In this document: piece by piece, positions 1 to 64,000 of the stretch
How the letters are laid out: the number at the start of each line of letters is the position of its first letter
Numbering within the stretch: position 1 is the stretch's first letter
DNA from: an uncultured Acinetobacter sp.
GTDB lineage: Bacteria > Pseudomonadota > Gammaproteobacteria > Pseudomonadales > Moraxellaceae
Direction: 5' to 3'
Length of the DNA stretch: 64,000 bases
NCBI RefSeq assembly: GCF_947624825.1
Contig: NZ_CANQLZ010000002.1
Span: 1 to 64,000, forward strand
Notes under the pieces: model-generated
Told to the model about the DNA's origin: nothing
Database searches by the model: none
The model's input: the letters and a program-made list of their open reading frames with translations, nothing else
Program-made: the position numbers and the translations under genes

Positions 1-66
1 TCAGCTGGATAGAGCACTTGGCTACGAACTAAGGGGTCGGGAGTTCGAATCTCTCTGAGCGCACCA
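1..66 (+). tRNA. tRNA-Arg (anticodon ACG), 5' end cut by window
   Basis: This is identical over its visible length to the complete tRNA at 541-617 and lacks only the first 11 nt because the window begins inside it. The anticodon loop CTACGAA gives anticodon ACG, which decodes CGN arginine codons after A34-to-I editing. The T-arm GGGAGTTCGAATCTCTC and the encoded 3' CCA are present. An intrinsic terminator follows. Confidence 0.95.
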
Positions 67-78
67 ACTTGAACAATG

Positions 79-103
79 AACCGCTTTTATAGCGGTTTTT
101 TTG
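79..103 (+). terminator. Intrinsic terminator after first tRNA-Arg
   Basis: The inverted repeat AACCGCT / AGCGGTT has a short T-rich loop and is followed by a run of T. It sits 12 nt after the CCA end of the tRNA. Confidence 0.85.
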
Positions 104-214
104 TGTCTGAAATTTGTATTTTTTATGATTTAAACATGTTTGTGTTGTAGGTGGTCAGATATAGTGCTAAAGCAATAGCATTGATGATCATTAGAATAAA
201 ATAGGGGGCAAGGA

Positions 215-439
215 ATGTTTCCGAAAAAAAATTCAAGCGTAGTGTGTTACAGCGATGGTGAGTATGTTTATCAACATCTTGATCTGGTGATTTATTTATC
301 TGACAAAGCCTGTTTTAGCTGCCAAGAAAATTTAGAAGGCGTCGTGGATGATTTTATCCATTTAAGTTTGGGTGAAAAAGTCAGTTTATGTGGTGGCTGT
401 AAGCAACAATTACAACCAATTGTTCAAACTTTAGCTTAA
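215..439 (+). CDS. Small CxxC-motif protein of unknown function
   Basis: This 74-residue protein lies between two tRNA-Arg genes. It has two cysteine pairs, CFSC near residue 33 and CGGC near residue 59, an arrangement that could bind one metal ion such as zinc or form disulfides. No signal peptide or membrane segment is visible, so it is probably cytosolic. The start is supported by a purine-rich Shine-Dalgarno stretch, GGGGGCAAGGA, just before ATG. It has its own ~110 bp upstream region, so it is probably transcribed separately from the tRNAs. I do not recognise the family. Confidence 0.7.
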   Translation: MFPKKNSSVVCYSDGEYVYQHLDLVIYLSDKACFSCQENLEGVVDDFIHLSLGEKVSLCGGCKQQLQPIVQTLA

Positions 440-494
440 AAAACTCAATTTGAGTGTTATATGTTCAGTTAAACGCAGTTTTGTGCAAAAGGGC

Positions 495-522
495 TTAACA
501 AAGTTAAAAATTTATATATAAT
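495..522 (+). promoter_or_regulatory. Candidate sigma70 promoter of the second tRNA-Arg
   Basis: A -35-like TTAACA (495-500) is separated by 16 bp from a perfect -10 TATAAT (517-522). The predicted start site is about 10 nt before the mature tRNA. Confidence 0.65.
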
Positions 523-540
523 GCACTTCATCAAGACGTC

Positions 541-617
541 GCGCTCATAGCTCAGCTGGATAGAGCACTTGGCTACGAACTAAGGGGTCGGGAGTTCGAA
601 TCTCTCTGAGCGCACCA
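541..617 (+). tRNA. tRNA-Arg (anticodon ACG), complete
   Basis: This is a complete 77-nt cloverleaf. The acceptor strand GCGCTCA pairs with TGAGCGC, followed by A and an encoded CCA. The D-arm contains AGCTGGATAGAGC, the anticodon loop is CTACGAA (ACG), and the T-loop is TTCGAAT. It is a tandem duplicate of the copy at the left window edge. Confidence 0.97.
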
Positions 618-635
618 ATCTTGATAAGAATTCCT

Positions 636-666
636 AAAAAAACCGCACATAGATGCGGTTTTTTTA
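636..666 (+). terminator. Intrinsic terminator after second tRNA-Arg
   Basis: The hairpin AAACCGCA / TGCGGTTT is flanked by A and T runs immediately after the tRNA. The 653 start offered by the ORF track for the next gene lies inside this hairpin, which argues for a later start for that gene. Confidence 0.85.
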
Positions 667-754
667 CGTGTGTATGTTCTATACACGACAAGCATCAACA
701 AGCCATGCAATATGGTGTAAGATTTGTGCTATTTCATTATGTGTTCATGGGCTT

Positions 755-1255
755 ATGTCTGACAGCAAATCGAGTCTCTCACTTCGTTATTATTTAACTT
801 TAGAAGAATCCCAAGATGGATTTGCTTTGGCAACCTTTGGTAAAAAGCAAATTACCCGTTTTATTACCCCATTGGTCTGTGTGGCAATTTTAGTGTGGGG
901 CTTATATTTAGGCGTAGATGGGGTTGGGCGTTATTATGTGGCGCTTGGTGCCTTCTTCTTGGTGTTACAACTGTTAATGCGTTATTGGTTTTTACCCATG
1001 ATGTTTAAGCGTCAGTTTGTCAAATATCAATTTGGTAAAAGTGAGCAAGGTTTAGATCTTTATCAAGATTATGCAGAAATTTTTGCCAATGGCGGCACTA
1101 AAACTTTGCATTATCACGAAGTCGCAAATTTTGCCGAAGGTAAACTCACCTATATGCTAGAGCTAAAAAGCCGTATGGTGGTGATTGTGCCAAAACGTGC
1201 TTTGCGTGATGCTCATGAGCATGCATTATTTAGCAATAGTTTTAATAAAAAATAA
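755..1255 (+). CDS. YcxB-like membrane protein
   Basis: This 166-residue protein has two membrane segments around residues 35-80 (ITPLVCVAILVWGLYLGVDG and YYVALGAFFLVLQLLM). A YcxB-like cytosolic beta domain follows, ending in a VVIVPKRAL motif typical of the family, whose function is unknown. I chose ATG at 755 (MSDSKSSLSL) rather than 653, because 653 lies inside the tRNA terminator and the extra N-terminus looks non-coding. The next gene starts 14 nt downstream, so the two are probably co-transcribed. Family assignment is by recognition of the C-terminal pattern only. Confidence 0.75.
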   Translation: MSDSKSSLSLRYYLTLEESQDGFALATFGKKQITRFITPLVCVAILVWGLYLGVDGVGRYYVALGAFFLVLQLLMRYWFLPMMFKRQFVKYQFGKSEQGLDLYQDYAEIFANGGTKTLHYHEVANFAEGKLTYMLELKSRMVVIVPKRALRDAHEHALFSNSFNKK

Positions 1256-1269
1256 AAAAGGGTTTATGT

Positions 1270-1911
1270 ATGTCTTTATCACCATCCAAGATTGTTTGTG
1301 TAGGGCGCAGTTATGCGGCGCATGCCGCCGAACTTGGCAATGCCATTCCTGATCAGCCTGTGCTGTTTTTAAAGCCACCGAGCAGCTTAACGCCTTTGGC
1401 TGATGGTATTGCTTGGAACCAAGCTTTAGGCAGCTGTCATTATGAATGTGAATTATGTTTGCGTATTGATCAGCCTTTAAGTCAAGTGACCAATCCTGAG
1501 CAGGCTTTAGCTGCAATTGGAGCAATTACTTTAGGTTTAGATTTAACATTACGTGATTTACAAGATCAATTGAAGACCAAGGGGCATCCTTGGGAGCGTG
1601 CTAAAGCCTTTGATGGTGCCTGCTTGCTTGGTGATTGGGTAGGTGTAAGCGAAATTAAGGCTTGGGATCAGGTGCAGTATCAGCTTGAAATTAACCAACA
1701 AGTGCGTCAAGTGGGTGATACGAGTTTGTTAATTTTTAGTATTGCAGAGCTATTGATTGAAATTAACCAAAGCTTTAGCTTACAACCAGGTGATGTGGTT
1801 ATGACAGGTACACCTGCAGGTGTAGGGGCATTACAAGCCAATGATCAACTTAATATGACGCTCAAAGGTCAAAGCCAAGATTTTGTGTGGCGCACTTACG
1901 TTAAAGCTTAA
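1270..1911 (+). CDS. Fumarylacetoacetate hydrolase (FAH) family protein
   Basis: This 213-residue protein has the FAH fold signatures. An N-terminal KIVCVGRSYAAHA precedes an acidic metal-site segment YECELCLRI, then GLDLTLRDLQ and a C-terminal GDVVMTGTPAGVG. The family hydrolyses or decarboxylates 2-oxo acids with Mg or Mn; acylpyruvate and oxaloacetate are common substrates, but the sequence alone does not fix the substrate. The usual metal motif ExE is present as E-C-E. It sits 14 nt after the YcxB-like gene and is followed by a shared bidirectional terminator. The start codon has only a modest Shine-Dalgarno (AAGGGT). Confidence 0.88.
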   Translation: MSLSPSKIVCVGRSYAAHAAELGNAIPDQPVLFLKPPSSLTPLADGIAWNQALGSCHYECELCLRIDQPLSQVTNPEQALAAIGAITLGLDLTLRDLQDQLKTKGHPWERAKAFDGACLLGDWVGVSEIKAWDQVQYQLEINQQVRQVGDTSLLIFSIAELLIEINQSFSLQPGDVVMTGTPAGVGALQANDQLNMTLKGQSQDFVWRTYVKA

Positions 1912-1920
1912 ACTTGTAAA

Positions 1921-1953
1921 TAAAAAAAGGACTGCTTGGCAGTCCTTTTTTGG
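1921..1953. terminator. Bidirectional terminator between FAH gene and msrA
   Basis: The stem AGGACTGC / GCAGTCCT is flanked by an A run on the left and a T run on the right. It can therefore terminate the converging FAH and msrA transcripts. Confidence 0.85.
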
Positions 1954-2475
1954 TTAGTCACGCATTAAATGCGCAAACTTGCTATGTAGTTTTAATAGTT
2001 TAGGTGGAATGGCAAAGTTACAATAGCCTTGGGTTGGGTTTTTGGCAAAGTAATTTTGGTGATAGTCTTCGGCAGGGTAGAAAGTGGGTACAGGACTGAG
2101 CTCTGTGACAATATTTAAGCCTTCAGCGCACAGTTCAGCAATCATTGCTTTTGATAATTGCTTTTGTTGATCATTAAAATAATAAATCACCGAGCGATAT
2201 TGTGTACCGACGTCACCACCTTGACGGTTTAATGTGGTTGGATCATGAGTTGCAAAAAATACATCAAGTAATTGTGCATAGCTGATTTGAGTTTCATCAA
2301 AGTCTACCAACAATACTTCGGCATGGTTGGTTTCACCTGTGCAAACTTGTTCATAGCTTGGATTTGGCATATCACCGCCAGCATAACCACTGGTGACTTT
2401 GGTAACACCGTTTAAGCGTAAAAACACGGCTTCTACACACCAAAAACAACCACCGCCAAATAGAGCCTGTTGCAT
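1954..2475 (-). CDS. msrA: Peptide-methionine (S)-S-oxide reductase MsrA
   Basis: MsrA reduces the S-epimer of methionine sulfoxide in proteins and free methionine, using thioredoxin. The 173-residue protein opens with the diagnostic [12 protein letters not shown], in which Cys is the catalytic nucleophile. It continues with GYAGG, the [16 protein letters not shown] segment and [10 protein letters not shown], all hallmark MsrA blocks. The length fits the single-domain form without a fused MsrB. It is transcribed alone, with terminators on both sides. Confidence 0.96.
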
Positions 2476-2560
2476 ATTGTATTCCCTAAGTTTTTTGCAT
2501 TTATAAACTTTAATATAAAGCTAAAGCTAAAAACTACAACGTCGCTTGAGTCTAAATGCA

Positions 2561-2590
2561 TAAAAAGCCTGCTATTGCAGGCTTTTTTTA
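2561..2590 (-). terminator. Terminator downstream of the META-domain gene
   Basis: The hairpin AAGCCTGC / GCAGGCTT is flanked by A and T tracts and lies just past the stop of the minus-strand META lipoprotein gene. Confidence 0.8.
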
Positions 2591-2604
2591 ACAATTTTTA
2601 ACGC

Positions 2605-3072
2605 TTAGCGTGGTTGCACTGCACTACTAAATTGTAATAACACATTGCCATTCTTGTCGGTGAGTTTTAAAGTTTTGTTGTACACCACATAATGAGTCAC
2701 TTTACCCAAAGCCTCTACATACTTTTGTGGCACGTAGGTTTTGTCCATACACGCCATTTTAGTGCTAGCCAATTGTGACAAGCTTAAGGTTTCACGACCT
2801 GCGGCATAGCCACCCATAATACGATTACAACCATCTGCACCTGATACACGACCATCTTTAGAAAATTGTAGACTTGGAATGTTGTTGGTGCTTGGCTTGG
2901 TGGTGACTTGCATGGTACCAATGTGTGTTAAAATCCATGTGCCATGCTGCAATTGCATTAAATTGCTTTGGGTGATGGTTTCAGATGGACCTGGTTGTAC
3001 AGGTGTAGTTGAACACGCAGTGATCGCAAGGCTTGCACCCAATAGGGCAACAGTACATAATTTTTTTAGCAT
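2605..3072 (-). CDS. META-domain (HslJ-like) lipoprotein
   Basis: The 155-residue product starts MLKKLCTVALLGASLAITAC, a lipoprotein signal peptide whose lipobox ITAC predicts an acylated cysteine and envelope location. The mature part has a META fold like E. coli HslJ, with LQHGTWILTHI, an FSKDGRVSGADGCNRIMGGY core and a paired cysteine in KMACMDK. HslJ-type proteins are linked to heat and novobiocin tolerance, but no biochemical role is certain. I chose the internal ATG because the longer ORF start would put charged residues before the signal peptide. Confidence 0.85.
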   Translation of the reverse strand: MLKKLCTVALLGASLAITACSTTPVQPGPSETITQSNLMQLQHGTWILTHIGTMQVTTKPSTNNIPSLQFSKDGRVSGADGCNRIMGGYAAGRETLSLSQLASTKMACMDKTYVPQKYVEALGKVTHYVVYNKTLKLTDKNGNVLLQFSSAVQPR

Positions 3073-3149
3073 GAGTGAGACTCTTATTGTCATTAAGTTC
3101 ATCTTATCTTATGCAAAAAATTGCTGACTGTAAGCATAATTTACAAAAA

Positions 3150-4178
3150 TTAAGGTGATGTAAGGTCTTGGCGCAATAAAGATGAATATTCTTGGCTACT
3201 AAGCACTGGCGCATGGCGTTTAGGATTCACGTGCGCCAGCTTGTACCAGGTTGCCATATCAATTTGGGGGTCTAGCACCCCTAAATCATGTAAATAATTG
3301 GGCAAATAGCCCGAAGCTATTAAACGATAATCGCGAGGTAAGCTTTGATTAGTCGCGGCTTGTACCATATCAAACACCAACGTGGTGCAATTACTGGTTA
3401 ACGTGTTATACCACTTTGGGGTGTTTTGTAATTGCTTGGCTTTACTTAGATATTGTTCAAATAATGCCCGTTGCTGCTGAGCTTGCATTTTAATAGGGAA
3501 AAAATACACCTGTTCACCGCGCACATTGCTGCGTGTGTAAATAATGTCTTTTTCATCGGCTGCTATAAGGCTGAGTTCAAATTTACGAAAAAAGCCACCT
3601 AAGGCAGAAAAATCTTCATGTTGTTCTTTGCGAATTTCAATGGAAAACGTAATGGGGGCACTGTTATAAAAATCAAAGCTGACCAAGGTATGCGCGATTT
3701 GGGGTCCCATCCAATAAGAGGTGATCATATTCACCCCTGAAATTTGGCTTAAATCAACTGTGCGGCTTTCCCAACGCTCAACATAGCTACCATCGGCTTG
3801 CCAAGCAAAATTTCGCACATTGTGTAAGGTGACCAAATTGCCGTGTTGTTCATAGTTGAGTAAACGTGCAACTTCAGGATTCCATTGGCGATTTTGCTCA
3901 GGTGATAATGAAAAATACCAAGTTAAACCCAGCAATAAGCCAAGCATATACAGCAATACATCTTTCTTACGGCCTAACCAATGCGTGGCATATATGCCAA
4001 GTACACTTAAGGCAAAGGCAATCCATATTATAATGAAGGCATAAGACGCAACATGACCTAAAGGTTGCTGTATCCAGATTGCCATACATAACCACAATGA
4101 AGACAGCACCACGCTTAAGCTAAAGCCTATATGCAACAAAGCATGTAAGATGCGTTTTAAAGATGCTGTCATCATCAT
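3150..4178 (-). CDS. DUF4105 (Lnb N-terminal periplasmic domain) membrane protein
   Basis: This 342-residue protein has three or four N-terminal hydrophobic helices (about residues 15-105) followed by a periplasmic domain. That domain contains NVRNFAWQADGSYVERWE and the SNCTTLVFDMV segment, which matches DUF4105/Lnb-type Cys-containing domains. A conserved Asn-Cys-Thr-Thr suggests a papain-like cysteine active site. The role is unknown; relatives are thought to act on lipoproteins or the envelope. The N-terminus offers several adjacent Met codons (MMMTAS), so the start is uncertain by a few residues. Confidence 0.75.
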   Translation of the reverse strand: MMMTASLKRILHALLHIGFSLSVVLSSLWLCMAIWIQQPLGHVASYAFIIIWIAFALSVLGIYATHWLGRKKDVLLYMLGLLLGLTWYFSLSPEQNRQWNPEVARLLNYEQHGNLVTLHNVRNFAWQADGSYVERWESRTVDLSQISGVNMITSYWMGPQIAHTLVSFDFYNSAPITFSIEIRKEQHEDFSALGGFFRKFELSLIAADEKDIIYTRSNVRGEQVYFFPIKMQAQQQRALFEQYLSKAKQLQNTPKWYNTLTSNCTTLVFDMVQAATNQSLPRDYRLIASGYLPNYLHDLGVLDPQIDMATWYKLAHVNPKRHAPVLSSQEYSSLLRQDLTSP

Positions 4179-4194
4179 GATCTAAGCCAAAAGC

Positions 4195-4707
4195 TTATTT
4201 TTGATAGGTTGCAAACTCAAATGCAATCCCTGTTTTGTCGTCGACATGTTGCTCAGCGGCAACTTTTTTAAATTCAGCCGGAATGGCAGGGTAATGCGCG
4301 TCACCTTGTACATCTAATTCAACATGAGTGAGCTCTAAACGATCGGCAATCGCTAAGGTTTGTGTAAAGATTTCACCGCCGCCAATAATAAAAATGCTGT
4401 TTGGTTTCTCTGATGCTTTGACATCAGCAACAGCTTGGCTTAAGGCATCTTCAATAGAATACGCAACCTTAGTGCCTACAAATGCCCAATTTTGATCACG
4501 GGTAATTACCCAATTGACACGTTTGGGTAAGGTACGCCCCATAGATTCTAAGGTTTTGCGTCCCATCACCACCACACCACCTTGGGTGATTGCTTTAAAG
4601 TGTTTGAGGTCGGCAGAAATATGCCATGGCAAGTCGTTTCCTTGACCAATACAGCGCTGCTGATCCATTGCCACCACGTGTACCACTTCTAAATCTTGAA
4701 ATGCCAT
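4195..4707 (-). CDS. folA: Dihydrofolate reductase
   Basis: FolA reduces dihydrofolate to tetrahydrofolate with NADPH and is the trimethoprim target. The 170-residue protein shows HVVAMDQQRCIGQGNDLPWHISADLKHFK (active-site loop with Trp and Asp), VVMGRKTLESMG and the IFIIGGGEIF nucleotide-binding block. The ORF track start at 4722 is a TTG; the ATG 15 nt downstream (MAFQDLEV) is the better start. It lies downstream of thyA on the same strand, and the two act together: ThyA makes dihydrofolate, which FolA recycles. A hairpin separates them. Confidence 0.96.
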   Translation of the reverse strand: MAFQDLEVVHVVAMDQQRCIGQGNDLPWHISADLKHFKAITQGGVVVMGRKTLESMGRTLPKRVNWVITRDQNWAFVGTKVAYSIEDALSQAVADVKASEKPNSIFIIGGGEIFTQTLAIADRLELTHVELDVQGDAHYPAIPAEFKKVAAEQHVDDKTGIAFEFATYQK

Positions 4708-4759
4708 GCCCAAAATATCCAAATAAAAGAATCAAAATTTATGCCTATTAAAATGCAAA

Positions 4760-4785
4760 ATCCCCCTATAAGAAAGGGGGATATT
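4760..4785 (-). terminator. Terminator-like hairpin between thyA and folA
   Basis: The perfect stem ATCCCCC / GGGGGAT with a 9-nt loop is followed on the minus strand by TTTTGC. It could partially terminate thyA transcription before folA. Confidence 0.6.
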
Positions 4786-4807
4786 GTAGATCGAGCAAAT
4801 ATTTAAC

Positions 4808-5650
4808 TTAAACGGCGACCGGTGCTTTAATAGCAGGGTGTGACTCATAGCCGACTATTTCAATATCTTCAAACTTAAAATCAAATAAATCTTTGATTTG
4901 TGGATTCAGCTGTAATTGGCATAAAGCCAAAGGCTCGCGGCTGAGTTGTAATTGTGCTTGTTCAAAATGGTTGGCATATAAATGTGTATCGCCACCTGTC
5001 CAGACAAAATCACCAACCTCTAAATCACATACTTGCGCAATCATATGTGTTAATAGCGCATAGCTGGCAATATTAAACGGTACACCTAGAAATACATCGG
5101 CGCTACGTTGGTACAACTGACACGACAATTTTCCGTTATGCACAAAGAATTGGAACAATGTATGGCAAGGCGGTAGCGCCACTTGACTGGCTTCGTTTGG
5201 ATTCCAACCCGACACGATTAAACGACGTGAATTTGGGTTGGTTTTGATTTCGTTAATCAACCATTTGATTTGGTCAAAGCCATCAGCATTATAGCTATTG
5301 TCTGTATTTTTGGTCGCACCAAAATTACGCCATTGGTGACCATAAACCGGACCTAACTCACCTTCAGGACGACCAAAACGAGCGGTTTGTTCAGCCGTTG
5401 ACCATTCATCCCAAATGCTGACCTTATGATCTTTTAAATATTGAACGTTGGTATCGCCTTTTAAAAACCACAACAGTTCAATCACAATCGAGCGAAAGTG
5501 AACCTTTTTTGTGGTTAATAAGGGAAAACCTTTGGAAAGATCAAAGCGCATTTGATGACCAAATACAGAACGTGTTCCTGTGCCTGTACGGTCGCCTTTG
5601 TCGCCACCATTGTCGAGGATGTGTTGTAAAAGGTCTAAATATTGACGCAT
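4808..5650 (-). CDS. thyA: Thymidylate synthase
   Basis: ThyA converts dUMP to dTMP using methylene-tetrahydrofolate and releases dihydrofolate. The 280-residue protein has the [14 protein letters not shown]-terminal block, [10 protein letters not shown], the catalytic cysteine in [27 protein letters not shown] and a C-terminal PAIKAPVAV that closes the active site. The length is the compact bacterial type. It is the first gene of a thyA-folA pair. Confidence 0.97.
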
Positions 5651-6132
5651 AGAACTCTCAAATCATTTTAGTCGCTTTGACTGAAGTTAAATTAAAATGG
5701 GGAATGTGCCAATCATACAGATTTTTTGTTAAAAAGCCTATGCGCTCAGATTTAAGCTAAACTTGAGGACATATACTTAACTTAAACTATGCTGTTTGGC
5801 TCTTGGTCAACTGCATGTACGCCATATAGATCTAAACATCTACAGTCAAAAATAAGTGGATTTTTAAGTGTTAAAAGCAATATTTTAAGTCTTAAAAGCG
5901 ATTAATTGCGGTATCTGTTTTACAATAGTTTTACTCAAAAAGCTGTTAGGTGTATTTGTATAGCTGATTGATACTTAAGTTAATATAAAAAATAATGTTA
6001 TTTTGGTGGTTAATTTTAGCCTAATTATTAACCTTTTCTTACATTTTAAACAGTGAAAAAAACGATTAATCTGTTTAGTATGCCGTCTTCTTAAAATATG
6101 CAGTTGGGTCTGCTGAGGATGGTGTAAAAATT
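5651..6132. other. 482-bp AT-rich intergenic region
   Basis: This region separates the divergent thyA and the amidase-like gene. I see no convincing ORF, RNA gene or long inverted repeat. It is AT-rich in its right half and presumably holds both promoters. AGGATGG ahead of the ATG at 6133 is a plausible but distant ribosome-binding site. Confidence 0.5.
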
Positions 6133-6636
6133 ATGGTTGATGTTCAAAGCGTGAATGTGAGTGCTGTAACTGCCCCTGTTCAAGCCAATGTGTTACGTCG
6201 TGCGCAAGCGACGCAAAAGCCGCCTAAGTCTATTGCTAAACCTGAAAAAAACAGCATGAAATTTAATGGTCAGCGCATTGATGTCAATAAAATGACCCAA
6301 TATTTGCAAGGGATTACCCGTCAAACCACCACGCGTAAGTGTGCGCGTAGCGTCCGTTTAGCACTGCAAGCTGCGGGTGCTCGTTTTAAAAGTCATCCTG
6401 TTGCAGCAGCAGATTGGGGTTCAACCTTAACCCAAATTGGTTATCGCAAAATTAATTTGGCTTTTGACCGACCACAAAAGGGTGATATTTATATTATTGA
6501 TCGCACTGCAAGCAATCGTTATGGACATATTGCGGCATATTCAGGTCAAGCATGGGTGTCGGATTTTAAACAGCGTAGTCATGCGGTATATAAAAATAAA
6601 AACGTCAAATATGAATACTATCGCTTGGCATTTTAA
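6133..6636 (+). CDS. NlpC/P60- or CHAP-like amidase domain protein without signal peptide
   Basis: The 167-residue protein has a ~60-residue polar N-terminus and then a papain-like cysteine peptidase pattern: TRKCARSVRLALQAAG with candidate nucleophile C70, PQKGDIYII, RYGHIAAYSG with candidate H132, and WVSDFKQ with D144. This order (Cys, His, acidic residue) matches CHAP/NlpC-type peptidoglycan amidases, including phage lysins and some type VI secretion effectors. No Sec or Tat signal is visible, so the protein is cytosolic unless exported by another route. No T6SS gene or obvious immunity gene is adjacent. The substrate is inferred, not shown. Confidence 0.7.
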   Translation: MVDVQSVNVSAVTAPVQANVLRRAQATQKPPKSIAKPEKNSMKFNGQRIDVNKMTQYLQGITRQTTTRKCARSVRLALQAAGARFKSHPVAAADWGSTLTQIGYRKINLAFDRPQKGDIYIIDRTASNRYGHIAAYSGQAWVSDFKQRSHAVYKNKNVKYEYYRLAF

Positions 6637-7004
6637 TTAAAACGTGGTGCGCGGTTGCTGTAAATTGACACAATAAATAAACTGAGCACACTAAAGCCAA
6701 TCGCTTGTAGCATTAAGGCCCACACATGCTGCGAGGGTAGTAACAGCATTAAGCCCAACCAATACACGATTGGCAGCAGAAAAAACAGTGCATCAAACAT
6801 GTTGTTATAACGCTGTTGGCTTTGTAATTTGAGCTTAATTACGCGTAATACATGCACAAGTGCACCTAAGCCTAAGCTCAGCAGACTAAAGGCTAAACTC
6901 AGCTCTGCCACTTTGGCACATGCATAAATCATTAAACAAACCGCCACACATAAGGCAAGTTTGACTTGTCGATTACAGCGCGCTGAATACCAAAAATCTA
7001 ACAT
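6633..7004 (-). CDS. Small four-helix membrane protein (paralogue B)
   Basis: This 123-residue protein begins MLDFWYSARC and has about four hydrophobic helices. I use the ATG at 7004 because it overlaps the stop of the upstream gene as TAATG, indicating translational coupling. It resembles its upstream neighbour in N-terminus (MLDFWY versus MLEFWF), helix layout and a shared AxGIGF-like segment near the C-terminus, so the pair is probably an old tandem duplication. The function is unknown. Its 3' end overlaps the end of the converging amidase-like gene by 4 nt. Confidence 0.75.
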   Translation of the reverse strand: MLDFWYSARCNRQVKLALCVAVCLMIYACAKVAELSLAFSLLSLGLGALVHVLRVIKLKLQSQQRYNNMFDALFFLLPIVYWLGLMLLLPSQHVWALMLQAIGFSVLSLFIVSIYSNRAPRFN

Positions 7005-7369
7005 TATTGATCCTGAGCTTTGAGCAAAGAAAAAGGTGAAAATAAGCAAATGGCCAATGCCATAAAACCAATGCCTTGAGCACCTAAGATTAAGATATCG
7101 CCATGTTTAAGCTGCATAAAAATAATCGCAATGATTAAAGCAATAGGAATCCAATGTAATACGCGCGCAAATATACTTTGAGTTGGAGCAAAATGTAGTT
7201 TGCAGTAACGACACATTAAAAAAATAATGCCTGTCCCTAAACACATTAAAATCGCCATTAAGCTTAAAGGATTCAGCCAATACAACACCGCTGTCACGAA
7301 TACCAATATTCCAAACAAGCTAAATTTACGACCTACAGGCACATTCGGGTCAAACCAAAACTCAAGCAT
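7004..7369 (-). CDS. Small four-helix membrane protein (paralogue A)
   Basis: This 121-residue hydrophobic protein starts MLEFWFDPNVPVGRKF, followed by four predicted helices. The ORF track begins 16 codons earlier at 7417, but that ATG abuts the lgt terminator, and the internal ATG gives an N-terminus matching its paralogue. It is unclear whether it has its own promoter or is served by read-through from lgt. It is the first gene of a coupled pair. I recognise no family. Confidence 0.7.
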   Translation of the reverse strand: MLEFWFDPNVPVGRKFSLFGILVFVTAVLYWLNPLSLMAILMCLGTGIIFLMCRYCKLHFAPTQSIFARVLHWIPIALIIAIIFMQLKHGDILILGAQGIGFMALAICLFSPFSLLKAQDQ

Positions 7370-7417
7370 CGGCACAAGGCTAAATAAAATAGGAGGCTTA
7401 ATGTAGCAAATTGGCAT

Positions 7418-7447
7418 AAAAAAAGGTGAAGCGATTGCTCCACCTTG
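7418..7447 (-). terminator. lgt terminator
   Basis: Read on the minus strand, AAGGTGGAGC / GCTTCACCTT forms a stem with an AATC loop followed by a run of T, directly after the lgt stop codon. Confidence 0.8.
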
Positions 7448-7453
7448 CAGGCT

Positions 7454-8266
7454 TTAATTGAGTTTTTGAGGACCCCAATCATAAACATTTTTCTTGTAGG
7501 CGTACCATAGCATCCATGCGCCCACCAAAATCATCGGTAGACTTAAGAACTGTCCTTTACTCATCCATGCAATGAACAGTTGGCTGTTGTCGGGTTCACG
7601 GAAGAATTCCATGACAAAACGCGCCACACCATAACCCATCAAAAATACGGCCGACACCGCCATGCGTGGACGAGGCTTAGCGCTAAACCACCACAGCAGA
7701 ATAAATAACAATAAACCTTCAGCAAATGCTTGATAAAGCTGCGATGGATGACGCACCAATTGTAGAGGGTCGGTTGGGAAAATCATGCCTAGCGCAAAAT
7801 CAGGATTGGTGACGGAACGACCATATAATTCACCACCAATAAAGTTACCTATACGCCCAAACATTAGACCTGTGGGTACGCAAGGGGCAATAAAATCTAA
7901 AGTTTGGAACCATGACATTTGGTATTTCTTACACCACAGCAGCATGGCTAAAACCACACCTAAAAAACCGCCGTGAAAGCTCATACCACCGGTCCAAACT
8001 TGGAATAACCATAATGGATCTGCCAAGAATTGTTCAAAGCCGTAAAAGAACACATATCCAACACGACCGCCAATCACGACGCCTAAAGCGCCATAGAAAA
8101 TCAGGTCAGAAACCATATCTGCCGTCCAACCTTGACGTTGTTTTGCGCGGTAAGTGGCCAAGCCCCATGCAAATAAAAACGCCAATAAATACATTAGTCC
8201 ATACCAATGCACTTGCAGTGGCCCAATTGCAATCGCAACGGGGTCAATATTTGGATAGGTCAGCAT
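7454..8266 (-). CDS. lgt: Prolipoprotein diacylglyceryl transferase
   Basis: Lgt transfers diacylglycerol from phosphatidylglycerol to the lipobox cysteine of prolipoproteins at the inner membrane. The 270-residue protein has the N-terminal HWYGLMYLLAF, the GGRVGYVFFYG and GGMSFHGGFLG blocks, and the Lgt signature GRIGNFIGGELYGR, with seven membrane helices overall. A good Shine-Dalgarno (AAGGAA) precedes the ATG. Its substrates include the several lipoproteins encoded in this window. Confidence 0.97.
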   Translation of the reverse strand: MLTYPNIDPVAIAIGPLQVHWYGLMYLLAFLFAWGLATYRAKQRQGWTADMVSDLIFYGALGVVIGGRVGYVFFYGFEQFLADPLWLFQVWTGGMSFHGGFLGVVLAMLLWCKKYQMSWFQTLDFIAPCVPTGLMFGRIGNFIGGELYGRSVTNPDFALGMIFPTDPLQLVRHPSQLYQAFAEGLLLFILLWWFSAKPRPRMAVSAVFLMGYGVARFVMEFFREPDNSQLFIAWMSKGQFLSLPMILVGAWMLWYAYKKNVYDWGPQKLN

Positions 8267-8356
8267 TTAAATTCCTTGATCTTGTTTTGTATAGATTCTA
8301 GCTGAAAGTTATGAAAAATGTTGTACATTCAATGTGTAAAGATCAGGGAGTACAAC

Positions 8357-9118
8357 ATGTGTATTGTGGCTTTGGCATGGCAGGTCATTGATGGAATGCC
8401 CTTATGCTTAATTTCCAATCGGGATGAATATTATCAGCGCCCAACTCAAGCGCTCAAAGCTTGGGACAAGAGCAATATCATTGCCGGACAAGATCTTGAA
8501 CAAGGTGGCACATGGATGGGCGTGACCAAAACCGGACGTTGGGCGGTGATTACCAATTTTCGTGATGGACAAGACCAAAAACACTATCCGACTTCACGCG
8601 GGCATTTGGTTAGTGATTTTTTACAGTCAGATTTAGCCCCAATTCGCTTTGCAAAATTCTTAGAAGCCAAGCAATGTGATTATGCTGGTTTTAATATCTT
8701 TATGGGTGATCAAACGCAAGCGGTCTATATGAGCAATCGGGGTGAAGCCCCACAAGTGCTTGCACATGGGGTGTATGTAGTTTCCAATGCTTTAATGCAT
8801 GAGCCTTGGGAGAAAACTCGGTATTTACGCAAACGTTTTACCCAAGAGTTATTGCCATTGTTACAACAGACTGAGCAATCTGAGATTGAAGATGCAGTAT
8901 GGGATATTTTGCAAGATCAACGTAAAGTGCCAGTGGATTTGCTGCCTAATACCGGAATTTCTAGTCAAATGGAACAACTACTGTCTTCGACTTTTATTGA
9001 AAGTGCACACTATGGTACGCGTTGTTGTAATTTTTTGACTTTAAAACAGCAAACTTGGCATTGGCTTGAGAAAGATCAAACAGGAAAAATCGTGCCTATA
9101 CAGCAAGTACTGACATAA
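8357..9118 (+). CDS. NRDE-family (TANGO2-like) protein
   Basis: The 253-residue protein starts MCIVALAW and has the family-defining ISNRDEYYQRPT block, DLEQGGTWMGV, GRWAVITNFRDG and TRGHLV segments. A penultimate cysteine (C2) is typical of Ntn-hydrolase-like NRDE proteins after Met removal. The start at 8357 is fixed by CAGGGAG a few bases upstream; the ORF track start 39 nt earlier has no such site. The cellular role is poorly known, with eukaryotic TANGO2 linked to haem and lipid handling. It stands alone and ends at a strong terminator. Confidence 0.88.
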   Translation: MCIVALAWQVIDGMPLCLISNRDEYYQRPTQALKAWDKSNIIAGQDLEQGGTWMGVTKTGRWAVITNFRDGQDQKHYPTSRGHLVSDFLQSDLAPIRFAKFLEAKQCDYAGFNIFMGDQTQAVYMSNRGEAPQVLAHGVYVVSNALMHEPWEKTRYLRKRFTQELLPLLQQTEQSEIEDAVWDILQDQRKVPVDLLPNTGISSQMEQLLSSTFIESAHYGTRCCNFLTLKQQTWHWLEKDQTGKIVPIQQVLT

Positions 9119-9146
9119 AAAAATCCCTCAAGTTGAGGGATTTTTT
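9117..9146. terminator. Bidirectional terminator between NRDE gene and phoX
   Basis: The perfect stem AAATCCCTCAA / TTGAGGGATTT is flanked by A and T runs and lies between converging genes. Confidence 0.9.
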
Positions 9147-9157
9147 ACAATGCTGAT

Positions 9158-11365
9158 TTAAGCAGGTTGAGTCGCTGCTTGCTCAAAACCTTCGCCTGCA
9201 ATGATACCGCCATCTTTACGGGTAATGACCACCGTTGCAGAACGTGGACGTGTACCACGACCACCACTTAAATTAAGCGCTGCTGGGTGGTTGCTTGGCC
9301 ATGTACCGCCTGGGTGCTGTACGTTCACAAAGATTGCTTTGTAATCAGGTGTCATGGTCACACCCGTAATTTCACAACCACTTGGACCAGTTAAGAAACG
9401 ACGTAGTTTTGAGTCATCTAAAACTGCACCAGTCGGTGTTAATCGTGTCGCATCACCTGATTTGGCTTCAGCAATTTTACCATCGCCCACTTGACCTGGT
9501 AATGCTGCCAACATCATACAGTTGGTTTCATCGGTATAAGCGCCATCATCGGTTTGAATCCAAAGAATACCGCGTGGGTCAAACCACATACCATCTGGGC
9601 TTGAGAAGTCGTTGGCATCAGTTAAACCTGAAAGGTTAACATTCTCAAGCGAGTCAGCTTCGGCACCAAATAAGAAGATGTCCCACACAAAGTCTAATGC
9701 AGTTGTCGTGTCGCCATTTTCACGTAAACGGATAATATGACCGTTGATATTACCGCGTAATGAAGTTGAACCACTGTCGTTGTCGAAGTAGTTACGTGGG
9801 TTAGCTGCATCAGTGTCATAGTTACGACCACGATTACTATTGTTGGTTAATGTAACGTATACTTCACCATTTTTTGGATTGACTGCGACCCATTCAGGGC
9901 GATCCATTTTGGTCGCGCCAACAGCATCACCTGCCAAACGTGTATTAATAAGCACATCCGCTTGGTCAGCAAAGCGATATTTATCGTAATTGGCAATTAA
10001 TGGGTTATTGATTGAAAGCTCAATCCATTCACCAGTTGCGCTTTGCGTTGCTTCATTAAAGTCAAATTTCGCCACATAAAGCTTACCGTGGTCCATATAT
10101 TTGTCACCAGCAGCATAGCCGCCGTTAACATCTTTAGGATTCCACTGAGTGTCTGAAACAAATTTGTAGATGTACTCGCCTGTTGAGTCATCACCCATAT
10201 AAAATGCAAGGTTTTGACCGCTAATAGCACGGCTAGCACGGCAATCTTCGTGGGCAAAACGACCAAGCGCAGTACGTTTTACAGGACGCTCAGAGGTTGC
10301 AAATGGATCAATTTCAACAATCCAACCAAAGGTGTTGGTTGAGTTACGGAAATCTTCTTCAGCCGTTAAATCCACTTCTTTACGTGTTAACCAACGGTCG
10401 TATTGGTATTCTGTGTCTGCAACGCGGTTTTCAACCGTATGCCATGCATAATTGCTCTTAGTTGGAATCTTATAACGGCTTAAAGATAACAATTCAGCGT
10501 CAGTACGGTCTGCATCTTCACGTGAGAAGTATTGGTTGAAGTTTTCTTCTGTGGTCAGGTAAGTGCCCCAAGGCGTATAACCATTACCACAGTTGTTAAT
10601 CGTACCTAATGAAAACAGACCTTCAGGGCTTGTTGCTGTTTTAACTAAATCATTACCCTTAACTGGACCTGCAAAATTAATTGGCGTTGCAGCAGTAATA
10701 CGACGGTTAAACGGTGAATTACGGTTAATTTCCACCACTTGTGTGGTTGGATTTTTCACAATATGTACAATAGATACGCCATGTGCGTTGATTTCACGGA
10801 TTACATCATCTTCGCCACGGATTGGTTGACCTACCGTATTATTTGCAGGATGTATTAAACGTGCATTGCTGATGTATTCATGGTTCATCACCAATAAACC
10901 TTCAGTCGATTCATTGGCATCATAGCGCTCGTTTTTCATACCAAAGAAAGTCATGCCATCATGGCATTCGCCCGAACGTTTGGTAAATGACGCGCCCGAT
11001 GGAACATTGTTGTCGTCCCATTCTGCTAAGTTTGGTGCAATTGGGTCGCCCATTGCGTAAAGCACACGCGCTTCATAGCCTTCAGGTACGCTAAATGCAT
11101 TTAAAGTGTTTTTATCTACAGCTTTAAACTGTAATGATGATGGTAGTTTACTTTCATCAAAAACAGAATCATCAACAATTGATGCTGAATCATTGTCATC
11201 ACTACAGCCTGTTAATGTTGTTGCTAAAGTGATGGCAACAGCACCACCTGCAGTTTTAGTAATGAGTTCACGGCGACTGATCTTTTTATTAAACAGATCT
11301 AAAAATTCAGCATTTCCTGAAGTATTGCTGTCGTAATCATCATTAAAAGGCATTTGTTCAGACAT
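9158..11365 (-). CDS. phoX: PhoX-family alkaline phosphatase, Tat exported
   Basis: PhoX enzymes are calcium- and iron-dependent phosphatases that release phosphate from organic esters outside the cytoplasm. The 735-residue protein has a twin-arginine signal, KISRRELITKTAGG, then a hydrophobic stretch ending LTGC, so it may also be lipidated. Characteristic blocks include ECHDGMTFFG, LLVMNHEYIS, NNCGNGYTPWGTYLTTEEN, GRFAHEDCRAS and SPDGMWFDPRGILWIQTDDGA. The gene follows tatABC on the same strand with a hairpin between, which places a Tat substrate beside its exporter. A weak Pho-box-like site lies upstream. Confidence 0.92.
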   Translation of the reverse strand: MSEQMPFNDDYDSNTSGNAEFLDLFNKKISRRELITKTAGGAVAITLATTLTGCSDDNDSASIVDDSVFDESKLPSSLQFKAVDKNTLNAFSVPEGYEARVLYAMGDPIAPNLAEWDDNNVPSGASFTKRSGECHDGMTFFGMKNERYDANESTEGLLVMNHEYISNARLIHPANNTVGQPIRGEDDVIREINAHGVSIVHIVKNPTTQVVEINRNSPFNRRITAATPINFAGPVKGNDLVKTATSPEGLFSLGTINNCGNGYTPWGTYLTTEENFNQYFSREDADRTDAELLSLSRYKIPTKSNYAWHTVENRVADTEYQYDRWLTRKEVDLTAEEDFRNSTNTFGWIVEIDPFATSERPVKRTALGRFAHEDCRASRAISGQNLAFYMGDDSTGEYIYKFVSDTQWNPKDVNGGYAAGDKYMDHGKLYVAKFDFNEATQSATGEWIELSINNPLIANYDKYRFADQADVLINTRLAGDAVGATKMDRPEWVAVNPKNGEVYVTLTNNSNRGRNYDTDAANPRNYFDNDSGSTSLRGNINGHIIRLRENGDTTTALDFVWDIFLFGAEADSLENVNLSGLTDANDFSSPDGMWFDPRGILWIQTDDGAYTDETNCMMLAALPGQVGDGKIAEAKSGDATRLTPTGAVLDDSKLRRFLTGPSGCEITGVTMTPDYKAIFVNVQHPGGTWPSNHPAALNLSGGRGTRPRSATVVITRKDGGIIAGEGFEQAATQPA

Positions 11366-11430
11366 ATTATTTTCCTAGCGATTAAGTGCGTCGGTATTTG
11401 AATGGTTGAGCACCACATTAAAGTGCGAAT

Positions 11431-11448
11431 ATGACAAAATATTGAAGG
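11431..11448 (-). promoter_or_regulatory. Weak Pho-box-like site upstream of phoX
   Basis: On the minus strand CCTTCAA-TATT-TTGTCAT has two 7-mers at 11-bp spacing. The second matches the CTGTCAT consensus at 6 of 7 positions, the first at only 4. The position, about 65 bp before the phoX start, suits a PhoB-activated promoter, but the match is marginal. Confidence 0.35.
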
Positions 11449-11469
11449 GTTTATTGCAATCTGATGAAA

Positions 11470-11500
11470 TAAAAAAAGAGCAGATAAAACTGCTCTTTAA
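11470..11500. terminator. Terminator between tatC and phoX
   Basis: The stem AAAGAGCAG / CTGCTCTTT has an ATAAAA loop and A/T flanks. Read on the minus strand it follows the tatC stop and is upstream of phoX, so phoX probably has its own promoter. Confidence 0.8.
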
Positions 11501-11517
11501 TTTATTAAATTTTTGTT

Positions 11518-12270
11518 TTAATTACGTTTTTCTAATATTTTTCCGGCCAGTAAACCCAACTCAAACAACATCCACATTGGAATGGCAAGCATAATCATAG
11601 AGAGGGCATCAGGTGGTGTTGCAAACATCGCCACAAAAAAACAACCCACAATAATAAAGCGTCGATTGGCTGCCAATTGTTCGGTGGTGACTACACCAAT
11701 TAAAATTAAAATTAAGGTGACAATTGGAATTTCAAAGGTTAAGCCAAAGACTAAAAATAGCTTTAAACAGAAACTCAAGTAGCTATTAATATCGGTCATA
11801 GGTGCGACTGTTTCGGGCGCCACACTCATAAAAAAATGCAAGATTGAAGGCAGTGCTACAAAATAAGCAAAGGCAATACCACTATAAAACAGCACAATAC
11901 TACTGACCAACAAAGGCAACGCTAAGCGCTTTTCTTTAGCATAAAGTGCTGGGCGTACAAAGTCCCATAACTGATAAATGATAAATGGCATAGCAAGCAT
12001 CAGTGCTACAAAGAAATTGAGCTTGAATGGTGCCATAAAGGTAGCCGTCACATCGGTTGCAATCATTGATGATGTGGTGGGCATTTGCGCACGCAGTGGC
12101 TCAGACATGAGTTGATACGTTTCATTAGCAAAGGGCAATAAGCAAAAAAACAATACCAACAACAGACCCACAATTTTAAATAAATGCCGACGTAGCACAA
12201 TTAAGTGTTTAGTAATCGGCATTTCTTGAAGTTGTTCAGCATCTTTAAGTGGCTGTGAGTGTGTGTTCAT
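11518..12270 (-). CDS. tatC: Sec-independent translocase subunit TatC
   Basis: TatC is the inner-membrane receptor that, with TatB, recognises twin-arginine signals. The 250-residue protein has six hydrophobic helices and the typical N-terminal PITKHLIVLRRHLFKIVG, an F-E-I-P helix (FGLTFEIPIVTL) and the RRFIIVGCFFVAMFATPPDALSM block. It overlaps tatB by 4 nt (ATGA), indicating coupled translation, and is the last gene of tatABC. Confidence 0.97.
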   Translation of the reverse strand: MNTHSQPLKDAEQLQEMPITKHLIVLRRHLFKIVGLLLVLFFCLLPFANETYQLMSEPLRAQMPTTSSMIATDVTATFMAPFKLNFFVALMLAMPFIIYQLWDFVRPALYAKEKRLALPLLVSSIVLFYSGIAFAYFVALPSILHFFMSVAPETVAPMTDINSYLSFCLKLFLVFGLTFEIPIVTLILILIGVVTTEQLAANRRFIIVGCFFVAMFATPPDALSMIMLAIPMWMLFELGLLAGKILEKRN

Positions 12271-12671
12271 ACGGCCACCTTGTAGACAGGGCTAGCGAGC
12301 TTTTTAGTTTGCAGCGGTACAGCGAGTATTGGTTTTTCGTAAGGTACATAAGCGGTAGCTGGTGACTGTTTTTCTAGCACAGCGACTTCAGGCTCAATAA
12401 GATTGACCTTTTGTTGTTCAAGCGTCTGCATTTGTATCTGCATTTTCGCTTCAAGTTCCTGAATTTTTTTCATCTCTTGCTGCATTTGTTCACGCAGCTC
12501 AGATAAACGTAACTCACGATCAATATCGTTTTGTACATTACTGATTAAACGTTTAATTTTGGCGTAAGTTTTACCAGCAAAACGCGCAGCTTGCGGTAAT
12601 TTATCTGGCCCGAGCACCAATAATGCAATGATGCCGAATAGCAGCAACTCCGCCATTCCAATATTGAGCAT
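12267..12671 (-). CDS. tatB: Sec-independent translocase subunit TatB
   Basis: This 134-residue protein has one N-terminal membrane helix (MLNIGMAELLLFGIIALLVLGPDKLP) with the conserved Glu and the Gly-Pro hinge, then an amphipathic helix and a long charged coiled-coil region. TatB forms the substrate-binding complex with TatC. It is 15 nt after tatA and overlaps tatC by 4 nt. Confidence 0.96.
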   Translation of the reverse strand: MLNIGMAELLLFGIIALLVLGPDKLPQAARFAGKTYAKIKRLISNVQNDIDRELRLSELREQMQQEMKKIQELEAKMQIQMQTLEQQKVNLIEPEVAVLEKQSPATAYVPYEKPILAVPLQTKKLASPVYKVAV

Positions 12672-12686
12672 GACAAGACATCCAAA

Positions 12687-12905
12687 TTAATTTTTATGAA
12701 TAGAATCTAAATTTTGGGCGCTATGTTCTAAGGTGCGTGGTTCGCTAAGTTGAGTTTGAGTTTTCTCATCTTCACGAATTGATTTTTTAAAATCTTTGAC
12801 AGCACCACCCACATCTTTACCGAGGTTTTTAAGTTTTGATGTGCCAAACAATAACAACACCACAATCGCAAAAATAAGGACATGCCAAATTGATAAACCA
12901 GCCAT
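12687..12905 (-). CDS. tatA: Sec-independent translocase subunit TatA
   Basis: This 72-residue protein has the TatA pattern: a short membrane helix ([16 protein letters not shown]), the [22 protein letters not shown] amphipathic segment and an acidic polar tail. TatA oligomers form the pathway across the membrane. It is the first gene of the tatABC operon. Confidence 0.96.
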
Positions 12906-13065
12906 CTTTTTTCTCTTCGTTTGTAATGTTGCCTATATCAACAGTTCTATATGACAAGGTGGTGACGTTTATATTGCAGTTTTGAGTCAGGGCATAAGCC
13001 TGTGCAGGTTAATGGTGTTCAATACACAAATAAAAAAATAAGCTTAAAATTGTTATTAAGAAAAG

Positions 13066-13100
13066 AAATTAGGCTGCACTCTGAATAGCACAGCCTAAAA
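13066..13100 (-). terminator. rdgB terminator
   Basis: On the minus strand TAGGCTG / CAGCCTA forms a stem with a GC-extended interior, followed by a T-rich stretch. It sits at the end of rdgB. Confidence 0.65.
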
Positions 13101-13102
13101 TA

Positions 13103-13738
13103 TTAGCGTAGCGATTCGCGTAATAATTGCATGGCTTGACCACGATGGCTGATTTTATTTTTGTCTATTTTGGATAAATCGGCACTTGAGCAGCCAAGTT
13201 CAGGCAACCAAAAGAGCGGATCATAGCCAAAACCATTGTCACCACGAGCTTGTTCTAAAATTTCGCCATGCCAAAGCCCTTGGAAAATTTTAGGTAATGG
13301 ATCATCAGCATGTTCAACCAAAGCTAAAACACAAACAAACATACCTTGAATAGGCTGATTGGGTTGGCGTAAGGGCACAAGATCGGCTAAAAGCTTGGTA
13401 TTGTTGGCTGTATCATCGCCGTGTGCGCCTGCATAGCGTGCTGAGTAAATGCCCGGTGCACCGCCTAATATCGGTACACATAGCCCTGAGTCATCAGCAA
13501 TAGCAGGTTTGCCTGAAATACGTGCCGCATGACGCGCCTTAATAATGGCATTTTCGACAAAACTTAAACCATCTTCAATCGCATCTTCAATATTAAGCTG
13601 ACCTTGTGGCACCACTTCTACAGGCAAGTTGAGTTGGTGAAACATATTTTCAAACTCAGCAATTTTGCCTTTATTGTTACTGGCTAAAACCAAAGTGCTT
13701 TGTGATAGCCATGCATTGTTAGACATAAAGTTACTCAT
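13103..13738 (-). CDS. rdgB: RdgB/HAM1 non-canonical purine NTP pyrophosphatase
   Basis: This enzyme hydrolyses dITP, dXTP and ITP to monophosphates, keeping deaminated purines out of DNA. The 211-residue protein has the [15 protein letters not shown]-terminal block, a [22 protein letters not shown] metal and substrate segment, the GIYSARYAG motif and [15 protein letters not shown], all family hallmarks. Two in-frame Met codons (residues 1 and 5) are possible starts. It is flanked by terminators, so it is monocistronic. Confidence 0.95.
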
Positions 13739-13780
13739 AGAATTTAGATTTTTCCTAGTGTAACTGATTTTATCTCAGCA

Positions 13781-13804
13781 ATAAAAAAGCACCCGAAGGT
13801 GCTT
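13781..13804 (-). terminator. Terminator of the metX-metW-Sel1 operon
   Basis: The stem AAGCACC / GGTGCTT with a CGAA-type tetraloop is followed on the minus strand by a T run. Confidence 0.85.
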
Positions 13805-13809
13805 GTGTT

Positions 13810-14397
13810 TTATAAACCCTGAATCCATTGATCAGCACGATCGCGTGCTTGACGAATTTGCTCTTGGGTTAAGTTAGCAGCAAGTGCTGTCTTTTTACCT
13901 TCTGAGAGGCTAATGACTTTATTATCAAGCATACCGTCACGGGTTGAGAGTTCATACCACTGATAAGCCCCAACAAAGTTACGCTTTTTTTCATCTAACA
14001 GGGCTAAATTAAAACTGGCACGGTTATCGCCGCGGCTTGCAGCTTTTTCTAAATACTGACGACCTAAAGCTTCATTTCTTGAGGTACCTTGACCATCAAT
14101 CAACATACGTCCTACATTAAGTTGCGCTGATGCTAAACCTTGATCTGCAGCAAGTTTGTACCAACTAAAGGCTTGTTTTACATCTTGCTTTACATCTTTG
14201 CCATATTCATATTTAGTGCCTAAATAAAACTGTGCACCAGCTTGACCTGATTTGGCAGCTTGGCTTAAGTTTTGAATATCCATGACTGAATAACGTGCAG
14301 CTTGATTGGAAATTGAGTTATTTGGTGCAACATAGTCAGCTTGTACTTGCAGACTAAATAATCCTAAAAATAAACCACTAATTAATATTTTTTTCAT
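13810..14397 (-). CDS. Sel1-repeat (TPR-like) periplasmic protein
   Basis: The 195-residue product has a Sec signal peptide (MKKILISGLFLGLFSLQVQA). It then has about three Sel1-like repeats, seen as AKSGQAGAQFYLGTKYEYG, AADQGLASAQLNVGRMLIDGQG and AASRGDNRASFNLALL. Sel1 repeats form helical solenoids that scaffold protein contacts. It overlaps the metW stop by 4 nt and ends the metX-metW transcript. The link to methionine synthesis is positional only and may be accidental. Confidence 0.85.
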   Translation of the reverse strand: MKKILISGLFLGLFSLQVQADYVAPNNSISNQAARYSVMDIQNLSQAAKSGQAGAQFYLGTKYEYGKDVKQDVKQAFSWYKLAADQGLASAQLNVGRMLIDGQGTSRNEALGRQYLEKAASRGDNRASFNLALLDEKKRNFVGAYQWYELSTRDGMLDNKVISLSEGKKTALAANLTQEQIRQARDRADQWIQGL

Positions 14398-14987
14398 AGA
14401 GCGCTCACCCGATAAATTGCGACTTCACCAAACAAGTTTGGGATATGTTTACTGAGTAAACTACCTTGTTGATCCCCATTTACGGCGAGTCGATTGATAA
14501 TTCGAATATTATTTTCTTCACACAACGCTTCAAAGTCACGGAAGGTACATAAGTGAATGTTTGGTGTGTTGTACCACATGTATGGCAGTGCATCAGAAAC
14601 CGGCATTTTCCCTTTTAAGGCCAAGAAAGAACGGGTCTTCCAATGGGCAAAGTTGGGAAAGGTAATAATGGCTTGTTTACCTACCCGTACCATGTCACGC
14701 AATAAAACATCTGGTGCATCTACTGCTTGCAAAGCCTGTGCCATGACCACGTAATCAAAAGATTGATCTGCAAACCGACTTAAACCAAGATTTAAATCTT
14801 GCTGAATAATATTTAAGCCACGACTGATGGCAATTGCAATCTTTTCTTGATCAATTTCGAGACCATAAGCGCGGATATTGTGTTTTTTGCTCATATGCTC
14901 GAGTAATTCACCTTCACCACAACCTAAATCTAAAACGCGTGAGCCGGGTTTAATCCACTTTTCGGCAAGCTGTTGATCAATACGCAT
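14394..14987 (-). CDS. metW: Methionine biosynthesis protein MetW
   Basis: MetW is a SAM-methyltransferase-fold protein required with MetX for homoserine acylation in many proteobacteria. The 197-residue protein shows SAM motif I VLDLGCGEGELL, the acidic residue in AYGLEIDQEKI, and FDYVVMAQALQAVDAPD followed by ITFPNFAHWKTR, a conserved MetW block. Its start codon touches the metX stop at 14987, so the two are translationally coupled. Confidence 0.95.
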   Translation of the reverse strand: MRIDQQLAEKWIKPGSRVLDLGCGEGELLEHMSKKHNIRAYGLEIDQEKIAIAISRGLNIIQQDLNLGLSRFADQSFDYVVMAQALQAVDAPDVLLRDMVRVGKQAIITFPNFAHWKTRSFLALKGKMPVSDALPYMWYNTPNIHLCTFRDFEALCEENNIRIINRLAVNGDQQGSLLSKHIPNLFGEVAIYRVSAL

Positions 14988-16144
14988 TACACGCTCTCCT
15001 TGGTTGCTTGAAGATGTTCTTTACCACCTAAAAACGCCCGTAATGATTTGACGTACAAAGGAATTGGGAACAAGAATGAGTCGTGACCTTGTTCGGCATC
15101 AATATCTAAATAGCTCACCGGTTTGTTATTGCAAATTAAAGCATCAACAATTTCTTGTGAACGTGCAGGAGTAAAGCGCCAATCGGTGGTAAACGAGACC
15201 AACAAAAACTGACATTTTGGTTCAGCCATGGCTTTGACTAAAGATTGCTCATATTCACGCGCAGGATCAAAGTAATCTAAGGCTTTGGTCATAATTAAAT
15301 AGGTATTGGCATCAAAATTACGGCTAAATTGCTCGCCTTGATAGCGTAAATAACTTTCGACTTGGAATTCCACATCAAAACCATACATAAATTTGCCCGA
15401 CTTTAAGTCACGGCCAAATTTTTGTTTCATGGCTTCTTCAGACAAATAGGTAATATGACCAACCATACGCGCTAAAATTAAGCCACGTTTTGGGTAACTA
15501 TCATTTTCTAAATAGCGCCCATCATAAAAGTCAGGGTCAGATAAAATCGACTGACGTGCCACTTCGTTAAAGGCAATATTTTGTGCCGATAGTTTTGGCG
15601 CACTGGCAATAATCACGCATTTTTGCAGACGATCTGGGTAATCCACGCTCCATTGTAGCGCCTGCATGCCACCTAAAGAGCCGCCAATAATCGCGTACCA
15701 CTGAGCAATACCTAAGCGGTCAGAAAGCATGGCTTGAGTTTTCACCCAATCACGTACTGTGACCAATGGAAAATCAGGGCCATAAGGGCGATTGTCATTT
15801 TCAGGGTTGGGGGATGTAGGCCCAGTTGAGCCATGACAGCCACCAATATTATTAAGCGCCACCACAAAGAATTCATTGGTATCAATGGCTTTATTGGGCC
15901 CAATACAAGCATCCCACCAGCCCGGCTTTTTGTCATCTTCGTGATGATAACCCGCTGCATGGTGATGCCCAGATAAGGCATGACAGATCAAAATAGCATT
16001 CGATTGATCGGCATTGAGTGTGCCATAGGTTTCGACCATTAAATCAAAACGCGGCAATACTCGACCACATTCAAGCTCTAACGGCTCGTCAAAAGAGAAC
16101 TTTTGTGGAATCACAAGACCCACGGAGTCAGCTGGGAAAGACAC
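14987..16144 (-). CDS. metX: Homoserine O-acyltransferase MetX
   Basis: MetX acylates homoserine in the first committed step of methionine synthesis. The 385-residue alpha/beta hydrolase has the oxyanion block [14 protein letters not shown], the nucleophile elbow [12 protein letters not shown] and the terminal GHDSFL histidine. Whether acetyl-CoA or succinyl-CoA is used cannot be decided by eye. The start is GTG ([10 protein letters not shown]) with a weak Shine-Dalgarno. It is the first gene of a metX-metW-Sel1 operon. Confidence 0.94.
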
Positions 16145-16183
16145 GGGAATAATTCGCCTTAAATCTTTGGAGTAAACGTAGAA

Positions 16184-16207
16184 AAGGATACCACCGAGGG
16201 TATCCTT
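16184..16207 (-). terminator. leuA terminator
   Basis: The perfect stem AAGGATACC / GGTATCCTT is followed by TTTTC on the minus strand, downstream of leuA. Confidence 0.8.
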
Positions 16208-16233
16208 GTATAAAGTGCTTTGTTATTGTGCTT

Positions 16234-17931
16234 TTAAACCGCAGCAGCAATCACTTGATCAGTGCTTAACACACCTTGTTCAATCAAACGATTGGTACAA
16301 GCAATAATCGCTTCAATTGATGAAGTGACAATATTGTCATGCACACCTGCACCAAAAGCAGATTTACCCGTACCTTGTACTTGTAATTCAACCAATGCTA
16401 AAGCTTTGGCATCTGCACCTGCACTAATACTGCGCTCTTCGTAGTTTAAAACATCAATTGGCAATTGAAGAGCATTTAAAATGGCAGAGATTGGACCATT
16501 GCCTTCACCACGAATTTGCTGCGTTTGACCATTAACCTCAATATCAAGCTCAATGACTTGTTTGCCATTTTCATCATGCAAACGGTAATTCTTGGCTGAA
16601 TAATGCGCATCTTTAGTCGCCACATAGGTCTTTTGAAATAAATTCCAAATCTGTTGCGCGCTGACTTCAATGCCTTCGTCATCAGCAACTTGTTGCACCA
16701 CTTGCGAGAATTCAATTTGCAAACGACGTGGCAAGGTCACGTTGTAATTGGCTTCTAACAAGTATGCAATACCGCCTTTACCCGATTGAGAGTTGACACG
16801 AATCACCGCATCATAGTCACGACCTAAATCTTTCGGGTCGATTGGCAAATAAGGCATATCCCAAATTTCTTCATTCTTTTGTAACTCAAAGCCTTTTTTA
16901 ATGGCATCTTGGTGTGAGCCAGAAAATGCAGTAAAGACTAAATCGCCCGCATACGGATGACGAGGGTGTACAGGTAATCCAGTACATTCTTCAACGGTTG
17001 CAATAATTTCATTGATATTGGAAAAATCAAGCTTTGGCGCTACACCTTGGGTATACATGTTTAAAGCAATGGCTGCAACATCCACGTTACCGGTACGCTC
17101 GCCATTACCAAACACACAACCTTCTACACGGTCAGCACCTGCCATAATGGCAAGTTCAGACGCTGCAATACCACAGCCACGGTCGTTATGACAATGTACC
17201 GAAATAATCACGCCATCACGACGTTGTAAATTACGATGCATCCATTCAACTTGGTCGGCATATACGTTTGGACCTGATACTTCCACAGTTGCTGGTAAGT
17301 TTAAGATCACTTTATTTTCAGGGCTTGCTCCCCAAATTTCAGTCACTGCATCACACACGTCTTTGGCAACTTCTAATTCAGTTGCAGAAAAACATTCCGG
17401 TGAATATTGGAAGATAAACTCAGTTTCAGGCTGTTTGGCTGCATATTCTTTGACTTTAGTTGCAGCATTAATGGCTAGATTTTTTGCACCGGCAATATCT
17501 ACATTCAATACTTTTTGACGGAAGGTCGGTGAGTTTGAGTTATAAATATGCACAATGGCACGTTTAGCACCCTGTAATGCTTCAAAAGTGCGTTGAATCA
17601 AATGGTCACGCGCTTGTACCAACACTTCAATATACACGTCATCTGGAATATGACCTTCTTCAATTAATTTACGTGTGAAGTCAAAGTCAATTTGTGATGC
17701 CGAGGGAAAGCCAATCTCAATATGTTTAAAGCCAATTTTCACCAACATTTGGAACATTTTAAATTTCTTTTCAATGTCCATTGGCTCAAAGATCGCTTGG
17801 TTGCCGTCACGTAAGTCGGTGCTCATCCAAATTGGCGCTTGTGTAATTTCGTTATTTGGCCATTGACGGTCAGGTAGATCAACACGTTGATACATGCGAC
17901 GGTATTTTTTACTTGGATCAGCCAACATCAT
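16234..17931 (-). CDS. leuA: 2-isopropylmalate synthase
   Basis: LeuA condenses 2-oxoisovalerate with acetyl-CoA, the committed step to leucine. The 565-residue protein is the longer LeuA type, with [16 protein letters not shown] (metal-binding Asp), [17 protein letters not shown] (metal-ligand histidines), [10 protein letters not shown] and a C-terminal regulatory domain from about residue 430 that usually binds leucine. A strong GAGGAG Shine-Dalgarno precedes the ATG. The upstream region has a dyad and a hairpin described separately. Confidence 0.96.
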
Positions 17932-18380
17932 GAGATAACTCCTCGTACAAGTTCCATTACGCTGCTTAAAATGTAATGGGCTTTAGAATATAGATTGTGT
18001 CTATTGGTCTTGGTTACAAGTGCAAGGCTTAACCTGTCAAGTAAAGTATTGAGTTGACTTTACTTGGGGCACTTGCCTTTTTTATGCCTTATAAATCTAT
18101 AACTTAAAGTTTAATCGAGTTAAACCGAAAAGTTTTTGCTTTTTCTATGGATTTTAGTCTTATGTTAAAAAAGATTTTCTTATATAAGACTTAATTTGGA
18201 AAATATTTTCATGATCTTGTTTAAATAATGATTAATTTTTGCAAGATCATCAAAAAAACCATTTTTATTTCAGTATTGAGTTTTTGTTCGTAGTCAATCA
18301 AGCATCAACAGTGGTGGCTGTATTATACCTATAATCTTGGGTTAATTTGTCATAGATACTGCTTATATGTAAAGCATATA
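17932..18380 (-). promoter_or_regulatory. leuA upstream region with dyad operator candidate and leader hairpin
   Basis: No gene is visible here. On the minus strand there is a perfect 10-bp inverted repeat, CAAGTAAAGT / ACTTTACTTG (18038-18066), nested in a CAAGTGC / GCACTTG repeat (18017-18075). A -35-like TTGACA (18035-18040) overlaps the dyad, and TGTAAC (18013-18018) lies 16 bp downstream as a possible -10. Closer to the gene, CCATTAC / GTAATGG (17954-17979) forms a leader hairpin about 10 nt before the Shine-Dalgarno. The rest is AT-rich with nothing recognised. I see no clear leucine-rich leader peptide. Confidence 0.5.
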
Positions 18381-18409
18381 AAAAAACCTGATCGAAATCA
18401 GGTTTTTTT
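18381..18409. terminator. Terminator of the first TonB receptor gene
   Basis: The stem AACCTGAT / ATCAGGTT with a CGAA loop is flanked by A and T runs and sits just downstream of the receptor stop codon. Confidence 0.88.
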
Positions 18410-18422
18410 AAGTCAGTTAAAA

Positions 18423-20546
18423 TTAGAAGTCATAAGACACAGACAACCAATAGTTACGACCCGCTAAATATGTACCTGAGGTGCTACGACCTGTTGATAG
18501 ATATTTATAACCCACCACACCATTTGAGGTTTTATTTTCAGTAAAGTCTTTATCTAATAGGTTGTTGATTGCCATATTAAAACGTAATTGATCATTGACT
18601 GAATAACTTGAACCTAGATTAAATAAGTTGTAGCCAGCAAATTTGTTGCCATACAGTTTATAGACTTCTAGGTTGTCGCCTGCAGTTGGAGTGCTGGTAA
18701 AGCGCGTGCGGCTTGACTTATATTCATGCTGTAACCAAATATCCATAGCAGGATTAACATGCCAAGTAGATGTTAAATTAAAAGCATCTCTTGGATTGTT
18801 GTTGTAGTACAACCCTTCATTGTTGCCATCGGTAATTTCACTTTTTGTGTAAGTGTATGCAGCTTTAAGATCCCACTCTGGCAAAATTGTATACTGTAAT
18901 GCCGCTTCTGCACCATAAACTTTGGCTTCATTGGCGTTCATGTCTTGTGAGCATTCTTCTACAGGGCAAGTGGATTGACCTGAAATGTCAGTGTTGACAA
19001 TTGCATCTTCAATTTGGTTATAAAATGCAGTGGCCGAGAAGTTGAGTTGATCGGTTGGTTGTAAGTTAAAACCAAGCTCATAGTTGGTTGACTTTTCAGG
19101 TTTCAGGTTTGGGTTACCAAACACATAAGTTTCCCCCTGACCACTCATGTCAATCAAACCATTTTCGAGCGCTTTGGCTGATGGTGCTTTGTAGCCTGTG
19201 GTGATACCGCCTTTTACAGTTAATATGTCATTGGTATTCCAAACTAAATAAGCACGTGGACTAAAGTGACCACCAAAGCCTGCATGATCTTCATAACGAC
19301 CACCAAAAGTGAGGCTGAGAGTATCTAATAGACGCCATTCATCTTCAGCATAGATTGACCATGAATCTTTATCAAAGCTGTCTTTATTGGTGATGTGTTG
19401 GGCAATATTGTCTTCAATTTCTTGCTTTTTAAACTCAAAACCACCGGTCACTTTATGATTGGCAATTTGTGAAACAATTTGGCTGTCTAAGACTAAATCT
19501 GTGCTTTTAAGGACACGCTTGCTACCAATAAGCGGATCGGTACTGCCTACAGGAAAGGCCTCTGTTGGTAAAGTACGTCCTTGAGTTTGTGTTTGTGAAT
19601 GGCTTAAGTAGGTTTTCCAACGTCCAAAGTCATAGTCACCTTCATGACCTACGGCAATTTGGTCACGCGAGAATTCAAGTTCATCGGCATAACCGTTTGC
19701 TTTTTTTGCTGTATCTTGACTGCCTAAACGGTTGTCAGAGTTATCGTAATTTTGTACCGACTGGAAACCATCGACCCAAAGTGAGTTTTGGTTGTCTATT
19801 TTATAGGTGAGTTTGGCACCGACATCATAGTTTTCGGCGCTGGTTGGGCGTGGATCGCGTGCAGTACCTTTGCCAATACGCTCAGATTCACCACGATCGT
19901 AGTAGCTACCACGCAGTTGTACCCCTAATTTATCGTCAATTAATGGACCATTGAGTAAAAAGCTAGTTTTCCAAGAATCAGCTTCAGCTCCGCTGTCCAT
20001 GACATTACCACTTACGGTAATGTTACCATTCCATGTGTCAGATACTTTTTTAGTGATGATGTTAATGACACCACCCATTGCATCTGAACCATAAAGGGTA
20101 GACATTGGACCACGAATCACTTCAATACGTTCAATCGCCGATAACGGTGGCATAAAGCTGGTTGCAGCTTCTGAAAAACCATTAGGCATAATGGCATCAC
20201 TTGCTGTGGTTTGGCGACGTCCATCAATTAAAATCAGGGTATCAGCAGCATCCATACCACGAATGCTGACATTTAAACCACCGGTCTTACCCACGCCATT
20301 TCTAACATCAATTCCCGGAACATCAGCCAAGAGATCAGCAATGCTGGTCGCATTTTTCTTTTCAATATCTTCTTGAGTGATGACACTAATAGAAGCAGGG
20401 GCATTTTTAATATCTTGTTCAAAACCTGCTGCTGACACCACAATGGTAGACAGTTGATGTGGAGCATCTGCGGTATTGGCAAAAGCAGTACCTGAGGCAA
20501 CTGCCAACACGGCAAGAGTGAGTGGTTTTAATGTAAATTGACTCAT
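18423..20546 (-). CDS. TonB-dependent catecholate-type siderophore receptor (CirA/FepA-like)
   Basis: This is an outer-membrane beta-barrel for uptake of an iron-siderophore complex powered by TonB. The 707-residue protein has a signal peptide (MSQFTLKPLTLAVLAVASGTAFA) and a TonB-box-like STIVVSAAG. Its plug domain shows NAPASISVITQEDI, SIRGMDAADTLILIDGRRQ and ERIEVIRGPMSTLYGSDAMGGVINIITKK, and the barrel ends in a terminal phenylalanine (LSVSYDF). The ATG at 20546 is preferred over 20558. The neighbouring gene is a clear paralogue. The ligand cannot be named from sequence. Confidence 0.92.
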   Translation of the reverse strand: MSQFTLKPLTLAVLAVASGTAFANTADAPHQLSTIVVSAAGFEQDIKNAPASISVITQEDIEKKNATSIADLLADVPGIDVRNGVGKTGGLNVSIRGMDAADTLILIDGRRQTTASDAIMPNGFSEAATSFMPPLSAIERIEVIRGPMSTLYGSDAMGGVINIITKKVSDTWNGNITVSGNVMDSGAEADSWKTSFLLNGPLIDDKLGVQLRGSYYDRGESERIGKGTARDPRPTSAENYDVGAKLTYKIDNQNSLWVDGFQSVQNYDNSDNRLGSQDTAKKANGYADELEFSRDQIAVGHEGDYDFGRWKTYLSHSQTQTQGRTLPTEAFPVGSTDPLIGSKRVLKSTDLVLDSQIVSQIANHKVTGGFEFKKQEIEDNIAQHITNKDSFDKDSWSIYAEDEWRLLDTLSLTFGGRYEDHAGFGGHFSPRAYLVWNTNDILTVKGGITTGYKAPSAKALENGLIDMSGQGETYVFGNPNLKPEKSTNYELGFNLQPTDQLNFSATAFYNQIEDAIVNTDISGQSTCPVEECSQDMNANEAKVYGAEAALQYTILPEWDLKAAYTYTKSEITDGNNEGLYYNNNPRDAFNLTSTWHVNPAMDIWLQHEYKSSRTRFTSTPTAGDNLEVYKLYGNKFAGYNLFNLGSSYSVNDQLRFNMAINNLLDKDFTENKTSNGVVGYKYLSTGRSTSGTYLAGRNYWLSVSYDF

Positions 20547-20583
20547 ATGAAATTCCAAACATGGACAGCCTAACAGCGTTATG

Positions 20584-20602
20584 TGGAATAATAATGATTA
20601 AA
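20584..20602 (-). promoter_or_regulatory. Fur-box-like site upstream of first TonB receptor
   Basis: TGGAATAATAATGATTAAA matches the palindromic Fur consensus at about 12 of 19 positions and lies about 40 bp before the start codon. The match is moderate, but it fits an iron-repressed receptor. Confidence 0.45.
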
Positions 20603-20727
20603 GTTCTCAACTACAATCTGATTTTGAGTTTAAAAAAACGATCGTGAGTGATTTTTTTGAGTTATGAATCTGAATTTTATCTATTTTATACTTAACAATC
20701 CTTTGAAATGATTTGCAATATTTGTAT

Positions 20728-20760
20728 CTAGCCCTCTAAGTTGAGGGCTAGGTTTTTTAT
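20728..20760. terminator. Hairpin downstream of second TonB receptor
   Basis: The stem TAGCCCTC / GAGGGCTA has a short loop. The T run is on the plus side and an A run precedes it on the minus strand, so as a terminator for the minus-strand receptor gene it lacks a U tract. It may still slow or stop transcription between the two receptors. Confidence 0.5.
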
Positions 20761-20767
20761 TTAAGTT

Positions 20768-23068
20768 TTAGAATTTGGTATTTAAACTTAACCAATAACT
20801 GCGTGATTTTTCTTTGTTGTTATAGTCATCAAGATAGCTTGGTGTATAGCTGCCATCGTTATTGGGCTTAAAGGTGGTGCTGTAGCTGGTAAAGTCTTCA
20901 TCCAATAGGTTATTTACCCGTGCATTCAGGGTAAAAGTATCATTGATTTTATATGAACCTCCTAAATGCAGCACGGTTGCATTTTTATAATATAAGGCTT
21001 GATTGGTGGTGGTATCCATTTGACGGAAACGATCACCACGATATTCTGTGGTTAAGAATAAATTGACAGCATCATTGGCAATCCAATCTAAAGTGGCATT
21101 GGCCATGTGCTTGGCTGCATTACCATAAGGACGGCCCTTATTCACGCCACTTTTTTGCTCGCTGTCAGTATAAGTATAGTTGGCACGTAAAGACACTTGA
21201 TCAAGCATTTGCCACTTGCCGGCAACCTCAACCCCTTGAATAATGACTTCATCAATATTGGTGGTGCGGTTGGCTGAAGAATAACCAAGCTCTGCGTATT
21301 CACCTGTATTGGCACAGACTAGACCTGATGTACCACCACACGGTTGCGAGCTAATTTTATCTTCAAAAATATTATGGAAAATCGTGGCATTCAAATGATG
21401 ACCGGCTGGATGCTGCCAGTAGGCTGCTAATTCTGAACTGATACTGGTTTCAGGTTTTAAATCGGGGTTACCAAAGTTTGGTGTAGTGCCTTGTCCACCA
21501 AAACCGACAACTCCTTCATACAGTTGCGTGGTTTTAGGTGTTTTATAGCCGGTACTCACACCACCTTTAATGGTTAAGGCATCATTGATGTCATAAACGC
21601 CATATAAGCGCGGACTGAGTTGATCACCAAAGATTTCGTGATTGTCATAGCGTAAGCCTGTGGTTAAGGCAAATGGCTGCGTGATTTGCCAAGTGTCTTC
21701 GGCAAATAAAGACCACATATTATGCTCTTGTGATTGTGTTGGTTTTCCTGATTCCATCCCAAATACACCATCGGTGAGTTCACCTTGAATCACTTGTGTA
21801 CCTAAAATGACATTGTGTTCACCTGCCCATTGAAAAGGTAGTTTAATGTTGGCATCTAGGGTGTATTGCTCACTTTGTAAGGTGCGTTCAGGACGCGGCA
21901 GGAATGTCGCGGCTGCAATGGTTTTACGTTGTTCTTCGCTTAAACCTGCATAATCATTGGTGGCATTGAGCATGTCTAATAAATGCTGACGTTCTGCTAC
22001 AGTAAACGGCAGGGTACGACCATGATTATTGGTTTTAACATGGGCTAAAGACACAAAGCTTTTGCCAATATCCCAATCACCTTCATGAGTTAAAGACCAT
22101 GTGTCACGTGTGAAGCGTTGTTCGGCTTGATAACCTACGCGTGGATCGGCACGATCACAAGGTTTATCAAGACTACATTTTTGACGCCAAATGCTGTCAA
22201 TACTATCTAAGGTTCCCAATTGTGCTTGGTCGTTGTCATATTCTTGGCGCGAGCGATCTATATCAGCCCATAGGCTTTGATTGGGGTTAATGTTCCATGA
22301 CAAACGTGCACCATAAGACATATTGTCATTGTTTACGGTACGTCCACCACCGCCAAAACCTAAGCCACGTGTATGCACGACACCACTAGGATCAGTTACA
22401 GGGGCATAACTTGGATTGGATTCATCACGTTCATACAGGCTACCACGTACAGTTAAGCCTAATTTATCCTTAATTAAAGGTCCCATCACATTAAAGTCGA
22501 TGGTTTGATCTTCACCAAATGCATCATTTTCTTCAAAAGTACGGCTATGGGTCACCGAGCCTGTCCATGTGTCAGTGACTTTTTTGGTAATAATATTAAT
22601 CACACCACCCATGGCATCGGCACCATAAAGCGTTGAGGCAGGCCCACGAATCACTTCAATCCGTTCAATGGCATCAAGTGGTGGAATATGGTTAAACTGA
22701 TTACCGCTAAAACTGTTGGGATAAATATCGCCGTGGTTATTTTGGCGTTTGCCATCTACCAAAATTAAGGTGTAGTCACTGCCCATACCACGCATTGAAA
22801 TTGAGCCTTGACCGGTTTTGTCATTGGTTTCCCCAATATCAACCCCTTCTAATTCGCGTACCGCATCTAATAAAGTCATGTATGGCTTTTTGGTCAGCTG
22901 CTCTTGGGTGATGACTGAAATACTAGCAGGGGCATCGGTAATTTTTTGTTCATAACCGGCAGCAGACACCACGATGGTGTCAAGTTGGGTGGGTGAAGCA
23001 TGCACAAACACAGATGTGCTGATGGTCAAAAGCGCAAGACTTAGCGGGCGTAATCTGAAGGGATGCAT
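20768..23068 (-). CDS. TonB-dependent siderophore receptor (CirA/FepA-like), second copy
   Basis: This 766-residue outer-membrane receptor has a signal peptide (MHPFRLRPLSLALLTISTSVFVHA) and the TonB-box-like LDTIVVSAAG. The plug motifs are DAPASISVITQEQL, SMRGMGSDYTLILVDGKRQ and IEVIRGPASTLYGADAMGGVINIITKK, and the C-terminus is the barrel-type LSLNTKF. It is longer than its neighbour, mainly through larger extracellular loops. ATG at 23068 gives the best signal peptide start. A good Fur box lies about 80 bp upstream. Iron-siderophore uptake is inferred from the family; the substrate is unknown. Confidence 0.92.
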   Translation of the reverse strand: MHPFRLRPLSLALLTISTSVFVHASPTQLDTIVVSAAGYEQKITDAPASISVITQEQLTKKPYMTLLDAVRELEGVDIGETNDKTGQGSISMRGMGSDYTLILVDGKRQNNHGDIYPNSFSGNQFNHIPPLDAIERIEVIRGPASTLYGADAMGGVINIITKKVTDTWTGSVTHSRTFEENDAFGEDQTIDFNVMGPLIKDKLGLTVRGSLYERDESNPSYAPVTDPSGVVHTRGLGFGGGGRTVNNDNMSYGARLSWNINPNQSLWADIDRSRQEYDNDQAQLGTLDSIDSIWRQKCSLDKPCDRADPRVGYQAEQRFTRDTWSLTHEGDWDIGKSFVSLAHVKTNNHGRTLPFTVAERQHLLDMLNATNDYAGLSEEQRKTIAAATFLPRPERTLQSEQYTLDANIKLPFQWAGEHNVILGTQVIQGELTDGVFGMESGKPTQSQEHNMWSLFAEDTWQITQPFALTTGLRYDNHEIFGDQLSPRLYGVYDINDALTIKGGVSTGYKTPKTTQLYEGVVGFGGQGTTPNFGNPDLKPETSISSELAAYWQHPAGHHLNATIFHNIFEDKISSQPCGGTSGLVCANTGEYAELGYSSANRTTNIDEVIIQGVEVAGKWQMLDQVSLRANYTYTDSEQKSGVNKGRPYGNAAKHMANATLDWIANDAVNLFLTTEYRGDRFRQMDTTTNQALYYKNATVLHLGGSYKINDTFTLNARVNNLLDEDFTSYSTTFKPNNDGSYTPSYLDDYNNKEKSRSYWLSLNTKF

Positions 23069-23146
23069 AGCTCTCAATTTCCGTATTTATGGCTGTATTA
23101 GAATAGTTTTGAGTACGTGGTATCAAATATTGGTGCTAATACTATT

Positions 23147-23165
23147 AATAATAATTATCATTTGC
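23147..23165 (-). promoter_or_regulatory. Fur box upstream of second TonB receptor
   Basis: On the minus strand GCAAATGATAATTATTATT matches 15 of 19 positions of the palindromic Fur consensus GATAATGATAATCATTATC. Its position is consistent with iron-dependent repression of the receptor gene. Confidence 0.72.
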
Positions 23166-23268
23166 AATAAATAATACACAAAAATATCAAGATTAAATAA
23201 CAGCGTTGACTTGAATATAGATAAATTACCCCAATAAAAAAGAAAAATTACCCCTGAAAAATGTGGTT

Positions 23269-23297
23269 TTGTATATATTGAATTGTTGTCATATAAT
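23269..23297 (+). promoter_or_regulatory. Candidate tig promoter
   Basis: A perfect -10 TATAAT (23292-23297) has a weak -35 (TTGTAT) at 17-bp spacing. It lies 44 bp before the trigger factor start. Confidence 0.55.
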
Positions 23298-23340
23298 ATG
23301 GCACTTTTTTTAAACCTTTCACTAAAATATCGAGGAAGCC

Positions 23341-24672
23341 ATGCAAGTAACTTCTGAAGCGGTTTCGGGCGTTGCCCGTCGTTTAAATGTATCTGTACCG
23401 ACGAGCCGTATTAACGAGCAATTTGAAGCTCGCTTGAAACGCACTGCCAAAACTGTAAAGATCAACGGCTTCCGTCAAGGTAAAGTGCCTGTAAACGTTG
23501 TACGTCGTGAATATGGCGCGGGTATCTACCAAGAAGTCGTAAACGACATTATCCGTGACACCGTGTTTGAAGCGATTCAGCAAGAAAAAATCAATGCTGT
23601 TGGTATGCCAAACATTGAAAAAACTGAAATGAAAGACGACGCGCTTGTATACGAAGCAACAGTTGAAGTTTACCCAGAAGTTGAGGTGAAGTTCGAAGGT
23701 TTAGCGGTTGAGCGTAAAGCGACAACTGTAAACGACAAAGACGTTGATCAAATGATCGAAAACCTACAAAAGCAACGCGCAGGTTGGGCAGACACTAAAG
23801 GCATGGCGAAAAAAGACATGCAAGTGACGTTTGACTTTGAAGGTTCAATCGACGGCGAAAAATTTGAAGGCGGTTCTTCTGAAGACTTCAAACTAGTTTT
23901 AGGTTCAGGTCGTATGATCCCGGGCTTCGAAGACGGCATCGTTGGTATGAAGAAAGGCGAAGAGAAAGTAATTGATGTTACTTTCCCTGAAGACTACCAA
24001 GCTGCAAACCTTGCAGGTAAAACTGCACAGTTCAAAATTACTTTAAAGCAAGTTGAAAAACAAAAGCTTCCAGAAATTGATGCTGAATTCTTAAAAGTAT
24101 TTGGCGTATCTGAAGAAGAAGGCGTTGAAAAACTTAAAGCTGACGTGCGTAAAAACATGGAACGCGAAGTAACAAACGGTCTTCGTAACCAAGTGAAAGG
24201 TGCAACTTTTGATGCACTTGTTGCAGCTAACGAAATCGAAGTTCCAGAAGCAATGTTAACGCAAGAAATCGAGCGTCAACGTCAACAAATGATCCAACAG
24301 TTCACACAACAGTTTGGTGCTCAAGGCGCGAAAGCATTTGATTCAAGCATGCTTCCGGATGACCTTTTCAAAGAGCAAGCTGAAAAATCAGTGAAACTTG
24401 GCGTATTAGTCAGCAAAGTATTGGCTGATGCGAAAATTGAAGTTGATCCTGCTCGTGTAGAAGCGTATATCGCTGACATGGCATCTTCTTACGAAGATCC
24501 AACTGAAGTGATTGAATACTTCAACAACGACAAACAACAACGCGCGCAAATCGAAGCTGTTGTTTTAGAAGATCAAGTTGTAGATTACATTTTAGCTGCG
24601 GCTCAAGTGACTGAAACAACTGTAAGCTATGAAGACTTGTTAAAAGAGCAGCAAGCTCGTCAACAAGGCTAA
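23341..24672 (+). CDS. tig: Trigger factor
   Basis: Trigger factor is the ribosome-bound chaperone and prolyl isomerase that meets nascent chains. The 443-residue protein has the N-terminal ribosome-docking segment ([16 protein letters not shown] carries the signature loop), a central FKBP-like domain at about residues 155-245 ([35 protein letters not shown]) and a helical C-terminal domain. AGGAAG supports the ATG. It is followed by clpP and clpX, the usual proteobacterial order. Confidence 0.97.
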
Positions 24673-24685
24673 TTGCTAGATCAAG

Positions 24686-24718
24686 AAAAAAGGCGCTGAT
24701 AGCGCCTTTTTTTTTATA
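24686..24718 (+). terminator. tig terminator
   Basis: The stem AAAGGCGCT / AGCGCCTTT has a three-base loop and a long T run. Confidence 0.9.
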
Positions 24719-24858
24719 TTTCGAGGCTTTGTGTTCTTCACAAAACTTATGCAAAAAACCGCAATGATTTATTTGTGAATCTTTTGCAATTTAATGAATT
24801 ATCCCTCATATTGTGACTATGAGTGCAGTCACAAAAAATTTTAGGAATAATTAAACTT

Positions 24859-25464
24859 ATGTACGTTCCAACTATTGATAACGCCTTAGTCCCAATGGTG
24901 GTAGAACAGTCATCGCGTGGTGAACGTTCTTTTGATATTTATTCACGTTTATTACGTGAGCGTGTCATTTTTATGACCGGTGAAGTTGAAGACAATATGG
25001 CGAACTTAATTGTGGCGCAAATGTTGTTTTTAGAAGCTGAAAACCCAGACAAAGATATTCATTTATATATCAACTCTCCGGGCGGTTCAGTGACTGCAGG
25101 TATGGCAATTTACGACACCATGCAATTTATCAAGCCTGATGTGGTCACCTATTGTATGGGTCAAGCTGCATCTATGGGTGCATTTTTACTCAATGCAGGT
25201 GCGAAGGGTAAGCGTTATTGCTTAGAAAATGCCCGTGTGATGATTCATCAACCATTGGGTGGTTTCCGTGGTCAAGCATCTGATATTGAAATTCATGCCC
25301 GTGAAATTTTATTTATTAAAGAACGCTTAAACCGCTTAATGGCGGAACACAGCGGTCAAGACTATGAAAAAGTTGCACGCGACACCGATCGTGATAACTT
25401 TATGACAGCTGAGCAAGCGAAAGAATACGGCTTAGTGGACGCAGTATTATCTAAACGTCCTTAA
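24859..25464 (+). CDS. clpP: ATP-dependent Clp protease proteolytic subunit
   Basis: ClpP forms the tetradecameric serine protease chamber used with ClpX or ClpA. From ATG 24859 ([17 protein letters not shown]) the protein has 201 residues, with the catalytic serine at S105 in [11 protein letters not shown] and histidine at H130 in VMIHQPLGG. The ORF track start 36 nt earlier adds an unlikely N-terminus; TTAGGAATAA supports 24859. clpX follows 29 nt downstream. Confidence 0.97.
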
Positions 25465-25493
25465 GTTTTTCCCTTTTAGATATTGGAGTGAAT

Positions 25494-26801
25494 ATGTCCG
25501 AACATCCTCAAGGACAAAAGCATTGTTCATTTTGCGGTAAAACGCAGTCTGAAGTCGGGAAACTGATTGCAGGCGAGGACGCATACATCTGTAATGAATG
25601 TGTCGACGTATGCTTAGACCTCGTACAAACCAGCCAACAAGTGGATGCTGGGGATTGGGCGGCAAAACCGTTACCAAAACCACATGAAATTCGTGCGGCG
25701 CTTGATCAATATGTGATTGGGCAAGATGTAGCCAAGAAAACTTTATCTGTTGCGGTATACAACCATTACAAGCGTTTAAAAGTGACCCATAACGGTCAAA
25801 AACGTCAAGATGGGGTAGAAATTGCCAAAAGTAATATCTTGCTTGTAGGACCGACTGGTTCAGGTAAAACCTTGCTGGCACAAACCTTAGCGCGTTTACT
25901 GGATGTACCCTTTGCAATGGCAGATGCCACCACCTTAACCGAAGCTGGTTATGTGGGTGAAGATGTTGAAAACATCGTGCAAAAGCTGTTACAAAAAGCC
26001 GATTATGATGTAGAAAAAGCTGAAAAAGGCATTATCTACATCGATGAAATCGACAAAATTACCCGTAAATCAGAAAATCCTTCTATCACTCGTGATGTGT
26101 CTGGTGAGGGCGTACAGCAAGCCCTGTTAAAAATGATTGAAGGTACAGTGGCTTCAATTCCACCACAAGGTGGGCGTAAACATCCACAACAAGAGTTTAT
26201 TCAGGTAGATACCTCAAACATCTTATTTATTTGTGGTGGTGCGTTCTCAGGTCTTGAGAAAATTGTACAGCAGCGTCAAGAAAAAGGTGGCATTGGCTTT
26301 ACTGCAGAAGTGCGTAAAAAAGATGAAACCAAAAAGCTGTCTGATTTGTTCCGTCAAGTTGAAGCAACTGACTTAGTGAAATTTGGTCTTATTCCAGAGT
26401 TCATTGGTCGTTTGCCAGTCATTGCAACCTTAGATGAATTAGATTTAGATGCTTTATTGCAAATTTTGACTGAGCCTAAAAATGCCTTGACCCGTCAATA
26501 CGAATATTTATTCGAGATGGAAGATGTCGATTTAGTCTTTGATGAAGATGCGTTACGTGCAGTGGCCAAAAAAGCCTTAGAGCGTAATACAGGTGCTCGT
26601 GGTTTACGTTCTATTTTAGAAAACGTACTACTTGAAACCATGTACGACTTACCAAGCCAAGACGGTGTAGGTACAGTTGTGGTGACGGCGGCTGTAATTA
26701 ATGAAGGTGCTAAACCTGAATTTAAAGCAGAGCGTCAAGCCAAAGCAGATATTGTTGAAGAAGCAAAAACTGATCTTAAATTGGTCAATAAAACGGCTTA
26801 A
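25494..26801 (+). CDS. clpX: ATP-dependent Clp protease ATP-binding subunit ClpX
   Basis: ClpX is the AAA+ unfoldase that feeds ClpP. The 435-residue protein has an N-terminal C4 zinc domain (CSFCGKTQ then CNECVDVC), a Walker A GPTGSGKT, Walker [11 protein letters not shown], a pore-loop segment and the sensor region [15 protein letters not shown] 25494 has the Shine-Dalgarno TTGGAGTG, while the ORF track start is a GTG two codons earlier. It is co-oriented with clpP. Confidence 0.97.
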
Positions 26802-26811
26802 TTCAACAGTG

Positions 26812-26842
26812 AAAAAAACGTGCCATTTGGCACGTTTTTTTT
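26812..26842. terminator. Bidirectional terminator after clpX
   Basis: The stem AACGTGCC / GGCACGTT with an ATTT loop is flanked by A and T runs, between clpX and the converging DUF2059 gene. Confidence 0.9.
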
Positions 26843-26844
26843 GG

Positions 26845-27360
26845 CTATTTTTTCTCAAGTTGCTTTAGTTGTTGTTCAATTGGGGCAAAATCTTGTCCAG
26901 CTTGCTTGAGTAATTCAGCTAAACGCTGATTGGTGATTTGACTCATACGCAATGCCAATGCGGGACTTTTATTTAAAATAGATTGTCCAACTTCACTTTC
27001 ATAAAACTTAATTTGGGCTTGAATTTCTTGAGTGCTAAAGGTGTCTTGATAAGCTTGAATATACAACGGTTTTAAAGTTGACCATGACATACTGTGAAGG
27101 CTGGTTTGATACATTTGTTCAGCAAGTTGGCGAGCTACAGCTTGTTCTTGTGGATTAAGCTGTGATTTTTGCAAACGATATTGGATAGCAATCTCTGCTT
27201 GTTGTTGTAACTGAGGTTTAAGCTGTCGCAAGGTTTGTGATGTTAAAGATTCTACTTGTGTTACTGTAAATAGTTTTTCAACTTGTTGTGGTGTTGCAGA
27301 TGCTGCAAAAGTGAAATGACTGCTCAACAGTAGGGTAGAGATTAGAATAATTTTTTTCAT
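26845..27360 (-). CDS. DUF2059-type secreted protein
   Basis: The 171-residue protein has a Sec signal peptide (MKKIILISTLLLSSHFTFA) and a mature helical domain. The block IQAYQDTFSTQEIQAQIKFYESEVGQSILNKSP is characteristic of DUF2059, a periplasmic family without known function. It is transcribed alone between two terminators. Family recognition is by the FYxSxxGQ-like motif. Confidence 0.82.
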   Translation of the reverse strand: MKKIILISTLLLSSHFTFAASATPQQVEKLFTVTQVESLTSQTLRQLKPQLQQQAEIAIQYRLQKSQLNPQEQAVARQLAEQMYQTSLHSMSWSTLKPLYIQAYQDTFSTQEIQAQIKFYESEVGQSILNKSPALALRMSQITNQRLAELLKQAGQDFAPIEQQLKQLEKK

Positions 27361-27380
27361 GTGAATTAGACTTAAATAAA

Positions 27381-27408
27381 AAAAGCACCCTCACTATAGG
27401 GTGCTTTT
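27381..27408 (-). terminator. fumA terminator
   Basis: The stem AAAAGCACCC / GGGTGCTTTT is followed on the minus strand by a T tract, immediately after the fumarase stop. Confidence 0.88.
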
Positions 27409-27423
27409 GATTATTTTGGCAAA

Positions 27424-28950
27424 TTATTGCGCAGCAGCATCAACTACTGGAATCTTACCAATTTTAGCTTGCCAAATTTTTGGTGCAGTTGCGTGTACAG
27501 ATGTACCATTTACGTCAACCGCCACAGATACAGGCATGTCTTTTACAACAAACTTGTAGATCGCTTCCATACCTAAATCAGCAAAGGCAACCACTTCAGC
27601 TTCACGGATGGCTTTTGATACTAAGTATGCAGCGCCACCAACAGCCATTAAATAGGTTGTTTGCGTGTCTTTAATTGCTTCGATTGCAGAAGGACCACGT
27701 TCAGCTTTACCAATCATACCGTAAAGACCAGTCGCTTCTAATACTTGACGCGTGAATTTATCCATACGTGTTGCAGTGGTTGGGCCTGCAGGACCTACAA
27801 CTTCGTCACCGACTGGATCAACAGGGCCTACGTAGTAAATGAACTTACCTTTAAGATCTACAGGAAGTTCTTCACCGTTGTTTAACATATCCACCATACG
27901 TTTGTGAGCCGCGTCACGACCTGTATAGATGGTACCGTTAAGCAATAATGTATCGCCTGGTTGCCAAGCGTTCATTTCTTCTTGGGTAATATTGTCTAAA
28001 TCAACACGCTTAGATGTTGAAGAATCCCAAGTCACTTCAGGATAGTCTTCAAGTTTTGGTGCAATGATATTTGCAACACCTGAACCATCAAGCGTGAAGT
28101 GTGCATGACGCGTTGCAGCACAGTTTGGAATCATACCGACTGGTTTGCCCGCAGCGTGACATGGGTAGTCTTTGATTTTAATATCAAGAACTGTGGTTAA
28201 ACCACCAAGACCTTGAGCACCAATACCAAGCGCGTTGACTTTTTCGAAGATTTCAATACGAAGCTCTTCCATTTTACTTTGTGGACCACGACGAAGTAAC
28301 TCGTCCATGTTGATCTCTTCCATCAATGCTTCTTTAGCAAGCATCATGGCTTTTTCAGCAGTACCACCAATACCAATACCCAACATACCTGGTGGACACC
28401 AGCCTGCACCCATAGTTGGTACAGTTTTTAATACCCAATCCACGATTGAGTCAGATGGATTCAGCATGGCAAGTTTAGATTTGTTTTCTGAACCACCACC
28501 TTTTGCTGCTACAGTGATATCGACTTTGTTACCCGGAACAAGTTTGTGGTAGATCACAGCAGGGGTGTTATCTTTGGTATTTTTACGACCAAATGCAGGG
28601 TCAGCAAGTACAGAGGCACGTAATACGTTTGAGTTCTCTAGGTAACCTTGACGTACACCTTCGTTAATTGCATCGTCTAGGCTCATGGTTAAATCAAATT
28701 TAACGTCCATGCCCACTTCAACGAATACGTTGACGATACCAGTATCTTGGCAGATTGGGCGGTGGCCTTCTGCACACATACGAGAGTTAATTAAGATTTG
28801 TGCAATTGCATCTTTAGCAGCTTTGTTTTCTTCGCGGTCATACGCACGGCTCATCGCTTGAATGAAGTCTTGTGGATGATAGTAAGAAATAAACTGAAGC
28901 GCATCTTTAACCGATGTGATCAAGTCATCTTGCTTGATAATAGTTGTCAT
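27424..28950 (-). CDS. fumA: Class I ([4Fe-4S]) fumarate hydratase
   Basis: This enzyme interconverts fumarate and malate in the TCA cycle. The 508-residue single-chain protein has an N-terminal alpha-type region (SRMCAEGHRPICQDTGIVNVFVEVG, GGGSENKSKLAMLNPSD, GAGWCPPGMLGIGIGG) and a C-terminal beta-type region (GTIYTGRDAAHKRM, VGPAGPTTATRMDKFT). The cysteines in the first part fit the cluster ligands. The class I enzyme is oxygen sensitive, unlike FumC. The symbol is by family; paralogue naming (fumA or fumB) cannot be resolved here. Confidence 0.93.
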   Translation of the reverse strand: MTTIIKQDDLITSVKDALQFISYYHPQDFIQAMSRAYDREENKAAKDAIAQILINSRMCAEGHRPICQDTGIVNVFVEVGMDVKFDLTMSLDDAINEGVRQGYLENSNVLRASVLADPAFGRKNTKDNTPAVIYHKLVPGNKVDITVAAKGGGSENKSKLAMLNPSDSIVDWVLKTVPTMGAGWCPPGMLGIGIGGTAEKAMMLAKEALMEEINMDELLRRGPQSKMEELRIEIFEKVNALGIGAQGLGGLTTVLDIKIKDYPCHAAGKPVGMIPNCAATRHAHFTLDGSGVANIIAPKLEDYPEVTWDSSTSKRVDLDNITQEEMNAWQPGDTLLLNGTIYTGRDAAHKRMVDMLNNGEELPVDLKGKFIYYVGPVDPVGDEVVGPAGPTTATRMDKFTRQVLEATGLYGMIGKAERGPSAIEAIKDTQTTYLMAVGGAAYLVSKAIREAEVVAFADLGMEAIYKFVVKDMPVSVAVDVNGTSVHATAPKIWQAKIGKIPVVDAAAQ

Positions 28951-29277
28951 ATCAAATATCTCTTGAGCGGGCTGTTAGCTAGCGGACTAAATTATAAGAC
29001 AAAAACTTCAAGCTGTGGGTATTTTGGCAAGGCTTTGGGCGAAAGTTTAATGACAGGATTTAAAAACTCAAAATTGATGAAAATTTAAACTAAAAAGTAT
29101 GGTCTTTTGTCATATTTAAGTCACGTTTTTGTCATAAAACTTCAAAAAAATAATCAGATTTTTAATAAGTTTTTGTTTTTAATCATGAATTATTTTTAAG
29201 CCCTAATTTTTGATTGTCATATAACTGTCATAAAACTTTCAGATAATAGCGCCATCAAATCAATGGTTGAATTCTCG
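28951..29277 (+). promoter_or_regulatory. Intergenic region with two Pho-box-like clusters
   Basis: Besides the fumarase upstream region on the minus strand, this stretch holds two sets of 7-mers repeating every 11 bp on the plus strand. The distal set starts at 29107, 29118, 29129 and 29140 (TTGTCAT, AAGTCAC, TTGTCAT, CTTCAAA). The proximal set starts at 29214, 29225 and 29236 (TTGTCAT, CTGTCAT, CTTTCAG). This is the spacing and sequence of PhoB binding repeats (CTGTCAT). No gene lies in the region. Confidence 0.7.
29214..29247 (+). promoter_or_regulatory. Pho box plus -10 element
   Basis: The 18-bp box TTGTCATATAACTGTCAT (29214-29231) closely matches the PhoB consensus. GATAAT (29242-29247) lies 10 bp after it, the geometry of PhoB-activated promoters in which the Pho box replaces the -35. 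A third half-site (CTTTCAG) continues the 11-bp phase. Confidence 0.72.
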
Positions 29278-29358
29278 ATGATTACTAGTGCGCTTATGGT
29301 TGTTGGTTTTAGTGTTTATATCGCTGCAACTTGGATGTACGGTCAAAAAGAAGATTAA
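29278..29358 (+). CDS. 26-residue single-helix membrane peptide, Pho-box controlled
   Basis: This tiny ORF (MITSALMVVGFSVYIAATWMYGQKED) is one hydrophobic helix of about 18 residues with a charged C-terminal tail. It is too short for the ORF track. An in-frame ATG at 29263 would add five residues (MVEFS); neither start has a strong Shine-Dalgarno, so the start is uncertain. A Pho-box promoter lies about 30 bp upstream, and a strong terminator begins inside the last codons, which defines a dedicated transcription unit. I do not recognise a family; its role under phosphate limitation is an inference. Confidence 0.6.
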   Translation: MITSALMVVGFSVYIAATWMYGQKED

Positions 29359-29385
29359 GCCCCCGCTTTATCTTCTTTTTTTTAT
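29346..29385 (+). terminator. Terminator of the Pho-controlled mini-gene
   Basis: The stem AAGAAGAT-AAGC / GCTT-ATCTTCTT has a C-rich loop and a T run. Its 5' arm overlaps the last codons and stop of the 26-residue ORF. Confidence 0.8.
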
Positions 29386-29480
29386 AATAAAAATTATTTT
29401 CTTTTATCGCCTTTGTTTTTATATTCTCCACATTTTACGCTATGCTGATCTTAAGCAAACTCGCTTGATGAGGTGATGTG

Positions 29481-29624
29481 ATGCGCAATTTTTTGTTTGT
29501 TATATCAATGTTGCTATGTACGGTTTCGTTGTATGCTCAACAACCGCCACCCTCGCCACAACCCCCACCGATTCCCGTTCAGCCCTGTGCACCTTTAGCG
29601 GATTGCATTCCACCCACGTATTAA
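29481..29624 (+). CDS. Small secreted proline-rich peptide
   Basis: This 47-residue ORF is below the ORF track cutoff. It has a signal peptide (MRNFLFVISMLLCTVSLYA), followed by a Pro-rich mature part (QQPPPSPQPPPIPVQP) and two cysteines (C36 and C42) that could form a disulfide. GAGGTGATGTG just before ATG is a convincing ribosome-binding site. It lies alone on the plus strand between the Pho mini-gene and the converging pta gene. I recognise no family. Confidence 0.6.
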   Translation: MRNFLFVISMLLCTVSLYAQQPPPSPQPPPIPVQPCAPLADCIPPTY

Positions 29625-29627
29625 ATA

Positions 29628-29660
29628 AAAAAACCACCCTATACATATATAGGATGGTTG
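29628..29660 (-). terminator. pta terminator
   Basis: The stem AACCACCCTATA / TATAGGATGGTT (one mismatch) is followed on the minus strand by seven T residues. Confidence 0.85.
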
Positions 29661-29679
29661 TATGCAGAAAATATGTTGA

Positions 29680-31821
29680 TTAAACAGCAGCTAATGCTTC
29701 AACCGGCGCTGCTTGTTGTTCAGCTTGAATCGCAGTTAAGGCAATAGTAAACACAATATCATCCACCAAAGCACCACGTGATAAGTCATTCACAGGTTTA
29801 TTTAAACCTTGTAACATTGGACCAACACTCACCACATTGGCTGAGCGTTGCACTGCTTTATAGGTGGTATTCCCTGTATTTAAATCAGGGAAGATAAATA
29901 CATTGGCACGACCTGCAACGTCTGAATTTGGTGCTTTAGAACGACCTACGCTTTCAACCGATGCTGCATCATATTGCAATGGACCATCAATGAGTAAATC
30001 AGGACGACGTTGTTGGGCAATACGTGTTGCTTCTGCTACTTTTTCAACATCTGCACCTGCACCTGAGGTACCGGTTGAATATGAAATCATGGCAATACGT
30101 GGCTCAATGCCAAAAGCTTTAGCAGAATCAGCCGATTGAATGGCAATTTCAGCCAGTTGTTCAGCATTTGGTGCAGGGTTAATCGCACAGTCACCATACA
30201 CATACACTTCATCAGGCAACAGCATAAAGAACACTGACGACACAAGTGAATACTCAGGCGCAGTTTTAATCAGCTGGAATGCAGGGCGTACGGTATTGGC
30301 TGTGGTATGTACTGCACCTGAGACCAAACCATCGACATGATCAAGTGCAAGCATCATGGTGCCTAACACCACGGTATCTTGTAATTGTTCATTGGCCTGA
30401 ATAGCATCTAATTTGCCTTTACGTAATGCCACCATTGGCTCGATGTAATCTGCACGAATACTATCTGGATCAATGATTTCTAAGCCTGCAGGTAATTCGA
30501 CGCCACGCGCTTTGGCCACTTCAGCAACATGTTCAGGTTTTGCCAATAACACACATTGGGCAATGCCGCGTGATTGACAAATAGCAGCCGCTTCAATGGT
30601 ACGTGGCTCATCACCTTCAGGCAGTACAATACGTTTTTTGGCATGAATTGATTTTTGTACCAATTCATGACGGAACGCAGAAGGAGACAAACGCGGCTTA
30701 TGCGTATTGCTGACCAATTGATTGATCCACTCTGGATCTAAATGGCTGCCGACAAAATGCGTGACTTGTTCAGCGCGCGTGGTGTCATCTTGTGGAATTT
30801 CATTACAGAAATTCTGAATCTTTTGCAGCGTGTCATAGGCCGTTAAGCCAGTATGCAAAATAGGTAAACCTGATTTATGGCTTTGACAGAAGTTTAAGAC
30901 CTCGCTGCTTGGTGCTTGTTGTTCTGTTAACACAATACCTGCAAGTGGTGTACCATTTTGATTGCTCAATTGGCTTGCCAATAATACATCCACACGGTCA
31001 GCCGCTGTTACGATCAATTCACCTGCCACAAATTTATTGAGTTCATTGCCAATGTTGCCACCCACTAAACTGCTATGTAAGACGCGACGTTGGTTTTCAC
31101 CTGCGTTAAGCCATGTGGCTTGAATATGTTGGGCAAGGTCAGATAAACGTGGCACGCTTAAAGTATTACTAAATGGTACTAAACCAATAATTGGTAGATT
31201 TTTACCACCTATGTGGGTATGGGTCTTTTGCAAAGCTTGGGTAAATTGCGCTGTTTCATTGACTAAACGTAAGCTTGCGTCTAAGGTCACAGGAATCTGT
31301 GCATCACTTAAACCTTTGGTACGCATAAACAATACGCCTGCAGCACGTTCAAGTGCGTAATGACGTAGTTGGCTTTGTACTTGCTCAGCTGTCGCTTTGG
31401 CTTGATTTAAATCGGCATTAGACACAATCACCACTTTGGCATCTAGGGCTTGTGCCAATTGCGCATTAAATTGTGCCGCAAAAGCATCACGGCCATTTGG
31501 CACTAAACCTTCAGCAATAATGATGTCGTGTTTTTTAGCAATTTCACGATGTAAGCTCACCGCATCTTCCAGTAATTCATCGCTTTGACCCAATGCTAAA
31601 CGTGAAGTGAGGGTCGCATAAGCAATGGGTTCTACAGTTTGGTTTTGGCTAATATGGCGATAAAGTGCTGTGCTACTGTCATTTTGCGCAGTAACATCTT
31701 GAGAAAAGGCTTTTAAAAAACCAGCTTTAATGCCTTGGCACTCTAAAGCATAAACTAAACCTAAGCAGGCTGAGGTAAGACCTACACCTTCAGCGGTTGG
31801 AACAAGAAGAATTGTTTTCAT
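29680..31821 (-). CDS. pta: Phosphate acetyltransferase (long form)
   Basis: Pta interconverts acetyl-CoA and acetyl phosphate. The 713-residue protein is the long enterobacterial-type form. Its N-terminal P-loop-like domain (ILLVPTAEGVGLTSACLGLVYAL) and central DRTGG-like domain precede a C-terminal catalytic domain from about residue 390 (RIVLPEGDEPRTIEAAAICQ, GLVSGAVHTTANTVRP, MISYSTGTSGAGADVEKV, INPAPNAEQLAEIA). It lies 45 nt after ackA on the same strand, an ackA-pta operon for acetate metabolism. Confidence 0.96.
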   Translation of the reverse strand: MKTILLVPTAEGVGLTSACLGLVYALECQGIKAGFLKAFSQDVTAQNDSSTALYRHISQNQTVEPIAYATLTSRLALGQSDELLEDAVSLHREIAKKHDIIIAEGLVPNGRDAFAAQFNAQLAQALDAKVVIVSNADLNQAKATAEQVQSQLRHYALERAAGVLFMRTKGLSDAQIPVTLDASLRLVNETAQFTQALQKTHTHIGGKNLPIIGLVPFSNTLSVPRLSDLAQHIQATWLNAGENQRRVLHSSLVGGNIGNELNKFVAGELIVTAADRVDVLLASQLSNQNGTPLAGIVLTEQQAPSSEVLNFCQSHKSGLPILHTGLTAYDTLQKIQNFCNEIPQDDTTRAEQVTHFVGSHLDPEWINQLVSNTHKPRLSPSAFRHELVQKSIHAKKRIVLPEGDEPRTIEAAAICQSRGIAQCVLLAKPEHVAEVAKARGVELPAGLEIIDPDSIRADYIEPMVALRKGKLDAIQANEQLQDTVVLGTMMLALDHVDGLVSGAVHTTANTVRPAFQLIKTAPEYSLVSSVFFMLLPDEVYVYGDCAINPAPNAEQLAEIAIQSADSAKAFGIEPRIAMISYSTGTSGAGADVEKVAEATRIAQQRRPDLLIDGPLQYDAASVESVGRSKAPNSDVAGRANVFIFPDLNTGNTTYKAVQRSANVVSVGPMLQGLNKPVNDLSRGALVDDIVFTIALTAIQAEQQAAPVEALAAV

Positions 31822-31866
31822 AGTTATATCATCAATCTTTGCGGTTGTGACGAGACACAGTAGGGC

Positions 31867-33075
31867 TTAAGCCACTACTGCATCTTGTTCAGTCTTTTTT
31901 GTTGTGTAGATTCCATTCACAACATTTTCAGTTTCTTGGGCAATGCGACCTTCTTCATCGGTTGGAACGACCCAAATTTGTGGGCCTGTACCGGCATCAA
32001 TACGGCCTTCAGTACCACGTTTTAAGTTGTTGTTGGCATCAACGCTTAAGTTAAAGCCAAAATGTGGTAAGTAGCCTAAAGTTTTTTCACGGATATACGC
32101 CGAGTTTTCGCCAATACCACCTGTGAAGAATAAACCGTCTAAACGTGGTAAACCACAGCTTAAAGCAGCTAAAGATTTTGCTAAACGGTAGCAGAATACT
32201 TCAATGGCTAAAGTTGCATCTTCATTGCCTTGTTCTGAAGCTTCAATCAAAGTACGCATGTCATTGGATAAGTTTGATAAACCCAGTAAACCTGATTGGC
32301 TGTTGAGCATTTTGTCAATTTTGTAGATATCCCAACCTAGGTTGGCTTCTAAGAAACGGTGTAAGCTTGGATCTACATCGCCACTACGCGTACCCATTAC
32401 CAAACCTTCAAGTGGCGTTAAGCCCATTGAAGTATCTACAGATTCACCATTCCAAATAGCACAGGTTGAGCTACCGTTACCTAAGTGCGCTGTTAACCAA
32501 CCACCTTGTTTAAAGCTGCCTGCAAGTTCCGAACCACGTTCAGAAACATAAGCATGGCTAGTACCGTGGAAACCATAACGACGCACGTTATGTTCGGTGT
32601 ATAAAAATTTTGGCACAGCATAGCGATAGGCATGAGCCGGCATGGTTTGATGGAAAGCAGTATCAAATACAGCGACTTGTGGCAAATCTGGGAATAAGCG
32701 TTGAGTGGCTTCAATACCCACCAAATGTGCAGGGTTATGTAAAGGTGCAAGCGGCGTTGCTTGACGAATCACGTTTACAATATCATCGGTGATCAGTTCA
32801 GCTTGCGTAAGTGTGCCACCGTGTACAATACGGTGACCAATTGCATCTGGTTTGTGATTAGCAAGACGCGATAAACCCACTTCTAATGCTTCTTTGTGAT
32901 CTGCATTTGGGATTTTAATGTCAACAGGTTGGTTGCCTAAGGTCACGCCTTTAATACGTGCTTCAGGTGTACCTAAATTTTCAGCAAGGCCATGGATTCG
33001 GAAATTTTGCTCTTTTAATAATAAGGCAAATTTAATTGAAGAAGATCCGCAATTGATAATAAGAACGTTGGACAT
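31867..33075 (-). CDS. ackA: Acetate kinase
   Basis: AckA makes ATP and acetate from acetyl phosphate, or the reverse. From ATG 33075 the protein has 402 residues. It starts [19 protein letters not shown], the N-terminal phosphate-binding motif. It also has [41 protein letters not shown] and [13 protein letters not shown], all ASKHA acetate-kinase signatures. The ORF track extension of 38 codons upstream is not supported by the family N-terminus. It is transcribed ahead of pta. Confidence 0.96.
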
Positions 33076-33343
33076 GGCGTATTCCTTGACTGGCGATTTT
33101 AGTATTAGCTTGTTGTCATCCCAATGATCAAAAAAATGCTGCTTTCTTGATCGTGTGAGTATTTGTATCACGGCTGTTTTTATACTCATAGATAGACTTT
33201 AGGTGATTAGACTTAAGGATGATCGACGCCTTGGCTAATCATAATTATTATTTATTAGTTAAAGCTTTCCATTTTTTTAAAAAATGTGAAGCGACTTAAT
33301 TGTTATAATTTGTTTTATTTTTAAGCAAAAACCAACTAAAAAT

Positions 33344-33499
33344 TTATTTTTGAGTCGCCTCATTGCGTTTAATCAGTACATAAGCCAACAACGCGACCAT
33401 AAAAAACACCAACATCATCCATGCTAAACCTTGTAAAGTTTCCACCACTGTACGGTAAATTTCGAGTACCCAACGTTCTTGAGTCAGTTGAATAATCAT
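33344..33499 (-). CDS. 51-residue single-span membrane protein
   Basis: This short ORF, absent from the ORF track, encodes MIIQLTQERWVLEIYRTVVETLQGLAW, then a hydrophobic helix (MMLVFFMVALLAYVLI) and a basic tail. Its ATG overlaps the TGA of the upstream gene as ATGA, a strong sign that it is translated and coupled. I do not recognise the family. It may form a complex with its equally small membrane neighbour. Confidence 0.62.
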   Translation of the reverse strand: MIIQLTQERWVLEIYRTVVETLQGLAWMMLVFFMVALLAYVLIKRNEATQK

Positions 33500-33735
33500 G
33501 GGTTGCTCGCTTTGGCGATCGTAATGTATGGGGCTTCCATATCATAAATACGAATGCCTGAGGATGTACCCACCACTAAGCCTGCAAAAAAGGTGTATTT
33601 GCCCCAAGCAGCATGAATAGGTTCTTGAATAATTCGTGCCAAGATCGCGTAAATAGATGGCGAAAACAGACGCATAACGAGATAAGACAAACCAAGTGCC
33701 AAAGCAAAAGTGACCAATACCAAACTGTAAAACAT
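33496..33735 (-). CDS. 79-residue inner-membrane protein
   Basis: The product starts MFYSLVLVTFALALGLSYLVMRLF, one clear membrane helix. A second hydrophobic segment (YTFFAGLVVGTSSGI) and a short polar end follow. I chose the second ATG because the GAGGAG Shine-Dalgarno is 6-7 nt upstream of it, whereas it abuts the first ATG. It forms a two-gene unit with the 51-residue protein and follows the proA terminator. The function is unknown. Confidence 0.7.
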   Translation of the reverse strand: MFYSLVLVTFALALGLSYLVMRLFSPSIYAILARIIQEPIHAAWGKYTFFAGLVVGTSSGIRIYDMEAPYITIAKASNP

Positions 33736-33760
33736 AAGCATCTCCTCGGTTTAAGGCATA

Positions 33761-33790
33761 AAAAAGCCTGCATACAGCAGGCTCTTTTTA
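33761..33790 (-). terminator. proA terminator
   Basis: The stem AGCCTGC / GCAGGCT has an ATACA loop, and on the minus strand a T run follows directly after the proA stop. Confidence 0.85.
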
Positions 33791-33794
33791 AGGC

Positions 33795-35060
33795 TTATTG
33801 GCGAATTTGACCGTCGCCAAACACCACCCATTTTTGTGAGGTTAAACCCTCTAAACCGACAGGACCACGGGCATGAATTTTATCGGTTGAAATGCCAATT
33901 TCAGCACCTAAGCCATATTCAAAACCATCGGCAAAACGCGTTGAGGCATTAATCATCACCGAGCTTGAATCGACACGCGCTAAGAATTGACGTGCAGTGC
34001 TAAAGTTTTCAGTGATAATTGAATCGGTGTGATGTGAACCATATTGATTAATGTGATCAATCGCTTCATCAACACCTGAAACCACTTTAACGGCCAAAAT
34101 TGGACCTAGGTATTCTTCGTACCAATCTTCTTCTGTGGCAGCAACAACGCTGTCACCTAAAATGCGACGCGTTTGGGCACAGCCACGGAGTTCAACTTGC
34201 TTTTGGGCATACAGTTCAGCCACGCTTGGTAAAAAAACGTCAGCTACTTTGGTATCTACCAACAAAGTTTCCATGGCATTACATACGCCATAACGATGCG
34301 TTTTGGCATTTAAGGCAATTGGTAATGCTTTTTGTAAATCGGCTTGTGCTTCAACAAAAACATGGCAGTTGCCATCTAAATGTTTAATGACTGGAATACG
34401 GGCATCATTGGTAATACGTTCAATTAAGCCTTTACCCCCACGCGGTACAATCACATCCACATATTCGTTCATGGTGATTAATTGACCCACCGCAGCACGG
34501 TCGGTGGTATTAATCACTTGCACGGCATGCTCAGGTAAACCGGCAGCTTTTAAACCATGTTGCACGGCTTTGGCAATCGCTTGATTAGATTCAAGTGCTT
34601 CTGAACCACCACGTAAAATAATCGCATTACTTGATTTTAACGCCAATGAAGCTGCTTCTAAAGTCACGTTAGGACGTGATTCATAAATCATGCCCACCAC
34701 GCCTAAAGGTACGCGCATTTTACCGAGCTGAATACCGGATGGACGATAGGCTAAATCGGTGATTTCACCAATTGGGTCTTTTAAGCCAATGACATCTTTT
34801 AAACCCTGCAACATGCCATCAAAGCGTGCGGGGGTAAGTTCTAAACGATCAAGTAAAGCACTATCTAAGTTATTGTTACGCGCTTTGGTCATGTCAATTT
34901 GGTTGGCTGCTAAAATGGCAGCTTGGTCATTTTGAAGCGCCGTGTAAATTGCGGATAACGCAGCGTTTTTGCTTTGGGTAGACGCACTCGCTAACATGCG
35001 TGATGCTTGGCGTGCTTGTTGTCCTACCGTTTGCATATAATGTTCAATAGAATCTTGCAT
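33795..35060 (-). CDS. proA: Gamma-glutamyl phosphate reductase
   Basis: ProA reduces glutamyl-5-phosphate to the semialdehyde in proline synthesis, using NADPH. The 421-residue protein (start [20 protein letters not shown] 35060) has [22 protein letters not shown], the [12 protein letters not shown] block, the catalytic cysteine segment [15 protein letters not shown] and the terminal FGDGQIRQ. The 30-codon upstream extension in the ORF track lacks support. No proB is adjacent. Confidence 0.96.
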
Positions 35061-35159
35061 AGCGGTTTGATCAGTTAAAAAATACGCTTTGATAGTAGCA
35101 GGTCTAGCGATTGAGATTGAAGTGTTTCTTAAAAAATTATTGCAACACATTCAGTTAAA

Positions 35160-35196
35160 TTAAACCCAAGCATAGTCATGCTATGCTCAGGTTTAA
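35160..35196 (-). terminator. Terminator-like hairpin after nagZ
   Basis: The stem TAAACC..GCATAG / CTATGC..GGTTTA is a two-part hairpin with symmetric internal loops. It is followed on the minus strand by only a short T-rich stretch, so termination strength is doubtful. Confidence 0.5.
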
Positions 35197-35204
35197 AGCT
35201 TGGC

Positions 35205-36221
35205 TTATGATTGTTTAAATGCACTGATGCGATCGCGTACTTCACGCCACGTTTCACCTAAATTAAGTTCTTCACCAATCTCAAGGCTTGGAATGTTGCC
35301 ACGCATACGCTCTAAACGTGCTTGATTGGGCAATGGTAAATCTTGAATGGCATCTAAAGCCAGTAATTGCGCTGCACGATCATTACACACCAAACCCATA
35401 TCACAGCCGGCTTTTAGTGCCGCTAAAATACGGGCATCGGCACCACCTGCCACGCAAGCTGCTTGCATGCTTAAATCATCTGAGAACAGCACACCATCAA
35501 ATTGCAGTTGTTCACGTAAAATGCGTTGTAACCAAAATTCAGAAAAACCGGCCGGATTTGGATCAACTTGTGGATAAATCACATGGGCTGGCATTAAAGC
35601 ATCAAGTTGGTCTTTTAACTGCACAAAGGTCTGCATATCGTGTGCTTTAATCTCGGCTAAACTACGCAGATCAATCGCTGCTGCCACATGTGAATCGGCT
35701 TTAACTGAGCCATGACCGGGAAAATGTTTGCCTGTGCTTGCCATACCTGCACGCTGCATACCACTTAAAAAGGCTTGAGCAAGGGCAATAATAGCTTGTG
35801 GATTTTTGGCAAAACCACGATCCCCAATCACATCACTAATATCATTAATATCCAAAACTGGGGCAAAGCTAAAATCAATCCCCACGGCTAAAACTTCAGT
35901 AGCCATGAGCCATCCACATTCTTCACAAAGGCTCAAGGCACGCTCAGGTTCGCTTTGGTAGAGTTCACCAAAACGCCCCATGGCAGGCAACAAAGTAAAG
36001 CCTTGTCTTAGGCGTTGGACACGACCGCCTTCTTGATCGACCGCAATTAAAATATCGGCACGAATTTGACGCATATGATCGGTTAAGGCACGAACTTGAG
36101 CGGGTGATTGAATATTACGACCAAATAAAATCACGCCACCCACCTGTGGGTGTTGTAACAGTTGAATATCTTCTAGATTTAAAGTGGTGCCTGCAATATC
36201 AAGCATCAAAGCGCCGATCAT
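35205..36221 (-). CDS. nagZ: Beta-N-acetylhexosaminidase NagZ
   Basis: NagZ removes GlcNAc from anhydromuropeptides in cytosolic peptidoglycan recycling and generates signals for AmpC-type beta-lactamase control. The 338-residue GH3 protein begins MIGALMLDIAGTTL and has QVGGVILFGRN, VDQEGGRVQRLRQGFT, the catalytic loop KHFPGHGSVKADSHVA and FSDDLSMQAA with the nucleophile aspartate. ATG 36221 matches the usual family start; an earlier ATG at 36263 remains possible. Confidence 0.95.
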   Translation of the reverse strand: MIGALMLDIAGTTLNLEDIQLLQHPQVGGVILFGRNIQSPAQVRALTDHMRQIRADILIAVDQEGGRVQRLRQGFTLLPAMGRFGELYQSEPERALSLCEECGWLMATEVLAVGIDFSFAPVLDINDISDVIGDRGFAKNPQAIIALAQAFLSGMQRAGMASTGKHFPGHGSVKADSHVAAAIDLRSLAEIKAHDMQTFVQLKDQLDALMPAHVIYPQVDPNPAGFSEFWLQRILREQLQFDGVLFSDDLSMQAACVAGGADARILAALKAGCDMGLVCNDRAAQLLALDAIQDLPLPNQARLERMRGNIPSLEIGEELNLGETWREVRDRISAFKQS

Positions 36222-36398
36222 AGCGATGTCCGTGTTAGAATTTTCAAGGAAAGAGAGCTGCATTGTGCAATGATTTGCTACAGTTTGTCAGCAGACATTA
36301 TGATAAAACTACACGATAAACACAGATTGAACAAAGTAGCATGAGTTGTAGTTCACTGCGGTCTTGCCAGATTCAATAGAAGGAAAAATTTAGACATT

Positions 36399-38591
36399 AT
36401 GAAACTTCAAACCATCGCGTGTGCCGTTGCTGTTGCAACGGGTGGATTCTTCTTTACTCATGTGGTGAGTGAAGCAATTGCAGCCAATGACGCAACCACG
36501 GTCGCTCAGGCCGCAGGTCAAATTCAGCCGACTCAAGAACAAGCCTTAGTGACGCGTCAATTGGCAACCTTGGTGGATCGTCAACATTATTTAAATCAGC
36601 GTTTAGACAGCCAAATGTCAAAACGTATCTTAGATTTTTATATTGATAGTTTAGATGCCGACCATTCTTTGTTTTTAAGCTCAGAAGTTGAAAAATACCA
36701 AAAACAATATGGCGCAACTTTAGGCATGGCATTAAAGGCAGGTGATTTAACAGCACCTTATGCCATTCATGCGCTGTATCGTGAGCGTTTAACTGAGTTT
36801 TATCAGTTTATGCTTGATGAGCTGAAAAAACCGCAAAACTTAAAGCAAAAGAATGTTTTTATTGATACTGACCGTGAAAAAGCCCCGTTCTTTAAAACCA
36901 AAGCAGAGCAACAAACGTATTGGCGCAAAATGTTGGTGTCGCAATTAATTAATCTCACCTTAAACCGTGAAGAAGAACAGGCCAAACAAAAAGCCTTAAA
37001 AGAGAATCCAAGTTTAGCCAATGGGCAAGATTTATCAGGCCCTGAAGATTTAACGCCTGAGCAGACCTTAACCAAGCGTTATACCCGTCAGTTAGAGCGG
37101 ATTAGCCGTCTAAAAAGCGATGATGTGCTAGACAAAGCCTTAAATGCCATGACCTTAAGCTATGATCCACATAGTAGTTATTTCCCACCACTTGATGCGA
37201 TTGAACTTAATCGTCAAAGTTCATTGCAATTAGAAGGTATTGGGGTCTCCATTCGCCCTGATCGTAGCAACGAAGATTACACCAAGATTGAAACCATTGT
37301 TGAGGGTGGTCCTGCCAGCAAATCAGGTCAGGTCAAATCGGGTGATCGTATTATTGGTGTGGGTCAAGATGGCGAGAAAATCGTGGATGTGATTGGCTGG
37401 CCAAGTAAAGAAGTGGTGGGCTTAATTCGTGGTAAACGTGGTACCAAAGTCCATTTACGTTTACTTGGTCCGGGTGCATCGTTAAGTCAAGCGCGTGTGG
37501 TGACGCTAAGCCGTGATGTAATTCAAGAAGAAGATGCCGGTGTGCGTAGTCGTACCGTGAACATTAGCCGCGATGGCAAGCAACACACCTTAGGGGTGAT
37601 TGAGATTCCATCGTTTTATTTAAACTATCGTGCGCGCCGTGCCGGTGATCAATATCGTTCGGTTTCAGAAGATACTAACAATGCATTAAAAGCCTTAGCG
37701 GCACAAAAGGTTGACGGTATTATTGTGGACTTACGTAATAATCCGGGTGGTTCATTAGAAGAAGTAGCACGTATGTTGGGTCAAGTGGTTCAATCTGGAC
37801 CTGTGGTGCAAATTCGTGATGGTAATGGCAATGTCAGTGTGTTTGAAGACAACGATGGTGGTGCCCAAACCTATGCTGGACCTTTGGCGGTGATGATTAA
37901 CTTAGCTTCGGCATCTGCCAGCGAGATTTATTCAGCAGCCATTCAAGATTATGAGCGTGGAATTGTGATTGGTAGCCCAACCACAGGTAAAGGCACAGCA
38001 CAAGTGCAGCTTGATAGCTTAGCTTATGGTCAAGCAACACTTACACAGCGTAAGTTCTATCGCATTACCGGTGGCAGTACCCAAAATAAAGGCGTGATTC
38101 CAGATATTCAATTGGTGGATATTTACAGTGAAGAATTTGGCGAACGTAAAGCTAAAAATGCACTTGAATGGGACACCATTAGTACAGCACCGTTTAAACG
38201 TGAAGGGTCGGTGCGCCCATATGTGGCACAGCTAGCAAAAAGTTCACAAGTACGCGTCAGCCTAGATCCACAGTTTAAGTATTTAGAGCAACGTAAAGCC
38301 TTGGTTAAAAAAGCTGAAGAGAAAAAAAGTGTCGTGCTTGATTTAGACCAACGCCGTGCTGAATTATTGGAACTTGAGCAAAAAACCTTGGCGGCTGAAA
38401 ATGCCCGCCGTGTTGCCACAGGTCAAAAACCGTATGCCAACTGGGAAACTTATCAAGCGTCTATTGATGCCTTATCGGAACAACGTGCCAAAATGAAGGC
38501 AGCCCAACGTCCAGCACTGCCTGAAGAAGAGGCATTTGTGATTGAGTCGGCGCATGTATTGTTAGACTATGTTGGTTTGAAGAAAAAATAA
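36399..38591 (+). CDS. prc: Carboxy-terminal (tail-specific) protease Prc
   Basis: Prc is a periplasmic serine-lysine protease that trims or degrades envelope proteins, including peptidoglycan hydrolases. The 730-residue protein has a signal-like N-terminus, a long helical N-terminal domain, and a PDZ domain (LEGIGVSIRPD, VEGGPASKSGQVKSGDRIIGVG). The catalytic core has S508 in LASASASEIYSAA and K531 in PTTGKGTAQVQ, and a charged C-terminal extension follows. The length is close to the E. coli-type Prc rather than the short CtpA form. It is monocistronic with a strong terminator. Confidence 0.94.
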   Translation: MKLQTIACAVAVATGGFFFTHVVSEAIAANDATTVAQAAGQIQPTQEQALVTRQLATLVDRQHYLNQRLDSQMSKRILDFYIDSLDADHSLFLSSEVEKYQKQYGATLGMALKAGDLTAPYAIHALYRERLTEFYQFMLDELKKPQNLKQKNVFIDTDREKAPFFKTKAEQQTYWRKMLVSQLINLTLNREEEQAKQKALKENPSLANGQDLSGPEDLTPEQTLTKRYTRQLERISRLKSDDVLDKALNAMTLSYDPHSSYFPPLDAIELNRQSSLQLEGIGVSIRPDRSNEDYTKIETIVEGGPASKSGQVKSGDRIIGVGQDGEKIVDVIGWPSKEVVGLIRGKRGTKVHLRLLGPGASLSQARVVTLSRDVIQEEDAGVRSRTVNISRDGKQHTLGVIEIPSFYLNYRARRAGDQYRSVSEDTNNALKALAAQKVDGIIVDLRNNPGGSLEEVARMLGQVVQSGPVVQIRDGNGNVSVFEDNDGGAQTYAGPLAVMINLASASASEIYSAAIQDYERGIVIGSPTTGKGTAQVQLDSLAYGQATLTQRKFYRITGGSTQNKGVIPDIQLVDIYSEEFGERKAKNALEWDTISTAPFKREGSVRPYVAQLAKSSQVRVSLDPQFKYLEQRKALVKKAEEKKSVVLDLDQRRAELLELEQKTLAAENARRVATGQKPYANWETYQASIDALSEQRAKMKAAQRPALPEEEAFVIESAHVLLDYVGLKKK

Positions 38592-38628
38592 ACAATCAAT
38601 TACCAATTTGTGGTATTTATGTATTTTT

Positions 38629-38657
38629 AAAAAGTCGACTTTAGTCGACTTTTTTTA
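38629..38657 (+). terminator. prc terminator
   Basis: The stem AAAAGTCGACT / AGTCGACTTTT has a TT loop and a following T run. Confidence 0.88.
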
Positions 38658-38878
38658 ATTTTGTTAAATAGTTGTGATAGATTACTCAAAATATCCTTTT
38701 AAAAACCACAATTACCTGAATATAACAAGTTGGCTGCTACTTGACCTCACCGTTGAAGTGTTAGATTCTAGTCACACTTATTCGTCTAACAAAAAGTTTG
38801 TAGTATTGACTACATTTGGGGAAAATTTTTTGTGCAGCATTTTACTGCAGACTAGACGAATCAAGCTTATGGAAGTCA

Positions 38879-40954
38879 ATGATGGTACATCTCCATTATG
38901 AGCTGAGTCTGGTTGCAGGATCAGTGGCTGTAGCATTAGTCGTTTGTTATTTTGCCGTCTCGATCCAACAACTATTATTTAAAGGCTTACGCAAAGAGTT
39001 AGAAAAAATTGTTTTGCTCGGAAGCGGAGCAACCTTAGGTGCTGCAATTTGGTGTATGCACTTTATGGGTATGCTCGCCTGCGATTTTCCTGCGCCTTAT
39101 TCTTTTGATTATCCACTCACCATTTTGTCTTACTTTATTGCCTTTGTTGCCTCGACTTTTGCAATTTGGTTAAACAATCGCCCAAGCTTATCTCTAGTAC
39201 GTTTAGTATTGGGTTCATTCCTCATGGGATTGGCCATTACAGGTATGCACTATACCGGTATGATGGGGTTAATCGTTGAAGGTTATAAACCGCGTTACAA
39301 CGTGTTATTGGTGTTATGTTCCATTTTTATTGCAGTGAGTGGAACAGGTTTAACCTTTTGGCTGTCATTTAAATACAAACATAATGTTAAGCGTAAATTG
39401 CTGTTTAAAGCTGCAATTGCTTTGATGATGGCATTGTCCATTATTGGTATGCATTATACCGGCATGGCAGCCGTGCGATGGGATCTTGGTGATCATGCCT
39501 TATTTGAAGGAGTGGTCGCCTCAGAAGAAGGCATTTTATTGTTTAGTGTCATCTTTGTCACCAGCTTGATTTTAATGGCTGCTTTTGTGGTGGCGATCAT
39601 GGATCAGCGTTTAGAAGAGCGTAGCCGACAACTGTTTAAACTGAATCAAGAATTGGTCAGTCAAGCTTTAAAAGATAGCTTAACCAAGTTGCCAAATCGT
39701 TCTTTTTTAACTGAATATGCCGATACTTTGTTTAGTCATCACCAATATCATCATCATAAGCTTGCCTTTATTTATATTGATCTTGATCAGTTTAAGACTG
39801 TGAATGATGGTTTTGGGCATCATGTAGGAGATCAGCTCTTAGTTCAGATGACAGCACGTATTCACCGCAAACTCTCACCCAATGAAAAATTACTGCGTAT
39901 TGGTGGAGATGAGTTTTTACTGATTGTAGAACGTGCCACCTTAGAACATACCATTGATTTGGCTGAGCAAATTTTATTAACCATCCAAGAGCGTTTCTTA
40001 ATTGCTTGGAAAGAGGTTCATATTTCTGCCAGTATGGGGATTGCCATGTATCCTGAACATGGACAAAACCTACAAGATCTACTCATGAACGCCGATGCTG
40101 CAATGCTGACCTCTAAATTTCAAGGGCGTAATACCTATTCTATTTACAATTATTGCGTACAATCAGAAGAAATTAAAAGCCAAAGTCGCTTGGTCAATGA
40201 ATTGTATAAAGCGGTTGAAGAACACCAGTTTATCTTATTTTATCAGCCTAAATTTACCTGCAGCGACTATCAAGTGTGTGGGGTTGAGGCTTTAATTCGT
40301 TGGCAACATCCACAATTGGGTTTACTTGGTCCGAATTTGTTTATCCGTGGTGCTGAACAAACAGGTTTAATCATTCAAATGGGCTATTGGGTCATTGAAG
40401 AAGCACTCAAGCAAATTCAAATTTGGGAACAAGCAGGACGTCAGTATTTCCCTATTGCAGTGAATTTATCAGCTGTTCAATTTGAGCATAAGAACTTATT
40501 GAGCACCTTAGAGCAGCTTTTTGAAAAATATCCTGTCAATCCTGCACATTTAATGCTTGAAGTGACTGAAACCACAGCCATGCATCACATTGATACAACG
40601 ATTGAAACCTTCCAAAGGTTGCGTAGCATGGGCATTCAATTGTCTATTGATGACTTTGGTACAGGTCATTCAAGCTTTTTGTATTTAAAAAAGTTGCCGG
40701 TTAATGAGCTTAAAATTGATCGTGCATTTCTTTTAGATCTAAAAGCAAACTCCAAAGAAGAAATGATTTTAGAAAGTATTATTCGCTTGGTGATCAAACT
40801 TGGCTTGATTGTGACTGTAGAAGGGGTTGAGCAGCAAGAGCAAGCCGATATTTTAAGACGTTTAGGTTCACAGCAGCTACAAGGCTATTTGTTTGGTATG
40901 CCTATGCCAATTGAAGAATTAGAACAGATGTCATTGCCAAAACTACCCTCGTAA
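38879..40954 (+). CDS. MHYT-GGDEF-EAL cyclic-di-GMP signalling protein
   Basis: The 691-residue membrane protein starts with an MHYT sensor of about seven helices (residues ~5-215), with repeats MHFMGM, MHYTGM and MHYTGM thought to bind a metal and sense a gas. A GGDEF domain (~265-425) follows with an intact RIGGDEFLL active site, then an EAL domain (~440-690) with intact EALIRW, DDFGTGHSS and TVEGVE segments. Both synthesis and breakdown of c-di-GMP are therefore possible. The start is the ATG pair at 38879/38882 after GGAAGT. The pilus gene cluster downstream is a plausible but unproven target. Confidence 0.92.
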   Translation: MMVHLHYELSLVAGSVAVALVVCYFAVSIQQLLFKGLRKELEKIVLLGSGATLGAAIWCMHFMGMLACDFPAPYSFDYPLTILSYFIAFVASTFAIWLNNRPSLSLVRLVLGSFLMGLAITGMHYTGMMGLIVEGYKPRYNVLLVLCSIFIAVSGTGLTFWLSFKYKHNVKRKLLFKAAIALMMALSIIGMHYTGMAAVRWDLGDHALFEGVVASEEGILLFSVIFVTSLILMAAFVVAIMDQRLEERSRQLFKLNQELVSQALKDSLTKLPNRSFLTEYADTLFSHHQYHHHKLAFIYIDLDQFKTVNDGFGHHVGDQLLVQMTARIHRKLSPNEKLLRIGGDEFLLIVERATLEHTIDLAEQILLTIQERFLIAWKEVHISASMGIAMYPEHGQNLQDLLMNADAAMLTSKFQGRNTYSIYNYCVQSEEIKSQSRLVNELYKAVEEHQFILFYQPKFTCSDYQVCGVEALIRWQHPQLGLLGPNLFIRGAEQTGLIIQMGYWVIEEALKQIQIWEQAGRQYFPIAVNLSAVQFEHKNLLSTLEQLFEKYPVNPAHLMLEVTETTAMHHIDTTIETFQRLRSMGIQLSIDDFGTGHSSFLYLKKLPVNELKIDRAFLLDLKANSKEEMILESIIRLVIKLGLIVTVEGVEQQEQADILRRLGSQQLQGYLFGMPMPIEELEQMSLPKLPS

Positions 40955-41371
40955 AATCCTATACAATTGCTTGACAATATTTTTTTGGGGATAAATTGGC
41001 AAATTATGCCAATCTATTTTTCGGCCCGATTGAACTTTTTAATCTAATTGAGCAATATTTGCACGCATCGTTTAAAGCTATATCTTTAGATATTTTATAT
41101 ATTAAAGTTGACTAAATTAGTTTGGATTATAATAAATAAAAACAAATATTTAAAACAAATCAGAGTGTTTGTATCGGGTTTTTTATCTGCCTCCTTATAC
41201 CATTTATCGGCAAAATAGGATGATTTTATTTTATGCAGATAGCAATATTTTTTAAATATGTGAAGCAGTGCGTCAATCTCTTAAAAATGGCGAGTATTGC
41301 CACTATCAGAGTTGTGATAATCTTGCGCTGAAAAACTCTCTCCCAGCAGCAGCACTTTGAGGTAGGCACCA
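40955..41371 (+). other. 417-bp intergenic region upstream of minor pilin operon
   Basis: No ORF or RNA gene is seen here. A perfect 7-bp inverted repeat ATTGGCA / TGCCAAT (40995-41013), followed by CTATTTTT, could be a weak terminator for the MHYT-GGDEF-EAL gene or an operator. The rest is AT-rich and should hold the pilin operon promoter, which I cannot place with confidence. Confidence 0.45.
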
Positions 41372-41866
41372 TTGAGCAAGGCGATTTTTACAACACAGCA
41401 CATACGTGGTTTTACACTGATTGAATTAATGGTAACGCTCAGTATTTTAGCCATCATTACCTTAATTGCGACGCCATCGTTAGCCAGTGCTTTAGAAAAT
41501 CAAAAACTCAAACAAGCGGCGATTGATGTCAAAGTGGCATTGCAAGATTTACGTAGTCAGTCGGTATTAACCAACAGTGAACGTGCATTATGTATTGCAA
41601 AAATGGGTGAGTCTGTAGCTGAGTGCGGTAAAAGCTTAAAGGGTTATGCACAATTCAATGACAATCAAAAACAACAAAGAATTGACGCTTTGCAGCTTGA
41701 TGAAAAAGTTTATGTAAAGCCAGGCAGTTCTACTGAGTTTTTATTTAGTTCACAAGGCTATACCACTCAACAAACCTTGACCTTATGTGCAGGTGAGCGC
41801 TCTTATGCCATTACGGTTTATATGCCAGGTCATGTTGATGTAAGTCAAGCCGGAGCATGTACATGA
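41372..41866 (+). CDS. FimT/FimU (GspH-type) minor pseudopilin
   Basis: This 164-residue type IV prepilin has a short basic leader ending G-FTLIELMVTLSILAIITLIATPS, the PilD cleavage and methylation site with Glu5. A GspH/FimT globular domain with several cysteines follows. The start is TTG (MSKAIFTTQ), supported by TTTGAGGT at suitable distance and by the absence of another start before the cleavage site. It is the first gene of the minor pilin operon and overlaps pilV by 4 nt. FimU versus FimT naming is not resolved. Confidence 0.88.
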   Translation: MSKAIFTTQHIRGFTLIELMVTLSILAIITLIATPSLASALENQKLKQAAIDVKVALQDLRSQSVLTNSERALCIAKMGESVAECGKSLKGYAQFNDNQKQQRIDALQLDEKVYVKPGSSTEFLFSSQGYTTQQTLTLCAGERSYAITVYMPGHVDVSQAGACT

Positions 41867-42387
41867 ATCTACATGCGCAACGAGGGGTTGGTTTAATTGA
41901 AGTGTTGGTTGCCATGTTGATTTTATCGGTGGCCATTTTAGGTTTTGTGGCGTTACAAGTTCGTGCCACTGTGGCCACAGAAGAAGCTTTAAAGCGCTCT
42001 GATGCCTTAATTTTACTCAATGGTTTGGCTGAAAAAATTCGGGTGAACAGTAGTGGCAACTATCGTGTGAGTATTCCCACTGCTTTACCAAGTTGCGCGA
42101 CCACACAAGATTGTAATGTAGATCAACAAGCACAATTAGATTTGTATCAACAGCAGCAAGTCGCCAACAGTAAAACTATTCAAATAGGGGTGGATTTTTG
42201 TCCTAATACCTCAGCGCAACAACAGCGTTTATGTCTAATTGCTGCTTGGAATGAAACTCAGCCTGTAATTGCAGCGCGTAGTGTTGAGCATCGTTGCTTA
42301 AATGATAATGGTTCAGACAATGCAGTAGCACTAGATGCAGGTCGTTATGCCAATGATCCAGACTGTTTAGTGTTGGAGGCATACTAA
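41863..42387 (+). CDS. pilV: Type IV pilus minor pilin PilV
   Basis: The 174-residue protein begins MNLHAQRG-VGLIEVLVAMLILSVAILGFVALQ, a PilV-type prepilin N-terminus with Glu5. Minor pilins prime pilus assembly with PilY1. ATG 41863 overlaps the upstream stop (ATGA) and has GGAG upstream, so I prefer it to 41857. Four or more cysteines in the C-terminal half suggest disulfides. Confidence 0.9.
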   Translation: MNLHAQRGVGLIEVLVAMLILSVAILGFVALQVRATVATEEALKRSDALILLNGLAEKIRVNSSGNYRVSIPTALPSCATTQDCNVDQQAQLDLYQQQQVANSKTIQIGVDFCPNTSAQQQRLCLIAAWNETQPVIAARSVEHRCLNDNGSDNAVALDAGRYANDPDCLVLEAY

Positions 42388-43376
42388 TGATTAAGCAACA
42401 AGGTTTTACCCTGATTGAGCTGATGGTGTCTTTGACGATTGGTTTATTGTTAGTGGCGGTTGCGGTGCAATTATTTATAAGTGCTCAGGTGAATTATCAG
42501 ATTCAGCAAGCCGCGTCCACCGTGCAAGACAGTGGGGTATTTGGTTTAAACAATGTCACTAAAAATATTCGTTTGGCCAATCATGGTAATGGGGGTGCCA
42601 TGAATGATCAAAGCCTATATGGTGGGATTGTTTTATCAGACCAATATGTTGATGTGACCAAAACACTACAAGGCAATTTACATGGCTTGAAGGTACAAGA
42701 GACAGCAATTGAAGGGCAAAATTACGTTTCGGGTAGTGCAACTACGCCAAGTGCTTTTGGGTCGCTCAATAGTGATCAATTGGTGGTGATGTATCAAGCG
42801 CCTATGGACATGCGTACCTGTACTGGTCGGCAAGTGCGCGGCCCCAACCGTAGCTTAACTGAGCTTAAAAAAGGTTGGTATGTGATTGAAAAGTATTATG
42901 TAAAGAAAAATGCTGATCAAAGCGCTGATTTATACTGTTCTGATAGCGTCTTTATTGCTCAAGGTGAAAGCACACCACAACGTCTGCTTGATGACCAAGA
43001 AGATTCTTTTAGTATTGAAAACACCGAAACTTTAATGGGCGATTATGGCTCAAGTGAAGGACATTTGATTGCCAGACATGTTGAATATATGCGTGTGCAA
43101 CTCATGGTTCGTCATCAAAATCAACGTACAGGCACACTAGATGTAGCAGCGTATAACGCTTTAGCTTTGAATGAAAATCAAACTGCACGACCTGCGATTA
43201 TTGGGGTGAATTTAGCGTGGTTGGTGCGTTCATCTGAAAAAGTACCAAGTTCAACACAACGTCAGTATCAAGTTTTAGATAAAAACCTTGCTGTACCTGA
43301 TGATAAGTTTATGCGACAAATTTATAGCACCACAATTGCACTGCGTAATGGTGGTTTGGGGGATGTCATTCAATGA
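42387..43376 (+). CDS. pilW: Type IV pilus minor pilin PilW
   Basis: The 329-residue protein starts MIKQQG-FTLIELMVSLTIGLLLVAVAVQLFISAQ, a prepilin leader and helix with the PilW-typical long globular domain. It is expected in the initiating complex at the pilus tip. Its ATG overlaps the pilV stop (TAATG), and it overlaps pilX by 4 nt, so the operon is tightly coupled. Confidence 0.92.
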   Translation: MIKQQGFTLIELMVSLTIGLLLVAVAVQLFISAQVNYQIQQAASTVQDSGVFGLNNVTKNIRLANHGNGGAMNDQSLYGGIVLSDQYVDVTKTLQGNLHGLKVQETAIEGQNYVSGSATTPSAFGSLNSDQLVVMYQAPMDMRTCTGRQVRGPNRSLTELKKGWYVIEKYYVKKNADQSADLYCSDSVFIAQGESTPQRLLDDQEDSFSIENTETLMGDYGSSEGHLIARHVEYMRVQLMVRHQNQRTGTLDVAAYNALALNENQTARPAIIGVNLAWLVRSSEKVPSSTQRQYQVLDKNLAVPDDKFMRQIYSTTIALRNGGLGDVIQ

Positions 43377-44176
43377 ATAAACAACATGGTGCCACCCTTG
43401 TTATGGTGTTGATTTTATTGCTGCTGATTAGTGTGATTGGGGTGTATGCCATTCAACAAAGTATTTTTAGCTTAAAACTTGCCACCAATGCGCAGGTACA
43501 AACTTTGTTAATGCAAACTTCCGACGTGGCGTTGGATCATTTTGAAAAAAACTTTAAATCAAATGAGGCCAATAGTTTAGCCAGTACCCCTGTGGGCCAA
43601 GTTTTATTGGCAGGTAACCAAGGTCGAGAATTACAGTTTTGCTTTAAACCTACACAAGTGGGCAATAATGCAGGCAAAGGCTCGTTTTTTGATTTATCAG
43701 AATTTCGTATTATTGAGCGTTTGAATATTGCTCAAGCCAAGGGTGTTAGTGGGGCTTTATCCGGTGATATTAATGCAGTATGTGACCCTGAAACCATGTT
43801 CTCAATTAGTCGTAAAGCGGTGGTTACACAAGTGGCAGTGGTGAGTCCAGATGACCCAACTGTGGAAATGGGACGTTTTGATTTAACCACTAAAAATAGT
43901 GACTTGAAAGACGTGAATGTGGAAACCAAGCGTGTACGCGTTATTGTCACATCATTTGCACCCGCTTTGGCTTCAGGTGTGAGTATGGATGAAATTAAAG
44001 TCTGCTTACAAGAGCGAATGATGGATGACACTTTACTTAAAAATCGTGCTGATCCTGCGATTAATCCTTCACAAGTGAAAGTGGAAACAGTACACGAATG
44101 TTTAAATCAATTGGGCGTGCCGCTTAATACACAGTTAGCAGAGTATGTTGTGCGTTTGTCTGAGACAAAGCGCTAA
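43373..44176 (+). CDS. pilX: Type IV pilus minor pilin PilX
   Basis: The 267-residue protein opens MNKQHGATLVMVLILLLLISVIGVYAIQQSIFSLKLA, the PilX-type variant in which the prepilin helix lacks the usual Glu5. Its position between pilW and pilY1 is diagnostic. It starts inside the pilW stop codon. Confidence 0.9.
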   Translation: MNKQHGATLVMVLILLLLISVIGVYAIQQSIFSLKLATNAQVQTLLMQTSDVALDHFEKNFKSNEANSLASTPVGQVLLAGNQGRELQFCFKPTQVGNNAGKGSFFDLSEFRIIERLNIAQAKGVSGALSGDINAVCDPETMFSISRKAVVTQVAVVSPDDPTVEMGRFDLTTKNSDLKDVNVETKRVRVIVTSFAPALASGVSMDEIKVCLQERMMDDTLLKNRADPAINPSQVKVETVHECLNQLGVPLNTQLAEYVVRLSETKR

Positions 44177-44196
44177 TCGGGTTGGGGAAGAAAATC

Positions 44197-47100
44197 ATGA
44201 AATTAAAACCGCTTGTCAAATTCATGGCCTTGCTGCCCGTAGCAATTGTGCCAACTTACGCCAGTGACTTAAGTATTTATAAAGGCAATCAACAGGGTAA
44301 GACCTCAATTTTCTTAATGCTTGATACTTCAGGTAGTATGGGGATTAGCTCTTTGGTGATGCCAAAGGATAATGTGTTTGGTAGCCCAGGTGATGTAGAT
44401 AGTGCCTTATGTGACCGTACATCGGTGGCGGAATATCATGCTAATCGTACGAGCACGACCAATTTTAAAGAGTGGACCTATAATTTAAAAGACACTAAAT
44501 GGGGTAGTCCAACGTATAACAAAACAGCCATCTATAAAACTGTGGTGATTGATGGTGAAACGATTCCTTATTACATGCGTGGCTGTACCAAAAACGGAGT
44601 TACCCAATATGACCGTCTATCACGTCTAAAAGATGCCATTTTACCTTTGTTGGCCAGTCAAAAACTCAACGACAAAATTGTCATGGGTTTGGGGCATTTT
44701 TCTTCAAAAACTGAAATTAATGTCTCAGAAGCCAACAATAAATTAGTGGATGGTCACTCAGGTACAGTTCTGGTGCCTAATGCACCTTTAACACCTGAAC
44801 ATCGTAAAGATTTGGCCAAAGCGATTGCCCAGTTTAAGTCACTTGATACCATCAGCAATGAAGATGGCACAGCCAATAGCAATTTAAAACTCTCAAGTAT
44901 TAATTATCCTAACGTCTATAAATCATCAAGTGGTACACCAACTGCGCATGCTTATGCTGAATCTGGTGCTTATATGATGGGCACAGGCACAGGTGTGGAT
45001 GACACCCATAATAAGCTCACTAAAATAGACTACATGTACGATGGTTATATGGTGATGCAAAAAGGGGAGGAACAGGTTTACTTTATTTGTGTGGAGCTAG
45101 GTCCAGAGTTAACTACAGCACTTGGTGCAAAATATAAAAACGTGAAGCAATGTGTCAATAACTGGCCAAGCTATGATTCTGGTCAAAAGACGCTCGCTAA
45201 AGGCACCATTGATAAAGGGGTTTACCGTCCAGACAACACGCAAGCATCTGGGTGGAGCCGTGTCACAAGCCAAGAAAGCTTTATGCAATGGACCGATGAT
45301 TTTAATGAGGCATGGGATGTCTTTAGAAAATTACCTGTGGGCTGGCGTTACGGCGGTTGGATGAAAGTGGATAACGAGCCACTCGATATTGAGCCGATTG
45401 TGGGTACAGTATGGAGTGGTTATGCAGGTGGTTCCAATGGTTTGGTTTCTTATCGTACCAACCCATTTGCATTGATTGAACAAAGCGCAGCAACCTCGTA
45501 CACCGACAATATGGTAGGTGGTTTCCGTTATTCAGTGGCAAGTGCAAAAAAATCAGATCAAAGTAATACCTATATTGCTGGTGCTTCTGAAAATAGCTGT
45601 GATGGCAACGGGATTTATTTCTTAACCGATGGTGCGCCAAACTCCACCAAAGATGCCATGGCACAAGCGATTATGAACCATTCGCTGACCTCAGCCCATG
45701 CATTTAAAACTAAGCCAACCAACAATATTTTAAAATCACCAAAATTACAGTCAAATCTATTTACAGGTGAAACTGGCGGTTGGGAATATATTGGTGAGTA
45801 TGCCAAAAAACTCAATAACAAAGCGTTAAACCCTGCGGGCGTAAGCATTAAAACAGCGGTGGTGGGCTTTGGTTCGACCTTTGAAGGTTTAAGCAGAAAA
45901 CCAGATGGCAGTTATGATTGCGACTCAACCAGCAACGAAGATGTAAAAAATGCCTGTAAGTGGGGCAGTAAAGGCTATGGCTATGGCGAAGGTGGTTTCT
46001 ATCAAGCTACTAATTCAGATGATATTGCCAACAGTATTGTTGAGTTTGTAGAAACACTTAAAGTTGATTTTACCCCATCGAGTTTAGGTTCGATTTCTGT
46101 ACCCCGTGATCCACTTGATCAAACTCAGCTGATGACCACAGGTTTCTTCCCAATGGTCATGCCACAAGAAGACAGCAGTCTGCGTACATGGGCGGGTAAC
46201 CTTAAAAAATACAATATTGTGGATGGTACTTTAAAAGATACCAGTAAAAACCCAATTTATAACATTGTAAATAATCAGCAAGTGATTAACCCGGCTGCCA
46301 AAGATTTATGGTCGCAGCAAACAGATGTGGATCATTCATTGGTGAATAGTGGTGGCGCGTGGCAAAAAATTCCTGTGCCATCTATGCAAACCCAGGACAC
46401 TGACCCAAGTAAACCAAGTGCTGAGCGCCGTGTGTTTATTATGGATGAAGGTGACATTAAGCAGGTTACAAAAGACAACCTAACCAAAGGGATTTTCACC
46501 GAAGAAATTGAAGATTTAAGTATCCGTCAGCGTTATGCTTTGCTCAACTATTTGGGCTATCCAGTGGCATTGCCTGAAGGCATTAAATTGACTTTATCAA
46601 AAAGTGATATTGAAAAAGTCACGCAAACCCCACAGAGTCCTTATCGTTATTTAGGCGGGGTGGTTCATTCAACGCCATTATTGGTGACCCAAGAAGCCAA
46701 ACTCGACCCAAATGGCAAAACCGTGCTCAATGGGCGTAATGAGTATGTAGTTTATGGCTCAATGGAAGGTGGCTTGCATATTGTTGATGCAAAAACCGGT
46801 GAAGAAAAATCAGTTTTTGTGCCTAAAGAGATTATAGAAAATCAATATGACACATTGGCTCAAGAATACTCCAAAGGGATTGTTGCTGAAAACAAAACCG
46901 GTATTGCCTATGGGGTAGATGCGCCGTGGACTGCCGACAATACCTTTAAGGTAAAAGTGGCAAATGCCAATAACCAAACCACCGCACAGTATCAAGCTGA
47001 CCGTTTAAATATTTATGGTGGTTTACGTATGGGCGGCGAGGCATTGTATGGTTTGAATATTATAAATCCAACCAATCCAGAGCTTTTATTCCATTTGCAT

Positions 47101-48381
47101 CCGGGCTTGTCAGAATTTTCACGTATGGGACAAATTTGGTCAAAACCGACAGTGACTGAATTACGTGTAGGTGGTGAACGTCGTAAAGTTCTCATTTTTG
47201 GTGGTGGTTATGACGCCAGTGTGTATGAAGAAGAGGCAGGTAAGTTTGTAGAACCGACCACCACAGCCACTAAAGGTAATGCTTTATATGTGGTTGATGC
47301 CGAAACAGGCGAATTGATTTGGATGACCAGTGCCAATACTACAGGTATTCGTGAAGCGCATAAAAAAACCGAGCAGTCACAAGTGTTATACAGCGTTGTT
47401 GGTCAGCCTGTAGTGCGTGATTACGATGCTGATGGCTTGGCAGATATGATTTATTTTGCTGACCTTGGTGGCCAAATTTTCCGTGTTGACTTAAACAACG
47501 TCAATCAAATTAGTTTAACTCAAAAAAACAATTTAGCCATTCGTGTTCAGCGTATTGCCAACTTGCGTGAGGCAAGCATCGACAGCGAAAACGAGCGTCT
47601 TAATCGTCCAAGTTTTGTACCTCGTTTTTATGATCGTTTGACCACGGCTGTGTTTGACGCAGGACAATCACGTTTTGTGTTAATTACAGCAGGTTCAGGT
47701 AACCGTAGTTTCCCACTTGAAACCACTCAAGCGCGTAATAAGTTGTATGGCGTGTTTGATTACGATGCAGCCATGAATGGTCTTGAAAAACCAAGCTTTG
47801 CACAAGATGTAGGTTTAAGTGTTGAAGCCACTGAAAATAACATGGCAGCGCGTGGCTTATTGGGTCGTGGTGTAACCAGTCTAAGTTGGGGTGGTGGCAA
47901 CATGAACAATGACCAAATTCGTGCCAATATGGGGCGTGTAGCAGGTCAATATCGTGGTTGGGCATTTGAGCTCAATTCGGTTGCAGATACCAATCAAGAA
48001 AAATTTGCCAAATCTTTTGAAGAATCGCAACTGATTGCAAGTGACTTATATATCAACTTATACGATCCAAAAGCCACTTTAAATAATGTGGCCAATACCT
48101 GTGGTGGTGGGGTACAAGGTTTATCCACTATTCACCGCGTCTGTGCGCCATTTGGTGATTGCGCCGCTTATGTCAAGCAAGATTATCAAGGCATTACAGG
48201 GCCGACTTTAGGTGCAACAGGGGACAGTAATCGTACCTCAAGCTTAATTGGACCGATTACCGCTACTGAAGAAGCTTGTGTGGGTAAATGTGATGAAGAT
48301 AATCCTCAATTAACCGAACAGCGCTTAAAGCAATATTCTCAAGCCCGTGTGATTAAGCCGACTCGCTGGTTTGAATGGTGA
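44197..48381 (+). CDS. pilY1: Type IV pilus tip adhesin/biogenesis factor PilY1
   Basis: The 1394-residue secreted protein has a signal peptide (MKLKPLVKFMALLPVAIVPTYA) and a von Willebrand A-like N-terminal region with a MIDAS motif, FLMLDTSGSMG. Its C-terminal PilY1 beta-propeller (~residues 820-1300) includes the calcium-loop motif DYDADGLADM near residue 1075. PilY1 caps the pilus with minor pilins, controls extension and retraction, and mediates adhesion. GGGGAAG supports ATG 44197 over the TTG at 44182. It sits in the canonical pilX-pilY1-pilE order. Confidence 0.93.
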   Translation: MKLKPLVKFMALLPVAIVPTYASDLSIYKGNQQGKTSIFLMLDTSGSMGISSLVMPKDNVFGSPGDVDSALCDRTSVAEYHANRTSTTNFKEWTYNLKDTKWGSPTYNKTAIYKTVVIDGETIPYYMRGCTKNGVTQYDRLSRLKDAILPLLASQKLNDKIVMGLGHFSSKTEINVSEANNKLVDGHSGTVLVPNAPLTPEHRKDLAKAIAQFKSLDTISNEDGTANSNLKLSSINYPNVYKSSSGTPTAHAYAESGAYMMGTGTGVDDTHNKLTKIDYMYDGYMVMQKGEEQVYFICVELGPELTTALGAKYKNVKQCVNNWPSYDSGQKTLAKGTIDKGVYRPDNTQASGWSRVTSQESFMQWTDDFNEAWDVFRKLPVGWRYGGWMKVDNEPLDIEPIVGTVWSGYAGGSNGLVSYRTNPFALIEQSAATSYTDNMVGGFRYSVASAKKSDQSNTYIAGASENSCDGNGIYFLTDGAPNSTKDAMAQAIMNHSLTSAHAFKTKPTNNILKSPKLQSNLFTGETGGWEYIGEYAKKLNNKALNPAGVSIKTAVVGFGSTFEGLSRKPDGSYDCDSTSNEDVKNACKWGSKGYGYGEGGFYQATNSDDIANSIVEFVETLKVDFTPSSLGSISVPRDPLDQTQLMTTGFFPMVMPQEDSSLRTWAGNLKKYNIVDGTLKDTSKNPIYNIVNNQQVINPAAKDLWSQQTDVDHSLVNSGGAWQKIPVPSMQTQDTDPSKPSAERRVFIMDEGDIKQVTKDNLTKGIFTEEIEDLSIRQRYALLNYLGYPVALPEGIKLTLSKSDIEKVTQTPQSPYRYLGGVVHSTPLLVTQEAKLDPNGKTVLNGRNEYVVYGSMEGGLHIVDAKTGEEKSVFVPKEIIENQYDTLAQEYSKGIVAENKTGIAYGVDAPWTADNTFKVKVANANNQTTAQYQADRLNIYGGLRMGGEALYGLNIINPTNPELLFHLHPGLSEFSRMGQIWSKPTVTELRVGGERRKVLIFGGGYDASVYEEEAGKFVEPTTTATKGNALYVVDAETGELIWMTSANTTGIREAHKKTEQSQVLYSVVGQPVVRDYDADGLADMIYFADLGGQIFRVDLNNVNQISLTQKNNLAIRVQRIANLREASIDSENERLNRPSFVPRFYDRLTTAVFDAGQSRFVLITAGSGNRSFPLETTQARNKLYGVFDYDAAMNGLEKPSFAQDVGLSVEATENNMAARGLLGRGVTSLSWGGGNMNNDQIRANMGRVAGQYRGWAFELNSVADTNQEKFAKSFEESQLIASDLYINLYDPKATLNNVANTCGGGVQGLSTIHRVCAPFGDCAAYVKQDYQGITGPTLGATGDSNRTSSLIGPITATEEACVGKCDEDNPQLTEQRLKQYSQARVIKPTRWFEW

Positions 48382-48385
48382 TTGA

Positions 48386-48871
48386 ATGAAAGCCCAGCAC
48401 GGATTTACCTTAATTGAACTGATGGCTGTGGTGGTGATTGTGGCAATTTTTGCTGCAATTGCTATCCCAAGCTATGAACGTTACATTGCACGTAGTTACC
48501 AAGCCAAAGCACAAGCTGAGCTGTTAATGCTCTCGGAGCGTTTAGAAAGTTACCGTGGGCGCCAACTTAATTATGCAGGATTTATTGCAGAATATGAGAC
48601 TGAAGCCGGAGTGGTGTATTTACCTAAAGATGCCACGGCTGAAAAATACCGTTATAAAGTGCAAATTTTAGATAGCAATACCCATAAAGATTTACAGCAA
48701 TCTGTGATTGGTCAAGGCTATAAACTCATTGCAACACCGTATCAAGATGGACAGCATTATTTACGTGAATCACCGAGCTATTTACTCACCTCGGGGAGTC
48801 AAAAGTGTGCAAGTTTAGATTTACTGGTCGCCACAGCCACAGATTGTGGTGAAAAACCTCAGGAATGGTAA
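48386..48871 (+). CDS. pilE: Type IV minor pilin PilE-like
   Basis: The 161-residue protein starts MKAQHG-FTLIELMAVVVIVAIFAAIAIPSYERYIARSYQAKAQAELL, a textbook prepilin with Glu5 and the AIAIPSY kink. A small globular domain with a C-terminal cysteine pair follows. It lies 4 nt after the pilY1 stop. It is probably a minor pilin rather than the main subunit, judging by the operon. Confidence 0.88.
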   Translation: MKAQHGFTLIELMAVVVIVAIFAAIAIPSYERYIARSYQAKAQAELLMLSERLESYRGRQLNYAGFIAEYETEAGVVYLPKDATAEKYRYKVQILDSNTHKDLQQSVIGQGYKLIATPYQDGQHYLRESPSYLLTSGSQKCASLDLLVATATDCGEKPQEW

Positions 48872-48873
48872 GC

Positions 48874-49362
48874 ATGAAAGTACGTGGTTTTACGCTTGTT
48901 GAGTTAATTTTAGCAGTCGCGGTGATTGCTATTTTGGCAGCCATTGCGATTCCTAACTATCAAACATATGTGCAAAAATCTAAACGCGTTGAAGTGCAAG
49001 CGCATTTAATGATGTTGTCGCATCAATTGGCCAGTTATAAATTGGTCAATCAAAGTTTTAAAGACATGAATATCAGTAAATTAGGCGGTGCAGATTTTCC
49101 TGCGTCCAATCCTAATTACAGTTTAACTTTAACCGACGTCTATGGTGTGGCTTTAGATCAAGATAACAGTAGTACAAGTACTTGGCTTTTGGTGGCAACG
49201 CCCACCGCCAATTCCACACAAGTGGGTACCGGCAAAATTACCCTTATGCATAACAATGAAAAATGTTGGTATGAAGATCAAGACGATGCTGCAACGCATA
49301 TTCGTAAAGAGGCCTCAGGCAGTTTAGTGCTCCCCGATTGTCCAACGCCTTGGCAAGATTAA
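48874..49362 (+). CDS. Second PilE-like minor pilin
   Basis: This 162-residue prepilin begins MKVRG-FTLVELILAVAVIAILAAIAIPNYQTYVQKSKRVEVQAHLMMLSHQL. It shares helix layout and the C-terminal cysteine pair (CWYEDQ, LPDC) with the preceding pilin, which suggests duplication. ATG 48874 follows AGGAATGG; the ORF track start 9 nt earlier overlaps the upstream stop. It is the last gene of the minor pilin operon. Confidence 0.87.
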   Translation: MKVRGFTLVELILAVAVIAILAAIAIPNYQTYVQKSKRVEVQAHLMMLSHQLASYKLVNQSFKDMNISKLGGADFPASNPNYSLTLTDVYGVALDQDNSSTSTWLLVATPTANSTQVGTGKITLMHNNEKCWYEDQDDAATHIRKEASGSLVLPDCPTPWQD

Positions 49363-49374
49363 AAAGAGGTGTGT

Positions 49375-49429
49375 GAATCGGCTGTTGTTTGAAGTGCAAG
49401 AAAAGACAATAGAACAAGCAGACCGATTC
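49375..49429 (+). other. Hairpin after the pilin operon
   Basis: GAATCGG-CTG (49375-49384) pairs with CAG-A-CCGATTC (49419-49429), enclosing a 34-nt loop. No T run follows. It may be a terminator remnant or a part of the prfC promoter region, in which TACAAT at about 49432 is a possible -10. Confidence 0.4.
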
Positions 49430-49507
49430 GGCTACAATATCGCTAATTTTTATCTATTTGATCAACTCTGATCTTTGCACTGCACATCTTGCAGTAGGTG
49501 TATTTCC

Positions 49508-49585
49508 ATGAGCTTTACAGATGAATTAGCGGCACAAGTCGCTCAGCGTCGTACTTTCGCGATTATTTCCCACCCAAATATTTGA
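49508..49585 (+). pseudogene. prfC: 5' fragment of prfC (peptide chain release factor 3), interrupted by element
   Basis: The reading frame MSFTDELAAQVAQRRTFAIISHP matches the start of RF3 up to the point where DAGKTT (the GTPase P-loop) should follow. Instead it runs into NI and a stop, and the DNA becomes AT-rich and leads to an integrase. Only about 23 codons of prfC remain on this side. SXT/R391-family ICEs are known to integrate at this same 5' region of prfC. The remaining prfC, probably with a new 5' end supplied by the element, should lie at the far junction outside the window. Confidence 0.85.
49565..49580. other. Probable attL junction in prfC
   Basis: Sequence homologous to prfC stops around TTTCCCACCC (codons for S-H-P), so the crossover lies in or near 49565-49580. 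The exact core length cannot be defined without the other junction. Confidence 0.6.
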
Positions 49586-49597
49586 TATCTATTTAAG

Positions 49598-49711
49598 CCC
49601 ATTCAACCTATTTCAAATATAATAATAAAAGCATTGTAAGTGATGTAAAAATATAAAAATATTGATATTCTTTATCTGGTATATCTTTCAACCCCATTCA
49701 ATAGATTTCAA
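49598..49711 (+). repeat. Direct repeats, candidate integrase arm sites
   Basis: CCCATTCAA-CCT-ATTTCAA (49598-49616) and CCCATTCAA-TAG-ATTTCAA (49693-49711) agree at 16 of 19 positions and have the same orientation. They lie between the prfC junction and the integrase gene. This is where arm-type binding sites of a tyrosine integrase are expected. Confidence 0.55.
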
Positions 49712-49727
49712 GTCTAGTCAGTATGTT

Positions 49728-49788
49728 TGTGTACATATGTGTGTACACATTTTCTAGAATTTTCTATTTGAAAAAAAATATGTACACA
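49728..49788 (+). promoter_or_regulatory. Three TGTACA-core motifs upstream of the integrase gene
   Basis: TGTGTACA (49728-49735), TGTGTGTACACA (49738-49749) and TGTACACA (49781-49788) share a palindromic core. The last one touches the integrase Shine-Dalgarno region, so a repressor bound here would control integrase expression. Confidence 0.5.
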
Positions 49789-49799
49789 GGTGGAGTAAA

Positions 49800-50999
49800 A
49801 TGCCTTTAACAGATACGTGGCTTAAGAAGAATCTAGATCGTGAACGTTCAGCTATACATACAGAGTCTGATCAAGATGGATTGAGCGTTCGTGTATCGCA
49901 AAAAGGAAAACTCACTTTTCAGATGCGTTTTCGATATAACGATAAGCAAGCTCGTTTAGACTTGGGAACCTATCCAAATATGAGCCTTAAAGAAGCTCGT
50001 ATTGAATTGCAGAAAATGAAAGCAATTTTAGAAAAGGGACATGACCCACGTATTCATAAAAAAGTAGAACTTCACAAGATCACAGAGGCTATAACTTTTG
50101 AAGCGTTATTTCGTGAGTGGCATACGAAATATAGTATTCCAAACAAAAAAAATGCAGATCAATATTTAAGATCATTTGAACTATATGTTTTTCCTAAGTT
50201 GGGGGAAATCCCTGCCGAGCAAATTACATTACACATGTGGTTAGATTTACTAGAAGAGCAATTTAAACAGTCGCCATCAATTACTGATCGCATTCTTACG
50301 AATACAAAGCAGTGTTTGGATTGGGGGATTAATCGAAAATTAATTGAGCAAAATCCCATAAGACATATCACTGGAAAGCGTGACTTAAATATTAAGAAAA
50401 ATAAAACTGTTCGAGTATTACAAGATGATGAGTTGTCTTTAATTTTTAAAATTTGTGATGAGTCTAGAACATCATTAAGGAATGTTTTATTTCTCAAGTT
50501 ATGTTTGTTTTATGGTAATCGATATAGTGAGTTGAGGCTTGCACGGAAATCAGATTTTGATTTTAGTAAAAATACATGGACAGTACCGTATGAAAATCAT
50601 AAGACAGGAGAAAGTAAAGGGGACATTGTTCGACCTATTATTGATGAGATCAAACCGTGGCTTCAGTCTGCAATGGATTTGAGTAATTCTGAATACATTT
50701 TCCCACATGAAAATGGCAAAGAGCCAATGGGGCGTAGTGGGCCAACAGATACCCCTTATAACTTCATGCAATTTGCAAGGAAGAATTATAAAATTGAAAT
50801 GGATCATTGGTCTATGCATGATTTACGGCGTACAGCAAGGACAAATTTCAGTGCGTTTACAAGTAGGGATGTTGCGGAACTGATGGTTGGTCATGTGATG
50901 CCTGGGGAACAGGGGACATATGACTATTATGATTATCAAAAAGAGATGTCGAAGGCTTATAAAAAATGGTGGAAAAAATTAAGTAATCTGTCTAGCTAG
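49800..50999 (+). CDS. Tyrosine-type site-specific integrase
   Basis: The 399-residue integrase has an N-terminal arm-binding DUF4102-like domain (GLSVRVSQKGKLTFQMRFRYNDKQARLDLGTYPNMSLKEAR). A SAM-like core-binding domain (~100-190) and a catalytic domain follow, with an Arg near residue 241 in YGNRYSEL, H340-x-x-R343 in MHDLRRTARTN, GH in MVGHVM and a Tyr in GTYDYYDY. GGTGGAG precedes the ATG. It faces away from the prfC fragment and is the outermost gene of the element, so it very likely catalysed insertion into prfC. Confidence 0.93.
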   Translation: MPLTDTWLKKNLDRERSAIHTESDQDGLSVRVSQKGKLTFQMRFRYNDKQARLDLGTYPNMSLKEARIELQKMKAILEKGHDPRIHKKVELHKITEAITFEALFREWHTKYSIPNKKNADQYLRSFELYVFPKLGEIPAEQITLHMWLDLLEEQFKQSPSITDRILTNTKQCLDWGINRKLIEQNPIRHITGKRDLNIKKNKTVRVLQDDELSLIFKICDESRTSLRNVLFLKLCLFYGNRYSELRLARKSDFDFSKNTWTVPYENHKTGESKGDIVRPIIDEIKPWLQSAMDLSNSEYIFPHENGKEPMGRSGPTDTPYNFMQFARKNYKIEMDHWSMHDLRRTARTNFSAFTSRDVAELMVGHVMPGEQGTYDYYDYQKEMSKAYKKWWKKLSNLSS

Positions 51000-51009
51000 A
51001 CAGATTACT
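50982..51009. terminator. Perfect 28-bp palindrome at the convergent integrase/alpA ends
   Basis: AGTAATCTGTCTAG is followed immediately by its exact inverse complement. The palindrome spans both stop codons, so both proteins end in the same residues SNLSS. It probably acts as a bidirectional terminator, though without long T runs. Confidence 0.6.
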
Positions 51010-51213
51010 CATTTGGTTGTTATTGAAATATTTGATTAGCCATTCGTTAAACGTTTCTTCATCCCAAAGGCTAGTAGAGCCAGCGCATTTCTTAATAGGT
51101 TGAGGCATTGGTTGCTCGAACATTTTTTGATTAGGTTGTTGGTAACGCCATAAAGTCGATGCAGAGCAATTTTTGAGTTTGTGGCGAATTTCTTTAGATG
51201 TTAAGTAGCCCAT
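50992..51213 (-). CDS. AlpA/MerR-like DNA-binding protein
   Basis: The 73-residue protein MGYLTSKEIRHKLKNCSASTLWRYQQ fits the winged-helix excisionase/AlpA family that recognises DNA and controls integrase activity or excision in P4-like islands. A C-terminal SLWDEETFNEWL segment resembles the AlpA wing region. It converges on the integrase gene with an 8-nt overlap inside a palindrome. Excisionase or regulator function is inferred from family and position. Confidence 0.75.
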   Translation of the reverse strand: MGYLTSKEIRHKLKNCSASTLWRYQQPNQKMFEQPMPQPIKKCAGSTSLWDEETFNEWLIKYFNNNQMSNLSS

Positions 51214-51427
51214 ATCTTTGATCCTTTTGTGATTATCGCAATTAGATAAAAGAACTAATTTTTTAACCTTAAATATTGGCTGGAAATCAACCTATAATGT
51301 TAAAACTATTAGATCAGTTCATTGATGGGGTAACTATAAAATTTAGAAAATGTTTAAAATAGAGCAGTACGCATATCTAGAAATATAGTAGTATTATGCT
51401 ATGCAATTATCTGTATTTTAATAAATT

Positions 51428-52309
51428 ATGATTGACAAAAAATTATCAAGGTTAGAGCAGCTTGAGCAGGATATATGGTTAAACTTTTGTTACTACTATC
51501 AGTGTGAATTGGATAATGAATTAATAGAAACGGAGAATCAATCATATATTGATCAAAAAGAAAAAATCATAAAAAGAATGCAGCAGAATGATTTCCCATT
51601 GAGTGAGCAGTCAGCTTTTCATTTAGAAATGATGGGGGATGTGGTTTCAATCCCTTTCAAGCCATTCCAGATTGCACAGCTTTTAATGCAGATAAATACA
51701 TTAAGACTTGAGGTGAATAACTTGCCTGCCAAAATTTTCCAAAGGCAATATTCAGATATTTTAATTGCTTATGTGCAAATGCTTGGTGGGGTGGAGTTTA
51801 TTCAGAACCGTACAATTGCCAAAAGTGCAAAGGCAATTATTGCAGTCAAAGCTCGTTACGACAAGCATTTATATCCAAGACGGGAAATTTTATATCGCAC
51901 TTTAAGAGAGCAGGTGGCGAGTCGTGGCAAATGGGTTAATTTGAATCAAGCTGTTCATTTTGTGCTTGATGATCTGGTCAAAGCTTTTGAGGTTTACGAT
52001 ATTGAATGGCTTCAGTCTGAACTTGTGCTTAAGCAAAAAATGCTCAGTGAATTAGAGCAGGAGAGTAAGCGGTTGTACGCTAAAGCTCAGTCTGATGGCC
52101 TGCGAAGAAAGCCAGCATCAATTGCGAAAAAAATAGAAAAATTACAGCTCGAACTTAACAATCTTAATCAGATACTGAAAGCAAAATACCCTTCTAAAGA
52201 GATGGAAAAGTTTGGGTATAAGATGCCTTATAGTGGTGGATACATTGCTGAAACCATCATTCATGAGCTCCGAACTCAGCCTACTATCTTGTCGGAAATA
52301 ATACTTTGA
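51428..52309 (+). CDS. Unknown coiled-coil protein of the element
   Basis: The 293-residue protein is mostly helical, with heptad-like charged stretches at residues ~195-255 (LVLKQKMLSELEQESKRLYAK, KIEKLQLELNNLNQILKAK). It has no signal peptide or membrane segment. No enzymatic motif is visible and I do not recognise it. It is AT-rich and lies convergent with the next gene, whose stop is only a few bases away. It could belong to replication, partition or cargo functions. Confidence 0.6.
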   Translation: MIDKKLSRLEQLEQDIWLNFCYYYQCELDNELIETENQSYIDQKEKIIKRMQQNDFPLSEQSAFHLEMMGDVVSIPFKPFQIAQLLMQINTLRLEVNNLPAKIFQRQYSDILIAYVQMLGGVEFIQNRTIAKSAKAIIAVKARYDKHLYPRREILYRTLREQVASRGKWVNLNQAVHFVLDDLVKAFEVYDIEWLQSELVLKQKMLSELEQESKRLYAKAQSDGLRRKPASIAKKIEKLQLELNNLNQILKAKYPSKEMEKFGYKMPYSGGYIAETIIHELRTQPTILSEIIL

Positions 52310-52316
52310 TCAATTC

Positions 52317-53276
52317 TTAGTATTTTTTTTTGAATGGATTCAATTGATCTTCACGTAAATGTGAAGATCCAGCATTACTTTTTATGGTGGGGTGCTCAGT
52401 ATCAGAGAGGTCTTTAGGTGGATTCTCAGAGACAGGGGAGTCATGGTGAGTTGATAAACCTTTTGCATAACTTGAAGGCTTAGTGGAGATGGTAGTATTT
52501 TTATGAGAGTCTAGGTCGGTACTTACATTAAGTGGGACTACTTCATCAGAGGTTGGTTTCAAAGAAGCTTTGATGTTGAGCATTTTATCTTCAAGTCTAG
52601 ATTTTAGTTTAGTAATAATTTCAGCTTGTGCTGCTTCTTTTTCAATTTTATCAAAAGACTCGTAGATGCTATCAATATCCTCTTTAAAGGAAATGTATTG
52701 ATCAAGCATTTTCAGTTTTAGTGTAATAGCCACACATTGGTTGAATAAATACTCTTGAATTTGGTTGTCATAAGCTTGCTGCATTTTTAATGTATTTTCT
52801 GACCGTTTTGTAAGTAATGCTTCATTACTTTTTGCCACTTTAAGTTGTTCTTGTAAATCTTCAACCTGCAATTTTAGTTTAAATTTGTCTTCATCAAAAT
52901 TTTTAATCATATGCTCAAGTGTTGTAGAGGCATTTGCGTGTTCCAGCTTTCTTTTGATGTTCTCTAACTTTAATTTGGTGTTCTTACTTATTCTTGCTTG
53001 CAAATGCCCCTTTGATTTGTGATTTTTCCGGTATTTAAACTCTCTGAATTTTTTACGAATGATTTCATATAACCGTTTTGAAATGGTCATTACTTCCTTT
53101 GTGCTTAGTACAGCTACTTCAGCATATGGACCTAAATTATTGTGCTGAGTCACTGAAACATAAAATTCATTGGGATAATTTTTAAGCCACTCATTCTTAT
53201 TCTGTAGTATGAATTCTTCTTTAAGCTCTCGATCATTTTGAATCCAGATAGAAAGGTGCTCGTAGGGTCTTGCCAT
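52317..53276 (-). CDS. Unknown coiled-coil protein with basic N-terminal region
   Basis: The 319-residue protein has a conserved-looking N-terminal ~85 residues (MARPYEHLSIWIQNDRELKEEF, NNLGPYAEVAVLST). A very basic stretch (RKKFREFKYRKNHKSKGH), a long coiled coil (~115-235) and a polar Ser/Thr/Pro-rich tail follow. The layout recalls DNA-binding coiled-coil proteins of mobile elements, but no family is recognised. It is divergent from the double winged-helix gene, with a repeat-rich operator region between them. Confidence 0.6.
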   Translation of the reverse strand: MARPYEHLSIWIQNDRELKEEFILQNKNEWLKNYPNEFYVSVTQHNNLGPYAEVAVLSTKEVMTISKRLYEIIRKKFREFKYRKNHKSKGHLQARISKNTKLKLENIKRKLEHANASTTLEHMIKNFDEDKFKLKLQVEDLQEQLKVAKSNEALLTKRSENTLKMQQAYDNQIQEYLFNQCVAITLKLKMLDQYISFKEDIDSIYESFDKIEKEAAQAEIITKLKSRLEDKMLNIKASLKPTSDEVVPLNVSTDLDSHKNTTISTKPSSYAKGLSTHHDSPVSENPPKDLSDTEHPTIKSNAGSSHLREDQLNPFKKKY

Positions 53277-53310
53277 ATTCTTGTCTGTAGGAAATTATTG
53301 ACTTGATTGA

Positions 53311-53373
53311 TATTAACTTAATATTATATTAATGTTAAATAAAATTTTAAGTTAATATTAAATATAATATTAA
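53311..53373. promoter_or_regulatory. AT-rich operator region with interleaved inverted repeats
   Basis: TATTAACTT (53311-53319) is inversely repeated as AAGTTAATA (53349-53357), and TTAATATTATAT (53318-53329) as ATATAATATTAA (53362-53373). These lie between two divergent genes, one of which encodes winged-helix domains, so an autoregulated divergent promoter is likely. Confidence 0.55.
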
Positions 53374-53442
53374 TAGTAGTGTCTTTTGCTTAAGTACTGA
53401 CTTTTATTGGCTAGAGCCGTGGGCAAAATTAGGGGAAATAGA

Positions 53443-55134
53443 ATGAATTCATCTGAATCTAAGATTGCATTTTTTTTGCTGATTCATGACTATTCACCGA
53501 TTGCTTTAAGTCCTCAAGCAAGGTGGCTATTACTTAAACTCATAGCTGAACTGAAATTGGGAGAAGCTGTTCCATCCATAAAAAAAATGGCAACGACCTT
53601 TCATATCAATGAAAAAAAAATTAAGGAATGTATTACTGAGTTGGAAGCCCACAGAATTTTAATCCAAGGAAAAGATGGGCTAACTTCTGAAAAAAAGAGT
53701 TATATCGATTACAGCCTATTCTTAGCTTGTATGAATGCAAAAAAAATTAAACCACTGAAATTAGAACAGTGGTTTCGTCAAACAGCAAGAGCAGATAATT
53801 TCCCTCTTATAGGGCTTTTTCAAAATCTTGTTGAAAACAGACTAGATGATTTTTATATGCACCATTTGCAACATACATCATCTAGATTGTCGGGGATCTT
53901 GGATTTTAAGTCCGCTTTAGTGCTTATGGTATTGGTTAGAAATAGTAATCAATATGGAATTACCAATAAGTGTGGAATACACGAATTAAAGCACAAAACA
54001 GGTATGTCTAAAGATGCAATTTTTAGATGCATCAAGATATTAGAGATTCAGGGGGTGATCAGAGTAAGAGTTGATGGTGTGCTATCCAGTAAAATTTTAA
54101 GAGTATCTAATCCATTTTATATGCTGAATTTATCTCATGAAATCTGGCAGGAAGAAGCAACCTATGGACGGTATTTTATAATTCAATATCCAGAACCACA
54201 CTCCTTTGAGGTGCAGCAGGTTGCAAGTTTATTGCAATTTTTAGAGAGCAAAAAAGCTACATTAACAAGTATTTTAACGATTAACGATGCTTATCAGATT
54301 TATGTAAACCTTTTCATAAGAGTGCCAGAGTTGATCAATGCTACAAAGAGATTGACGATTGAGATGGTTAAGGAAGATTCTTCAATATCTGAACATGAAC
54401 GGTTTGAATATCGATTTATTATACATCTATTGTCACTTCTTCTTGAGATGCCAAATGCTCATGAAAGCAGTCAATGGCTTAGAGATTTAATTGAGTTTTT
54501 TCCACAAAAAAATTCAAAGACACATTTGAATGGGGTGGTTTCTTTATTTGGATTTCTTCAGTGCCATTTAGAACAATGGTGTGCCCAGATTTACAATAAT
54601 CTCTCTAGAGCTCAGGCATTATCTAGATGTGGAGATTACGTAGATTTACATGATTTGAAAAAAATGTCAGGTCGCTTACAATTGAATGCTTTGTTGAAAT
54701 TTGCTGAAGATAATTCATTTGAAACGTCTGATCGTATTGCTCGGAGTAACAGTACTCTTTTATCAATGTTAGGTCTGATGATGACCTTGATCGCGAAGAA
54801 TCAGCTTTATCCATTTTTAACGTATTTAGGCTTAAAAGAACAATTCAGTCAATTTTGTATTGTTCCTCGTCATGCGAAGCAAACACAATATATTTGTATT
54901 TTTATGCCATTTCCAAGTCAAATCTCGAATCAATTTACCAAAATTACTTTAGATAACAACCTTGCATTTGTATCTAAGCAAGCACTTTTTCAGGATGAAA
55001 GGCGTAATCATTTTTTTAGTGAATCCATTCAACCGAGCCTCAAAGAACTACAGGATTTTGGCTTGCTCCCTGAGAACTGCCTAGCTTTAGATCACTTTAC
55101 TATTTCTAGAAATAAAATCAAAACTAAGGCGTAA
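53443..55134 (+). CDS. Protein with two winged-helix-like domains (replication- or regulator-like), unknown
   Basis: The 563-residue protein shows a first helix-turn-helix region at ~25-85 (VPSIKKMATTFHINEKKIKECITELEAHRILI) and a second at ~170-210 (HELKHKTGMSKDAIFRCIKILEIQGVI). A long C-terminal region without recognised motifs follows. Two tandem winged helices are seen in plasmid replication initiators as well as in regulators, so either role is possible. ATG 53443 follows AGGGGA; the ORF track start is an upstream TTG. No family is recognised with confidence. Confidence 0.6.
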   Translation: MNSSESKIAFFLLIHDYSPIALSPQARWLLLKLIAELKLGEAVPSIKKMATTFHINEKKIKECITELEAHRILIQGKDGLTSEKKSYIDYSLFLACMNAKKIKPLKLEQWFRQTARADNFPLIGLFQNLVENRLDDFYMHHLQHTSSRLSGILDFKSALVLMVLVRNSNQYGITNKCGIHELKHKTGMSKDAIFRCIKILEIQGVIRVRVDGVLSSKILRVSNPFYMLNLSHEIWQEEATYGRYFIIQYPEPHSFEVQQVASLLQFLESKKATLTSILTINDAYQIYVNLFIRVPELINATKRLTIEMVKEDSSISEHERFEYRFIIHLLSLLLEMPNAHESSQWLRDLIEFFPQKNSKTHLNGVVSLFGFLQCHLEQWCAQIYNNLSRAQALSRCGDYVDLHDLKKMSGRLQLNALLKFAEDNSFETSDRIARSNSTLLSMLGLMMTLIAKNQLYPFLTYLGLKEQFSQFCIVPRHAKQTQYICIFMPFPSQISNQFTKITLDNNLAFVSKQALFQDERRNHFFSESIQPSLKELQDFGLLPENCLALDHFTISRNKIKTKA

Positions 55135-55528
55135 CTTTAGCTTCTGCAACATTCCCATATTTTCGTTGTTCTCGCTGTATGGGGTTGCGGTGTAATAGTC
55201 AGATCAGAATGACTTGCTTAACAGGTAATATATATTATTAACTATAAGTAATATATAGATAATATATTAAACATAAACAATATCTTATCTAGTTAGGTGG
55301 GTACTGTGATTCACTTAGCTCGGTATAGCCCATTTGAGTATGGGCTATACATCATGTATCAATGACACAGTGTTAAAATATTCAGAACTAACCCTATAGT
55401 ATGTTCCAACGTCTATGAACCTATTCAGCTAAGCAGGATGACCACAACATCCTGCTAGAGAATCATGATCAGTAAAATTTTACATCTCTCTCTTAGATAT
55501 GAACCTTATGTTTCGAGAGAGAATCCAA
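55135..55528 (+). other. Origin-like intergenic region with hairpins and AT-rich repeats
   Basis: This gene-free stretch contains an AT-rich tract with repeated TAATATAT-like units (about 55228-55290). A perfect 11-bp stem, GTATAGCCCAT / ATGGGCTATAC, with a 6-nt loop (55323-55350) follows, then a perfect 9-bp stem, AGCAGGATG / CATCCTGCT, with a 7-nt loop (55432-55456). It directly precedes an HUH-motif protein gene. The combination resembles a rolling-circle or satellite origin, but no nicking site can be assigned. Confidence 0.5.
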
Positions 55529-56473
55529 ATGTACCAGAATATTAAATATGATCAGCTTTACCATGAAGCAGAAGTATTGGCAGCAGTAGACCATTTCATT
55601 CAAGAGGTATGCTTGGGTAGTTATGATCTATATTATCAAAACTTTATGATAGACCTACAAAAATTAGTTCAGTCATTTAAGCCAATCTATAACGCTAATT
55701 TTTTCTATTGCAATACTGTGCAGATATTCATTGAGGTGGTGAACATCGTTGATCACACACTCAGTCTAATGCCACAGGCAGACTACGATTGTATAGTCTG
55801 TTTGGATGAGATGACCGTCTGGCATATTTTGACTTACATCCAGTCATTATCTGGCTGTGTAAAACAACAACTGATAGATTTTCAACAACGTGAATTAAAG
55901 AATCAGCATAGCCTTTTTGATTATACATCCACACTCATTCATCATTATGCGAGAACACTGGTGGTTCGAGTGGATTTATCTATCAAGAAAGAATATCAAG
56001 CCTTATACAACATCCAAGTGTTCAATAAAGCGCTAGAAACATTACATCGGCGTATCGCAGATCAGGATACTTGCTTTAGTGATTTGTATGGTTATGCGTG
56101 GGCATTAGAGCATGGAGTAAGCAAAGGCTATCACTGCCATTTATTGCTTATGTACGATGGCAATAAACATCAAGAAGGCTATGAGTTAGGGGAGTGGGTA
56201 GGTAAGTGCTGGGAGCAGATTACACATGGATGTGGTTATATTTTTAACTGTAACCATTCCGACTATATGGATACATATAAAGCGATGGGAACATTAGGCA
56301 TTGGTATGATTCATCGTGATGTTGAGCATGAAGTTTTTAACTTTCTTAATTATGCTACCCCTTATCTAGTGAATTGTGAAAAAGAGCAGCAGCATCCGAG
56401 AGGAAAAGATAAGTCAAACATGCGTAGTTTTGGTAAAGGTGTGATCGATTCGAAAAACCGAAGAGGTTTATAA
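55529..56473 (+). CDS. Inovirus Gp2 / YagK-YfjJ family protein with HUH-like motif
   Basis: This 314-residue protein matches the inovirus Gp2 (YagK/YfjJ C-terminal) family found in islands and filamentous phages and thought to be a replication initiator. Key features are VVRVDLSIKK, the WALEHGVSKGYHCHLLLMYDG block carrying an HxH (HUH-type) motif near residues 196-198, and the downstream GYIFNCN and LNYATPYLV segments. I chose ATG 55529 because GAGAGAG lies at good distance; the two earlier ATGs lack a site. Hairpins upstream may be its target origin. The replication role is inferred from the family. Confidence 0.8.
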   Translation: MYQNIKYDQLYHEAEVLAAVDHFIQEVCLGSYDLYYQNFMIDLQKLVQSFKPIYNANFFYCNTVQIFIEVVNIVDHTLSLMPQADYDCIVCLDEMTVWHILTYIQSLSGCVKQQLIDFQQRELKNQHSLFDYTSTLIHHYARTLVVRVDLSIKKEYQALYNIQVFNKALETLHRRIADQDTCFSDLYGYAWALEHGVSKGYHCHLLLMYDGNKHQEGYELGEWVGKCWEQITHGCGYIFNCNHSDYMDTYKAMGTLGIGMIHRDVEHEVFNFLNYATPYLVNCEKEQQHPRGKDKSNMRSFGKGVIDSKNRRGL

Positions 56474-56535
56474 ATATTGAATTTTTAATAGAGAACACTG
56501 CGAATGCCATGTTCTCTATTTTATATTTCCTAACA

Positions 56536-57192
56536 TCAAAAAGACAAACTCACATTGCCTTGATCGGTTGTCAATTCAGCTTCAAGGACTTGATCACCAC
56601 GGCATTTCAGTAAATACGATACTGTAGAGCTATAGCTCATTTGCACAGGCATCTTGCTATGGAAATCTGCGGTGTAATAACCACAACGACCACGATTAAT
56701 ACTCATACCTTGTAAAATAAAAGGTTGATCGTTGGTCGACTGAATTTCTAGAATATATTCAATTGCCCCTTGTACATTAAATGCAGATTGAGACTCACGA
56801 CTGGTAATTTGAGCACGAACAGATAATGCAGGCTGTTCCATTTCCATAGGAATATGATTGCTATATTCAGCATTGTTTGGATCAAGATCTGACTCCATCA
56901 TGGATTTGAGCGCTTCAGGATATTTTTCCCAACTCTCAAGAAATGACTGAGCTTGTTTGACCGCAGCAGGCAAATACTCGGTATCATTTTCTACAATCTG
57001 AGTTAAGGCTTGTACCTTGGCTTCAACCTCTTCCTTGCTATATGGAGCATATTTAGATTGCTCCTTTTGTGTAGCAGTATTGGATGAGCTGTGTTCAGCT
57101 TGATCTGTAGCACTTTGTTGAGTTGGCTGATTGTTTTGACTACACGCGAGCAGTAAAGTTGAAAGTGCTACTGTAAAAAGTATTTTTTTCAT
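56536..57192 (-). CDS. Element-encoded lipoprotein, unknown
   Basis: The 218-residue protein has a lipoprotein signal MKKILFTVALSTLLLAC, a polar Gln/Ser/Thr-rich linker to about residue 50, and a beta-rich C-terminal half with two cysteines. No family is recognised. It is the last gene of a tight four-gene operon of small envelope proteins (gaps of 2, 0 and 12 nt). A surface or exclusion role is possible but unproven. Confidence 0.68.
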   Translation of the reverse strand: MKKILFTVALSTLLLACSQNNQPTQQSATDQAEHSSSNTATQKEQSKYAPYSKEEVEAKVQALTQIVENDTEYLPAAVKQAQSFLESWEKYPEALKSMMESDLDPNNAEYSNHIPMEMEQPALSVRAQITSRESQSAFNVQGAIEYILEIQSTNDQPFILQGMSINRGRCGYYTADFHSKMPVQMSYSSTVSYLLKCRGDQVLEAELTTDQGNVSLSF

Positions 57193-57204
57193 GATTGCAC
57201 TCCG

Positions 57205-57432
57205 TTATAACTTAGGTCGAATAACGACGAACCAAATGAATAATAGGATCAAGATACCTCCTACAATTTTACCGATGACTGGAAACATTACCGCAGGCCA
57301 CACTAAGCCTTGCCCCAAATTGTAAGTAAATGGCTTGTAGTTATACTGCCCCCAAAAGTGTTGATAGATGGCAAAGAAAAAACCAATCACCAAGTAGCTA
57401 CTAATCACCCATGTCTTAATATTTGAATTCAT
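57205..57432 (-). CDS. 75-residue two-span membrane protein
   Basis: The product has two hydrophobic helices (TWVISSYLVIGFFFAIYQHFW and IGKIVGGILILLFIWFVVI) separated by a polar loop with Tyr and Trp. Its ATG directly abuts the stop of the upstream 42-residue ORF (TAAATG), so translation is coupled. No family is recognised. Confidence 0.68.
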   Translation of the reverse strand: MNSNIKTWVISSYLVIGFFFAIYQHFWGQYNYKPFTYNLGQGLVWPAVMFPVIGKIVGGILILLFIWFVVIRPKL

Positions 57433-57561
57433 TTACTTTCCCCCAATTGCATATTTTGCCAATGCAATAAATAGTCCCATAACGATCATGAAGCCAATAA
57501 ATGGCAAACCTAAAAAGCAAATCACTGCAATGATGCAGATGATGCCAGCAAGTGTTCTCAT
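57433..57561 (-). CDS. 42-residue membrane protein (missing from ORF track)
   Basis: This short ORF encodes MRTLAGIICIIAVICFLGLPFIGFMIVMGLFIALAKYAIGGK, almost entirely hydrophobic and probably two helices. A Shine-Dalgarno AAGGAA formed by the end of the preceding lipoprotein gene lies just before its ATG. It starts 2 nt after that gene and ends exactly at the next start, which makes it a convincing operon member. Confidence 0.65.
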   Translation of the reverse strand: MRTLAGIICIIAVICFLGLPFIGFMIVMGLFIALAKYAIGGK

Positions 57562-57563
57562 GG

Positions 57564-57818
57564 TTATTCCTTCATGCATTGATAGGACACATTGACCATA
57601 TCCATTTGGAAGGATTCAGTTTGCTGCAAGGTATAGAGATTTTCTTTAAGCCCATCTTCCCCATATTTATTTTCAAGTTTGTCGTAGATACATGAACAGG
57701 TATTGCCATCAATGCCGCCTGTTTTACAACCACTAATAAACTGACGTTCGGTCTTACTGGCGCAACCTGAAGACATTAATGCAACAGAGATGAGTACAAG
57801 TGAAGTTTGAATTTTCAT
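57564..57818 (-). CDS. Small cysteine-rich lipoprotein
   Basis: The 84-residue protein has a lipoprotein signal (MKIQTSLVLISVALMSSGC) and a mature part of about 66 residues with four further cysteines (SGCKTGG, GNTCSCIYD and YQCMKE). This pattern is typical of small disulfide-bonded periplasmic domains. GGGGA precedes the ATG pair, and I chose the second ATG for spacing. It is the first gene of the four-gene envelope operon. Confidence 0.7.
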   Translation of the reverse strand: MKIQTSLVLISVALMSSGCASKTERQFISGCKTGGIDGNTCSCIYDKLENKYGEDGLKENLYTLQQTESFQMDMVNVSYQCMKE

Positions 57819-58009
57819 CATTTCCCCTAATTTTTTATTGTGTTATTTGATGTGTAATAAATTTTGCTGAATGGACTAACGTGTAGATGCAACAAAACCG
57901 TCTAAGGCTAGACAGCGTTCAGATCATTCAAATAAGCAAAAATTTATGAATGCTGCTAATGCAACAAAGGAATAGAAAATCGTTTTAGGGAAAATAATAA
58001 AGATAGAAA

Positions 58010-58246
58010 GTGCTGAGTCATGGCGACTACTCCTTAGGTTTAAGAAGTTCTACCAATTACTGTCAAATAATGGTGGCAGAACGAAAGAGGGTTGACAGAC
58101 TGAACCTAAGAATCAGCACACCCGAAGGTGTCCCCCTCCCGTTCTACCGCAGAGGGAGCACGAGTACTCACACCAAAAGAAGGGATCTTTTAGTGCACTT
58201 AGGAAACGGTCTGTCAAAACCGACTGACGATGTAGGTCAGCAGTCG
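58010..58246 (+). ncRNA. Candidate large structured RNA with pseudoknot
   Basis: The stretch can fold with several long, mostly perfect helices. P1 is GTGCTGA/TCAGCAC (58010-16/58113-19). P2 is a 10-bp CTTAGGTTTA/TGAACCTAAG (58033-42/58101-10) with one G-U pair, which favours the plus strand. P3 is GTTCT..ACCA/TGGT..AGAAC (58047-55/58071-82). A perfect 9-bp helix, TTGACAGAC/GTCTGTCAA (58092-100/58209-217), reaches out of the P2 loop to form a pseudoknot. Hairpins at about 58118-58131, 58136-58158, 58175-58191 and 58221-58246 follow. The overlapping ORF has a GTG start, no ribosome site and low-complexity content. I cannot assign an Rfam family. Confidence 0.65.
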
Positions 58247-58448
58247 AATGATAAATTTAAGGGTGGGTTTAGTCAATCAAGCAATATTGGAAAAACAAGT
58301 AAAATCAAAGATTGAAGCGTATGAAAAAAAGTTTTTGGTAAAATTCTAAGATGGGTATGGATCTATATTAAATCATTTTAATTGCTATAGAATTGGTACT
58401 CATACTTTATGATCATTAAAATGTATATATTTACGTAACGGGGAAAAA

Positions 58449-60515
58449 ATGAAGGGTGAAGCAAAACAATTTCTGAAATTTATTGATGGCTCGGATAAAA
58501 GATTTATCATTCCTGTTTACCAGCGTAACTATAGTTGGCAGAACAAACATTGTGCTCAGTTACTTAATGATTTAAAAGGGTTAATTAAAAAGCCTGATGC
58601 CCCTCATTTTTTTGGTAGTATTGTTTCAAGCCATATGCAAGGCGGCAAAAGAGAAGATTTTTTAATTATTGATGGGCAACAACGGTTAACGACCATATCA
58701 ATTTTGTTGATTGCTATTGTGGATTTACTGAAGCATAAAAAAGTTATTCCTAAAGATGATCGTTTAATTGAGAAAATCACCAAAAAACATCTAGTCGATG
58801 AGTATCAAGAAGATCAGCGGAAAATAAGATTAAAGCCAATCAAGGATGACTGTAAAGCTTTCGATGCATTGTTTGGTGATGAATCTGATTTTGTTGATGA
58901 TTCTAATGTAACGTCAAATTTTAGATATTTTAGAGACAGAATACTGAATGAAAATATCGACATTGATGATTTGTATGATGCAATTTCACGACTACAAACA
59001 ATTGATATTTTCCTAGAAAAGGATGATGACCCTCAGCTTATATTTGAAAGCTTGAACTCAACGGGACTTGAACTTGAGGAAGGGGATAAAATCCGAAATT
59101 TCATTTTGATGGGGCTTTCTTCTGAATTACAAGAAAAATATTATGAAGCTTTTTGGAACAAAATTGAGAAGAATACCCATTTTAAGGTTAGTGATTTTTT
59201 CAAAGATTACTTAACCTTAAAACTAAATCGTACAGTCGTTATTAAAGATATCTATTTTACTTTCAAAGATTATGTGAAAAAGAATAATGATGATGTTGAG
59301 GTACTATTAAAAGATTTGCTAGAGTATTCAAATCTTTATGCAATAATTTTGAATCCGATGCAATATCAGAACAGTTTTACCGCTGTGTTGGTACGGCTGA
59401 GTCAGTTAGAATTTACCGTGATATTTCCAGTCGTATTGGCGATTCTAAAACGTTGGAGTGAAAAAAATCTTACCGATCAAGAGGTCACTGAACTTCTAAG
59501 AGTGACGGAAATATTTTTATTTAGACGTTTGATTGTTGGTCTAGCCACGAATGCTTTGTCTAAAATTTTTGCAACTTTAGATAAAGATGTGACTAAGAAA
59601 GCACAATCTAGCCAATTGGCATCCTATGCTGAAATTTATAAATATGTGCTGTTAAATAAAGAGGAATCAAGTCGTTTTCCTAATGATGATGAATTTGAGC
59701 AAGCTCTTTTTAGCCGTAACATTTATGCCATGAGTTCGAAAAATAAAGCATATTTATTTAGTTTTCTAGAAAATGAGGAAAGCAAAGAACAAATTAATGT
59801 AATTGAAAGAATTAAAGATGGAACATACACCATAGAGCATATCATGCCCCAAACGCTTTCTCCTGTTTGGCAAAAAGAACTGGGTGAAAAATCACAACAG
59901 ATTCACGAGCAATGGTTGCATACTCTGCCAAATTTGACATTAACTGGTTATAACAGCAAATATAGTAATCGACCTTTTAAAGATAAATTAGACGTTGAAA
60001 ATGGATTTAAAGACAGTAATTTGCGTTTAAATCAATATGTAAGAGAATGTCTAAAATGGACGGAAGAAGAGCTGGTTGAAAGACAAAGCCGCCTATCAAA
60101 GAAATCACTTAAATTATGGTATTACCCAACAACAAGTTATGCTCCACCTGTAGAGGAAACGAATGAATATTTACTGGAAGATGACTTTGATTTTACAGGA
60201 TACACTTTAGTATCTTATACCTTGTATGATGTTGAATCTAAAGTACAATCATGGAAAGAAATGCAGATAGATGTCGTAAAATATTTATTAGAACAACACA
60301 CAACGAAAATTATGAGTTTATGTGCTGATCAAAAGTTTTATGATCTTTCCTTGCTTGAAACGACAAATAATTTTACTGAAATCAGTAGGTCGGTTTTCTT
60401 ATACACAAATTGTTCAACGAGAACCAAAATAAATATTCTTAAAAAAATATTTGAGCAGTGTGATGTTGAGCAATCAGAATTAGGTTTTTTAATAAAAAAG
60501 GATAGTAATGTTTAA
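58449..60515 (+). CDS. DUF262/DUF1524 (GmrSD-like) putative defence nuclease
   Basis: The 688-residue protein has an N-terminal DUF262 domain with VYQRNYSW (23-30) and the nucleotide-binding motif D75GQQR in FLIIDGQQRLTT. Near residue 460 it has a DUF1524-type HNH nuclease segment, YTIEHIMPQTLSPVW, followed by LPNLTLTGYNSKYSN. This is the single-chain GmrSD architecture, a family of modification-dependent restriction enzymes against phages with altered bases. GGGGAAAA supports the ATG. It lies just downstream of the structured RNA candidate and is AT-rich like its surroundings. Target specificity is unknown. Confidence 0.85.
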   Translation: MKGEAKQFLKFIDGSDKRFIIPVYQRNYSWQNKHCAQLLNDLKGLIKKPDAPHFFGSIVSSHMQGGKREDFLIIDGQQRLTTISILLIAIVDLLKHKKVIPKDDRLIEKITKKHLVDEYQEDQRKIRLKPIKDDCKAFDALFGDESDFVDDSNVTSNFRYFRDRILNENIDIDDLYDAISRLQTIDIFLEKDDDPQLIFESLNSTGLELEEGDKIRNFILMGLSSELQEKYYEAFWNKIEKNTHFKVSDFFKDYLTLKLNRTVVIKDIYFTFKDYVKKNNDDVEVLLKDLLEYSNLYAIILNPMQYQNSFTAVLVRLSQLEFTVIFPVVLAILKRWSEKNLTDQEVTELLRVTEIFLFRRLIVGLATNALSKIFATLDKDVTKKAQSSQLASYAEIYKYVLLNKEESSRFPNDDEFEQALFSRNIYAMSSKNKAYLFSFLENEESKEQINVIERIKDGTYTIEHIMPQTLSPVWQKELGEKSQQIHEQWLHTLPNLTLTGYNSKYSNRPFKDKLDVENGFKDSNLRLNQYVRECLKWTEEELVERQSRLSKKSLKLWYYPTTSYAPPVEETNEYLLEDDFDFTGYTLVSYTLYDVESKVQSWKEMQIDVVKYLLEQHTTKIMSLCADQKFYDLSLLETTNNFTEISRSVFLYTNCSTRTKINILKKIFEQCDVEQSELGFLIKKDSNV

Positions 60516-60604
60516 AATTTTGAATGATTCCAAATAATTTCAGATACATAACATCCTAATGAGAATCATGAAGCTCTTTTGAGATCACATGAAAATATGG
60601 AATC

Positions 60605-60634
60605 AGAGCCTGCCTTCGAGCAGGCTTTTTTATG
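60605..60634 (+). terminator. Terminator/hairpin after the DUF262 gene
   Basis: The stem AGCCTGC / GCAGGCT with a CTTCGA loop and T run is nested in an outer CAGAGC / GCTCTG repeat. Confidence 0.75.
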
Positions 60635-60657
60635 CTCTGAAATTGAGGAGTCGAGTC

Positions 60658-60945
60658 ATGAGCTTGAACTGTCCCTTTTGTCATTCAACAAATGTCATAT
60701 TGGTTGAAGCACGTACATCACAATCGAATACAGCCTTATCCAGTCTTGGCACGCCAGCCACATTAGCGGCATTAGGAACCACGGTAGCGAAGTCTTTCAA
60801 TTTGCCGCCGATTGTTGGTGGAATTGCAGGAACTCTAATCGGTGGGGTGTTGAATTCGCTCACAGAACAAAGTGCTCCAACAAAGCAGAACTTATGCTTT
60901 TGCCAAAACTGCTACCAAAAATTCCCCACTCATCTTTTGCATTAA
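60658..60945 (+). CDS. Split zinc-ribbon protein with central hydrophobic segment
   Basis: The 95-residue protein starts MSLNCPFCHSTNVILVE and ends with CFCQNCYQKF, two cysteine knuckles that together could form one zinc ribbon. Between them lies a Gly/Ala-rich hydrophobic stretch (TPATLAALGTTVAKSFNLPPIVGGIAGTLIGGVL) that may enter the membrane. ATG 60658 has GAGGAG at 9 nt. It sits 45 nt ahead of the DUF932 gene and may be co-transcribed. No known family is assigned. Confidence 0.72.
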   Translation: MSLNCPFCHSTNVILVEARTSQSNTALSSLGTPATLAALGTTVAKSFNLPPIVGGIAGTLIGGVLNSLTEQSAPTKQNLCFCQNCYQKFPTHLLH

Positions 60946-60990
60946 TCACATCAGTACACATTCAAATTTTAACTTATAAGGAATATATCT

Positions 60991-62034
60991 ATGGCACATT
61001 TACTTGAACAAATGGCTTATGTCGGTGAAACCCCTTGGCATGGGCTAGGGAATCAACTGAGTCAAAACCAACCAATTGAGGTCTGGGCACAGCAGGCAGG
61101 CATGGACTGGCGTATCGAGTCATCCAATGTCAGTTATATGGCACAGAATGAACGTGGGCAAAGCATCATCATGCCGTATGAAGAACAGCGTGTACTTTAC
61201 CGTTCTGATACCCATGCACCGTTATCTGTAGTCAGCCAACGCTTTCAGGAAGTCCAACCTCGCGAGATCTTAGAGTTCTATCGTGATCTAACTGAACAAT
61301 CAGGCTTTGAATTGGAAACCGCAGGCGTGCTTAAAGGTGGTAAGAAGTTCTGGGCGCTGGCACGTACAGGTCAATCTACTGCACTTAAAGGCAAGGATGT
61401 CAGTAATGGCTACATTCTGTTGGCAACCGCTTGTGATGGCACCTTGGCAACTACGGCACAATTCACTTCCATTCGTGTTGTCTGCAACAACACCTTGGCG
61501 ATTGCTTTACGTGGTCAGAACAGTAGCGCAGGTGTAGTGAAAGTTCCGCATAGCACCAAGTTTGATGCAGATAAGGTCAAACAGCAATTGGGTATTTCAG
61601 TTCGTGCATGGGATGAACACATGTATGAAATGAAGCAGCTCAGTCAGCGTAAAGTCACCCAGTCTGAAGCCGCAGCCTACTTTGATGCGGTATTTAATAA
61701 CACCACAATGAGCATTGCAGATCAGGAAGAAAATATTATTCAGTTCTACCGTGATGTTGCAACTCAGGCAGCACAGGCAAATGCCAAGGAAAAAGCTGAG
61801 CCAAATGCCAAGGCGATGACTAAAGCAATGGACATGTTTAATGGTCAGGGGCGTGGTGCAACACTTTCATCGTCTAAGGATACCGCTTACGGATTACTCT
61901 GTTCGATTACGGAGTTTATCGATCACGAGCGTCGTGCCATGAGTACAGATCATCGACTCGATTCAGCTTGGTTTGGTGCAGGAGCAGCGATCAAGCAACG
62001 TGGACTAGAACAGGCTTTACGCATGGTGTCATAG
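60991..62034 (+). CDS. DUF932 (phage/plasmid-like) protein
   Basis: The 347-residue protein belongs to DUF932, common on plasmids, phages and ICEs: MAHLLEQMAYVGETPWHGLGNQL, VLYRSDTHAPLSVVSQRFQEVQPREILEFY, GGKKFWALARTG, and FTSIRVVCNNTLAIAL near the middle. The biochemical role is unknown; its regular company with recombination genes (here YqaJ) suggests a part in DNA repair or replication of the element. AAGGAATA precedes the ATG, and a hairpin terminator follows. Confidence 0.88.
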   Translation: MAHLLEQMAYVGETPWHGLGNQLSQNQPIEVWAQQAGMDWRIESSNVSYMAQNERGQSIIMPYEEQRVLYRSDTHAPLSVVSQRFQEVQPREILEFYRDLTEQSGFELETAGVLKGGKKFWALARTGQSTALKGKDVSNGYILLATACDGTLATTAQFTSIRVVCNNTLAIALRGQNSSAGVVKVPHSTKFDADKVKQQLGISVRAWDEHMYEMKQLSQRKVTQSEAAAYFDAVFNNTTMSIADQEENIIQFYRDVATQAAQANAKEKAEPNAKAMTKAMDMFNGQGRGATLSSSKDTAYGLLCSITEFIDHERRAMSTDHRLDSAWFGAGAAIKQRGLEQALRMVS

Positions 62035-62115
62035 CGTAGAAGGTTAAGTTTTTGCAATGGAAAGTTAGACCTATCCTTTCGATTCTAAAGATAAATTTAC
62101 ATTTTAAAAATAATT

Positions 62116-62146
62116 AAACCACATCTTCGGGTGTGGTTTTTTTATG
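62116..62146 (+). terminator. Terminator after the DUF932 gene
   Basis: The stem AAACCACA / TGTGGTTT with a CTTCGG-containing loop is followed by a T run. Confidence 0.82.
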
Positions 62147-62188
62147 CCCTTTATTTGCCATCACCCATATAAAAATGAGGAATCCAAT

Positions 62189-63229
62189 ATGAATACAGCA
62201 ATATTAAACCCATCCATTCAACAAGCAAGTAAACCCTTTAATGCTCCAAAATTGTTTACAGCAAAACGCTTGGTCAATACCAAAAATATGACTCAATCTG
62301 ACTGGCTTGAGGTCAGACGACAAGGTGTTGGCAGTAGTGATTGTGCAGCAGCCTGTGGATTGAATCCCTATATGTCGATGCTCGAACTTTGGATGATCAA
62401 GACAGGGCGAGTCAAAAAATCGATTGAAGATGAAAGTTCAGGTGTCGCTCCACTATATTGGGGTAAGCAGCTAGAGCCATTGGTCGCTGAGTACTACAGC
62501 ATGCATACCAATAACAAGGTACGCAGAATCAATGCAGTGCTTCAGCATCCAGATCCTGATAAACATTTTATGCTTGCCAATCTGGACTACTCCGTTGTGG
62601 GTAGCAATGAAGTCCAAATTCTGGAATGCAAAACAGCAGGTGAGTACGGCGCAAAACTTTGGCGAGATGGAGTACCTTTATACGTACTGTGTCAGGTGCA
62701 GCATCAACTTGCAGTGACAGGCAAACGAGCAGCACATGTTTGTGTGCTGATCTGTGGGCATGAAACCAAAATTTTCAAAGTGACGCGCTCCGAATCCGTG
62801 ATCAAACATATCATCAATGCCGAACGTTACTTCTGGGAGTGTGTGGAAAAAGATACACCACCTGATGTAGATGCCAGTGAATCGGCAGCTAAAGCCATAC
62901 AGCAGCTCTATCCACAACATATTCCGTTGACTGTTGAAGACTTGAGTCATAACGAACAAGCCAATCAATTGTTTGCTCAACTGATCCAGGAAAAACTTCA
63001 GATTGAAAAACATCAAAACAACTTTGATGAAACTAAGCATCAAATCCAGATGTTGATGAGGGATGCTGAACGAGCAACCTTTGCCAATGGTTCAGTGACG
63101 TGGAAGAAATCCAAAGATTCAATCAGTTTAGACAGCAAAGCCTTACTCAAACTTCATCCTGAAATGCTTGAGCAGTTTCCACAAAGTAAAGCTGGGACGC
63201 GACGTTTTCAGATTTATACCGATGACTGA
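62189..63229 (+). CDS. YqaJ-type recombination exonuclease
   Basis: The 346-residue protein has the YqaJ/lambda-exonuclease fold signatures: WLEVRRQGVGSSDCAAACGLNPY, LYWGKQLEPLVAEYY, a catalytic DYSV...ILECKTA (Asp then Glu-x-Lys) and VQHQLAVTG. Such nucleases resect double-strand ends for phage-type annealing recombination. A C-terminal coiled coil follows. ATG 62189 has a clear GAGGAA; the ORF track start lies in the preceding terminator. It lies between DUF932 and a Cys-rich element protein, and a Bet/RecT partner may lie beyond the window. Confidence 0.88.
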   Translation: MNTAILNPSIQQASKPFNAPKLFTAKRLVNTKNMTQSDWLEVRRQGVGSSDCAAACGLNPYMSMLELWMIKTGRVKKSIEDESSGVAPLYWGKQLEPLVAEYYSMHTNNKVRRINAVLQHPDPDKHFMLANLDYSVVGSNEVQILECKTAGEYGAKLWRDGVPLYVLCQVQHQLAVTGKRAAHVCVLICGHETKIFKVTRSESVIKHIINAERYFWECVEKDTPPDVDASESAAKAIQQLYPQHIPLTVEDLSHNEQANQLFAQLIQEKLQIEKHQNNFDETKHQIQMLMRDAERATFANGSVTWKKSKDSISLDSKALLKLHPEMLEQFPQSKAGTRRFQIYTDD

Positions 63230-63252
63230 ATCCATCACATCGATATTTCTAA

Positions 63253-63337
63253 TCTTCCAAAAAGCGCAAAAAACCACCCCGATCCACCGACTCCCGAAGG
63301 AGCGGTGGACTAATAATGGCGGTCTTTGCATTTCATC
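63253..63337 (+). other. Strong imperfect hairpin downstream of the YqaJ gene
   Basis: TCCACCG-A-CTCC-CGAA-GGAG-CGGTGGA (63283-63309) is an 11-bp stem with one bulge and a CGAA tetraloop. Flanking GCAAAAAACCACC and GGCGGTCTTTGC can extend it. There is no T run, so it may be a structured RNA element or a processed leader rather than a simple terminator. Confidence 0.5.
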
Positions 63338-63412
63338 TGATCTTTAAACAGTTTTGTATTTGTTTACATAACAAAGGGTCAACAGTAAAATTTTATTTAG
63401 AGAACAAACAGC

Positions 63413-64000
63413 ATGATTAAAGGTTTAGCGATTACACCACCGATCCTTGGACGTATCAGTATTGGTAAAGTTGTTGAAAAGAACGGTAAACGACTGCCTG
63501 AAAAGGACGACCAATTTACCATTACCAGTCAAATTCAAAGCAAGGATGGGTGGATCAAACATCCACTCGATGAGCAGTTACGCAGTAAAGCACCGAATCA
63601 AAAACTCCGTACCATTCCAGTACGGATGATTTTTAATGATCCAGAACTGAATCTAAGGGCAGAGTACACCTTATTTGATCGACAAACAGGACGACCTGTT
63701 TGTGTAGGCAATGGAGAAACATGCCAGCGCCTCACTAATCAAGGCGTAGAACAACATTTCTGTCCCTCACCTGATTTATGTCCTTTAGCTCAAGGAGGCA
63801 ATTGCAAGCCCTATGGTCGACTGCATGTTAATTTAGATGAGTCGGATGAACTGGGAACATTTATCTTTAGAACCACTGGCTTTAACAGTATCCGTACCTT
63901 GGCTGCACGGCTCAGCTACTACCATGCTGCATCGAATAGTTTGCTGTCATGCTTGCCACTGCAATTAACACTACGAGGAAAATCAACCACACAAAGCTAT
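63413..64000 (+). CDS. Cys-rich phage/ICE protein (hydrolase or metal-binding type), 3' end beyond window
   Basis: This open frame of 196 codons starts MIKGLAITPPILGRISIGKVVEKNG and continues off the right edge, so the ORF track omits it. It contains a cysteine-rich region (RPVCVGNGETCQRL, HFCPSPDLCPLAQGGNCKPYGRL) that probably binds a metal, followed by TGFNSIRTLAARLSYY. The pattern is that of proteins annotated as hydrolase or metal-binding protein beside DUF932 and YqaJ genes in ICEs and phages. AGAGAA lies upstream. The exact role is unknown. Confidence 0.72.
   Translation, partial: MIKGLAITPPILGRISIGKVVEKNGKRLPEKDDQFTITSQIQSKDGWIKHPLDEQLRSKAPNQKLRTIPVRMIFNDPELNLRAEYTLFDRQTGRPVCVGNGETCQRLTNQGVEQHFCPSPDLCPLAQGGNCKPYGRLHVNLDESDELGTFIFRTTGFNSIRTLAARLSYYHAASNSLLSCLPLQLTLRGKSTTQSY

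Follow-up and report, generated by a model that had tools for sequence, protein, structure and literature searches.

The interval between the fum and pta genes of an Acinetobacter genome raises the question of whether it contains a phosphate-controlled gene for a tiny membrane protein or instead a small RNA with a short reading frame. The original prediction offered both readings, and described two clusters of PhoB-type 7-mers, a hydrophobic mini-ORF of 26 residues and a strong terminator overlapping its last codons. We analysed the window, meaning the whole stretch of 64,000 nucleotides of DNA in which this locus lies and which belongs to a 2.86 Mb Acinetobacter genome, together with orthologous loci. 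The features discussed below are as follows.

27424-28950, minus strand: class I fumarase gene fum, divergent from the microprotein unit and outside it, used as synteny anchor
29107-29146, plus strand: distal Pho-type cluster, TTGTCAT-ATTT-AAGTCAC-GTTT-TTGTCAT-AAAA-CTTCAAA, 7-mers in 11-bp phase
29214-29242, plus strand: proximal Pho box, TTGTCAT-ATAA-CTGTCAT-AAAA-CTTTCAG, three 7-mers in exact 11-bp phase
29242-29247, plus strand: -10 element GATAAT (CATAAT in most relatives)
29263-29277, plus strand: in-frame upstream-ATG extension MVEFS, shared only between the window and L001, its nearest relative
29278-29358, plus strand: microprotein gene MITSALMVVGFSVYIAATWMYGQKED, 26 codons and TAA, with ATG at 29278 and stop at 29356-29358
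29345-29383, plus strand: intrinsic terminator, with the QKED codons and stop as left arm, ATCTTCTTTTT as right arm, then a U run
29680-33189, minus strand: pta-ackA, downstream of the unit and convergent with it

Lying between divergent fum and convergent pta-ackA, the microprotein gene is solitary and has no operon partner. An attenuator or leader-peptide reading was rejected, since pta, the next large gene in the window, is convergent with the unit. In 58 of 63 fetched loci fum is the upstream neighbor, nearly all loci being divergent from this gene (fumA), and the downstream neighbors are pta, a methyltransferase gene or other unrelated genes. At 29481-29624 on the plus strand the window also contains a proline-rich ORF of 47 aa that begins like a signal peptide and ends in CAPLxxCxPP. 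It has no match in Pfam, and only L001 and L012 have a relative at this position (37-40% identity).

Repeats of CTGTCAT at 11 bp are PhoB sites. In the proximal box the 7-mers occupy 29214-29220, 29225-29231 and 29236-29242, the third running into GATAAT, which begins 10 bp after CTGTCAT; these coordinates confirm the phasing and spacing that had been read from the sequence. The pattern TGTCAT-N5-TGTCAT-N4-CTTT-N3-ATAAT has one match without mismatches in the window, and none of 100 shuffles contains the full box and -10 pattern even with up to three mismatches. The arrangement is also the sole exact match genome-wide, with every other match of three or fewer mismatches being worse. For example, weaker sites of the same type occur just 5' of phoB (contig C13, position 56241; gene at 56298) and pstS (contig C9, position 15053; gene at 15228), and the microprotein box is nearer the consensus than either of these. 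As in other Pho promoters, there are at least two 11-bp-phased repeats of the TGTCAT type, the last full one about 10 bp before the -10 element, that take the place of a -35 element. Conservation extends across 67 orthologous loci, of which 64 have four or fewer mismatches to the consensus over the 26 scored positions of the box and -10 element, 64 have the same spacing between the two, and 66 have the ATG 26-32 nt past the -10 element (30 bases in the window). Transcription is predicted to start at about 29253-29255. The leader sequence differs between species, and a Shine-Dalgarno sequence (GGAGATC), present in many relatives, is not clearly recognisable in the window copy. A PhoB gene scoring over the family cut-off is present in the same genome, and given this promoter anatomy and the established biology of PhoB (PMC10294691) we infer that PhoB activates the microprotein gene. 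An E. coli-type Pho box and a PhoR-dependent phosphate response are known in the same genus from Acinetobacter olsB (PMC11828411), although there the target is an enzyme gene and we found no description of the microprotein in that study or elsewhere.

The distal cluster is less secure than had been implied. Its repeats are present as described (29107-29113, 29118-29124, 29129-29135 and a weak last one at 29140-29146), but two-repeat matches with two mismatches number 12 against 9.7 expected, which is within chance. Because such weak matches are expected by chance, the cluster alone does not constitute evidence. Only 9 of 66 orthologs have a distal cluster above the level of shuffles, so it is lineage-specific and its function is uncertain.

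The reading frame itself is that of a protein. The starts of the family align at 29278, and the ATG at 29263, which would give a 31-aa form, occurs only in the window and L001 and is probably not the start of translation. Products are 26-29 residues long across the family, and no ortholog has an interrupted frame. Core-codon entropies at positions 1, 2 and 3 are 0.57, 0.42 and 1.14, and pN/pS is 0.36 in the true frame versus 0.5-1.7 in the other five, indicating a conserved frame under purifying selection on amino acids. The conserved core is GFxx(Y/F)IAATWxYG, with no variation at F, W, Y and G and almost none in IAATW.

The terminator is likewise as predicted, comprising a hairpin at 29345-29380 (-14.9 kcal/mol) and an 8-T run at 29376-29383. 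Its left arm encodes QKED(QA), and the stop codon lies in or beside the loop. Nearly all orthologs have the hairpin, and several of them show paired changes. For example, GAAGAT/ATCTTC has become AAAGAT/ATCTTT in L010, which replaces E with K; L015 has GAAGAA/TTCTTC, which replaces D with E; and L003 and L005 share a paired change near the loop (AAGTTT/AAACTT). Since its codons form a hairpin arm with paired changes, the C-terminal tail is doubly constrained. A generic terminator scan missed this hairpin, probably on account of an A+T-rich stem with an internal mismatch.

The predicted transcript, about 130 nt long and ending in a strong terminator, is of a kind typical for small RNAs, and the folding z-score of -1.97 also agrees with a Pho-induced regulatory RNA in which the short ORF is incidental or secondary. 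However, that folding derives mostly from the terminator hairpin, substitutions track codon positions, the leader varies by species, and the only Rfam matches in the region (E <= 1) fall far below gathering scores, making this reading very improbable. Because frame, protein and promoter are conserved, and because frame and box decay together (see below), comparison of the orthologs indicates that the locus is a protein gene and not mainly a small RNA. The microprotein reading of the original prediction, including its 26-residue hydrophobic ORF, is strongly supported by this conservation across dozens of species. An additional RNA activity on top of the protein is possible but not needed.

Pfam, NCBIfam and PDB searches with the microprotein gave only chance-level matches, a literature search with the peptide string gave no match, and the microprotein was not found described in literature on Acinetobacter Pho regulation or small proteins. 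The family is apparently undescribed, the gene being overlooked on account of its shortness, which is below the usual annotation size. Within the genus, the profile matches in 76 of the 176 Acinetobacter genomes searched, bearing out the conserved peptide that a search of sister genomes was proposed to reveal, and a 31-aa query matches in 62 of 149. A profile search covering 295 genomes from across the order gave no match outside Acinetobacter, where about 290 genomes were searched. When 84,980 species genomes were scanned for [GA]Fxx[YF]IAATW, the 48 confirmed loci all came from Acinetobacter, with carriers that include lwoffii, schindleri, indicus, bouvetii, tandoii, variabilis, cumulans and gandensis. 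A search of plasmids for the gene found none. As far as searched, the family therefore appears to be restricted to Acinetobacter.

Absence was surveyed in 40 genomes without a profile match, by locating fum and reading the adjoining interval in 30. In one large Acinetobacter clade the fum-pta interval is short and empty with no trace of the gene. Because such traceless absence occurs in many Acinetobacter, the microprotein must be dispensable to the core phosphate response. In other genomes there are recognisable relics (L095, L096, L120 and L233, the last from genome G081), and in all four both the frame and the Pho box are damaged. We found no case of a broken frame beneath a retained Pho box, the pattern that the original prediction had named as evidence against it. 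In L119 the unit is intact as far as a masked stretch. On a fum tree, presence and absence require 8 changes versus 25 with shuffled labels, which points to an old trait of mostly vertical inheritance with several losses; that the changes are losses is suggested by the relics.

The gene is single-copy and mostly found at one place. The helix and WxYG are retained in divergent homologs located elsewhere (L060-L062), which are missing the QKEDQA tail and the overlapping terminator; the Pho box is intact in L060 and degenerate in L061 and L062. Since these homologs retain the helix and WxYG without tail or terminator, these two elements are likely to be the functional core. Separately, L125 (G032:C60:8724-8950), in a small genome and with a part masked, has the divergent form (LSVLAFMLFIAATWFYGKS) twice in tandem, with about 170 bases between the copies. 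L056 (G074:C8:931-1008) is a second, partial copy beside a methyltransferase gene, with neither start codon nor Pho box. Its contig starts with an octamer array, and this copy possibly arose from recombination or assembly at the array.

Such arrays are a recurrent feature of the locus. In 36 orthologous loci, for example L017, L039, L049, L140 and L158, a tandem array of G-free units, each of 7 or 8 bases, begins 31-54 nt past the microprotein stop, right after the terminator; the window has no such array. The units are mostly (TCTTCAAA)4-33, and also TTACATTC, TCATCAAC, AAACCTTC or TCTCAAA. Four copies of TCTTCAAA are found in 36 of 176 genomes, at the microprotein locus wherever the position could be seen except in G126, where they are elsewhere. 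The array is still there in genomes with only a relic of the unit (G037, G081) and in one from which it is gone (G134). Repeats of about 8 nt that contain C and lack G would be suitable for Rho loading; neutral slippage is a simple alternative.

What the protein may do can be considered from its structure. The best 19-residue window has a hydropathy of 1.67 (family median 1.85), which is above the usual threshold for a single span, and AlphaFold2 predicts one helix over residues 2-30 of the 31-aa form (pLDDT 93). The product is consequently predicted to form one transmembrane helix in the inner membrane. Because it is a single helix without extramembrane domains, it could act only within or at the membrane, and because the near-invariant segment spans several helix faces, packing against a partner seems a better explanation than generic disruption of the membrane.

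A short hydrophobic helix under a stress regulator also calls to mind a type I-like membrane toxin that phosphate starvation would induce, much as the SOS response induces TisB, and one family member has a marginal match to Pfam Ibs_toxin (E = 0.088). We regard this as very unlikely. A consensus scan of the minus strand across 29200-29500 revealed no promoter-like site, and hence no sign of the antisense RNA antitoxin of a type I system. Additionally, the leader is short and often has an accessible Shine-Dalgarno sequence in place of a long translation-blocking 5' UTR, the tail is acidic, W, Y and G are invariant, and the gene is single-copy and mostly at one place.

The microprotein fits instead a known class, that of stress-induced small membrane proteins. 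E. coli YoaI, MgtS, KdpF, CydX and MgrB (sequences from MG1655) have no detectable relation to the microprotein profile. YoaI, a direct PhoB target (PMC10294691) that is reported to be a 34-aa protein activating EnvZ-OmpR (PMC11853020), is likewise very small, hydrophobic, encoded by a solitary gene and under PhoB control, which is predicted for the microprotein. However, it differs in genus, neighbors and motif, its site has two clear repeats (TGTCATCAAACTGCCAT), and its profile score of 0.4 equals that of its shuffles, so the microprotein does not belong to the YoaI family. The 31-aa MgtS of E. coli shares one transmembrane helix, a short charged C-terminal tail ending acidic, and stress induction, which is here proposed; its score of 3.0, reached by 2 of 50 shuffles, comes from a match too short and weak for a claim of homology. 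MgtS is controlled by PhoP, unlike the PhoB control predicted here.

We consider it fairly probable that the microprotein is a PhoB-activated, single-helix inner-membrane protein whose role is to modulate one of the core membrane proteins of the phosphate response. During phosphate starvation PhoB~P would bind the three-repeat Pho box, which stands in for a -35 element, and recruit RNA polymerase to the CATAAT/GATAAT element. The monocistronic transcript, about 130 nt long and with roughly 20-30 nt of leader, would end at the hairpin formed in part by the gene's own last codons, and the product of 26-29 residues would enter the inner membrane as one helix. There the GFxx(Y/F)IAATWxYG segment would pack against a larger membrane protein and tune its activity or stability. 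Small proteins that influence phosphate signalling or kinases linked to it have precedents in YoaI and in the DUF1127 proteins. The partner and the direction of the effect are surmised: most likely the partner would be a near-universal component of the phosphate response such as PhoR, Pst or another signalling or transport protein. A search for partners by co-occurrence (PF01384, PF02690) found none, with no evident association for PF02690. Pit (PF01384) is near-universal, except that G132, G144 and G165, all carriers of the divergent form, match it only below threshold. A partner would be expected in almost every carrier, and Pit is therefore unlikely to be the only partner.

A more specific form of this proposal and a rival to it can be weighed, each of them possible but well short of probable. 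The microprotein may be a feedback tuner of PhoR or PstSCAB-PhoU, an MgrB-like protein for Pho that limits or prolongs signalling after induction. This accords with a solitary, monocistronic gene that lies under the closest-to-consensus box of its genome and would act on a membrane partner, and a near-universal partner fits the missing co-occurrence signal. MgrB acts through a periplasmic part, which is missing here along with any homology to MgrB, and the gene is absent from many Acinetobacter species. Small proteins that bind PhoR are nonetheless known, as DUF1127 proteins do so and restrain phosphate uptake (PMC12501420). The microprotein may equally stabilise, or be an accessory subunit of, a respiratory enzyme or a transporter of phosphate or another substrate. 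Its size and single helix fit the class of KdpF, CydX (29-37 aa) and MgtS, and MgtS, which binds PitA and MgtA in E. coli, provides a precedent. However, KdpF and CydX are encoded in the operon of their partner and the microprotein is not, profile scores of MgtS, KdpF and CydX are equalled by 2, 3 and 10 of 50 shuffles, with no significant similarity for KdpF and CydX, and the three genomes without a Pit match over the family cut-off count against Pit.

These results extend a classic regulon by a protein family that has apparently not been described before and whose PhoB promoter is near-ideal. Since the gene is below the usual annotation size, expression and knockout studies in Acinetobacter may have missed it. 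Dozens of Acinetobacter species in which it is present, absent or decayed form a natural comparison set. More speculatively, a genus-specific and repeatedly lost feedback tuner of PhoR/Pst might set differing dynamics of the phosphate response across these species. The family thereby provides a testable case of tiny membrane proteins tuning nutrient stress responses.

Follow-up and report, generated by a model that had tools for sequence, protein, structure and literature searches.

Organization of the locus

The window, as we call the whole 64,000-nt stretch of Acinetobacter DNA that was analysed, contains at 58010-58246 a 237-nt region which an earlier note, made from the letters alone, had described as a structured RNA of the plus strand. 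On the minus strand the order of elements is a promoter-like site, the target segments a1 and b1, a C4 antisense RNA, the targets a2 and b2 at the ribosome site of a leader ORF, and a small lipoprotein gene. All features in this and the next two paragraphs lie on the minus strand. The promoter-like sequence TTGACT-17-TATCAT (58248..58276) has 10 of 12 consensus matches and would start the leader transcript; such sites are no commoner than chance, and the argument for this one is its position, not its score. The c4-a1b1 element (58203..58254) follows, with the hairpins CTGAC-CTACATC-GTCAG and CGGT-TTTGACAG-ACCG. The loop of the latter contains the a1 target, TTGACAGAC (58209..58217), a 9-bp complement of the C4 a' segment, and the b1 target, CCTAAG (58198..58203), is a 6-bp complement of the C4 b' loop. 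The C4 RNA itself (58069..58154) has helices P1, P2 and P3, with b' at 58112-58103 and a', CTGTCAA, at 58098-58092. P1 is formed by GGTAGAAC and GTTCTGCC; the RNA also has a UUCG hairpin, the b' loop TTCTTAGGTT and the 3' end GCCACCA. The GG at the 5' end of P1 and the 3' CCACCA are possible RNase P sequence features.

The 3' strand of P1, GTTCTGCC (58075..58082), is shared between two partners, 58141-58148 in the C4 fold and 58047-58054 in the a2 hairpin. The second of these partners is another GGTAGAAC copy (58047..58054), which competes for the strand. The a2 target, TTGACAG (58060..58066), occupies the loop of the hairpin ATTA-TTTGACAG-TAAT. Next come an anti-Shine-Dalgarno segment, CTTCTTA (58041..58047), in a hairpin with TAAGGAG, and the b2 target, AACCTAAGGAG (58030..58040), which overlaps the Shine-Dalgarno sequence and is a 10-bp complement of the b' loop (nine Watson-Crick pairs and one G-U). 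The near-perfect 10-bp helix of the earlier note is most likely this b':b2 pairing.

The leader ORF, MTQHFLSLLFSLKRFSIPLLH, has 21 codons (57956..58021, with its ATG at 58021). Behind it lie genes for an 85-aa small lipoprotein with the lipobox ..SGC (57564..57821), for a 75-aa predicted membrane protein, whose place after the lipoprotein is conserved in many homologues (57205..57432), and, third in the operon, for a 218-aa lipoprotein (56536..57192). The 85-aa lipoprotein gene is the likely regulated gene. An intrinsic terminator at 57916-57897 was considered as an attenuator and rejected, its hairpin and T run being unconserved in homologues.

Family and strand of the RNA

The C4 family first came to light in phages P1 and P7. 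The region was scanned against all Rfam families, at gathering cut-offs and then at E values up to 1, as the earlier note had proposed. C4 antisense RNA (RF01695) was found at 58154-58069 on the minus strand with 64.5 bits (cut-off 45; E 3e-10 for the whole window) and was the sole family above cut-off in the region. The c4-a1b1 family (RF03163) matched 58254-58203 on the same strand with 21.4 bits and E 0.005, below its cut-off of 46.7.

The original proposal was a pseudoknotted new noncoding RNA of the plus strand, perhaps a mobile-element RNA of the HEARO/omega-RNA or GOLLD kind. In its favor, inverted repeats give helices on either strand, and the 86-nt core does fold modestly on the plus strand (z = -2.50, vs. 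-4.42 on the minus strand). Over the whole 237 nt, however, the minus-strand fold has z = -4.56, with 0 of 200 shuffles as good, while the plus-strand fold has z of only -1.26, with 24 of 200 shuffles as good; the inverted repeats do exceed chance, on the minus strand. The plus strand had been chosen on the strength of a G-U pair; in the core helices of 61 homologues there are 298 G-U cells if the minus strand is read and 9 if the plus strand is read, and standard pairs make up 97.9% and 80.0% of cells, respectively. The promoter-like site, the ribosome site and the conserved ORF are all on the minus strand as well, and the Rfam scan gave no match to HEARO, omega-RNA or GOLLD at gathering cut-offs or at E ≤1. 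We consider a plus-strand RNA of this kind extremely improbable. The 101-aa ORF of the plus strand was also set aside; it has stops or frameshifts in every relative except the closest, and its reading frame is unconserved.

Several particulars of the earlier description were correct. GTTCTACC does occur twice, at 58047-58054 and 58141-58148, and 58092-58100 is perfectly complementary to 58209-58217 over 9 bp. The latter pairing, taken for a pseudoknot, exists, but it is really C4 a':a1 on the minus strand, and in place of a single pseudoknot there are two mutually exclusive helix sets together with antisense/target complementarities. The switchable fold was rightly foreseen, the 3' strand of C4 P1 being able to pair with either GTTCTACC copy. 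What stands, then, is a structured noncoding RNA with a switchable fold in a mobile element; what falls is its assignment to the plus strand and to a new pseudoknotted class. We class the RNA as a new C4 family member in which the target is a variant one and a competing helix is conserved; it does not constitute a new RNA class.

Conservation across Acinetobacter

Of 150 genomes sampled from the genus, 129 contain C4 (E ≤1e-6), with up to 26 matches per genome. The comparison sample comprised 164 distinct C4 loci, of which 61 representatives were aligned. For the C4 helices of these 61 loci, 97.9% of cells were paired, and 219 double-change cells were counted vs. 50.9 in shuffles; in the three-helix fold with its b' loop and a' joining strand, both sides had changed at 19 of 27 pairs. 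The a':a2 complementarity was similarly maintained in the aligned loci (98.6% of cells paired, with changes on both sides at five of seven pairs). The helix between the P1 3' strand and the downstream copy, taken with the inner a2 stem, was paired in 93.9% of cells and had 104 double-change cells, as against 28.3 in shuffles; slid controls gave no more than 11. Because the P1 and copy helices both covary, one C4 strand covaries with two mutually exclusive partners.

Complementarity of b' to b2 of at least 7 bp was found by ungapped search at 73% of the 164 loci, vs. 11% with permuted partners. Counted by columns, b':b2 was only 61.9% paired, a low value because loop lengths differ, and it is the ungapped search that bears the point; judged from these sequences, b':b2 complementarity is specific to each locus. 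Complementarity of at least 7 bp was found for a1 at 93% of loci (33% permuted) and for b1 at 73% (10% permuted), and an anti-Shine-Dalgarno helix of at least 5 bp at 85% (40% in shuffles). Shuffles and permutations retain column make-up or partner pool, not relatedness, and since relatedness stays in them, these figures are controls and not probabilities. The leader ORF had pN/pS 0.34 over ten homologues, indicating purifying selection, and its length was unchanged in close homologues.

The C4 identity, the strand, the competing helix, the cis complementarity, the conserved leader ORF and the lipoprotein linkage (below) are all shown by comparison. The region is very probably a minus-strand C4 antisense RNA module like that of phage P1, lying within an Acinetobacter integrative element, whose leader, with two possible folds, precedes a lipoprotein operon.

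Genes adjoining the module

The 85-aa lipoprotein family was present in 58 of 150 genomes. Each of the 30 family loci fetched had a C4 a short way upstream, in the same orientation; in two genomes that carry many C4s, a C4 preceded 8 of 10 family members by 236-353 nt. As C4-linked members served as seeds for the family, the linkage is strongest for close relatives. The 85-aa lipoprotein had no Pfam family, no convincing PDB sequence match and no significant fold match; its structure model is predicted to be all-helical (mean pLDDT 82). Besides the lipobox, the family has conserved cysteines, C32, C42, C44 and C82.

Upstream, at 58449-60515 on the plus strand, is a GmrSD-type (DUF262) protein gene that PADLOC matches to Orf5/HEC-06. 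The DUF262 neighbor claimed earlier is therefore present, but it is divergent and outside the C4 unit. Few of the related C4 loci have a near-identical GmrSD copy upstream, for which reason the gene was rejected as a partner of C4 and is better seen as occupying a variable cargo slot, unrelated to the C4 unit.

A predicted two-state leader

Two global folds of the window leader are nearly equal in predicted energy. With the C4 helix forced (state A), the leader had a predicted energy of -83.7 kcal/mol, and the free fold, in which a1b1 pairs with a'b' and the copy hairpin forms (state B), had -84.2 kcal/mol, minimum-energy folds leaving out kinetics and proteins. When the copy was removed, the a1-paired fold was predicted to be 3.8 kcal/mol worse than C4. 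In predicted ensembles, a short window transcript favored C4 P1 (15.6 expected pairs), and the full window leader favored a1b1:a'b' (13.8 pairs) with the copy helix (7.7). For the full leaders of 114 loci with cis targets, 83% were predicted to be a1b1-paired and 15% C4-folded; for transcripts ending at C4, the corresponding values were 60% and 39%. The alternative-state fold of one TetR-linked locus had z = -7.8. Bistability of the leader is thus a prediction, backed by covariation in both helices.

We propose that a single promoter yields a leader with two possible folds. In state A the C4 domain, with helices P1, P2 and P3, would form, and RNase P may cut at the P1 stem, which resembles a tRNA acceptor and carries a 3' CCACCA, freeing a C4 RNA of about 77 nt. 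Free C4 would pair in trans, through a'/b', with a2/b2 where the ribosome binds the leader ORF, turning off its translation, and the downstream lipoprotein operon would presumably be turned off with it by polarity. Polarity of this kind is familiar from P1 and P7, in which a translation block of such a leader ORF silences the downstream gene. State B would be favored after the copy strand, 58054-58047, had been transcribed, if the order of events is as we suppose. Here a1/b1 would bind a'/b', the 3' strand of C4 P1 would bind the copy, and a2 would be displayed in a hairpin loop; such a molecule would yield no C4.

C4 leaders and TetR genes

A second gene family was found behind C4 in the same two C4-rich genomes, G137 (loci L018 and L170-L208) and G008 (loci L169-L213). 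There, one TetR family (E below 1e-70) has 32 members, and every one of them begins 273-322 nt downstream of a C4 on the same strand, a position that a random gene would occupy with a chance of about 0.2%; seven weaker-scoring TetR proteins are not so placed. The proteins behind C4 have a TetR_N domain and share a helix-turn-helix. A search of the window's own genome found no member of this family.

Eleven TetR regulators able to drive the opaque-to-translucent switch of A. baumannii have been described, four of them stochastically activated; the main text of that report makes no mention of antisense RNA (Perez-Varela et al. 2022, PMC9802203). If each gene is taken as 1 kb, positions estimated from AB5075 locus numbers place all 12 published TetR loci (the 11 and one pseudogene) within 30 kb of Group 1 sRNAs (described below); with 1.018 kb per gene, 9 of the 12 lie within 35 kb. 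For random genes, p for such proximity is about 0.001 or below. These published positions suggest that the C4-linked TetR proteins may be the ABUW_1645-type TTTR regulators of the switch, which affects colony type and virulence. More tentatively, bistable C4 leaders could be a general ON/OFF device of Acinetobacter, in which the state of each TetR protein (probably a TTTR) and each small lipoprotein depends on a C4 leader of its own; phenotypic heterogeneity would then have a domesticated phage immunity RNA behind it. We put this forward as a possibility that falls somewhat short of even likelihood.

Possible roles of C4 in cis and in trans

By the definition used, 61 of 187 C4 loci, e.g., L170, L178 and L206, lack both a2 and b2. 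As these are about a third of the loci, trans-repression is not the sole function of the family. Such loci retain a1 (80% vs. 24% permuted), b1 (62% vs. 6% permuted) and the copy helix (70% vs. 45%). Their b' loops are highly diverse. Tandem arrays of three C4 copies in a row, each copy with a distinct b' loop, were seen in G137 (G137:C1:232520-233098, L200) and G008 (G008:C1:2707289-2707979, L210); after each array comes a further C4, in front of a TetR gene. Another C4 in the genome of the window (G000:C36:19385-19465) scores 44.4 bits, just under the cut-off, and has its own a2/b2 before an ORF; a second ORF there appears replication-related.

The retention of a1/b1 and the copy in the absence of a2/b2 favors, as far as sequence conservation can tell, a cis switching role, and it bears on two other explanations. 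One holds that C4 acts mainly in trans immunity, free C4 silencing matching leaders on incoming related elements and not its own operon. P1 and P7 employ C4 in this way in heteroimmunity (PMC12197685), the module is carried on mobile elements, and the diversity of b' loops would suit such a role, as would the finding that, within a genome, the best partner of a C4 with a cis b2 is mostly its own target. Many modules, however, are apparently chromosomal and stand before TetR genes, and the many loci that keep a1/b1 and the copy without a2/b2 point to a role in cis; we judge a mainly trans function to be rather unlikely. Less likely still is a reading in which the second GGTAGAAC copy remains from a duplication, or is simply part of the a2 hairpin, and competes with C4 P1 to no regulatory end. 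State B is a predicted fold only, and the copy-hairpin fold of phage P1 is about 5 kcal/mol less stable than its C4 fold, both of which would fit a leftover; against this, the copy covaries strongly with the C4 strand and is kept in loci that lost a2 and b2. A leader that switches in cis remains our preferred reading.

Comparison with known systems

C4-like sRNAs were already known in A. baumannii, without targets in the published main text. In strain AB5075, expression of 21 C4-like Group 1 sRNAs was reported, with apparent processing at a GG motif; trans targets were proposed for them, but the main text gives no targets and does not recognize Region 1 as a1/b1 (Weiss et al. 2016, PMC5320573). 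As described there, they share with the window RNA a C4-like core, an upstream hairpin with a CUACAUU-like loop and multicopy occurrence in the genus; they differ in that here cis targets and downstream gene families are identified. They are the largest sRNA group reported in AB5075, and the main texts of the papers found assign them no targets. What is new is the placing of C4 in cis-acting, predicted bistable leaders that are systematically linked to lipoprotein and TetR families. From the present comparison the C4-like sRNAs gain targets in cis, a set of defined genes downstream and a two-state mechanism open to testing. The cis targets and the systematic linkage to two gene families should be of interest to specialists; should the TetR genes prove to be the published TTTRs, a concrete cause would be offered for the stochastic activation of the latter, a question in Acinetobacter biology.

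Immunity of the satellite phage P4 likewise depends on an antisense RNA, the CI RNA, with complementary partners upstream and downstream in its own leader, but the CI RNA belongs to a different RNA family from C4. The C4 RNAs of P1 and P7 (RF01695, RF03163) have the same fold, the same order of promoter, a1/b1, C4 and a2/b2, with a ribosome site under the last, and the same placement on the target's strand. In the annotation of phage P1 the elements a1, b1, c4, a2, b2 and icd follow in the order seen in the window and with similar spacing, and a1 and a2 of P1 likewise contain TTGACAG. Phage P1 also has, around a2 (L168 4417-4445), a near-complete competing helix, CCTGCCACC/GGTAGCAGG, with one mismatch and a stability about 5 kcal/mol below that of C4, as noted above. 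The targets differ. In the immI operon of P1 and P7, icd is followed by the antirepressor gene ant, whereas in the window the 21-codon leader peptide is followed by the small lipoprotein operon. In sum, the window leader is a C4 leader of the P1 and P7 kind that differs from them in its target and in an extended competing helix, by which it is predicted to be bistable.
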